A stretch of 25,532 nt of DNA from a virus. Under the pieces are notes generated by a model. The model had not been told where the DNA came from. It did not search any database and saw only the letters and a list, made by a program, of their open reading frames with translations. Of this stretch, positions 1 to 25,532 are shown piece after piece. The position numbers and the translations under genes were made by a program. The number at the start of each line of letters is the position of its first letter. Within the stretch, counting starts at the first letter, position 1. The stretch covers positions 1 to 25,532 of the IMG/VR virus record IMGVR_UViG_3300034406_000076; one strand, 5' to 3'.

Positions 1-330
1 CCAGACCTCATCAAATTCTCGGAAATCAGCCAAAGAGAAGATCCAAACTTTTCTCTAACATTGTGCAAGGCCATGCGAGAATACGCTCAACGCCACAGTA
101 TTCCTAATCCTCAAGCACGTTTAGACCGCATGTTGAAACTTGAACTACCTCATAAGCCCGCATGGCAATGTTGCGTTCCAGACTGCCAAAACAAAGCTCG
201 ATTTCAACTTGTTCTCAAAGACTTCCACGGCAAGACAGAAGTGTTCAGAGTCTGCTGGACCCACCAAAAATGGAAACACAAGCGCTTCAGGTTCCTCGTC
301 GGATTCAAAGACCTAAAAGACGTTTTGTAG
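1..330 (+). CDS. Small zinc-binding protein, 5' end outside window
   Basis: The frame is open from base 1, so the gene probably starts upstream. A TTG at 61 is the first start-like codon inside the window and would give 89 residues. The visible part has a Cys/His set: a CC pair, then C-x4-C spacing (CVPDC), followed about 30 residues later by C-x2-H (CWTH) in a basic, aromatic stretch. This looks like a small treble-clef or zinc-ribbon-like fold binding one metal. Its C-terminus is basic. It heads a tight + strand row of small genes (next start 10 bp after its stop). I do not recognise the family; a nucleic-acid-binding role is an inference from the metal site and charge. Confidence 0.6.
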   Translation, partial: PDLIKFSEISQREDPNFSLTLCKAMREYAQRHSIPNPQARLDRMLKLELPHKPAWQCCVPDCQNKARFQLVLKDFHGKTEVFRVCWTHQKWKHKRFRFLVGFKDLKDVL

Positions 331-340
331 GTGCTCAAAA

Positions 341-706
341 GTGAGATATGTTAAGTCTGTGTTGAGGCTTCGAAGGAAAGGAACCAGGAGATTTATTCCA
401 CCTTCCGACAGTTTAGTCCAGTATTACCATCAGCTTGTTCAAAACTCGGTATGGAGAAGAACAGTAAGAGAAACTGTTTTAGTTAAGACTCCTCACGTGA
501 CAGAGCGGTCAATTGAGATTATCACGGCGTTGTTTTGCTACGAGAAAGCTGGCATCAAAGGAGTTTCCCTTAAGCACTTGAAGTTTTTGATACCTAATGT
601 TCAGCATTCTCAGATGCACAGGCTTGGAGACTTTCTGTTGACAAGGGTTGACCCAACCATAAGGCATTACAGATACTTCTTGAGGCCTGAAACGATAACC
701 TTCTAA
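341..706 (+). CDS. Hypothetical basic protein, winged-helix-like
   Basis: This reads 121 residues from a GTG at 341. The N-terminus is strongly basic (RLRRKGTRR). The central and C-terminal part (about residues 55-115) has the helix-helix-helix-strand rhythm of a winged-helix domain, with an AGIKGVSLKHL segment followed by a helix and a final HYRYFLRP strand, as in replication-origin or regulatory wHTH proteins. No catalytic motif is visible. It sits 10 bp after the zinc-binding gene and 14 bp before the next small gene, so it is probably co-transcribed with them. The DNA-binding role is inferred from predicted secondary structure only. Confidence 0.5.
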   Translation: MRYVKSVLRLRRKGTRRFIPPSDSLVQYYHQLVQNSVWRRTVRETVLVKTPHVTERSIEIITALFCYEKAGIKGVSLKHLKFLIPNVQHSQMHRLGDFLLTRVDPTIRHYRYFLRPETITF

Positions 707-720
707 GAAAGAGTGCCAAG

Positions 721-918
721 ATGAGGCGTTGGATTATTAATCTGTGTATTTTTCCCAAATGGCTGCAGTTCTGCCTCGTGCAAGCTTGGTGGCTCATCAC
801 GGCTTGGCATCATTTTATTTACAGTGAACGGGAGAGACTGAATCGAGGGCGTTATCGTTTTTGGATTGTTGTCTCATGCGATTTGCGTTTTCTGAAATTT
901 AGAGGACGAAGGGAGTGA
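721..918 (+). CDS. Small aromatic/basic hypothetical protein
   Basis: This encodes 65 residues from ATG 721. It is rich in Trp, Phe and Arg, with a moderately hydrophobic N-terminal half containing several Trp and a basic C-terminus. The hydrophobic stretch (about residues 5-32) could be membrane-associated, but it contains Lys, Gln and His. There is no strong ribosome binding site (a weak GAGTG lies upstream). Its place in an unbroken row of small + genes, with 14 bp and 6 bp gaps to its neighbours, is the main support. It could be a chance frame. Confidence 0.4.
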   Translation: MRRWIINLCIFPKWLQFCLVQAWWLITAWHHFIYSERERLNRGRYRFWIVVSCDLRFLKFRGRRE

Positions 919-924
919 ATCAAA

Positions 925-1071
925 ATGGCAGCGAAGGTTGAGAAGTGTTTTCGTTGCGGAGTGGTGTGTAATCCAGTACTCTATGTGCACAGCAAAAGGC
1001 GCCAGAAGAATTTGCCCCTATGTAGTAAATGCGCTGATACCTGGCTCGAAAAGGGACGAATGCCAAAATGA
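925..1071 (+). CDS. 48-residue zinc-ribbon mini-protein
   Basis: An ATG at 925 is preceded by GGGAGTGA about 6 nt upstream, a good archaeal ribosome binding site. The 48-residue product has two CxxC knuckles: CFRC near residues 8-11 and CSKC near residues 33-36. An extra Cys lies at about 15, and there is a basic segment between the knuckles. This is the arrangement of a minimal zinc ribbon. Such mini-proteins are common in archaeal viruses and usually bind nucleic acid or proteins. The exact role is unknown. The gene lies 6 bp after the preceding stop. Confidence 0.65.
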   Translation: MAAKVEKCFRCGVVCNPVLYVHSKRRQKNLPLCSKCADTWLEKGRMPK

Positions 1072-1188
1072 AGACAAAAACATGTATATCCGCAACCAAC
1101 GCAACCCCTGATCATTCGCAACATAATTTTCGTTCATTATTTGCAGTCAAAATAAGCCTTTATGGAAACAATTAAGGAGTTGAAAACC

Positions 1189-1398
1189 ATGGAAAAGTAT
1201 GGTAAAAGAAGGGTTGTACATTACAGAGTGCCTGAAAACGTGTGGGACCGACTAAAACAAGTAGCAGAATTGTTCAATTTGTCGGCGAGCCAATACGCCA
1301 AGGCAGTGCTATACCTAAACCTAAACATGCTGAACATTCCGCTGGACCGACGGCGACGCACATGGAAACGAAAAGTCAGAAGAATGAGCCCACGTTAG
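1189..1398 (+). CDS. Ribbon-helix-helix DNA-binding protein
   Basis: I choose ATG 1189 because AAGGAG (1174-1179) sits 9 nt upstream; an in-frame ATG at 1162 lacks such a site. The 69-residue protein has the RHH pattern: a basic strand (RRVVHYRVPENVWDRL), helix A through VAELFNL, the turn SASQYA, then helix B. A strongly basic tail (DRRRRTWKRKVRR) follows. RHH dimers insert the strand pair into the DNA major groove and usually repress nearby promoters. The 117-bp region upstream (1072-1188) has no gene and contains an ACATGTAT core that also occurs in the palindrome at 25424-25443. A shared operator is a speculative idea. Confidence 0.7.
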   Translation: MEKYGKRRVVHYRVPENVWDRLKQVAELFNLSASQYAKAVLYLNLNMLNIPLDRRRRTWKRKVRRMSPR

Positions 1399-1416
1399 TT
1401 ACATGACTCGAGGAAG

Positions 1417-1638
1417 CTAACGTCGCCCCTGGCTTAGAGCATATCTAAGAAATATTGCAGCGCCAACTATAAACGCTCCGAAAAGATACCATCCATACTG
1501 GGCGAAACCAGGGTCAGTCTGAGATAGCGATTGAATTATAACATAAAGTACGTATGCACCAATTACTATCATAATTGCAGACCCAACGAATTCCCCAATA
1601 TCCAATTTTTCATATCCCCAATTTTTTGACCCGGTCAA
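1417..1638 (-). CDS. Two-helix small membrane protein, last gene of HEPN block
   Basis: This encodes 73 residues from a TTG at 1638, inside the end of the HEPN gene (29 bp overlap), suggesting translational coupling. Two hydrophobic helices are clear, about residues 17-37 (VGSAIMIVIGAYVLYVIIQSL) and 47-67 (GWYLFGAFIVGAAIFL). A short polar loop with Gln and Asp joins them, and basic residues end the protein. No family is recognised. As the last cistron of a block with a HEPN nuclease-like protein, it could be a membrane anchor, effector or sensor; this is inference. Its stop converges with the RHH gene that ends at 1398. Confidence 0.6.
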   Translation of the reverse strand: MTGSKNWGYEKLDIGEFVGSAIMIVIGAYVLYVIIQSLSQTDPGFAQYGWYLFGAFIVGAAIFLRYALSQGRR

Positions 1639-1975
1639 TTATATGCTCTGCGAACTTACAACATGTCTCACCCAAATTTGTCACATGGGCAGCCATTTTG
1701 TGATCGGCATCAACTCTATAGTCAAAAAGGGTATTCAACTTGCTTCCAAGTCCACCATTTTTAGCCGTCAACTTCTCGATAACCATCTTGTGTATTCGAT
1801 AGTCCTCCGGAAAACTTGCTCCTAACTCCTGCAACTTCTTATGAGTTACTAAAAACGCAGCATAATAGGCACGTCCAATAGCCGTTCTTGTTCTTCCTTC
1901 ATGATCATATCCTCTGTCAGTTAGCAGTTTATTCGCGAGTTCAAGGAACCCTTCCGGGTCATAAGGAGCCCACAA
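1610..1975 (-). CDS. HEPN-domain protein with R-x4-H motif
   Basis: This reads 121 residues from a TTG at 1975; an in-frame stop just upstream leaves no other start. Residues 27-47 (RTRTAIGRAYYAAFLVTH) match the conserved first-helix pattern of HEPN proteins (S/GRAYYAAF). An H-K-M helix follows, then R87-V-D-A-D-H92, the R-x4-6-H signature of HEPN ribonucleases. HEPN proteins with this motif are typically RNases in toxin-antitoxin, abortive-infection and CRISPR-associated contexts; those without it act as scaffolds. The gene overlaps its upstream neighbour by 17 bp and its downstream neighbour by 29 bp. No MNT nucleotidyltransferase partner (GSxxxG...DxD) is visible nearby, so it is not a standard HEPN/MNT pair. 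Confidence 0.7.
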   Translation of the reverse strand: MWAPYDPEGFLELANKLLTDRGYDHEGRTRTAIGRAYYAAFLVTHKKLQELGASFPEDYRIHKMVIEKLTAKNGGLGSKLNTLFDYRVDADHKMAAHVTNLGETCCKFAEHIIDRVKKLGI

Positions 1976-2858
1976 CGTGCTCTGCCCCTAATTCAACACG
2001 AGTAAACAAAGTGTTATTTAGTTTCTTCAATTTTTTAGCTTCTTGCTTAGGTGCATGTAACAGACGTTCTCTAATCCTCTCTCGGATGAAAGCGTCAAAT
2101 TCATCCCATAAATTCATCTTTGCATCAAAGTCTATTCCTGGCACATTGATAGTGAGTATATATTTCTTCCATTCGGGAATTTCTGAATCTCTACGGAAAG
2201 ACAGAAGGAAATCTGCTTGAAGCGTCTTTGATAGGGCAAAGAGTTTAGCAGCACTCTCGATGAAGCTAACATTTCGAGAGAATAGTGTGTCAGCCAAAAT
2301 CTCATCTTGGACCATGCGATCAAAATAGAATCCGGGTTTTCTCTCTTCCATCTCTCTATATGGGTTATATGGAAGGACTTTTCCTAACTCCTCAATTCTT
2401 TTCTTTACGTCTCTCGATTCAATTATCGGAAAACCATCTCCTCTCAGAAGTCCTCTTCTCGACACTGTCCCTTGAAAAAGGCGTCTTTCCTCGAAAATAT
2501 CCGTTCCATCGCGAAGATCTAATTCTCGACGTCTAAAATCGCTGATATCAACAGGGAATCCATTAATAGCGTGCCTGACGGATTCAAATTGTTCTACCAC
2601 TCGCCACATTGCAAGTTTCTGCTCTTCTATACGTCTCCTCCTTTTCCTAACCCTTCTCAACCAATGCTTTATTCTTAGTTCCTCCAACGGAGTGGGTACA
2701 CGCGGCAGCGATACACGTCTTAAGGCTTCTGGAAGAATTTCGTTTTCCATAAGCTGGATTAGATAATTTGCGATCTGATCTGATGTGGCCTCAGGTGTGT
2801 AAAGAGTGATTTCATTTACGATATCTTCTATCAATGAACTCATGCGGAAGGCTTCCAC
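1959..2858 (-). CDS. Unrecognised ~299-residue protein in HEPN block
   Basis: A GTG at 2858, two bases after the upstream stop, gives 299 residues; an ATG at 2843 (MSSLIEDIV) is an equally possible start. The N-terminal third is helical with a very basic segment near residues 65-78 (RRVRKRRRRIEEQ). The middle is charged and low in hydrophobicity. The C-terminal third (about residues 200-275) mixes a beta-like stretch (KYILTINVPGIDFD) with helices rich in Arg and Glu. I see no Walker motif, nuclease motif or membrane segment and do not recognise the family. The basic stretch suggests nucleic-acid contact. Its 17-bp overlap with the HEPN gene suggests a joint function. Confidence 0.6.
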   Translation of the reverse strand: MEAFRMSSLIEDIVNEITLYTPEATSDQIANYLIQLMENEILPEALRRVSLPRVPTPLEELRIKHWLRRVRKRRRRIEEQKLAMWRVVEQFESVRHAINGFPVDISDFRRRELDLRDGTDIFEERRLFQGTVSRRGLLRGDGFPIIESRDVKKRIEELGKVLPYNPYREMEERKPGFYFDRMVQDEILADTLFSRNVSFIESAAKLFALSKTLQADFLLSFRRDSEIPEWKKYILTINVPGIDFDAKMNLWDEFDAFIRERIRERLLHAPKQEAKKLKKLNNTLFTRVELGAEHVVGSL

Positions 2859-2860
2859 AC

Positions 2861-3736
2861 TTACTTGGCTTTAACTTCTCCCTCTAAGGCTTTTGTGACA
2901 CTTTCAGTTAATTTACGTTTTGCTTCTTCAGGAAGTTCTACAGCTTTTTCAACTGCTATGCCGGGTCGCCCCAACTCCATATATTCGATGAAGAATTTTC
3001 GCCATCCACTTACCAGTTCCCACAGAACTCCCATCATTTTGGACATGTTTACTCTTCTGGATGAAACTATACTTGTAATTTCATCGACATATGGGAAAAT
3101 CATAGACTTGGCTTTATTTTCATCAATGGTCCCTTTAGGGCTATGCGCTCTACGGAAATAGTCGTAGTATCTGTCAAGAGCCTTTAACATAGAAATTGCA
3201 TAAATCTCTGATTGGAACCCTCCATGAACTTTAAAAATACGATCCATTTCATTGATAACACCCTTAAAGAGGAGGTTTCTCGGATCCAGCAACACAGTTT
3301 TTCTCTGCTTCAGATAGTTTAATAGCCAAACAAACGCAGCATGAGAGAACTCCGGATCGTCTGATGGGTATGCTTCTTTTTCAAAATCACTTCTAAGAAA
3401 AACTCTCAAATCGAGACATGACTTATAGAAGAGCTCCCAAAACTCTTTGTCATTCATTTTTCCAGTGTCGACCATTTTCTCCAGCGATTTCAGATGTCTG
3501 TTTCCCACAACCTTTGCCGTATGAAGCGCTGTGCCACGGCGTGCTTGAATGATGCCAAAACTCAAAGCCAAATCTTTCAGGAAAAAGCCCGGCAAGATAA
3601 GTTCTTTTTTCTTTCCCATAGCAGCATTAGCCATTGCTCTATTGGCAAAAATGTTCATATGATCAAAATCGTCAGCTTCAAAAGCTTTAATCGCTGCTTT
3701 AACATCGAGCTTTATAATTTGAGACAAACGCTTCAT
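2861..3736 (-). CDS. Unrecognised helical protein, first gene of HEPN block
   Basis: ATG 3748 would give 295 residues. The TATA-like box at 3765-3770 predicts a transcript start near 3743, so I prefer ATG 3736 (MKRLSQIIK, 291 residues). The protein is almost entirely helical and mixed-charge, with segments such as DVKAAIKAFEADDFDHMN and RAMANAAMGKKKE that recall TPR-like or HEPN-like bundles. A possible R-x-x-x-H occurs only loosely, and no catalytic signature is convincing. It ends with an acidic-basic helix (EEAKRKLTESVTKALEG). The two-base gap to the next gene shows operon organisation. It may be a scaffold, antitoxin-like or sensor component; this is inference. Confidence 0.6.
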   Translation of the reverse strand: MKRLSQIIKLDVKAAIKAFEADDFDHMNIFANRAMANAAMGKKKELILPGFFLKDLALSFGIIQARRGTALHTAKVVGNRHLKSLEKMVDTGKMNDKEFWELFYKSCLDLRVFLRSDFEKEAYPSDDPEFSHAAFVWLLNYLKQRKTVLLDPRNLLFKGVINEMDRIFKVHGGFQSEIYAISMLKALDRYYDYFRRAHSPKGTIDENKAKSMIFPYVDEITSIVSSRRVNMSKMMGVLWELVSGWRKFFIEYMELGRPGIAVEKAVELPEEAKRKLTESVTKALEGEVKAK

Positions 3737-3762
3737 TCTAAGCCCCATCTACCAACTGCATG

Positions 3763-3772
3763 ACATATAACT
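3763..3772 (-). promoter_or_regulatory. TATA-like box for the HEPN block
   Basis: Read on the minus strand, this is AGTTATATGT. It lies about 25 nt before a predicted transcript start near 3743, which would give a nearly leaderless message starting at ATG 3736. The rest of the 3749-3893 intergenic stretch shows no other gene or clear repeat. Confidence 0.4.
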
Positions 3773-3893
3773 TTTGATGCAGTAAATAAGAGTTTTTGGC
3801 TTCATCACTGCATTACCACAAGCACTCAGAAGAAGCAATAGAGTAAAAGCTCCTCTGAAGAATTGAGAAATTAAGAAGATAGAGTTTTAGGCG

Positions 3894-4262
3894 TTATGTT
3901 GATGTTGATAATCTGCGGACGAAGGTTTTCAGGCTGTATTCGATCCACACAATTATTCCGGTAGTTGCAAACCAAGCTGCTATTGCTTCTTGGGTCCAAC
4001 CCATCGCATGAGCAAGGTAACCACTGAGTGCGCCAACTATAACAGTTAGAAGGAACTTCACCGGGTCGAACTCTTCGGGTCTTGTCAGTTTCAGATATCC
4101 AAGTGTAGCTACGAATATCGCGTTGATTATGCCCCAGAAGACACTTTGCCACCGAACGCCGACCTCTACAGGCGTGACATAGGCCGTCAGAGCAGCCGTG
4201 AAAACAATGGCTAATAGCAACGCTGCAAACACTGGAACAGGAACAACCAGCCTTTCACTCAT
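3894..4262 (-). CDS. Small multi-pass membrane protein (holin-like candidate)
   Basis: ATG 4262 is preceded by AGGAGGTGA, a near-perfect anti-16S match, about 10 nt upstream. The 122-residue protein has three or four hydrophobic stretches: about residues 10-28 (VFAALLLAIVFTAALTAYV), 41-57 (FWGIINAIFVATLGYL), 70-88 (FLLTVIVGALSGYLA) and 97-110 (AAWFATTGIIVWI). A basic C-terminal tail follows. Size and topology fit holins and other small viral membrane proteins, but no family motif is seen, so the lysis role is only a guess. It overlaps the stop of the RHH gene upstream (ATGAGTGA), so the two are co-translated. Confidence 0.65.
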   Translation of the reverse strand: MSERLVVPVPVFAALLLAIVFTAALTAYVTPVEVGVRWQSVFWGIINAIFVATLGYLKLTRPEEFDPVKFLLTVIVGALSGYLAHAMGWTQEAIAAWFATTGIIVWIEYSLKTFVRRLSTST

Positions 4263-4413
4263 CTTGCGCGTTCACCTCCTTTTCCCTTTCATGTTCTAAG
4301 CCCAGCTTGATGAGGTACTCAACCTCTGCTGAGCGGGAGGCTCTTCCCTTACGTCTGTCGATTAGCTTAATGAGATCCTTGCTCAAGGCTAACGAGACTT
4401 GTTCTTTTCGCAC
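4255..4413 (-). CDS. 52-residue ribbon-helix-helix regulator
   Basis: A GTG at 4413 gives 52 residues; an in-frame stop lies 15 bp upstream. The protein is a compact RHH unit: strand RKEQVSLALSKDLIKLIDR, basic turn KGRASRSAEVEYLIKLGL, then an acidic-basic tail. The pattern matches CopG/Arc-type repressors. Its stop overlaps the start of the membrane-protein gene. The ribosome binding site of that gene is read within this one's last codons. The repeats and inverted repeat at 4425-4473, just ahead of its start and of the divergent portal gene, are its likely operators. Confidence 0.75.
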   Translation of the reverse strand: MRKEQVSLALSKDLIKLIDRRKGRASRSAEVEYLIKLGLEHEREKEVNAQDE

Positions 4414-4424
4414 CGTTATCCCAG

Positions 4425-4473
4425 ATTGTTAGCTTAATCAATGTTGTTAAGGCTTATTGTTAGAATTAACAAT
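4425..4473. promoter_or_regulatory. Operator-like repeats between RHH gene and portal
   Basis: The motif ATTGTTA occurs at 4425-4431 and 4456-4462, with a variant GTTGTTA at 4443-4449. The last copy is the left arm of an inverted repeat ATTGTTA-GAAT-TAACAAT (4456-4473; 7-bp perfect arms). The cluster sits between the divergent RHH repressor start (4413) and the portal start, a natural place for autoregulation and control of the late head genes. Confidence 0.5.
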
Positions 4474-4492
4474 TTTCTCAACATCATTTTTC

Positions 4493-4524
4493 TGTTTAAA
4501 GCCCAAATTATGTTCAGATAGGAG
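4493..4524 (+). promoter_or_regulatory. TATA-like box and ribosome binding site ahead of portal
   Basis: TTTAAA at 4495-4500 is a TATA-like box, and AGGAG at 4520-4524 is a ribosome binding site 13 nt before TTG 4538. The predicted transcript start would fall very near the AGGAG, so the two assignments are only loosely compatible. Confidence 0.3.
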
Positions 4525-4537
4525 CTCTGCCCCAGAT

Positions 4538-5806
4538 TTGCCCCTTTCCTTTGCTAATCTGTTCAACAGGATTACTGAAGCTTTCAGACACCGTACAGCT
4601 TTGTTTTTAACTGAAACCGAGAAAATCATGGGGCTCTCACCTGACATCAGCTTCAAAACCATGACTCGGGTTTACCTTGGCGATTTGGCGGCCAGAGCCA
4701 GCGTAGACTTCCAAGGCGATCAGATTGCAGGTCAAGGCTTCTACACAACCATGAACGAGGAGTACACTGAGAAAAGCGAAAACAAAACCGCTAAAGAGAT
4801 TGTGGATGAGTTCTGCGAGAAGTTTCACGTAGACGAACTTTTGCTTGGAACCAGCAGATACTTGGTTGGCTGGGGAAACGCCTTCTGGTGGGTCGGTAAC
4901 AAGAGGATTTTTGACAAGCTTGTGCTTGTTCCACTTGATGCAATTAAAGAACATAAAGGCATTAAGTTCGGTGAAGACGGCTCGCTTGATAAGATTGAGT
5001 TTGACTGGAACCGCAAGCCCAAAAAGATTGATGGGGACGAGCTGTTTCACTTAGCCTGCAATGTTATGACCGCCAAACCTCTCGGTATAGGAATCCTGCA
5101 TTCATTATGCATGCCCTTAGACATTGGCGACGGAGAGCAGCGTGAGCCTTTCTATCAGATCAAAGGCAAGGTAATCGACGGGATGGCACAAACTATCTAC
5201 AGGTTTGGAGCCCCTAACGAGCTATGGAGCTTCCCCGGACTACCAGAGAAAAAACTGCAACAAGCAGAGTCAAAGATAAAAACCATCCCACGAAGAGGCG
5301 CCAGATTCGTCTTCAATCCACCCAAAGGATCTGACGCCAAAGTGCAGCCGATTGTTGCTGAGAGAATGAGAGGGATGGATAAGTATGTTGAAACCCTTGA
5401 AGACGAGTTCGATCTTGGCTTACAGACGCCGCTTGCCAAATTAGTCACGAAAACAGGGTTCACCGAAGCCAGTGCAAACGCTGCCTTGGATATCGGGGAA
5501 CTACACATCATAGCCTTGAGAAGGCTTCTCAAGCGAAGCACAGAGTACCTTTTCGATTCTGTTGTTACGGCGGCTGGCTTAGATCCAAAGCAGGCGCAAG
5601 TTCGCCTCAATTGGGGAATCCCAGAAGAGCTCGACTATGAAAAACTCACCGACCTGTTGGGACATCTTGTCACGATCATGACAACTATGCCAGGCGTTAT
5701 CAGAGGACACGAAATGCGGAAGATCTTGCGTGATGTTGCCAAATTACCGCTTGAGGAAGAAGAGCCAGAGCAACCAACGGAGGTTAAAGCCATTGCCAGA
5801 CAATAA
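4538..5806 (+). CDS. Portal protein
   Basis: The portal forms the dodecameric DNA channel at one capsid vertex, binds the terminase during packaging and anchors the neck. The frame is open from TTG 4457, but I prefer TTG 4538 (MPLSFANLFNRITEAF; 422 residues), with AGGAG upstream. ATG 4628 is a shorter option. Supporting sequence includes the portal-type N-terminal segment (TRVYLGDLAARASVDFQG), a GTSRYLVGWGNAFWW core and a VPLDAIKEH turn. It also includes IDGDELFHLACN...KPLGIGILHSL, the usual 'gdellHi...plG.spl' motif, and a helical stem and crown rich in Lys and Glu. Length fits small portals. The protease gene overlaps its end by 14 bp. Portal followed by protease and MCP is the standard head order. 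Confidence 0.88.
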   Translation: MPLSFANLFNRITEAFRHRTALFLTETEKIMGLSPDISFKTMTRVYLGDLAARASVDFQGDQIAGQGFYTTMNEEYTEKSENKTAKEIVDEFCEKFHVDELLLGTSRYLVGWGNAFWWVGNKRIFDKLVLVPLDAIKEHKGIKFGEDGSLDKIEFDWNRKPKKIDGDELFHLACNVMTAKPLGIGILHSLCMPLDIGDGEQREPFYQIKGKVIDGMAQTIYRFGAPNELWSFPGLPEKKLQQAESKIKTIPRRGARFVFNPPKGSDAKVQPIVAERMRGMDKYVETLEDEFDLGLQTPLAKLVTKTGFTEASANAALDIGELHIIALRRLLKRSTEYLFDSVVTAAGLDPKQAQVRLNWGIPEELDYEKLTDLLGHLVTIMTTMPGVIRGHEMRKILRDVAKLPLEEEEPEQPTEVKAIARQ

Positions 5807-7262
5807 ACAGCACACAGCCGAGTTTGAGAAGTGCGTTCAACAAGTCATGGAACAAGGCCATGAGAAGGGAAGCGCCTTCGCAATCTGCACAGACTCTTTC
5901 AAGAAAGCTGGTAAGCCCGTTTTTGTCGGTGAAAGCGAGAAGCAGAAGCTCCATTTATTCTGTGAATCTTTCAAGCTTGAAGGCAACAAGGTCTCCGGAG
6001 TCGCTATTCATCCCAAACGGATTTTTCACCCAGAAGAAGACATGACTCATGTTTATTTGCGTGAAGAGCTGGAGAAGGCTGCGCCTACAGGTGCGGGTAA
6101 ACCCTTTGGAATCGACCACATTTACGTCTTGCCTCCGCCAAATCTATTGACAAAATCATGGTACTGTCCAGAAGAAGACGGCATCTGTTTTGAAGGATTA
6201 GTCGATGATTACATTGCTGAGCAAATTCGCAAGAAAGTCTTCAAAGGCATAAGCATTGAGTTGAATTGGCTCAGGCCAGGCGGCAGCGTCGAATATGTTA
6301 ACGGTGTGGCAGCCCGTAATTTTGAGTTGACATCGGTACATTTTCTCAAAAAGTATCCTCCAGGAGATCCGGATGCTTATGTTAAGCTGTGGGAGCAAAT
6401 CAAAGAGCAGCTTGTTGTGGCTCCACCTTTAACTCTGGACCAGCGAGTTGAAGCCTTAGAGCAGCAAATCCAAGAAGTTCTGAACAAAATCAGCGTGATT
6501 AACGCGAAGCTGGAAGTTCTAACTGGTCAACCTTCTCCGTCGGCGACAGCACAGCCCGCACAGTCGGGCGCTTCGCAAACGATAGGAGTAATGAAAATGA
6601 GTGAATCAAATCAGGAACCAGAAAAAGATGAGCACGGCTGCATTGTTGGTAAAGAAAGATGGAACCCTGAAACCGAGAAATGTGTTCCCATTATTGCAGA
6701 GCAGCAGAGTAACCAAGAACCTGAAAAAGATGAACACGGTTGCATCATAGGCAAGGAACGCTGGGACCCTGATCAGAACAAATGTGTTCCAATCATTTCC
6801 GAACAGCAAGAGCCTGAGAAAGATGAACATGGATGCGTAGTCGGCAAGGAAAGATGGGACGCGGAAAGCGAAGAATGCGTGCCAATTGAAACTGTGAAAG
6901 AACAGCAAGGCGAAGAAACTGACGAGCACAAGCAGTTTATGGCTCAATGTCTCGCAAGCGGAAAAACCATGGAGCAATGCGCAGCCGAATGGAAACAGAA
7001 ACAAGAAGGTGGAGAAACACAAGGGGCTCAAACTGAGTCACTTGTTGCTCTTCGTAAGAAACTTGTGGAAGTCGAGGCTGCGCTTACCACGATGGAGAAG
7101 CAACAGAAAAGAAAAGCTGCCTCTTGGAAAGAAAAATACGAGAGACTACGTGAAGCAGTGAAGGGATCTATTCCGCCACCGCGTATTTGGAAATCTTGGA
7201 CGCCTGGTCCTCAGCGTTACGTGCAAGAGAATCTGAAGATTTTGCGTGAAATGGAATCATAG
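5793..7262 (+). CDS. Capsid maturation protease with C-terminal scaffold
   Basis: TTG 5793 is chosen because GGAGGT (5779-5784) lies 8 nt upstream; this gives 489 residues. After a short Cys-containing helical N-terminus (residues 8-40), residues 50-200 look like an HK97-type (S78-like) prohead protease, with candidate catalytic His109 in FGIDH and Ser154 in KGISIEL. A coiled coil follows (about 214-245), then a Pro/Ala/Ser linker. Three tandem Cys-containing repeats come next (about 275-372), then a Cys helix resembling the N-terminal one (FMAQCLASGKTMEQC) and a second coiled coil. In the family, the protease cleaves scaffold and capsid N-termini during head maturation. The repeats are unusual for a scaffold. 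A well-placed internal start at 6597 could yield scaffold alone. Confidence 0.8.
   Translation: MPDNKQHTAEFEKCVQQVMEQGHEKGSAFAICTDSFKKAGKPVFVGESEKQKLHLFCESFKLEGNKVSGVAIHPKRIFHPEEDMTHVYLREELEKAAPTGAGKPFGIDHIYVLPPPNLLTKSWYCPEEDGICFEGLVDDYIAEQIRKKVFKGISIELNWLRPGGSVEYVNGVAARNFELTSVHFLKKYPPGDPDAYVKLWEQIKEQLVVAPPLTLDQRVEALEQQIQEVLNKISVINAKLEVLTGQPSPSATAQPAQSGASQTIGVMKMSESNQEPEKDEHGCIVGKERWNPETEKCVPIIAEQQSNQEPEKDEHGCIIGKERWDPDQNKCVPIISEQQEPEKDEHGCVVGKERWDAESEECVPIETVKEQQGEETDEHKQFMAQCLASGKTMEQCAAEWKQKQEGGETQGAQTESLVALRKKLVEVEAALTTMEKQQKRKAASWKEKYERLREAVKGSIPPPRIWKSWTPGPQRYVQENLKILREMES
6597..7262 (+). CDS. Possible internal-start scaffold protein
   Basis: An in-frame ATG at 6597 inside the protease gene has AGGAG (6584-6588) 8 nt upstream, at the junction between the protease-linker part and the repeats. 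Translation from here would give a 221-residue protein carrying only the triple repeat and the C-terminal coiled coil. Nested scaffold genes inside protease genes are well known in tailed phages (lambda C/Nu3). The site and spacing are read directly; actual use is inferred. Confidence 0.5.
   Translation: MSESNQEPEKDEHGCIVGKERWNPETEKCVPIIAEQQSNQEPEKDEHGCIIGKERWDPDQNKCVPIISEQQEPEKDEHGCVVGKERWDAESEECVPIETVKEQQGEETDEHKQFMAQCLASGKTMEQCAAEWKQKQEGGETQGAQTESLVALRKKLVEVEAALTTMEKQQKRKAASWKEKYERLREAVKGSIPPPRIWKSWTPGPQRYVQENLKILREMES
6615..6908 (+). repeat. Three tandem in-frame repeats (31-34 codons each)
   Basis: Copies start at 6615, 6717 and 6810. Each encodes EPEKDEHGC, a two-residue Ile/Val step, GKERW, an acidic variable spacer, then a Cys followed by VPI. 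The two Cys and the Trp are invariant. The nucleotide copies differ at many third positions, so the duplication is not very recent and the protein sequence appears to be maintained. Confidence 0.85.
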
Positions 7263-7331
7263 TCATTCATTTAATGACCAGACGGGAGGATGAACTCTCC
7301 GTTTGTTTGAGGCTGAAAGGAGAAAAATAAC

Positions 7332-7772
7332 ATGGCTGACTTAACAGGGCTAACTGATCTGGTGGCAGGCGACCTATTGGCGCCTGTGTCAAATGCCTTA
7401 ATCAGGGAATACGAAGTAGAAGCAGCCGTTACTAAGGGTCAAGCGGTTTATTTGAGTAGCGATGGGAAGATTAGCCCAGCCACTTCAGCGCAGAACTGTA
7501 TTGGCATTGCATTGCAAACGAAGAGCGTGGGGGAAATGTGTTCAGTCGCCGGACCCGGAGCCAGAGTTAAGGTTGAAGTTGGTGGCGCAGTTACGAGGGG
7601 GCAAAGAGTTTACGGTGGAGACGCTTCTGCGAGAGTTTTGGCTCTTGCTGACCAGGCGGTTGACGAAGGAGGCACTGCGACGTACACGATCTATTACAGC
7701 AGAGGCTTCGCTAAAGCTGAGCAGTCGGCGACCGCAGCGGGTGACTTCATCAGCATCATAGTAGGTGCCTAA
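7332..7772 (+). CDS. Capsid decoration/cement-type protein (DUF2190-like)
   Basis: ATG 7332 has AAGGAGA about 9 nt upstream. The 146-residue product is beta-rich. It has the layout of DUF2190-type capsid cement proteins: VTKGQAVYLSSDGKISPAT, then CIGIALQTKSVGEMCSVAGPGARVKVEVGGAVTRGQRVY, ending in GDFISIIVGA. Such proteins sit on the outside of HK97-type shells and stabilise them after expansion. Its position between the scaffold and the MCP supports this. It has two Cys. Function is inferred from pattern and position. Confidence 0.72.
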   Translation: MADLTGLTDLVAGDLLAPVSNALIREYEVEAAVTKGQAVYLSSDGKISPATSAQNCIGIALQTKSVGEMCSVAGPGARVKVEVGGAVTRGQRVYGGDASARVLALADQAVDEGGTATYTIYYSRGFAKAEQSATAAGDFISIIVGA

Positions 7773-7774
7773 CC

Positions 7775-7867
7775 ATGAGCAAAAAGAAGTCTGAAGTCTG
7801 GGACAACAAGACGCTTACTCTGAAGGTCAAGGAGCTTGAAGCCAAAATCAGCAAACTGAAAAGGTGA
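7775..7867 (+). CDS. 30-residue coiled-coil mini-protein
   Basis: ATG 7775 lies three bases after the decoration-protein stop, and the stop at 7865-7867 lies within the ribosome binding site of the MCP gene. The product is Lys-rich with a short heptad-like helix (LTLKVKELEAKISKLK). No family is recognised. It may be a minor capsid factor, or it may serve mainly to couple translation into the MCP gene. Confidence 0.5.
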   Translation: MSKKKSEVWDNKTLTLKVKELEAKISKLKR

Positions 7868-7874
7868 ATGAACC

Positions 7875-8843
7875 ATGCAGAAAGTTCCTTTGCCAAAATT
7901 CCATGAGTCACTGCTTAACGAGGAATGGTACAAGACTGAGTTTGAGCAGAAAGTCAAAGAGGCAGAGTCTCGGAGAAACCCGTTCATAAGGCAGTATTTG
8001 AAGGCTGGCATGAAAGAGGGAATCCTCAGCGACATGGCCGGAGCTCTCGGAAAAATGCACGACGTCGTAGTTGAAGCGGCAAAACCAAACTTGATAGCAA
8101 GAGACATCATAGACGTGAGGACAACAACGGAAGCCTTAGAGCGTTTTCCAAGAGCCAAGAAAAGCGTTGCCTATGTCGGCAGCGAAGGCGGAACCATACG
8201 TATCCATGGGGAACGCTACGACTGGGTCGACATAACCGTGAACGTTATCCTGAAAGATGGAGTTGAATGGACCAGAGAGTTTGCTGAAGACGCCAAATGG
8301 AACGTTATGAACCGTCAGCTCGAAGAGCTCGGACGCTCAATAGCACAACTTGAAACCGACAAAATCATAGGCTTGTATGCTGCAATCTCTGCGAGTGACC
8401 TGGCTACAGGTGCGGAACTTGCAGGCGGCGGAACTGCCATGAGTTGGAGCAAGGCTGTAAGTCTTTGGGATGCTGTCGAGTCGGAGGACTTCCACCCTGA
8501 GACCTTGGTTTTGCATCCGAAGCAGGCGAGCCAACTGTTTACGGCTACGGAATTCATTAACTCTCAATATTTGCCGAGCGCCCAGACAGAGCTTGCAAGA
8601 GGTCTTATCGGTCAAGCCTTAACAATGAAGATCTTCAAGAGCAGTCGCTGCACCAATGGTATTGCTCATGCCATCGAGAAGGCTATTGCTGGAGTCATGT
8701 TGATTCGAAGGGACATCACAACTGAGCCGTATGAAGACCCGAAAAACGGTGTCTTTGGCATAGTAGCAAGTGAGCGCATAGGCTATGGCATCCTGCGCAG
8801 CAAGTCAGTAGCCCGCATGACAAATATCAAAACAACTCTTTAG
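7875..8843 (+). CDS. Major capsid protein, HK97 fold
   Basis: AAGGTGA sits 7 nt before ATG 7875. The product is 322 residues, a usual size for an HK97-fold MCP. The N-terminal helical arm is charged (about residues 1-60) and may be cut by the upstream protease. An extended beta segment follows (VAYVGSEGGTIRIHGERYDWVDITVNVILKDGVEWTREF, an E-loop/P-domain type stretch). A long spine helix rich in Glu and Gln comes next (DAKWNVMNRQLEELGRSIAQLETDKI). The A-domain region includes HPETLVLHPKQASQLF and the closing GVFGIVASERIGYGILRSKSVARM. A T-rich terminator-like tract follows. Gene order strongly supports the call. Confidence 0.85.
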   Translation: MQKVPLPKFHESLLNEEWYKTEFEQKVKEAESRRNPFIRQYLKAGMKEGILSDMAGALGKMHDVVVEAAKPNLIARDIIDVRTTTEALERFPRAKKSVAYVGSEGGTIRIHGERYDWVDITVNVILKDGVEWTREFAEDAKWNVMNRQLEELGRSIAQLETDKIIGLYAAISASDLATGAELAGGGTAMSWSKAVSLWDAVESEDFHPETLVLHPKQASQLFTATEFINSQYLPSAQTELARGLIGQALTMKIFKSSRCTNGIAHAIEKAIAGVMLIRRDITTEPYEDPKNGVFGIVASERIGYGILRSKSVARMTNIKTTL

Positions 8844-8862
8844 TAGCTGATACTTAGCTGTC

Positions 8863-8889
8863 TTTTTCTAAAGTCCCCATTTTTTTGGG
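8863..8889 (+). terminator. T-rich terminator-like element after MCP
   Basis: Two T tracts (8863-8867 and 8880-8886) lie just after the MCP stop. The second is flanked by CCCA (8876-8879) and TGGG (8886-8889), which can form a short stem. Archaeal termination relies on oligo-T runs, and an attenuating terminator after the most expressed structural gene would be sensible. Confidence 0.5.
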
Positions 8890-8922
8890 TTTGACTTAAA
8901 CCATTCACTTCGGGAGTGAACT

Positions 8923-9045
8923 ATGTCTGGCATAACTTGGGAGAGACGCTACGAAGCATTAAAAGCAATTTGGGAGAAACTTGACGCCTTAACCAAAGCG
9001 CTCGAAACTATAGGCACAGACATCTTGCGGGTTAAGAGCGTATAG
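8923..9045 (+). CDS. Short helical protein, probably 5' part of an interrupted gene
   Basis: GGGAGTGA (8912-8919) precedes ATG 8923. The 40-residue product is a single amphipathic helix (WERRYEALKAIWEKLDALTKALETIG), the type of coiled-coil segment that begins trimeric or dimeric surface fibres. It ends at TAG 9043-9045. The next frame, 9036-9533, is open, protein-like and lacks any ATG, GTG or TTG start. The simplest reading is one gene of about 205 residues with a -1 shift between them, either recoding, mutation or sequencing error. Confidence 0.55.
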   Translation: MSGITWERRYEALKAIWEKLDALTKALETIGTDILRVKSV

Positions 9046-9533
9046 CTCGCCCAAAGCCGATTGGTGACTGGCTGCCTGACGTTGACGGGCGTTTCTTAGG
9101 TGAGACGCTAACTCCTCGAAGATGGGATGGAAGCAAACTCATTAACATTAATCATGTTGTAACTTTAAAGTTTGGAGCTGAAGGCTCAACAACCACCAGC
9201 ACAACCTACGTTACCATAGCTGACAGTGACATAGCCCTAAACCCAGCTTTATTTAATGTTGCGGACAAGCTGTTCGTCAAGTTTATTTATCATATTAAGA
9301 ACGACACAGCTGGTGAAACCACGTATATTCAAGTTCTTCGACAAAATGCGGGAACAGTCGTTACTGGTTCTGAAAAGTCGATTGTGGGCATTGGTTGGGG
9401 AATAGTTGAAACCGCATGGATTGACTGGTCAAGTGAGTCTGGAAGTGAAAGTTATCAACTTCAAATGAAAGTTACGGGAGGCATTGGGGAATTTAACAGC
9501 GCTATCATGATTCTAAGTCCAGTTCAACTATAG
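9036..9533 (+). CDS. Beta-rich domain lacking a start codon (3' part of frameshifted gene)
   Basis: The frame is open after TAA 9033-9035 and runs to TAG 9531-9533, about 165 residues. No ATG, GTG or TTG occurs in its first two thirds, so it is probably reached by a -1 shift from the 8923 gene. The sequence alternates Thr/Val/Ile strands with a WDGSKLIN turn, KLFVKFIYHIKNDTAG, YIQVLRQNAGTVV and SYQLQMKVTGG. This is typical of a beta-sandwich fibre head, decoration or carbohydrate-binding domain. A CTG at 9072 with GGTGA 4 nt upstream is a weak alternative start. Surface exposure is inferred from fold style and from the nearby glycosyltransferase. Confidence 0.55.
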   Translation, partial: ERIARPKPIGDWLPDVDGRFLGETLTPRRWDGSKLININHVVTLKFGAEGSTTTSTTYVTIADSDIALNPALFNVADKLFVKFIYHIKNDTAGETTYIQVLRQNAGTVVTGSEKSIVGIGWGIVETAWIDWSSESGSESYQLQMKVTGGIGEFNSAIMILSPVQL

Positions 9534-9544
9534 GAGGTGGATGG

Positions 9545-9730
9545 ATGAAAATCTGTCAGTTTAAACTCGCCATGTTCATGGAAGGCGGCGGAGAAAGGGT
9601 CATGCGAGCCATAAACAAGACCCTGAAGGCGAAAATCTACACCATGCTGAAAGAAGTCAAAGGGAGAGAAATTGAGGAAATAAGCACAGAAGCTGAAAAA
9701 CGACTCGTTAGAATGATCAAGAAGTGGTGA
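9545..9730 (+). CDS. N-terminal fragment/subunit of GT4 glycosyltransferase
   Basis: GGAGGTGGATGG lies directly ahead of ATG 9545. The 61 residues begin MKICQF, then MEGGGERVMRAINKTLKAKIYTM. This is the first strand, Gly-rich loop and first helix of GT-B (GT4) glycosyltransferases, where the GGGERV-type motif lines the acceptor/donor cleft. The gene stops at 9728-9730. The remainder of the enzyme is encoded 10 bp downstream in another frame. It is therefore either half of a split enzyme or the product of a +1 frameshift. Confidence 0.55.
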   Translation: MKICQFKLAMFMEGGGERVMRAINKTLKAKIYTMLKEVKGREIEEISTEAEKRLVRMIKKW

Positions 9731-9740
9731 GGGCGGTCGG

Positions 9741-10691
9741 TTGGAAACCTATGACAAAGAAAGCATAAACCTCGCGCTTTCAATGCGCACTCTTCTGGGC
9801 AATCAAAAAGAACTCAGTAGAAGCGACGTTATAATATTCCATTGTCCACTGGACCTCAAACTTCTCGACATAATCGATAAGCCTTCCATCTACTATAACC
9901 ACCGTTCAGGAAGGCCTACAACTTTCATGTTCAGTGAAATAATGAAACATGTTGAACCAATCAGAAGGGAAGTTTTGAGGAAAGACAGAGATTGGGTGAA
10001 CAAAAAGCTGGAAGGGCTACTCAGAAAACCAGATGTGATTCTCAGCAACTCGAAGTTCACAAAGAAAATGCTCAAGAAATACTTCGGAGTCAACTCTTTC
10101 GTTGTCTATCCACCAGTTGACTTACAACATTTCAATCCAACAACCACACATCCAAAACGAGAGTATTTCCTCTCAGTGCAAAGGGTCAACTGGCAGAAAA
10201 GAATACTTGTCCAGATCGAAGCCTTCAAAGGATTGAATGAAAAGCTCAAAATCGCTGGTGGAATAGGAGATCAACGCCCAAACGCAGATCTGTTAAGGCT
10301 TGCTGAACATTGCGACAACATTGAAATTTTGGGTGACATTGAAGAAGGTGAGCTTCCAGAGTTGTATACGCATGCTAAGGCTACTATTCAAACGGGATAC
10401 TACGAGGATTTTGGCTTAGTCCCCATTGAAAGCATGGCTTGTGGAACACCGATAATAGTTGTGAATGAAGGCGGGTTCATAGACACTGTGCACAGCCCCA
10501 AGCTTGGAATCAGAATACGAAAACCATACGTCGAGAACCTGAGAAAAGCAGCCGAAAACTTTGATTGCAACAATTATGATCCGCGGATTTTGAGGAAAGA
10601 AGCCGAGAAATACGGTTTTGAACGCTTCCAGAACCAGATGGAGAAGTATGTGAAACTGGCGGTGGAAAGACATGGCTTACGAAGACGCTGA
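9741..10691 (+). CDS. GT4-family glycosyltransferase, main part
   Basis: TTG 9741 with GGTGAG (9726-9731) 9 nt upstream gives 316 residues. The C-terminal GT-B donor-binding domain is clear: FLSVQRVNWQKR (about 144-154, with the phosphate-binding Lys), LKIAGGIGD, IEILGDIEEGELPELYTHA. The GT4 signature E222-DFGLVPIE230 with SMACGTPIIVVNEGGF completes it. These enzymes transfer a sugar from a nucleotide or lipid-phosphate donor with retention. The N-terminal domain lacks its first beta-alpha unit, which is encoded by 9545-9730. The product may glycosylate virion or host surface proteins; the sugar cannot be told from sequence. The next gene overlaps by 20 bp. Confidence 0.82.
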   Translation: METYDKESINLALSMRTLLGNQKELSRSDVIIFHCPLDLKLLDIIDKPSIYYNHRSGRPTTFMFSEIMKHVEPIRREVLRKDRDWVNKKLEGLLRKPDVILSNSKFTKKMLKKYFGVNSFVVYPPVDLQHFNPTTTHPKREYFLSVQRVNWQKRILVQIEAFKGLNEKLKIAGGIGDQRPNADLLRLAEHCDNIEILGDIEEGELPELYTHAKATIQTGYYEDFGLVPIESMACGTPIIVVNEGGFIDTVHSPKLGIRIRKPYVENLRKAAENFDCNNYDPRILRKEAEKYGFERFQNQMEKYVKLAVERHGLRRR

Positions 10692-11190
10692 AACTGGATA
10701 CAAGATTCGAGAAATCAACTTCAACGACAGGCGTGAGGTAGAATTATACATTGAAGCCTCTAACGTAGCCCAGCAAGAAATCGTGAGGGGTGGAGGCAAG
10801 GCTTGTAGATATCCCCTGTTGTTGGCAGCCTTCTCTGTTGGACAAGCCATGCGTTTTCAACACCTAAAACGTCCAAAAACCAAATTCTACATAATTCTTG
10901 ACAAGGAAGATAACCCTTTAGCCGTAGGAGAATGCTTCCCAGCTGTGGAAGACTCCCCGTTTAATGGAAAGGAACTCTACCCAATCTTCCACTTATTCCA
11001 GTTCAAGGCTCCCTTCACTAAAGAACTGGCAGAAGCGTACGAAGCCTTTTCGCGCATGCTTAAGCAGCAAGGACACAGCGAAATCTACTGTCACATTCCA
11101 CAAAACCATAGGATGTTGAACTGGCTTCCCGTGAAAAAGAAGATCGGCAAGTTCCTAACCCTTTGGGACCTTTTGGAGCTGAACATCTAA
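10672..11190 (+). CDS. GNAT-like hypothetical protein
   Basis: ATG 10672 overlaps the glycosyltransferase end; the product is 172 residues. The order of elements recalls GNAT acyltransferases: an N-terminal IREINFNDRREVELYIEA, a central strand pair with KFYIILDKEDNPLAVGECFPAV, a long helix (KELAEAYEAFSRMLKQQG), then EIYCHIPQNHRMLNW. The canonical acetyl-CoA loop (Q/RxxGxG/A) is absent or degenerate, so activity is uncertain. It overlaps the next gene by one base (TAATG). It may act with the glycosyltransferase on a sugar or surface protein; this is inference. Confidence 0.55.
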   Translation: MAYEDAETGYKIREINFNDRREVELYIEASNVAQQEIVRGGGKACRYPLLLAAFSVGQAMRFQHLKRPKTKFYIILDKEDNPLAVGECFPAVEDSPFNGKELYPIFHLFQFKAPFTKELAEAYEAFSRMLKQQGHSEIYCHIPQNHRMLNWLPVKKKIGKFLTLWDLLELNI

Positions 11191-11507
11191 TGCTCGTAGA
11201 ATTCAACTTTGACAGAAAAACTCTGAAAGCAAAAGCAGGAGAAATTGAAGAAACCCTTAAAAAGGAGCTTAAAAACCGTGGCTTTCCCTTCGAATTTGAA
11301 ATAAAAAGCGTCACCGTCATGAGCAAATGGCTTGTTATTTTAGTGGACTTTCCAAACATAACTGAACATCAAGACAAATGGGTGGAATTCCTTTGGGACG
11401 CTCTGGCAGGGGTTGTCGTATTAAATTTTGATGTGAGATATCACCATTTCACAGTTTTAGGAGAAGGCCCCTCATTAATTTTCAAAGATAAGGAGTTAGT
11501 GCCATAA
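11190..11507 (+). CDS. Hypothetical alpha/beta protein, 105 residues
   Basis: ATG 11190 overlaps the preceding stop (TAATG), with GGAG about 11 nt upstream. A TTG 27 bp earlier is in frame but has less support. The protein alternates strands and helices: LVEFNFD, a charged helix (KAKAGEIEETLKKELKNRG), FEFEIKSVTVMSKWLVILVDF, a helix around DKWVEFLWDALAG, and VVVLNFDVRYHHFTVLG. It is soluble with no motif I recognise. It is embedded in a translationally coupled run with its neighbours. Confidence 0.55.
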   Translation: MLVEFNFDRKTLKAKAGEIEETLKKELKNRGFPFEFEIKSVTVMSKWLVILVDFPNITEHQDKWVEFLWDALAGVVVLNFDVRYHHFTVLGEGPSLIFKDKELVP

Positions 11508-11816
11508 TTGACTGTAAAAGTTGGGTGGGCTTGTGGCGTCTGCTCTCGCTGTGGAAAAACGATTTGCCGCAGAAGACCAGCTGATTTGGCTGTCTGTGAC
11601 TGTTGGGAATACTGCCCAGCAGATCATGGAAAAGGTCCCTACGGAACAAAGATGGAGCTTTACACGCCTGACTTAACTCCCAATACGTATGGACCCATCG
11701 AAGTTGAAAGCGGCACAGCCTGGGGAGACCTCGAACATCCAATGCAAATCATACACCGATGCCCAATATGCAACTATCACTCAGCAGCCAAGCCACAGGA
11801 AGTAAGATTATCATGA
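11508..11816 (+). CDS. Zinc-cluster protein
   Basis: TTG 11508 immediately follows the previous stop. The 102-residue product carries many metal ligands. The N-terminal half has CGVCSRCGKTIC followed by CDCWEYCPADH, and the C-terminal end has CPICNYH. Together they offer eight or more Cys plus His, enough for two or three zinc sites. No catalytic motif is evident. It lies between the glycosyltransferase group and a winged-helix gene, and its stop overlaps the next start (ATGA). Such proteins often mediate DNA, RNA or protein contacts; a specific role cannot be assigned. Confidence 0.6.
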   Translation: MTVKVGWACGVCSRCGKTICRRRPADLAVCDCWEYCPADHGKGPYGTKMELYTPDLTPNTYGPIEVESGTAWGDLEHPMQIIHRCPICNYHSAAKPQEVRLS

Positions 11817-12055
11817 AGGACCCTGAAAGAGACCAACTCCGCAAAACCATTCTACAATTCATCAAAAAAGGCTACGTACACTACACCGACATTGAGAAGA
11901 AAACCGTGGCCACATGCCTAAGCTTCGCAACCTCAAACACATTCAGGAAACAGTTCTATCAATATTTACTGCCAAACGGCTACATAGAACGAGTTAGTAG
12001 AGGAATTTATAAAATCACTCCCAAGGGTGAGAAACTCTTGGATATATTGACTTAA
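11813..12055 (+). CDS. Winged-helix DNA-binding protein
   Basis: ATG 11813 shares ATGA with the preceding stop; an in-frame upstream ATG at 11759 is less likely. The 80-residue protein is a bare winged helix: helix 1 (RDQLRKTILQFIKKG), a Y-V-H-Y-T-D-I step into helix 2, recognition helix (SNTFRKQFYQYLLPNG), and wing YIERVSRGIYKITPKGEKLL. The closing 'G.Y.IT.kGe.lL' is typical of archaeal transcriptional regulators. It is the last + gene before the convergent glycosylase gene. Confidence 0.65.
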   Translation: MKDPERDQLRKTILQFIKKGYVHYTDIEKKTVATCLSFATSNTFRKQFYQYLLPNGYIERVSRGIYKITPKGEKLLDILT

Positions 12056-12091
12056 TGCGCGTGCAAGGAAAAATGGAGTTGCAGGAATGTT

Positions 12092-12919
12092 CTAAATCTC
12101 GAGAAGGTAGTGTACGCATGAATCTCTAAAGCTGCATTGAGAACATCTCGGCTGGGCACCGCAAATATTTTTACAGCCATACTCCGCGCTTGTACCACAA
12201 TGTCTCCATATAATCAAATCGACAATTCCGGGATTCTTACCCAAATTGAAATTCTCAATCTTAATCCCGTTGAGGAAATCACTACAAAATGTTACAAGAG
12301 CGTCTTGGAAGATTTTGTATTGTTTACTGTAATCTGTTGAAAAGACATCTGAAGGATTTTGCCTTTTAGTCTTAGCATAAAAATGAAGAATGCCTGTTCG
12401 GAAAAGAAATCTCTTTGAGTGAACGTCTATGGGGACTCTATCAAAAAAGCCGTGTTCTTTCAGAAAGTCATCATCACTTTTGGGTCCCATGACAGTTTTC
12501 TCTCGCGTTCTTAAATTATGAAGTCTCAAAATCCAGTTACATATTCCTCGAGCTACAAGTTCTTTCGATATTTCCTCGATTTTCTTAATTTTCCTTTCTG
12601 ACAAGTATCCTCTCAGGATTCTGATTCCTTCACTGCTATCGGTTAAGAAGTACTGTGGTTCCCACTCAATTCTACCTTTCCGAAATGCTTCTGCTTTTTG
12701 GATTTGACCTATTATTTTATCAGAAGCATCAGCGCCCCTACCTTGCAGACTCATCTGGTTAACAATTTCGCGAAAAGTATCTCTCCTAAAACTTGAATCA
12801 GTAGAACCAGATTCTATCATTCGCTTCTTACCTACACAATTACGTAGATACTTCATGACAATTTGCTCATATTCTGCAATGAGCTTCTTGAATCCGTTTC
12901 TGAAATCCAAGGTGAGCAC
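12092..12919 (-). CDS. Endonuclease III/HhH-GPD-like Fe-S DNA glycosylase
   Basis: A TTG at 12970 would give 292 residues. I prefer GTG 12919 (275 residues) because GGGGGTGA lies 4 nt before it and the TATA-like box predicts a transcript start near 12955. HhH-GPD features: QMSLQG (equivalent of the LSxQ helix, about 55-60), a degenerate hairpin ending in GPK147 with the lysine where lyase-type glycosylases carry the nucleophile, and VPID165VH, matching the catalytic 'vDtHv' aspartate. The C-terminus carries C253-x5-C259-x2-C262-x5-C268, close to the C-x6-C-x2-C-x5-C [4Fe-4S] site. The family removes damaged or mismatched bases. The substrate is unknown. It is divergent from a UDG-like gene. 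Confidence 0.72.
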   Translation of the reverse strand: MLTLDFRNGFKKLIAEYEQIVMKYLRNCVGKKRMIESGSTDSSFRRDTFREIVNQMSLQGRGADASDKIIGQIQKAEAFRKGRIEWEPQYFLTDSSEGIRILRGYLSERKIKKIEEISKELVARGICNWILRLHNLRTREKTVMGPKSDDDFLKEHGFFDRVPIDVHSKRFLFRTGILHFYAKTKRQNPSDVFSTDYSKQYKIFQDALVTFCSDFLNGIKIENFNLGKNPGIVDLIIWRHCGTSAEYGCKNICGAQPRCSQCSFRDSCVHYLLEI

Positions 12920-12970
12920 TTTTTCACCCCCTACGATTGTATAGTTAAAGACATAAATGAGTTTGCGCAA

Positions 12971-13015
12971 GATCTTTTTTTAAACATGCATGAAACGGAA
13001 GGAAGGTAAGTAAGT
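12971..13015. promoter_or_regulatory. Shared promoter region of the divergent glycosylase pair
   Basis: A TTTTTTTAAA tract (about 12974-12983) contains the symmetrical TTTAAA and can serve as a TATA-like box for both directions. Next to it is CATGCATG, a perfect palindrome. GGAAGGTAAG lies shortly before the rightward TTG start at 13016. Confidence 0.4.
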
Positions 13016-13657
13016 TTGTCAAATGAGTTTAAAGTGGAGCTTGACAAACTCGCCCATGAAATAAGATTCGTAAAACCACCTGCGGAGTGTCAGAGTTTAC
13101 CACTTCCTGGATATGTTGGGAAGAGATATTCGAAAAGAGGAATACTCTTTGTCGGAAAGAACCCAGGGCAACCAGGGAAACGTCACCCCGACGGATATTG
13201 GGCTGGTGAGCATCATTATGATAGAAGTATGCGTGTGGATTGTCTAAGAGAACATTATTTTGAAGGATTGAGGCGATGTCCGGTCGGCATCTTTTTGGAA
13301 GAATTACTGCGACGCAACTCTTTGACTATGCTTGATGATATTGCATATACAAATGTAGTGAAATGCGTCACGAAAAATAACATGGATCCCAGTGCGCCCT
13401 TAGTTGAGTTTTGGTTACCCTATTTGAAAAAAGAGTTATACTTGCTCAAACCCAAACTGATTGTGTGTTTGGGCCAATTTGCAGTACGCATATTTAACAG
13501 CCAAGCCTCAAAGTTTAAGACATTTCGTTGCGAGTTGGTTGAAGGCGTTGTGTTATATCTTCCACATCCGAGTATGCGCGGCATAAAACGAACAGAACTG
13601 ATTAAGCGGTCCTCAGAAAGTTTCAGAAATGGGCTAAAAGAAAGTGGTGCCATTTAG
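13016..13657 (+). CDS. Uracil-DNA glycosylase superfamily protein
   Basis: TTG 13016, with GGAAGGT upstream, gives 213 residues. UDG-superfamily motifs are in the right order: motif A as ILFVGKNPGQPG (about 43-54, like the GEAPG loop of family 4 to 6 enzymes); the core strand IAYTNVVKCVTKN (about 109-121); LKPKLIVCLGQFAVRIF (about 144-160); and motif B as LYLPHPSMRG (about 180-189, His-Pro-Ser). The family flips out and excises uracil or related deaminated or modified bases. Asn instead of Glu/Asp in motif A may alter specificity. The Cys pattern does not clearly match the family 4 Fe-S cluster. The divergent partner is another glycosylase. Confidence 0.75.
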   Translation: MSNEFKVELDKLAHEIRFVKPPAECQSLPLPGYVGKRYSKRGILFVGKNPGQPGKRHPDGYWAGEHHYDRSMRVDCLREHYFEGLRRCPVGIFLEELLRRNSLTMLDDIAYTNVVKCVTKNNMDPSAPLVEFWLPYLKKELYLLKPKLIVCLGQFAVRIFNSQASKFKTFRCELVEGVVLYLPHPSMRGIKRTELIKRSSESFRNGLKESGAI

Positions 13658-13660
13658 GTG

Positions 13661-13748
13661 CACAAAGGACCTAATATTCGTAGTTTTTCGACAAAGTGCC
13701 TTTAACACAGTTTTTTTCGCCAAAATTCCTTAAATCTGGCTCTTTGCG
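13661..13748 (+). repeat. Three imperfect 29-30-bp T-rich repeats, terminator-like
   Basis: Units begin near 13661, 13691 and 13720. Each has a CAAA start, a CCT(T)-A-rich middle and a T-run ending in CG (T5 at about 13684, T7 at about 13711; the third is weaker). The array fills most of the 114-bp gap between the UDG-like gene and the neck genes. The oligo-T runs suggest a multi-step terminator. The repeat similarity is imperfect and was judged by eye. Confidence 0.4.
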
Positions 13749-13771
13749 CTTTTTCCTTTGGGGCCAGATCT

Positions 13772-14215
13772 GTGAGGGTAGCGTTGGTTGCAGCTGTTGT
13801 TATCGTTATAGTAGTTAGTTTCTCTGCTGGCGTTTTTGTTGGCGCAGTCATGGAGCGTAGCCGTCGAATCAGCAATCAAGCTGCAATCAAAGCCGTTGGC
13901 GTCCGCGTGTACCAGGATCCCGCGCTAACGGTTCCCTTAACCGAAATCAACTGGGGTTTTCTGGAGCCAGGAGAGGCAAAAAATCGCACAGCGTACATTA
14001 AGAACGAGTCTAACGTTCCGATCACGCTGACTCTAACTACAGAGAATTGGAGTCCATCAAACGCGTCAGACTTTGTGATGCTCACTTGGAACAATGATGG
14101 GCAACCTGTGGGAGCAGACAGGTTCGTTGAGGTCACCTTCACCTTAGCAGTGGATCCGGCGATTTCTGGAATTGATGCGTTCAGCTTTGATATTGTCATC
14201 GTGGGGACCGGATAG
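13772..14215 (+). CDS. Membrane-anchored Ig-like beta-sandwich protein
   Basis: GTG 13772 gives 147 residues. Residues 2-27 are a strong transmembrane or signal-anchor segment (VALVAAVVIVIVVSFSAGVF). A short basic turn follows, then a beta-sandwich of about 110 residues: VRVYQDPALTVPLTEINWG, GEAKNRTAYIKNESNVPITLTL, and RFVEVTFTLAVDPAISG. This resembles archaeal Ig-like or CARDB-type extracellular domains. There are N-glycosylation sequons (NRT, NES, NAS), compatible with an exported archaeal protein. It is directly upstream of the connector gene (zero spacing), so it may be made late and placed on the host surface or virion; this is inference. Confidence 0.6.
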   Translation: MRVALVAAVVIVIVVSFSAGVFVGAVMERSRRISNQAAIKAVGVRVYQDPALTVPLTEINWGFLEPGEAKNRTAYIKNESNVPITLTLTTENWSPSNASDFVMLTWNNDGQPVGADRFVEVTFTLAVDPAISGIDAFSFDIVIVGTG

Positions 14216-14569
14216 ATGGCAAGCGTATCCGTTGACGATGTGCGTGACGTAATCAGGGTTGGTTCGGCTGAGATCCCAGATGCTAAAGTAACCAAGATGA
14301 TCAAACGCGCTGAGGTTACTTTTGAGCTTGAAACTGACAAAGAAATCGACTACAGCTATTGCACTGATGCAGAGAAAGAGTTCATTACAGTTCTCGCCGC
14401 CATCTATGCAGTTTGCTATCTAACGGGTGGATCTGCTGTAGGATTGAGCTTCTCAGTTGGAGACCAAAACGTAAGCGTGCTGAGCAAGGTTCCTCCCCTC
14501 GAGGTTTTGCAGGCTGAGCTTGAACGCATCTTGAACGGCATTAAAGGCGTCTATTTAGGGAGAGTGTAG
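14216..14569 (+). CDS. Head-tail connector (gp6/adaptor-like)
   Basis: ATG 14216 immediately follows the previous stop; the product is 117 residues. It matches the small helical adaptor that docks under the portal (HK97 gp6, SPP1 gp15 type). An N-terminal 'VSVDDVRDVIRVGSAEIPDAKVTKMIKRAEVTFELET' binding-helix segment is followed by an alpha-helical core (EKEFITVLAAIYAVCYLTGG) and a final helix (LEVLQAELERILNGIKG). The start pattern 'dvr..i.....di.d..i...i..Ae..' is typical. Its place before the closure and terminator genes supports the call. Confidence 0.72.
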   Translation: MASVSVDDVRDVIRVGSAEIPDAKVTKMIKRAEVTFELETDKEIDYSYCTDAEKEFITVLAAIYAVCYLTGGSAVGLSFSVGDQNVSVLSKVPPLEVLQAELERILNGIKGVYLGRV

Positions 14570-14594
14570 TCATATATGAAATGCGGTGTCTCCC

Positions 14595-16109
14595 ATGCGT
14601 GTTTCCCTTCGCGAGGTGCTAATTCTCGCAATTGTCTTGGTCTTTGTAACAGCTTCAATTCTGACATTCACGGATTTTTGGAGGAAAAGGCGTTTGAATG
14701 TTCCTGACGCTTATTATCAGTTCATCATAGACTATGCGCCCTATCTTTATTACATTCCAGGGTCGGGTCCAGACCTTACTTGGGGTAAGGCTGCTCTTGC
14801 AGCAGCTTTTGCCATCGACTTCTTGTACGAAGCCTATTCTGACTCTCAGTTCGCAAGCAACCAAACCGAGATTTACAACAAGATTGTGAGCCTTGCAGAT
14901 TGGCTATTGACACAGCAGAACACAAACCCGGTGAAAGAGGCTTATGGAGGCTTCCAGAGCACAGAAACAAGCACTTCTTACTACGCTGTTGACGCTTGCC
15001 GAGTTATTCCTGCTCTCATCAGAGCCTATAGGCTAACCGGCACATCTGGCTATTTGGACGCTGCCAAGCTGGCTGGAGTAACTTTTCTTAACAACATGCA
15101 GCATCCACCAACGCCCACAGTTCATGACAAGTATTATGGCGGTTTTGCAAGAGCAGTCACAGACGCAGATGCTTGGTCTCCCGAGATGGATATTGAAAAC
15201 CTCTATGGGCTTATAGGGCTACAGATGCTCATAGTCGAAGACCAATCTAACCAAAGCACCTATCAAACCATGATGTCCGACCTTGTAGGCTTTCTGCGTT
15301 CAGGCTTCGAGGAGTTTTGGCTTGAATATCGCCCGCCACCAAGTGGCGATGGACAATGGCACCGAGTCGGAATTAACAAGAACGAAATCTATGATGATCC
15401 TTTTGCTTACGCATTGCTCGGACTCTACGATTACGAAGGATGGAGCTTAACCGTTCAAAACGTCTACAACTTTATCAACACGATTAGAGCCAGCGCTCAA
15501 TACCCAGCTTACAACCCAGCTATCTGCTGGGCAGGCTACATCGATGTTGTGAGCCGTTTTCCTGCAAGCGACTACTACGATGCTGTGACCGCTGGAATCC
15601 TCTGGAAAATCCGCAAAAACCATGACAAGTCAAGCCTCGAGTTCAGCATGAAAATCATCGACAAGCACCAAGATGAATTTATGTTCTGGGGCGTCAAATT
15701 TGCAGACTATAGCTATGAGGAAAACAAACAGTCCACTGCAACAGTTGCCTGGCTTTCTCTACTGTATCTCAACTACGAGGTTCCCATAACTCGTTTTACG
15801 CAGATCTTGAGGTCTAAAGGCGAAAACGTCATTCTCTATCCTATTCATGAAGTAGCTGATCAGGTTTCTTACGGTGAAGCAGTGGACATTCAAGCAATAG
15901 TTAGCCCAGCTCGCTTCGACGAAACCATTGTAGAAGCAGGCTACATAATGAACGACTATCTCACCATCCATGTTTTTGCACCCGTAAGACATCATGACAA
16001 AATACGCCGCAAAGGCGTAGATTACGAAGTTCTCGGTCCACAAGAGTTTGCATTTCAAGGCGACGTCTTGTATCGAAGAGCCACACTGAGGAGACTTTTA
16101 GATGCCTGA
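14595..16109 (+). CDS. Alpha/alpha-barrel-like protein fused to head-closure domain
   Basis: ATG 14595 is preferred (GTG 14586 is an alternative); 504 residues. Residues 5-25 form a transmembrane or signal-anchor helix (REVLILAIVLVFVTASILTF). Residues about 35-395 have repeated helix pairs with aromatic and acidic residues (WGKAALAAAFAIDFLYEAY, GGFQSTETSTSYYAVDACRVIPALIRAYRLTG, NLYGLIGLQML), the style of (alpha/alpha)6-barrel glycan-active enzymes. The last ~105 residues change to a compact beta domain (NVILYPIHEVADQVSYGEAVDIQAIVSP...DKIRRKGVDYEVLGPQ) resembling head-closure proteins (HK97 gp7 type). Catalytic acids cannot be assigned. The fusion is the oddity. The tail terminator gene overlaps by 8 bp, fitting neck order. 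Confidence 0.62.
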   Translation: MRVSLREVLILAIVLVFVTASILTFTDFWRKRRLNVPDAYYQFIIDYAPYLYYIPGSGPDLTWGKAALAAAFAIDFLYEAYSDSQFASNQTEIYNKIVSLADWLLTQQNTNPVKEAYGGFQSTETSTSYYAVDACRVIPALIRAYRLTGTSGYLDAAKLAGVTFLNNMQHPPTPTVHDKYYGGFARAVTDADAWSPEMDIENLYGLIGLQMLIVEDQSNQSTYQTMMSDLVGFLRSGFEEFWLEYRPPPSGDGQWHRVGINKNEIYDDPFAYALLGLYDYEGWSLTVQNVYNFINTIRASAQYPAYNPAICWAGYIDVVSRFPASDYYDAVTAGILWKIRKNHDKSSLEFSMKIIDKHQDEFMFWGVKFADYSYEENKQSTATVAWLSLLYLNYEVPITRFTQILRSKGENVILYPIHEVADQVSYGEAVDIQAIVSPARFDETIVEAGYIMNDYLTIHVFAPVRHHDKIRRKGVDYEVLGPQEFAFQGDVLYRRATLRRLLDA

Positions 16110-17109
16110 AGTTGAAGACCCTATCACTACACTTGTGCGACTTTTGAAAGCGAACATACGTGTCGTAAATGACGATGGCAGCCTGTCCAGCATATACGTG
16201 AGCCGTGTATGGTACGATCGAGAGCTGCTGAAAAACTACGATGGCCAGGTTACTGCAGGCCTACGTCAACCGAGCCAGGTTAAGCCTCTGAACCTCGACC
16301 ATTCCTTGTCACAGCGTATTTTGAATCTTAAAGTTGACTGCTGGGTAGTTGACAAAGCAGGAAAACAATCTGGAAACAGAACACGGTCAAAACTCAGAGA
16401 GGAGATCCTACGCATTATCCGTGAGAAACGGACTAAGCCAAATGAGACACCCTATGATTTTGTAGGTGTCGGGCAGCCAACGGGCCCACATAAAGCCTAT
16501 CACGCAGGCTCTTCAAGTGAGCTGACTCCTGGAGACGCAGGCTGGAGTGAATTAGCAGACGCAGAATATGTGAAGCTCTGGTATAGCGATGATGACCGCT
16601 TTTCGAAATCTCACAGTGTAAACACAGAATATGCCATGATGCTTTTCAGGTTCAAACTTGAAACTTCCAAATATGACCCGTATGAACGAAACGTGAACAA
16701 GATTGATCTGAGTTTTGAAGGCTACGGCACTGCTCCCGGAGGAAACGGTGTCACACTTAAAGTTTGGAATCATGTCACCTCGGCATGGGAAAGCGCAGCA
16801 ACGGGAACCGGTGGAGCCGACGAGACTATCACGATAACGTTGACTTCTAACCTCACCGATTACATTGACATGGATTCTTCAGGAGTTGGCTACCTCTATG
16901 TTTTAGCCAGAACCACAAATCCAAGCAACGGAGCAACACCAGCCGTGCTCTACTGCGACTATGACAAATGCGTGTTGACCATTGAAGGCATAACTCATGT
17001 CAAGTTTGGCAGTTACCGCGATGTAGACGAAACCTCTGTAAAGCCGTTTTTGTGGCATTCCGAATTCATGGTCACGGGGTGGATGTTCGAAAATGTTCCC
17101 GAGACATAG
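16102..17109 (+). CDS. Tail terminator with inserted beta-sandwich domain
   Basis: ATG 16102 overlaps the previous gene; the product is 335 residues. The N-terminal ~125 residues (DPITTLVRLLKANIRV, YVSRVWYDRELL, ILNLKVDCWVVDKAGKQ, TRSKLREEILRIIREKR) and the last ~35 residues (HVKFGSYRDVDETSVKPFLWHSEFMVTGWMF) together look like a gpU/terminator-type protein, which caps the tail tube and joins it to the head. Between them lies a ~170-residue beta-sandwich (LFRFKLETS, KIDLSFEGYGTAPGG, VTLKVWNHVTSAWE, YLYVLARTT) resembling a carbohydrate-binding module. Terminators are usually about 130-150 residues, so the insertion explains the extra length. It precedes the tube gene. Confidence 0.65.
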   Translation: MPEVEDPITTLVRLLKANIRVVNDDGSLSSIYVSRVWYDRELLKNYDGQVTAGLRQPSQVKPLNLDHSLSQRILNLKVDCWVVDKAGKQSGNRTRSKLREEILRIIREKRTKPNETPYDFVGVGQPTGPHKAYHAGSSSELTPGDAGWSELADAEYVKLWYSDDDRFSKSHSVNTEYAMMLFRFKLETSKYDPYERNVNKIDLSFEGYGTAPGGNGVTLKVWNHVTSAWESAATGTGGADETITITLTSNLTDYIDMDSSGVGYLYVLARTTNPSNGATPAVLYCDYDKCVLTIEGITHVKFGSYRDVDETSVKPFLWHSEFMVTGWMFENVPET

Positions 17110-17123
17110 AGAGGTGAATGAAA

Positions 17124-17969
17124 GTGACGTATGGAGCCCATGAAGCCAAAGTCTGCTATGTACAAGAAATAACCTACGGCGAGACACCAAGCCCTAACCC
17201 GAGCATGCTTGGATTGAAAACAGCCTTCGATGTAGAGCACAATATCGATCCTGGACTGTTGAAACTCCGCGGGATTGGATCCCGCGACCTCGACACCGTC
17301 AAAAAGGGCTTACGCAAGCCAACATTGAAATTCGGCTACCTCATTCCAAGCTCTGCACCAATTAACTTTCTACTGTATGCTCAAAACTTGAACAGTATGA
17401 GCGTTGAAGTAATCTATGAGCGAGCCTCCATCATTGACTTGCTCTTCAAAGGCATGAAGATCGACAAGGTGACGGTGCAGCTCACTGACATTGAAACCGA
17501 GAACGCCGTCGTAACTGTGCCCAGCGTAGATCTGATGGGACAAGACGTAGTAGTGGCCACGGCTAAGAACAGCACAAACTACGCTGACTATACTGGGGCA
17601 GTAGCATATAACGATAGCTACGTCAAGAAAGATACGACAACACTGGACAGAGTAACCGATTGGACCTGGAGCATCGAGAACCATTTAAAACGTGTGCCTG
17701 TAATTCGGAGCACCAGCGGTGAGCTTCTCAAGTATCTGCAAGAGCGCCACAGAGACCTCTACGGGCAGTTGACGTTTGAGTTTGAAAGCAAGGAAGAACA
17801 TGACGAGGTTTTAGCGGACACGGAGTTTAGCTTAGAGTTTGGGCTTGGAGGAACTAACAAGGCTGTCTTCAGCAACTGCAAATGGCAAAACGTCAAAAAT
17901 GTGGTGAGAATCGAGGATCTGGTAGCGGTTAAGGCTGCTTTTGTGGCTCGACAAGTGGCTATCAGCTGA
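17124..17969 (+). CDS. Major tail tube protein
   Basis: GAGGTGA (17111-17117) is 6 nt before GTG 17124, which I take as the start (281 residues); ATG 17118 is too close to the ribosome binding site. The protein is beta-rich with a central helix and a Thr/Val/Asp-rich insertion. The end (YGQLTFEFESKEEHDEVLADTEFSLEFGLGG...AVFSNCKWQNVKNVVRIEDLVAVKAAFVARQV) is the usual tail-tube close, where strands form the hexameric ring. The long-range pattern and its place between the terminator and chaperone genes identify it. No sheath gene follows, so the tail is probably non-contractile. Confidence 0.78.
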   Translation: MTYGAHEAKVCYVQEITYGETPSPNPSMLGLKTAFDVEHNIDPGLLKLRGIGSRDLDTVKKGLRKPTLKFGYLIPSSAPINFLLYAQNLNSMSVEVIYERASIIDLLFKGMKIDKVTVQLTDIETENAVVTVPSVDLMGQDVVVATAKNSTNYADYTGAVAYNDSYVKKDTTTLDRVTDWTWSIENHLKRVPVIRSTSGELLKYLQERHRDLYGQLTFEFESKEEHDEVLADTEFSLEFGLGGTNKAVFSNCKWQNVKNVVRIEDLVAVKAAFVARQVAIS

Positions 17970-17980
17970 GGTGCTCTGAA

Positions 17981-18187
17981 GTGACTGTTGAAGTAAAAAT
18001 CTTGGAAAACTTCGATCGTCAAGCTGCTCTACAGAAAAGATGGATGAAAATGTGGAAAACCTTGGGGAAGCGAATTCTAAAGATGCCTAAGTGGATGCAA
18101 GACATCGTGCTCGAAGACATCAACACCGCAATCAAGAATCGAATAGCAATCATGGAGATGATTCAAAATGCGAAAAGAAGCAATTGA
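17981..18187 (+). CDS. Small basic helical protein before tail chaperones
   Basis: GTG 17981 has GAGGTG (17968-17973) 7 nt upstream. The 68-residue protein is helical and Lys/Trp/Met-rich (KRWMKMWKTLGKRILKMPKWMQDIVLEDI). It overlaps the chaperone gene by 20 bp. I recognise no family. Its location between tube and chaperone genes suggests a tail-assembly role. Confidence 0.6.
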   Translation: MTVEVKILENFDRQAALQKRWMKMWKTLGKRILKMPKWMQDIVLEDINTAIKNRIAIMEMIQNAKRSN

Positions 18188-18626
18188 ATTAGACAATCGC
18201 TTTGGAGAACAGTATGCTGGTCGCTATGTCTTTAGTGAGATAACTTGGGCAAGACGTAGCAGAATAATCCAGAAGCACACGAAATATCATCCGATAACGG
18301 GTCAGGTAAGAAGTAGCGACTACATAGCCATTCAAGCAGAGAGCATCATGGCTTCCCTCAAGGAACAGCCAAAAAACAAGCCTATCAGCCTCGAAAAACT
18401 GCTCAGCGAAGACGACGGCATACCCATAGGCTTAGGCGAACTTTTCTCTCAAATCGTTAACAAGCTTTGCGGCATCACGGTTGAGGAGACTCGTTTTTTA
18501 TTGGAGCCATCAGAAGAGGAAAGCCTCACCCGGCAATCACGAACTTCAGGCTCTGCAAAGAATTCGGGTGGACACCAAACCAACTCGAAAAGCAATCCGC
18601 GAAAACAATCAGCGCATTCATCGTGA
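18168..18626 (+). CDS. Tail assembly chaperone, zero-frame product (gpG-like)
   Basis: ATG 18168, with GGAGATGA upstream, gives a 152-residue zero-frame product. The first 111 residues are a convincing small helical protein (SSDYIAIQAESIMASLKE, PISLEKLLSEDDGIPIGLGELFSQIVNKLCGITVEETRF). After that the zero frame becomes Ser/Arg/Asn-rich and low in structure, while the -1 frame is clearly protein-like. Position between tube and tape measure genes, plus a frameshift site, is the hallmark of the gpG/gpGT chaperone pair, which coats the tape measure during tail assembly. The zero-frame tail may be just the termination product. Confidence 0.7.
   Translation: MRKEAIELDNRFGEQYAGRYVFSEITWARRSRIIQKHTKYHPITGQVRSSDYIAIQAESIMASLKEQPKNKPISLEKLLSEDDGIPIGLGELFSQIVNKLCGITVEETRFLLEPSEEESLTRQSRTSGSAKNSGGHQTNSKSNPRKQSAHSS
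18494..18500 (+). other. -1 ribosomal frameshift slippery heptamer
   Basis: The heptamer T-TTT-TTA is in register with the chaperone frame (CGT TTT TTA), a canonical X-XXY-YYZ site. Downstream, GAGG-AAAG-CCTC (18516-18527) can form a hairpin. GAGCC, a few bases after the site, can pair with GGCTC about 45 nt later, giving a possible stimulatory stem. Confidence 0.75.
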
Positions 18627-18703
18627 TTTTGAACGAGTTAGATAGGCAGACGGAGGAAGAGCGCAAAAAGGCGGAGAAAGAGGCGAAATGGCGTGGGCGT
18701 TGA
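18500..18703 (+). CDS. -1 frame extension of the tail chaperone (gpGT-like T domain)
   Basis: After slipping on the heptamer, the ribosome would read 67 further residues in the -1 frame. They start IGAIRRGKPHPAITNF and continue LCKEFGWTPNQLEKQSAKT, ISAFIVILNELDRQTEEE and a charged Lys/Glu/Arg tail. This looks like an authentic helical domain, unlike the zero-frame tail. The fusion product would be 178 residues and ends inside the start of the next gene. In lambda and many siphoviruses, the T domain binds the tape measure and tube. The frame has no independent start at the switch point, which supports recoding. Confidence 0.7.
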   Translation: MGAIRRGKPHPAITNFRLCKEFGWTPNQLEKQSAKTISAFIVILNELDRQTEEERKKAEKEAKWRGR

Positions 18704-19061
18704 AGTCAGCATCGACATAGAAGGTGTCGAACAGTTCAAGGGAGCCATGGCAAAGCTTGACTCTGGAATGCAAAGACATATTCATAGACAGCTCGCCAGA
18801 TGGGCTGCGGACGTTAAAGCCTCAGCCAGAAGAATTGTTCCAGTTCGCACGGGCTATCTGCGTAGCACAATCTATGCTAAGATTAAGGGGTGGGTTGCAC
18901 AGATAGGTGCTGAAGCCACCTACGCCATGTTTGTGGAGTTTGGCACACGCTACATGCGAGCTCGCCCATACCTTTACCCAGCTATTCAAGCGCATCTGCC
19001 ACGCCTTGAAGCCATAATTTCTGAAGCGATTGAATATGCAAAAAGGGAGGCTAAATTATAG
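18693..19061 (+). CDS. HK97 gp10-like tail/neck protein
   Basis: GTG 18693 gives 122 residues. The pattern is that of the HK97 gp10 family: EVSIDIEGVEQFKGAMAKLDSGMQRHIHRQLARWAADVKASARRIVPVRTGYLRSTI, then AQIGAEATYAMFVEFGTRYMRARPYLYPAI. The 'P..TG.Lr.SI' and 'YA.fvEfGT..m.arPfl.pA' blocks are diagnostic. In most phages this gene lies between the closure and terminator genes; here it follows the chaperones. It overlaps the -1 frame chaperone end by 11 bp and the tape measure start by one base. Confidence 0.82.
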   Translation: MGVEVSIDIEGVEQFKGAMAKLDSGMQRHIHRQLARWAADVKASARRIVPVRTGYLRSTIYAKIKGWVAQIGAEATYAMFVEFGTRYMRARPYLYPAIQAHLPRLEAIISEAIEYAKREAKL

Positions 19062-19606
19062 TGGCATTCAGAGAAATCGTTGTCACAGTAAGCGCTGTGA
19101 ACCGAGCAAGCGCCCAGTTTAGCCGCATAAAAGCCGACGCTGAAGCCTTGTCAGCGCGAATAAAGAGTCTCGGTGCTGCTTTTGCGGGTTTGGGAGCCAC
19201 AGGTGTAGCTATTGGAAGCGTTGCTCATCAAATGGGGTTGCTGAATGATGAACAGGCTAAGGTTTTCAGTTCTGCCATGGCGGTCGTCTCAGTCATGGGC
19301 ATGTTCATGCGAACAAGTTGGGGTGTAGCTGTTGCCCAGAAGATCTATGCGGCTGCAACGTGGATAGCCACTGCGGCTCAGAACGCTTTGAACATCAGTT
19401 ATGCCACGTTTCTTGCACTTACAGGGGTTGGAATAGCGGTTATTATTGCAGCTGCAGCTGCCATGTGGCACTTCTCAAGTCAAATGAACGCCGCAACTGC
19501 TTCAGTGCGAGATTACAACGCTGCTGCTTCTGAAATGTCTACACATACTCGTAGCATTCGCCGTGCTGGAGAAGAAGAGCTGTACCGTAAAGGTGTAGAA
19601 TATTGA
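19061..19606 (+). CDS. Very short tape measure-like protein
   Basis: GTG 19061 overlaps the previous stop; only 181 residues. The N-terminus is helical (VSAVNRASAQFSRIKADAEALSARIKSLGAAFAGLGATGVAIGSV). Two hydrophobic segments follow (about 71-95 and 122-142, ISYATFLALTGVGIAVIIAAAAA), then a polar helix ending RRAGEEELYRKGVEY. This matches the edges of tape measure proteins, with Ala/Gly-rich membrane-active segments, and sits exactly between the chaperone and hub genes. Tape measures usually have 500 to over 1000 residues. If about 1.5 A per residue holds, the tail would be under 30 nm. The hub gene overlaps by 4 bp, so no extra piece is hidden. Confidence 0.65.
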   Translation: MAFREIVVTVSAVNRASAQFSRIKADAEALSARIKSLGAAFAGLGATGVAIGSVAHQMGLLNDEQAKVFSSAMAVVSVMGMFMRTSWGVAVAQKIYAAATWIATAAQNALNISYATFLALTGVGIAVIIAAAAAMWHFSSQMNAATASVRDYNAAASEMSTHTRSIRRAGEEELYRKGVEY

Positions 19607-21195
19607 GTGTAGCGCTTCCCGTTTGCGCCCTTGTTTTTGGATCTGTCGCACCGCCTCAAAGCGATGTTCTGGACTTGAAGGTACATTTAGGCGCAACCAA
19701 AGAAGTTTCGAGCTTCAATTGTTTGCTCAAAAACTTGAACAAGAAGTATAGTCCAGGCGGAACCTATCCCATTAATGTTGGCGATGACGGAAGCTTAAGC
19801 ATTGGAAGAGGCTCCAATGATCCTTTAATTGCCACTATTACGGTTGAGGAGATCCGAGCCATTTCAAACGCTATGCAAGAAAACTACATGCGTGTTCTGG
19901 GACGCTGCTGGGGCGAGCGCCTCTTCAGAAGAGTAGTCACAAAAACCTATGAGAACCAGAAAGGCGAAGCGATTGTCAAAGACATAATCGACTATTATGT
20001 TGGGCTTAGCCATGTCCGCGACACAACCGAGCTGGTAGAAGACACGGATACGACCTACACGCTCTTAGAGTATGAAAACACGCCCGTCTTCGACATCCTA
20101 AAGTACATTGCCGCAACTGCTGATAAGACAGGCGTTATCGGTTTCGATTTTAGGGTCGCGCCAGACGGAAAGTTCGAGTTTTTCCCAAGGAACACTAAAA
20201 CATCCTCTGTAAGCCTTTCCGAGCGTCTCGAAGTCAGCGAATATCGAAAAAGCATCTTCCGAAAAAGAGACAAAATCTTAGTTTATGGAGCAGCAGAAAA
20301 GAAATATCCGAGCGACGGTGACGCTTGGACTGAAACATTAGATATCGACAATGATTCTATAAATGATTGGCAAAGTGGAGGTGGCACTGGCAGCGTTTCT
20401 CTCGCCACTGACCGCGTAGTTGCTGGCACCTACAGCATAAAACACACTACAAATACACCCGACTACTACGCTCGTTTGCGCTTAATCATTCCATCAGGCT
20501 ATCAACCAAACCTCAATAAGTATCCAAACATTCAGTTCCAAATTAACCGTGAATCAGCTTTCAGCAACCAAGCCAACATAATTCTTATGGACAACACTGG
20601 AAAGTGGGCAACCCGCGAGTTTAACATTCCTCAAGAGGATCAGTGGCAGTTAGTTAAGATCAATGCTGGCAAAAAATATGAGAATGAATGGAGCTGGGTT
20701 GAGGATGGTTTCAACTGGGAGATAATCAACGAGATCTTGTGGGATGTGCATTTTCCAGGAACGGGCACAGGCAGCTTCTGGGTTGATAACCTTTTCTTCA
20801 ACAGCGCCAGATGGAGCGCTACGTATGGAAGTGGGCAAAGGGAGCTTGCAGAAACGGACGAAGAACTGCACACAGACAGTGAATGTTTGTTAAGAGCTAA
20901 AGCATTGTATGACTACCTTAGTGGCACGGCAGAATACATCAAAGTTACAAGCGATGTTATCGACTATAGCACGACTCCGATTCTTGCTGGAGACCGCATC
21001 TGGGTTACATTGCCAAACGAAAACGTTGACGGATACTATCGAGTAATCAGCGCAGAATACCACCTTAGAGCAAGAGATCAAACGTTAGAAATGACTCTGG
21101 AATTAGGCAAAGAGCCCATGCTTCTCGCGGACTACTTGTACGCCCTACGCAGCAAAACTGGGAGCCTATCCCGTTACAAGATTGGGAGGATTTAG
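19603..21195 (+). CDS. Tail hub/baseplate protein with inserted jelly-roll-like domain
   Basis: TTG 19603 overlaps the tape measure stop; 530 residues. The N-terminal ~235 residues (VLDLKVHLGATKEVSSFNCLLKN, PLIATITVEEIRA, PVFDILKYIAATADKTG, FDFRVAPDGKFEFFPR) and C-terminal ~120 residues (DSECLLRAKALYDYL, VTSDVIDYSTTPILAGDRIWVTLP, YYRVISAEYHLRARDQTLEMTLELG) follow the tail-hub plan (gp27/Tal-like). The 'aGD.i.v.....g..g.yrV.s..h.' close is characteristic. Residues ~240-410 form a separate beta jelly roll with Trp/Asn-rich strands (INDWQSGGGTGSVSL, AGTYSIKHTT, WQLVKINAGKKYENEW), like a carbohydrate-binding module. The insertion suggests surface-glycan contact at the tail tip. Confidence 0.72.
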   Translation: MSVALPVCALVFGSVAPPQSDVLDLKVHLGATKEVSSFNCLLKNLNKKYSPGGTYPINVGDDGSLSIGRGSNDPLIATITVEEIRAISNAMQENYMRVLGRCWGERLFRRVVTKTYENQKGEAIVKDIIDYYVGLSHVRDTTELVEDTDTTYTLLEYENTPVFDILKYIAATADKTGVIGFDFRVAPDGKFEFFPRNTKTSSVSLSERLEVSEYRKSIFRKRDKILVYGAAEKKYPSDGDAWTETLDIDNDSINDWQSGGGTGSVSLATDRVVAGTYSIKHTTNTPDYYARLRLIIPSGYQPNLNKYPNIQFQINRESAFSNQANIILMDNTGKWATREFNIPQEDQWQLVKINAGKKYENEWSWVEDGFNWEIINEILWDVHFPGTGTGSFWVDNLFFNSARWSATYGSGQRELAETDEELHTDSECLLRAKALYDYLSGTAEYIKVTSDVIDYSTTPILAGDRIWVTLPNENVDGYYRVISAEYHLRARDQTLEMTLELGKEPMLLADYLYALRSKTGSLSRYKIGRI

Positions 21196-21212
21196 CCACG
21201 AACAAGCAGGTT

Positions 21213-21569
21213 TTGAAGCAGATCAAGGCTTTGCAGCCAGGAGACCTCATCCGCGTGTCCTGGTTTGATGCAAGCATTGGTTCCAGTAAAGTTGGGGCTC
21301 CCATAGACATTCCGGTTGACAGTTGGGGCGTCTTTTTAGGCGTCCTCGGTGAAAGAAATAAGCACATCATTTTGGCTGTGAACAATTTCCGCTACATGAA
21401 CGGACTCTATGACGTAGATTACACAGCGATTCCCCTAAGTTGGTCCTTGTCAATCACGGTGAGGAACAAAAATGAAGTCGACATGGAAACGTCAAGAATA
21501 CTTTTGAAATCATTTTTGGCTGGTCGGTGCCGTACTCTAAAAAGAAGAGTGAAAAATCATGGTCCATAA
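21213..21569 (+). CDS. SH3-like small beta protein before terminase
   Basis: TTG 21213 is the first usual start; the frame is open a little further upstream, behind GGGAGGA. The 118-residue product begins LQPGDLIRVSWFDAS, then SWGVFLGVLGERNKHIILAVNN and PLSWSLSITVRNKNEVD. This resembles an SH3-like beta barrel, followed by a basic helix (LLKSFLAGRCRTLKRRVKN). It overlaps the small terminase gene by 11 bp, so it may belong to the packaging unit. Family not recognised. Confidence 0.55.
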   Translation: MKQIKALQPGDLIRVSWFDASIGSSKVGAPIDIPVDSWGVFLGVLGERNKHIILAVNNFRYMNGLYDVDYTAIPLSWSLSITVRNKNEVDMETSRILLKSFLAGRCRTLKRRVKNHGP

Positions 21570-22026
21570 GAGATGGAAAAGCGCCGACGAGAAAGAGCTG
21601 ATCGAAGAATGGAGGAAAGCAGGCGGGAATCGCGCTGCCATTCCAAAACTTGCCAAACGATTTGAGCGTTCACCCGAAGCAATAGCACAAAAACTGCGTA
21701 GACTGGGCATTTACGGTTTAAATGTTGTTGGCGCAAAATCTGAAATTACAACAACATTTGAGCAGGTTAAGGAGCTGCCCAGCCTCGAAGAGGTTTTGAA
21801 GATTGTAGCTGGTGCCTTGCAGAAGGCTACTGAGCCAGGGCTGGGCAAGACAGAGCTGCAACGCCTGGACACTATTGCAAAGTTGTATAAGGCGTACGTT
21901 GACGGCCTCGAAAGATTTGTGGGCTATCAGCGGATTGAGGCTAAACTTGTGGAGTTAGAGAAGAAATATGGCGAGCTGGCCAAGGAAAAGACCAAGGACG
22001 ATGCGTCCAAGCGAGATAATGCCTAA
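21559..22026 (+). CDS. Terminase small subunit-like protein
   Basis: ATG 21559 gives 155 residues. The N-terminus is a Myb/SANT-like helix-turn-helix (W-K-S-A-D-E-K-E-L-I-E-E-W, then AAIPKLAKRFERSPEAIAQKLRRLGI). After a linker come long helices suited to oligomerisation (LEEVLKIVAGALQKA, LQRLDTIAKLYKAYVDGLERFV, and a charged coiled coil at the end). Small terminases recognise the packaging site and regulate the large subunit. The overlap with the large subunit gene supports the call. Confidence 0.75.
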   Translation: MVHKRWKSADEKELIEEWRKAGGNRAAIPKLAKRFERSPEAIAQKLRRLGIYGLNVVGAKSEITTTFEQVKELPSLEEVLKIVAGALQKATEPGLGKTELQRLDTIAKLYKAYVDGLERFVGYQRIEAKLVELEKKYGELAKEKTKDDASKRDNA

Positions 22027-23410
22027 GTGGTTCAGACTTCAGCAAAGCGAAAGGCTTGTTGATGAAGCTGAGGTGGCCGGGGCTGAAAGGCTGAGTAGAG
22101 AGCCCGTGGAGTTTTTCCGTCAAGTCGTGGGATTCGAACCCACGAGTTATCAGAAGGAGTTCATACGGTTATTCTGTGGACATTCTTTTGTCGCTGGGCG
22201 TTGGTGCCGTCAAAGCGGGAAAAGCTGGATCGTAGCAGCTCTGTTATTGTGGTATGCTGTGACGCATCCTGACAGCGGCATAGCTGTAGTTGGTCCCAGT
22301 TGGAGACAAGCAAAATTCATCATTCGCCGCATCAAGTATTTCCTCCGCAACTTACCGCGTGCAATGTATTTCAAGCCTCTGAAAACCATCATCCGTTTTA
22401 CAAACGGCTCAGTCATTGAAGCTTTTCCCAACAACCCAGACACGATTCGAGGACCTACACTTCATGTTGTTTATGGTGACGAATGGAATTTCATGCCTAA
22501 CGATGAGGAGATGTATGATGCCATTCTTTTCACAATTAGCACGACCAACGGAAAATTTGTGTGCACAAGTACGCCTTGGAATACAGATTCGCTCTTCTAC
22601 AAGTTCGTGCATCATGAAGATTACAATGTGTTTGCCAGGCATCATGTAACCTGGAAGCAGGCCCTTGAGCCTAAAGGACCGTTAAAGAAGAATATTCTGT
22701 CGATGATTCGCAGACAGTTTGCTGAGGATCCTTGGCGTTGGAAGCGTGAGATGGAGGCTGAATGGGCTGAAGACGAGACTACATGGCTGCCTCAGAGCTT
22801 AATCACGAAATGTATTCAGGGAGACCTTGAGCTTTGGAAGTTTGACAGCCATCAGAGCGGCACGTTTTACGGCGGACTTGACCTCGGCAAAATCCGTGAC
22901 TACAGCGTCTTTATTGGTGTGGAGAAGGTTGAAAGCAGATATCTGCTACGCCACTGGAAGGTTTTTCCGCTTAACACAAAGTACGCCACGGTTATAGGTT
23001 ACGTTAAAACCCTCTGCGACCGCTGGGAAAGTTTTGACCGCATCAGAGTTGACATCACAGGTGTAGGTGAATACGTAGTTGAGGACATGCAAAACGCTGG
23101 CATAGAAGCAGAGATAGAAGGGGTTACCTTTACGCTTCCGCGAAAGCAGGAGATGGCCAGCCTTTTGAAACAGCGCATGCTGGATACGGCCTACCGCTTC
23201 CCCTTCTCACAGATGAGGCTTTCACCAACCGTTCTGCTTAGCTATGTCGCAGAACTGAATGTGGAGAGGTTTGAGCTACGGAAAGACGGGTCAATAGCGT
23301 TTAACCATCCCCAGGGTCAACACGATGATACTTTTTGGGCTTCTTCTTTAGCGATTTACTGCAGCGTCAAAATGACCCCGGAACCGACATTGGTTGTGAT
23401 TCCCACATGA
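22001..23410 (+). CDS. Terminase large subunit
   Basis: ATG 22001 is taken as the start (469 residues); ATG 22019 is also possible. The ATPase domain has the N-terminal YQKEFIRLF element, a deviant Walker A GRWCRQSGKS (66-75), Walker B HVVYGDEW (155-162) and coupling motif CTSTPW (188-193). The RNase H-like nuclease has D294 in GGLDLG, D351 in RVDITG and the D442-D443 pair in QGQHDDTFW, which together bind two metals. The protein drives DNA into the head and cuts the concatemer. It overlaps the small subunit gene at its start and the ABC-GNAT gene at its end (ATGA). All key residues are present, so it should be active. Confidence 0.93.
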   Translation: MRPSEIMPKWFRLQQSERLVDEAEVAGAERLSREPVEFFRQVVGFEPTSYQKEFIRLFCGHSFVAGRWCRQSGKSWIVAALLLWYAVTHPDSGIAVVGPSWRQAKFIIRRIKYFLRNLPRAMYFKPLKTIIRFTNGSVIEAFPNNPDTIRGPTLHVVYGDEWNFMPNDEEMYDAILFTISTTNGKFVCTSTPWNTDSLFYKFVHHEDYNVFARHHVTWKQALEPKGPLKKNILSMIRRQFAEDPWRWKREMEAEWAEDETTWLPQSLITKCIQGDLELWKFDSHQSGTFYGGLDLGKIRDYSVFIGVEKVESRYLLRHWKVFPLNTKYATVIGYVKTLCDRWESFDRIRVDITGVGEYVVEDMQNAGIEAEIEGVTFTLPRKQEMASLLKQRMLDTAYRFPFSQMRLSPTVLLSYVAELNVERFELRKDGSIAFNHPQGQHDDTFWASSLAIYCSVKMTPEPTLVVIPT

Positions 23411-24861
23411 CAAGGCGCCGAGAGTTCTTCCGCATCACCAAATACGCTCGCAGATATGACCGTAAAACCGAACGCTTTACCATTAATATAGCATATGAAA
23501 CCGCAACCGAGATCACGCCAAGAACAATCGGAGTGGCTGAAGCCTTCGGCTTAGGAATAGATCAACACAAAAAATTCGTTATCTACAATGATGTCAAGCT
23601 TAACATAGGACCCACAGACATCGTTTATATCACTGGCGACAGCGGCTCAGGCAAAAGCGTTCTGCTACGAGCCATGAAAAACGACCTTGGTTCAGAAGCT
23701 CTCGACATGACGACCATCCAAGTAGACCCAGACAAGCCCTTAGTCGACACTGTTGGCAATAACCTGGGCGAAGGCCTTGAGCTGTTGAGCCGAGCTGGCT
23801 TAAATGACGCTTTTCTCTTCATAAGGCGTTATCGGGAACTCAGTGACGGACAGAAATATCGGTACAAAATAGCCAGGCTTATGGAAAGTGGAAAGCAATG
23901 GTGGCTTGCCGACGAGTTTTGCAGCACATTAGACAGGGACACAGCTAAGATTGTGGCTTTTAACATGCAGAAGCTTGCCAGAAAAAGCGGTAAAGCCGTA
24001 ATAGTTGCAACAACTCACACAGACCTAACTGAGGATCTTAAGCCCAGCGTGCATATCCATAAGCGATTTGGCAGAGAAATCGAGGTTAACTATTATCCTA
24101 ACGACATCAACAAGCAATGTAGCCTCGTAAAAGAAATGCGAATTGAAGAAGGTTCAGTAGCAGATTATAGAAAGCTACGTGTCTTCCACTACCGCACTTC
24201 ACACTGTCCAGCTCCAAGGAAAATCTTTGTTTTAAAGCGTGAAGATGAGCTTTGTGGAGTTATCGTCTACAGCTGGTCTCCTCCAAACACTTTTGGCAGA
24301 AGGAAAGTTTGGAAGGGAAGCTTTCAGCAGATGCAGAAAGAGTTGAGCACTATTACACGAGTTGTTGTGCATCCTAAATACCGTACCATAGGCTTGGGTA
24401 TTAAGCTCGTTAAAGAAACCTTGCCTTTGGCTCCAACACCATGCATTGAAACCATTGCGGTTATGGCACGCTACAACCCTTTCTTTGAGAGAGCAGGCAT
24501 GCAAAAAATTATGGAAAGTAAGCCTAACCCAAACATACTCGTAGCCATAGAACAGCTGCGAAAATTAGGCTTCAACCCAGTGTTGCTTGGCTCTGTAAAC
24601 TACAATGCACAAAAAATCAAAGAAGCTGAAAGAGAAAAAGTCGAAGAGATCTTAATTCAATTTTGTAAGAAAGAAGGAGCCTTACGAAAGAGGTTGTTAA
24701 GTTTTCACCGAGTATATCCCAAACAAGCTCAGGCAGTAGCCAAAATCAAAGCTGCCTCAATTGACATTCTTGCAAGAACCATTAGGCGCCTGAACTTTCT
24801 GGCTCAAACAAAAGTCTACTTATTCTGGAGTTCTCTCAAAACCAACACTTTAGCACGATAG
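23407..24861 (+). CDS. ABC-type ATPase fused to GNAT acetyltransferase domain
   Basis: ATG 23407 shares ATGA with the terminase stop; 484 residues. Residues ~50-220 are an ABC ATPase: Walker A GDSGSGKS (77-84), signature LSDGQ (145-149), Walker B WWLADE (165-170) with the catalytic Glu, D-loop after CSTLD, and switch His204 in ATTHTD. No transmembrane segment is present, so it is not a transporter. Residues ~245-375 are a GNAT domain with RVVVHPKYRTIGLG (318-331, acetyl-CoA loop) and a NPFFERAGM close. The C-terminal ~110 residues are helical and basic. Substrates of either domain are unknown. Placement right after terL suggests a late or DNA-linked function. Confidence 0.85.
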   Translation: MTRRREFFRITKYARRYDRKTERFTINIAYETATEITPRTIGVAEAFGLGIDQHKKFVIYNDVKLNIGPTDIVYITGDSGSGKSVLLRAMKNDLGSEALDMTTIQVDPDKPLVDTVGNNLGEGLELLSRAGLNDAFLFIRRYRELSDGQKYRYKIARLMESGKQWWLADEFCSTLDRDTAKIVAFNMQKLARKSGKAVIVATTHTDLTEDLKPSVHIHKRFGREIEVNYYPNDINKQCSLVKEMRIEEGSVADYRKLRVFHYRTSHCPAPRKIFVLKREDELCGVIVYSWSPPNTFGRRKVWKGSFQQMQKELSTITRVVVHPKYRTIGLGIKLVKETLPLAPTPCIETIAVMARYNPFFERAGMQKIMESKPNPNILVAIEQLRKLGFNPVLLGSVNYNAQKIKEAEREKVEEILIQFCKKEGALRKRLLSFHRVYPKQAQAVAKIKAASIDILARTIRRLNFLAQTKVYLFWSSLKTNTLAR

Positions 24862-25016
24862 AAATAGCCAGATTCTCTCAGCTCGGATCGTTCTGGACGT
24901 AACCCGTGAAGGCATGCTTCAGGATGCTCCAACATGTAAAGCTCTTCAGCTTTGCGCCAAATCTGCTCGCGCACTGCTGGCCAAAACTTGCCTGGCTTCT
25001 TATTTCGTCGAGTCAT
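24816..25016 (-). CDS. Small hypothetical protein, 66 residues
   Basis: ATG 25016 (MTRRNKKPGKFW) lies 17 bp inside the end of the upstream gene; a longer in-frame start at 25100 runs into a Ser/Lys-rich non-conserved-looking stretch. The protein is basic with a helix (FWPAVREQIWRKAEELYML) and a RPERSELRESGYFYRAKVL segment. Its 3' end overlaps the end of the ABC-GNAT gene on the other strand by about 46 bp. Not recognised. Confidence 0.5.
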   Translation of the reverse strand: MTRRNKKPGKFWPAVREQIWRKAEELYMLEHPEACLHGLRPERSELRESGYFYRAKVLVLRELQNK

Positions 25017-25338
25017 TTGGAAACAGCTCTTGAACTTTAGCTTGCACGAAAATTCGTTGGACCAGACGCCACTTTTCGACTTTGAAGAGCTTTCCATCAA
25101 GCCACGTTAAGTCATAGAACATATATTCATCAGCTGAGTAGATGCGAAGCGTGTAATTGTTGAGTTTCTCAACTACGTAGCCACAATTCTCAGCAACCAG
25201 CTTGGCATGCTCATAGGCTTCCTCGAACGTCACATCTGGGTCAAAATCCATCTCGCCAAAAAGCCAAACACGAGGCTTTCCACCCCAATCTTCTATACTC
25301 AAATCCCCATTCCTCTCGAAAACGTGAGCCGTGGTCAA
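25000..25338 (-). CDS. Hypothetical 112-residue protein
   Basis: TTG 25338 has GGAAG about 10 nt upstream. The product is soluble and acidic: RVWLFGEMDFDPDVTFEEAYEHAKLVAENCGY, then VVEKLNNYTLRIYSADEYMFYDLTWLDGKLFKVEKW. This alternates a helix with a beta-meander, as in small regulatory or DUF proteins. It is co-transcribed with the downstream 66-residue gene (17 bp overlap) and divergent from the RHH gene at 25461. No family recognised. Confidence 0.55.
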   Translation of the reverse strand: MTTAHVFERNGDLSIEDWGGKPRVWLFGEMDFDPDVTFEEAYEHAKLVAENCGYVVEKLNNYTLRIYSADEYMFYDLTWLDGKLFKVEKWRLVQRIFVQAKVQELFPNDSTK

Positions 25339-25360
25339 CTTAAACTTCCGCTATGAACAT

Positions 25361-25376
25361 TCTGAACGCATTCAGA
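25361..25376. repeat. Short inverted repeat in the 25339-25460 intergenic region
   Basis: TCTGAA-CGCA-TTCAGA forms a perfect 6-bp-arm inverted repeat upstream of the minus-strand gene starting at 25338. It may be an operator or only chance. Confidence 0.3.
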
Positions 25377-25411
25377 CCATTCGAACCGCTCTGAAAAATT
25401 CATAGGTTGGG

Positions 25412-25421
25412 CTTTTAAAGC
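25412..25421 (+). promoter_or_regulatory. TATA-like box for the RHH gene
   Basis: The sequence CTTTTAAAG lies about 25 nt before the far end of the palindrome at 25424-25443, so the predicted transcript start falls inside that palindrome. AAAAAGGAGA (25443-25452) is the ribosome binding site for ATG 25461. Confidence 0.5.
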
Positions 25422-25423
25422 GG

Positions 25424-25443
25424 TGTAAATACATGTATTTACA
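25424..25443. promoter_or_regulatory. Perfect 20-bp palindromic operator
   Basis: TGTAAATACATGTATTTACA is identical to its reverse complement over 20 bp. It lies between the TATA-like box and the ribosome binding site of the RHH gene. Binding here would block transcription initiation. Symmetry and placement suit a dimeric or tetrameric RHH autorepressor. Confidence 0.7.
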
Positions 25444-25460
25444 AAAAGGAGAAAAAGAGA

Positions 25461-25532
25461 ATGCCTGGAAAACTTGTAACCATACGCATCAACCCAAAAA
25501 TCTACCAAACAGCAAGAGAAATGGGCTTAAAC
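25461..25532 (+). CDS. RHH regulator, 5' part only
   Basis: ATG 25461 has AAAAAGGAGA about 9 nt upstream. The visible 24 residues (MPGKLVTIRINPKIYQTAR, then EMGLN) match the basic strand and first helix of a ribbon-helix-helix protein. The gene runs off the window. The palindrome just upstream suggests autoregulation. Confidence 0.6.
   Translation, partial: MPGKLVTIRINPKIYQTAREMGLN

Follow-up and report, generated by a model that had tools for sequence, protein, structure and literature searches.

Two divergently oriented genes in the linear virus record IMGVR_UViG_3300034406_000076 (positions 1 to 25,532, the whole of which was analysed and is called the window here) encode a putative OGG2-like HhH-GPD glycosylase/AP-lyase with a C-terminal four-cysteine module and an atypical protein of the UDG superfamily, both predicted to remove damaged or unusual bases from DNA. 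We read the pair as a catalytically competent accessory base-excision module of a Bathyarchaeia head-tailed (pro)virus, a reading to which we give a probability of about 45%; taken alone, the assignment of the two proteins to these two enzyme classes is very probable. The pair is real and unusual, and a sequence-only reading of the window had rightly recognised a viral locus with base-excision enzymes from two superfamilies. The best-founded novelty, rather than the pairing, is the Fe-S-type branch of OGG2-like enzymes to which the HhH protein appears to belong.

Relatives of the terminase gene in GTDB genomes come almost exclusively from Bathyarchaeia, which identifies this class as the host group, and some of them are embedded in long chromosomal contigs and are thus probable proviruses. 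The virus falls within a large group of Bathyarchaeia head–tail (pro)viruses. The terminase-defined group (L003–L132) comprises head–tail viruses and probable proviruses, drawn from IMG/VR and GTDB, that share a conserved tail module, and has more distant relatives in Terraquivivens and Hecatellales. Both glycosylase-like genes are located between the major capsid gene (7875–8843) and the tail/terminase block, that is, amid virion gene blocks as first described. The window carries other genes of interest. A protein in which an ABC-type ATPase is fused to a GNAT acetyltransferase domain (23335–24861) is encoded immediately downstream of the terminase gene; of 80 related viral loci, 74 contain a match to it. 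A further accessory block after the capsid gene (9741–11190) contains a GT4-type glycosyltransferase and a neighbour without a Pfam match; a glycosyltransferase 70% identical to the former, with the same neighbours, is found in L201.

The HhH-GPD gene occupies 12092–12919 on the minus strand (GTG start, 275 amino acids). The longest open reading frame extends to a TTG start at 12970 (12092–12970, 292 amino acids), and the initial methionine of the relatives aligns to the GTG at 12919, not to this TTG. Residues are numbered here from the 292-residue frame, so that Lys164 and Asp182 are Lys147 and Asp165 when counted from the GTG; because the relatives align from 12919, the latter numbers, used in the sequence-only reading, are confirmed. 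Searched as a single sequence, the protein yielded nothing meaningful in Pfam, NCBIfam, PHROGs, PADLOC or the PDB. Weak PDB matches to ribosomal protein S13 covered only a short helical stretch and were set aside. Relatives are sparse in Bathyarchaeia: matches at E ≤ 0.001 were obtained in 8 of 257 genomes, including a short match of the ribosomal-S13-like stretch and four full-length proteins (L138, L133, L139 and L140). When these four were aligned with the window protein, Lys164 (codon 12479–12481, minus strand; hairpin motif MGPK) and Asp182 (codon 12425–12427, minus strand; motif PIDVH) were invariant, lay 18 residues apart with the spacing of HhH-GPD enzymes and aligned with the catalytic Lys of OGG2 and the Asp of its IIDRH motif, respectively. 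Also invariant in the five rows were His184, Arg187, Phe188, Arg191-Thr-Gly-Ile194 and five cysteines (Cys258, Cys270, Cys276, Cys279 and Cys285), so the candidate catalytic and cysteine residues proposed earlier are kept among homologues. The HhH assignment therefore has no single-sequence support and gains it from the invariant residues and the OGG2 profile match once five sequences are aligned; the proposal of a divergent glycosylase pair holds directly for the UDG member and only by this route for its neighbour. An AlphaFold2 model built with the five rows was poor (pLDDT 48), and its best VIA matches were HhH glycosylases (2h56, Z 5.8, 4.4 Å over 91 residues; 3knt, Z 5.1, 5.2 Å over 150 residues). 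A chance reading frame, a frameshift and a pseudogene were rejected for both genes, as the frames are open and the residues conserved; both genes are real.

Further relatives of the HhH protein were sought in several ways. An exact-peptide scan found none in IMG/VR or GTDB contigs, the first five-row alignment likewise retrieved nothing from IMG/VR, 2.9 million viral contigs contained no match to a degenerate DNA signature for P(I/V)DxHxxRFxxRTGI, and tblastn gave no match in GenBank phages or PLSDB plasmids. A looser pattern retrieved EndoIII-type proteins that are not relatives; separately, one viral contig (L085, 1–2227) has an EndoIII-type HhH domain in frame with sequence resembling a C5-cytosine methyltransferase. 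A search of the host phylum added two family members, L185 and L186, together with true OGG2 proteins.

The sequence-only reading had called the protein EndoIII/HhH-GPD-like. Its HhH-GPD part stands, and the profile replaces EndoIII with OGG2: the five-row profile matched 3fhg at 8.9e-7, 3fhf at 0.086 and 3n0u at 0.24 in the PDB, and reached EndoIII only at an E value of about 2, over the cysteine stretch. NCBIfam NF002305 matched one family member (1.4e-7, below the cut-off of that model) and the Pfam Ogg-HhH match was weak. In a joint alignment with four true OGG2 sequences, the OGG2 chain stops shortly after PGILDxxIW, in a C-terminal lysine; the window protein extends beyond the IW block to a terminal LLEI, none of the family members ends in lysine, and each of the seven has its 8-oxoG sensor lysine replaced. 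In OGG2, this lysine is strictly conserved and distinguishes 8-oxoG from G, and its truncation abolishes 8-oxoG cleavage while sparing AP-lyase activity (PMC3397491).

The extension past the OGG2 core carries the module C270-x5-C276-x2-C279-x5-C285 (12116–12163, minus strand), a putative [4Fe-4S] loop whose four cysteines are invariant in the five sequences; such a module is present in 7/7 full-length members and absent from the four true OGG2 proteins. Across the seven members the pattern is C-x5-C-x(2, 4 or 6)-C followed by a fourth cysteine, with x5-x2-x5 spacing in the window protein, L138, L140 and L186 and x5-x6-x5 in L133 and L139. The C-terminal four-cysteine set noted earlier is thus conserved, and the EndoIII spacing (C-x6-C-x2-C-x5-C) is not what it has, the first interval being x5. 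In a 14-row tree, a branch supported at 93/91 sets the seven members apart, the OGG2 branch has support of 99/98 and the window protein pairs with L138 at 100/100; the family branches apart from both the EndoIII and the OGG2 rows, and Nth/MutY proteins are not its closest relatives. Overall, the protein stands nearer to OGG2 than EndoIII does—probably an OGG2-like enzyme with an Fe-S-type tail—and its family would be a small, apparently undescribed glycosylase branch with an added iron–sulphur-type tail.

The UDG-superfamily gene (13016–13657, plus strand; TTG start, 213 amino acids) was identified directly: the protein matches PF03167 at E = 4.5e-14 (53.2 bits; the Pfam gathering score is 24.3), which by sequence places its superfamily assignment far beyond chance, and among PDB sequences it matches the family-4 enzyme 4ZBX best (2.5e-9). 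An AlphaFold2 model guided by 24 family-4 sequences from the host phylum (pLDDT 74) was compared with known structures by Foldseek and VIA-align. The predicted fold is nearest to family-4 UDGs (Z of about 15; 1vk2, Z 15.4, 3.1 Å over 173 residues; 4zbx, Z 14.6, 3.1 Å over 166), followed by UdgX (6ajs, Z 14.5, 3.1 Å over 167), SMUG1 (5h98, Z 10.8, 3.6 Å over 167) and TDG (3uo7, Z 9.6, 3.2 Å over 149), a ranking biased towards family 4 because the guiding alignment consisted of family-4 sequences. The motifs are not those of family 4. GKNPG (motif A, residues 47–51; 13154–13168, plus strand) aligns with the family-4 GEAPG and HPS (motif B, residues 184–186; 13565–13573, plus strand) with HPAA; both were recognized in the sequence-only reading, and at these positions they agree with the GxNPG and HPS of SMUG1 (family 3). 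The same reading had taken the asparagine of motif A as a hint of a target other than uracil, which does not follow: GxNPG is the ordinary motif A of TDG/MUG and SMUG1, enzymes that excise uracil, so Asn49 is no argument against uracil, and motif B of SMUG1 is also HPS. The TNVVKC block (residues 112–117; 13349–13366, plus strand) was located by alignment to 4zbx, which places Asn113 at Asn82 of Sulfolobus tokodaii UDG.

Three of the four family-4 Fe-S cysteines are missing from the UDG protein. C117 is kept, the N terminus has a single cysteine (C25) and no CxxC, and the fourth cysteine is replaced by tryptophan. An insertion of about 28 residues relative to family 4, most of it formed by residues 52–80 (13169–13255, plus strand), follows motif A in the loop region that bears the base-stacking aromatic residue in family 4; residues 51–80 are the only stretch of the model with pLDDT below 50. 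In S. tokodaii UDG, the base-stacking phenylalanine is F55, and N82 contacts uracil (PMC11078745). The window protein is therefore atypical in having GKNPG and HPS motifs on a family-4-like core, with the Fe-S cysteines mostly lost and a loop inserted. Neither tblastn against GenBank phages nor an exact-peptide scan of IMG/VR found relatives of it, no UDG relative was present among the stretches examined of the 101 that carry an FVGKNPG signature, and in the host class and phylum every match obtained was family-4-like and covered residues ~90–170.

The closeness of UdgX to family 4 in fold score (6ajs, Z 14.5) would suit non-enzymatic or suicidal binders, one example being a UdgX-like protein that caps uracil sites or cross-links them, or else a degraded glycosylase. 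A KRRIH loop is characteristic of UdgX, which also has an Fe-S cluster. With intact catalytic residues in both window proteins, and a UDG member that has lost three of the four family-4-type cluster cysteines, we consider this explanation very improbable. From their sequences, both enzymes look catalytically competent.

The standard catalytic residues kept in both proteins would fit a plain base-excision repair of the virus's own DNA, in which the UDG would clear deaminated cytosine and the HhH enzyme oxidised bases, with a gain in fidelity or stability. Deaminated cytosine stalls archaeal family-B polymerases, and UDG-like proteins occur in other tailed phages, as BFVD matches show. Against routine repair, a UDG-superfamily match is present in 153 of the 257 host-class genomes (those examined were family 4), so that most hosts already carry such an enzyme; the 8-oxoG sensor lysine is gone from every member of the HhH family; and neither gene was found in 50 related viral records. 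We regard this repair explanation as possible, and as somewhat less probable than the accessory module preferred here.

The two genes sit in a site whose content varies. It is bounded upstream by a conserved winged-helix-like gene (11759–12055, plus strand; Pfam winged-helix models score below their cut-offs) with relatives in L011, L202 and L203, and downstream by a conserved virion-block gene (13772–14215, plus strand) whose position varies among relatives. Among related viruses, the stretch between the 11759 and 14216 genes differs: it is nearly empty in L011 (6624 to 6739), holds an HD-CE protein in L202 (5635–7389; PF24391, 7.5e-25) and in L203 contains a small gene, next to the 11759 gene, for a membrane-protein-like product; in L201, where no 11759 gene was recognised, the corresponding stretch contains an M23 peptidase gene. 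A weaker HD-CE match is also found just downstream of an HhH relative in L205 (9788–10303). The G+C content of the HhH gene (38.6%) places it among the lowest 1.5% for stretches of its size in the window; that of the UDG gene is 42.2%, and the capsid, portal and terminase genes have 47–49%. The low G+C content of the HhH gene together with the variable site fits acquisition as cargo; the pair is carried by the tailed virus as accessory cargo.

Elsewhere, some HhH relatives have neighbours reminiscent of genetic conflict, namely an HNH nuclease gene (L178), type II/IIG methyltransferases with HerA (L177) and VapC-like toxin genes (L206); these restriction–modification, HNH and VapC associations have no background control and are anecdotal. 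Beside the closest relative (L138), 997–1797 of L175, a contig of 3.3 kb, has a weak DUF7255 match and looks like a nuclease of restriction type with a reader domain at its N terminus.

Measured from the GTG at 12919, from which the relatives align, the divergent intergenic region is 96 bp long (12920–13015), in agreement with the ~100 bp first estimated. It contains TTTAAA at 12979–12984 and, on the minus strand, an AT-rich box near 12937–12950. A shared promoter region with a symmetrical TTTAAA box had been suggested; the box gives no evidence of a single shared promoter, because the hexamer occurs 10 times in the 25.5-kb window and is palindromic anyway. The UDG start follows the box at 12979 by about 33 nt, and the HhH start lies about 24 nt beyond the AT-rich box near 12943; from these positions we infer that two candidate archaeal promoters of ordinary type are as likely as a single shared one. 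A bacterial-type promoter scan of the region was uninformative, and neither repeats nor terminators exceeded chance in scans of the cargo region.

Conserved adjacency of the two families, which the sequence-only reading had put forward as a check, fails: no UDG was found in the DNA around HhH relatives by tblastn and profile search, and no UDG domain (PF03167) was present in 50 related viral records. The HhH protein likewise had no match in 50 related records, a weaker negative, since no positive control accompanied it. As the pair turned up a single time, functional coupling has no support from co-occurrence. This absence of a UDG near any HhH relative, the different G+C contents (38.6% and 42.2%) and the divergent orientation would all be expected of two unrelated cargo genes that are neighbours by chance, each with its own promoter and function and no common pathway. 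Chance is nevertheless a rather improbable account, given the complementary chemistry of a maker of AP sites and an AP lyase, and given that the genes are only 96 bp apart in an otherwise small or variable site.

For the accessory base-excision module that we prefer, the conserved residues suggest the following chemistry. The UDG-superfamily enzyme would most likely hydrolyse the glycosidic bond of a flipped-out base and leave an abasic site; the HhH enzyme, with Lys164 as nucleophile and Asp182, would most likely excise its own target base and nick abasic sites by β-elimination. The two could thus act in sequence, one producing the sites that the other nicks. Three observations point to a substrate that is non-canonical rather than routine: the sensor lysine of OGG2 is lost, the pocket of the UDG is remodelled, and most host genomes carry ordinary UDGs. 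Redundancy with host repair is in itself a mild argument for another substrate. Tentatively, a use against another element, or on DNA that is foreign or modified, ranks slightly above protection of viral DNA, which is also possible. Conflict and repair stand close together because the neighbours of the HhH relatives have no background rate and because VapBC genes are common in archaea. A virus-borne two-enzyme weapon against the DNA of competing elements or of the host is unlikely; it would have the remodelled UDG remove a modified base and the Fe-S-bearing, OGG2-derived lyase excise a second base or nick the resulting abasic sites. Were it true, the Fe-S OGG2 branch would represent a class of conflict glycosylases that is new, with a cluster module in place of the 8-oxoG sensor.

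The HhH branch, in which an OGG2 core no longer has the residue for telling 8-oxoguanine and guanine apart and has acquired an EndoIII-like four-cysteine module, offers a direct test of what an Fe-S loop and a sensor lysine each give to base selection. The mixed-motif UDG beside it makes the locus a testable case of viral base excision in an archaeal and uncultured host class.

Among known systems, Brig1 belongs to the UDG superfamily; S. tokodaii family-4 UDG matches it best in structure, and its pocket is predicted to be enlarged (PMC11078745). The window UDG is alike in its best structural match, a likeness of description. In the parts available of the two reports, Brig1 and Brig3 are bacterial defence genes with other pocket residues (Y121/E147 in Brig1; E55/W100/N127 in Brig3) and are described with no mention of an HhH partner (PMC11078745, PMC13160076). 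A Brig-type attack on modified DNA by the window pair is possible, and PADLOC gave no match to either protein. Family-4 UDGs (S. tokodaii 4ZBX and Thermotoga maritima 1VK2) share the fold and the TNVVKC block with the window UDG, and differ in having GEAPG and HPAA motifs, four Fe-S cysteines and no ~28-residue insertion. SMUG1 and TDG/MUG (families 3 and 2) share the GxNPG motif A, whereas their structural scores against the family-4-guided model are lower, no sequence match to them was found and the core of the window protein is family-4-like. For the HhH protein, OGG2 (SsoOGG, 3FHG; MjaOGG, 3FHF/3KNT; NF002305) is the closest profile match, with the HhH core, Lys-x17-Asp and the (P/I)(I/V)DxH and PGI(L/V)DxxIW blocks in common. 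EndoIII and MutY are alike in the 18-residue Lys–Asp distance and in four C-terminal cysteines ending in C-x2-C-x5-C; unlike them, the window protein has a first cysteine spacing of x5 instead of x6 and an OGG2-type core. Compared residue by residue, it thus appears to resemble both OGG2 and EndoIII while departing from a defining feature of each.

Follow-up and report, generated by a model that had tools for sequence, protein, structure and literature searches.

Does a tail assembly gene of an archaeal virus make two proteins by programmed −1 frameshifting, and what becomes of the reading frame that the slipping ribosomes would leave? The question is raised by a T-TTT-TTA heptamer in the window (the whole stretch of DNA analyzed here, 25,532 nt, IMG/VR record IMGVR_UViG_3300034406_000076). 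The heptamer joins two overlapping reading frames next to a tail tube gene. The arrangement resembles gpG/gpGT of phage lambda, in which an N-domain and a −1 frame T domain are joined at a heptamer adjoining the tail tube gene (PMC5009743).

Reading frames at the slip site

The locus comprises the following elements:
18168..18500, + strand: chaperone N-domain in the zero frame, 111 aa including the slip codons (ORF, model, Foldseek, conservation)
18482..18484, + strand: −1 frame stop (TGA) 5′ of the slip site, blocking read-in from upstream (translation)
18494..18500, + strand: slippery heptamer T-TTT-TTA (exact register, position shared by related loci)
18500..18703, + strand: T-like C-domain, 67 aa and stop, completing a predicted 178-aa transframe product (PHROG 9001, tblastn, codon entropy)
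18501..18626, + strand: zero-frame extension, 41 codons and stop, the Ser/Gln-rich end of the unshifted 152-aa product

The initial annotation placed the heptamer in register with the chaperone frame, and this was confirmed: the zero-frame codons at the slip are CGT (18492), TTT (18495) and TTA (18498), giving the X-XXY-YYZ register exactly relative to the ATG at 18168. The proposed 67-residue −1 frame was likewise recovered. It is open from position 18485 to the TGA at 18701–18703, with 67 residues after the slip (18500–18700). No start codon suited to making the domain lies within it: the first ATG, GTG or TTG is the GTG at 18623, which lies beyond most of the domain and leaves 26 codons. 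The zero frame continues for 41 codons beyond the slip site and ends with the TGA at 18624–18626. Only three slippery heptamers are present in the window, against approximately 10 expected in shuffled sequences, and the heptamer alone is therefore no evidence of frameshifting. The site is raised above chance because the −1 frame domain matches PHROG 9001 and because the arrangement is conserved in relatives.

Protein domains and neighboring genes

The N-domain gave no sequence profile match in Pfam or PHROG, so that its kinship to known chaperones is undetectable in this way, and no sequence kinship to the halovirus chaperones was detectable either. An AlphaFold2 model (pLDDT 89.6) was used in Foldseek searches. 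The top match in BFVD was an archaeal virus protein (E=5.8e-5), and tail assembly chaperones, including that of a Siphoviridae sp., were found with E values from 4.5e-4 to 2.5e-3; the matches included R4TML7 of Haloarcula californiae tailed virus 1 (HCTV-1; E=1.5e-3) and a protein of Bacillus phage Gemini (E=2.5e-3). Among PDB entries, weak matches to YqbN (3klu; prob 0.82) and to the HK97 chaperone (2ob9) ranked first and second, with E values of 0.2 and 0.7. As modeled, the N-domain thus has a tail-chaperone fold, and it is conserved in more than 200 fetched loci. At locus L071:3693-4213 the N-domain is strongly diverged, while the T-TTT-TTA site, the C-domain and the Ser-rich zero-frame tail are retained.

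The C-domain gave no match in a Pfam search, but its residues 13–66 match PHROG 9001, "tail assembly chaperone" (E=1.8e-13). In tblastn searches with the C-domain, phages Jayan, Finn, Riggi and others were found, with E values down to 8e-7 for Bacillus phages, and comparison with the model of the Finn protein gave prob 1.00 and E=2e-3. The C-domain is homologous to known chaperone C-domains.

The genes flanking the chaperone locus are the following:
17118..17969, + strand: tail tube protein (PF18906 Phage_tube_2, E=7.1e-8)
18693..19061, + strand: HK97-gp10-like/tail completion protein (PF04883, E=6.8e-6; phrog_5, E=6.8e-20)
19061..19606, + strand: candidate short tape measure protein, 181 aa (position and sequence character; syntenic in relatives, 180–271 aa)

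The last part of the −1 frame overlaps the gp10-like gene, which separates the chaperone gene from the candidate tape measure gene, a placement conserved in relatives. The ORF at 19061–19606 gave no PHROG or Pfam match. Tail length is usually estimated at approximately 1.5 angstrom per tape measure residue, and a tape measure of 181 aa, if that is what this ORF encodes, would mean a very short tail.

Elsewhere in the window, a glycosyltransferase group 1 gene (9741–10691) is situated amid head and tail genes. Positions 23335–24861 encode a protein of 508 aa in which an ABC-type ATPase part is combined with a GNAT acetyltransferase part, and a Uracil-DNA glycosylase superfamily protein is encoded at 13016–13657 (PF03167, E=4.5e-14). 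A 98-nt repeat occurs three times in tandem at 6609–6901, within the ORF 5730–7262, and codes for EPEKDEHGC..GKERW....CVPI.

Conservation of the heptamer in related loci

The comparative set consisted of 224 fetched loci containing both domains (some being re-fetches of one contig), or 136 after clustering at 90% identity. A canonical heptamer, with the C-domain in the −1 arrangement, was found at the same place in 223 of the 224. Named by the six-base run and the seventh base, the heptamers are of types T6A (173 loci), A6C (32), T6G (15), A6T (2) and A6A (1). In the single exception (L143) the frame upstream is disrupted, and AAAAAAC is still present. A further search added agreement in 32 of 32 loci, some of them proviruses already in the first set. 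A C-domain profile search of 398 genomes of one phylum (that of G001) gave matches in 15, and no arrangement beyond those already described turned up in the loci examined. No GenBank phage record close to the window was found. In two distant C-domain relatives, L078:3911-4138 and L081:3878-4111, other heptamers (C-CCT-TTC and C-CCA-AAA) stand in matching register.

The conservation is visible at the level of single codons. In 118 T6 loci, Phe is always encoded by TTT, Leu always by TTA or TTG, and the preceding codon ends in T whatever the amino acid; away from the site, TTR makes up 31% of Leu codons and TTT 37% of Phe codons, compared with 100% at the site. The exchange of T6 and A6 runs at one place indicates that slipperiness itself is what is conserved. 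The A6-type loci are nested within the T6 tree, which calls for two changes, and one or two origins suffice to explain the A6 sites. For this reason we do not claim that archaeal sites avoid A-AAA-AAG, a heptamer seen only in the bacterial relatives.

The purifying selection in the −1 frame that the initial annotation led one to expect among homologues was also observed. In the overlap, mean entropies at −1 codon positions 1, 2 and 3 are 0.58, 0.41 and 1.21, a coding-frame pattern. A lone −1 junction at a homopolymer can resemble an indel, and a fused ORF broken by decay or by a sequencing error would look similar in a single genome. However, the junction recurs in more than 130 distinct loci, which stem from many samples and in part from cellular genomes, with purifying selection on both sides, and no in-frame fused relative was found among the loci; the probability of such an artifact is negligible.

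Relatives without the heptamer, or with the second domain as an independent gene, would have spoken against frameshifting, and none were found, a canonical heptamer and the −1 arrangement being kept in 223 of the 224 loci. An independent gene might be suggested by the A6-type loci, where a conserved in-frame ATG follows the heptamer in all 24 cases, often as an ATGA overlapping the zero-frame stop, as would suit an internal start or termination-reinitiation. In contrast, 101 of 112 T6 relatives have no start within 20 codons, the window has ATC at this position and only the late GTG at 18623 thereafter, and an independent gene would leave the conservation of the slippery heptamer unexplained. 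We therefore regard translation of the −1 domain as a separate gene as very unlikely, while internal initiation may supplement frameshifting in the A6-type loci. In these loci (e.g., L066:2174-2200) a near-invariant block (C/A)GGGCGATG follows A-AAA-AAC.

Every site has a run of six T or six A at this position, which would also be compatible with slippage of the RNA polymerase instead of the ribosome. Polymerase slippage usually needs runs of eight or more, and six-base runs are short for this purpose. Moreover, the X-XXY-YYZ register is kept in every case, and the seventh base is restricted to A or G after T6 and to C, T or A after A6; C never follows T6, although it would also encode Phe. 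A polymerase would not need these restrictions, and transcriptional slippage as the source of the −1 product is accordingly a poor candidate, if a slightly better one than an independent gene. Ribosomal frameshifting is retained in what follows.

Host of the virus

Since the window is an IMG/VR record, the host was deduced from relatives. A scan in which each species was represented by one genome yielded 27 loci in cellular genomes; 25 of these are titled Bathyarchaeota or Bathyarchaeum, one Crenarchaeota and one Bipolaricaulis, and the last two titles may be binning or naming matters. The cellular copies include those on the 1.72 Mb chromosome CP070759.1 and on the 2.15 Mb contig JANKMT010000001.1. 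The virus is thus predicted to have an archaeal host belonging to the uncultured Bathyarchaeia. Five copies of the chaperone pair (L086, L088, L092, L093 and L102, on JAAKEZ01 contigs) are present in one Bathyarchaeota assembly, which points to several related proviruses in that single genome.

Protein family, fold, synteny, the assigned host and the comparison of related loci all speak for the initial annotation's central proposal, −1 recoding in the tail chaperone of a virus of archaea. The locus is very probably a tail assembly chaperone gene of the lambda G/GT type, expressed with a −1 frameshift, in a Caudoviricetes virus of Bathyarchaeia. The register, the homology, the conservation, the selection on both frames described below and the host group can be read from the sequences themselves.

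RNA structure and Shine-Dalgarno-like sequences

A hairpin and a longer potential stem downstream of the site had been pointed out. Folding was examined in 45 T6 and 24 A6 loci, relative to dinucleotide shuffles and to control windows of the same gene. Downstream of the T6 sites the mean z was −0.13 (60 nt) and −0.48 (100 nt), no stronger than in the control windows, and no Rfam match was obtained at the site; the hairpin and stem hence do not stand out as meaningful elements. The A6 loci fold slightly better over 100 nt downstream of the slip. The sequence GAGGAG (18484–18489) was considered as a Shine-Dalgarno-like stimulator and rejected, as its codons are not conserved: the ratios of GAG to GAA at Glu codons −5 and −4 are 48:48 and 55:61.

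Selection on the zero-frame extension

The zero frame beyond the heptamer had been dismissed as non-protein-like. On the contrary, it appears to be selected. In nearly all T6 loci it stays open past the slip for 41, 43 or 46 codons, with 5 stop-making codons observed in the T6 relatives compared to 143.4 ± 9.3 expected if −1 frame codons were chosen by N-domain codon usage. Among Ile codons in the overlap, 89% are ATC and 0% are ATA, while in the N-domain ATA accounts for 37%. The share of T among T/C third bases is 9–21% by overlap block versus 36–48% in the N-domain, and it rises beyond the zero-frame stop.

The selection also extends to the composition of the encoded peptide. With stops already excluded from the expectation, hydrophobic residues make up 8.7% of the T6 extension (24.7% expected), approximately one third of expectation, and Ser 28% (15% expected); in the extension of the window itself, hydrophobic residues account for 4.9%, compared to 25.8% expected. 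The choice of T or C at the sites in question never creates a stop, so an open frame cannot be the whole reason for the bias, and the product seems to be kept hydrophilic.

The same pattern was found in 14 sequences less than 65% identical to each other in the C-domain, with T/(T+C) of 0.21 in the overlap, 0.40 in the N-domain and 0.52 after the stop, and with ATA at 0 of 57 Ile codons in the overlap versus 42 of 132.

A nucleotide-level constraint, such as RNA structure or base composition, might produce such a bias as a by-product, with no tail being translated. The third bases in the overlap are indeed C/A-rich, and the tail peptide is a prediction from sequence. Against this, the RNA structure analysis gave no signal, and in raw counts the bias follows the zero-frame stop: at codons 41–46, loci whose zero frame ends at codon 41 have a T/(T+C) of 0.46, and those in which it ends at codon 46 have one of 0.09. 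A tree-corrected version of this boundary test has only four well-supported independent pairs, the raw counts being strong. Furthermore, the bias is absent from the A6 loci with an early stop, in which hydrophobic residues amount to 25.2% compared to 26.4% expected. The constraint explanation is consequently unlikely, though of the alternatives weighed here it is the least so. Because the bias reaches no further than the zero-frame stop and is not seen in the early-stopping relatives, the overlap appears to be dual-coding, with both the −1 frame and the zero frame under selection.

Proposed mechanism

In the simplest reading, most ribosomes would stay in the zero frame and produce the 152-aa protein, composed of the N-domain and the 41-residue Ser/Gln-rich hydrophilic tail. 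A minority would slip by −1 on T-TTT-TTA through tandem re-pairing of tRNA-Phe and tRNA-Leu (Lys and Asn tRNAs in the A6 type) and produce the 178-aa protein, composed of the N-domain and the helical T-like domain. We infer both the ribosomal nature of the slippage and its rate. By analogy with lambda (PMC5009743), coating of the tape measure protein would fall to the short form, and recruitment of the tube protein to the long one. As a guess, the Ser/Gln tail might serve as a disordered brush, holding the majority form in solution and preventing it from recruiting the tube. Selection would then retain the T-like domain in the −1 frame and keep the zero frame open and hydrophilic.

We lean toward the view that the frameshift switches between two functional C-termini specified by one stretch of DNA, the majority chaperone ending in a disordered Ser/Gln-rich tail and the minority form in a folded domain that recruits the tube, and that the tail has been gained or lost among lineages of Bathyarchaeia viruses in step with changes of the heptamer.

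Comparison with known systems

The locus shares with lambda the N-domain joined to a −1 frame T domain at a heptamer, beside the tail tube gene. It differs in its heptamer (T-TTT-TTA versus G-GGA-AAG), in its archaeal host and in having a gp10-like gene that separates the chaperone gene from the candidate tape measure gene. In lambda the zero frame ends shortly after the slip, whereas here it runs on for 41–46 selected codons.

The Bacillus and Geobacillus phages Finn, Andromeda, Jayan and GBK1 (PHROG 9046 and PHROG 9001) carry a homologous C-domain, with 40–49% identity over approximately 40–55 aa, preceded, as in the window, by a PF18906 tube gene and a chaperone-like ORF. In these phages A-AAA-AAG stands in register with the C-domain in the −1 frame, but the zero-frame stop follows two codons later, the hosts are bacterial and the pair is annotated as two separate genes.

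The locus had been presented, by implication, as a first archaeal example. Tail chaperone −1 frameshifting was, however, predicted earlier for the haloviruses HVTV-1, HCTV-1, HCTV-2 and HCTV-5 (PMC5009743, PMC8211752). The chaperone of HCTV-1 is a fold match to the N-domain described here, and the HCTV-2 heptamer is A-AAA-AAC (PMC5009743), as in the A6C relatives. The haloviruses mostly use other heptamers (G-GGA-AAC, G-GGA-AAG), and they infect halophilic hosts of another phylum. The Bathyarchaeia tailed provirus BATPV1 is on contig JAAKEZ010000002 (PMC11705971), which carries the chaperone family member L102; its description mentions chaperone genes and not frameshifting (PMC11705971), and frameshifting is not mentioned in another paper on Bathyarchaeia viruses (PMC10848311). 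A limited literature search found no report of tail-chaperone frameshifting in Bathyarchaeia viruses, nor any of selection on the zero-frame end of such a chaperone. Both the occurrence in this lineage and the selected tail appear to be new.

The only archaeal −1 frameshifting reported as demonstrated is that of a Saccharolobus fucosidase (PMC8211752). Where one cellular case had been shown and viral cases predicted from a few haloviruses, the loci assembled here provide a large comparative set for archaeal programmed −1 frameshifting. With T-TTT-TTA, T-TTT-TTG and A-AAA-AAC replacing one another at a single site, the codons on which archaeal ribosomes slip become directly testable. The selected zero-frame tail is a part absent from the lambda model, and both frames of this gene are apparently used.
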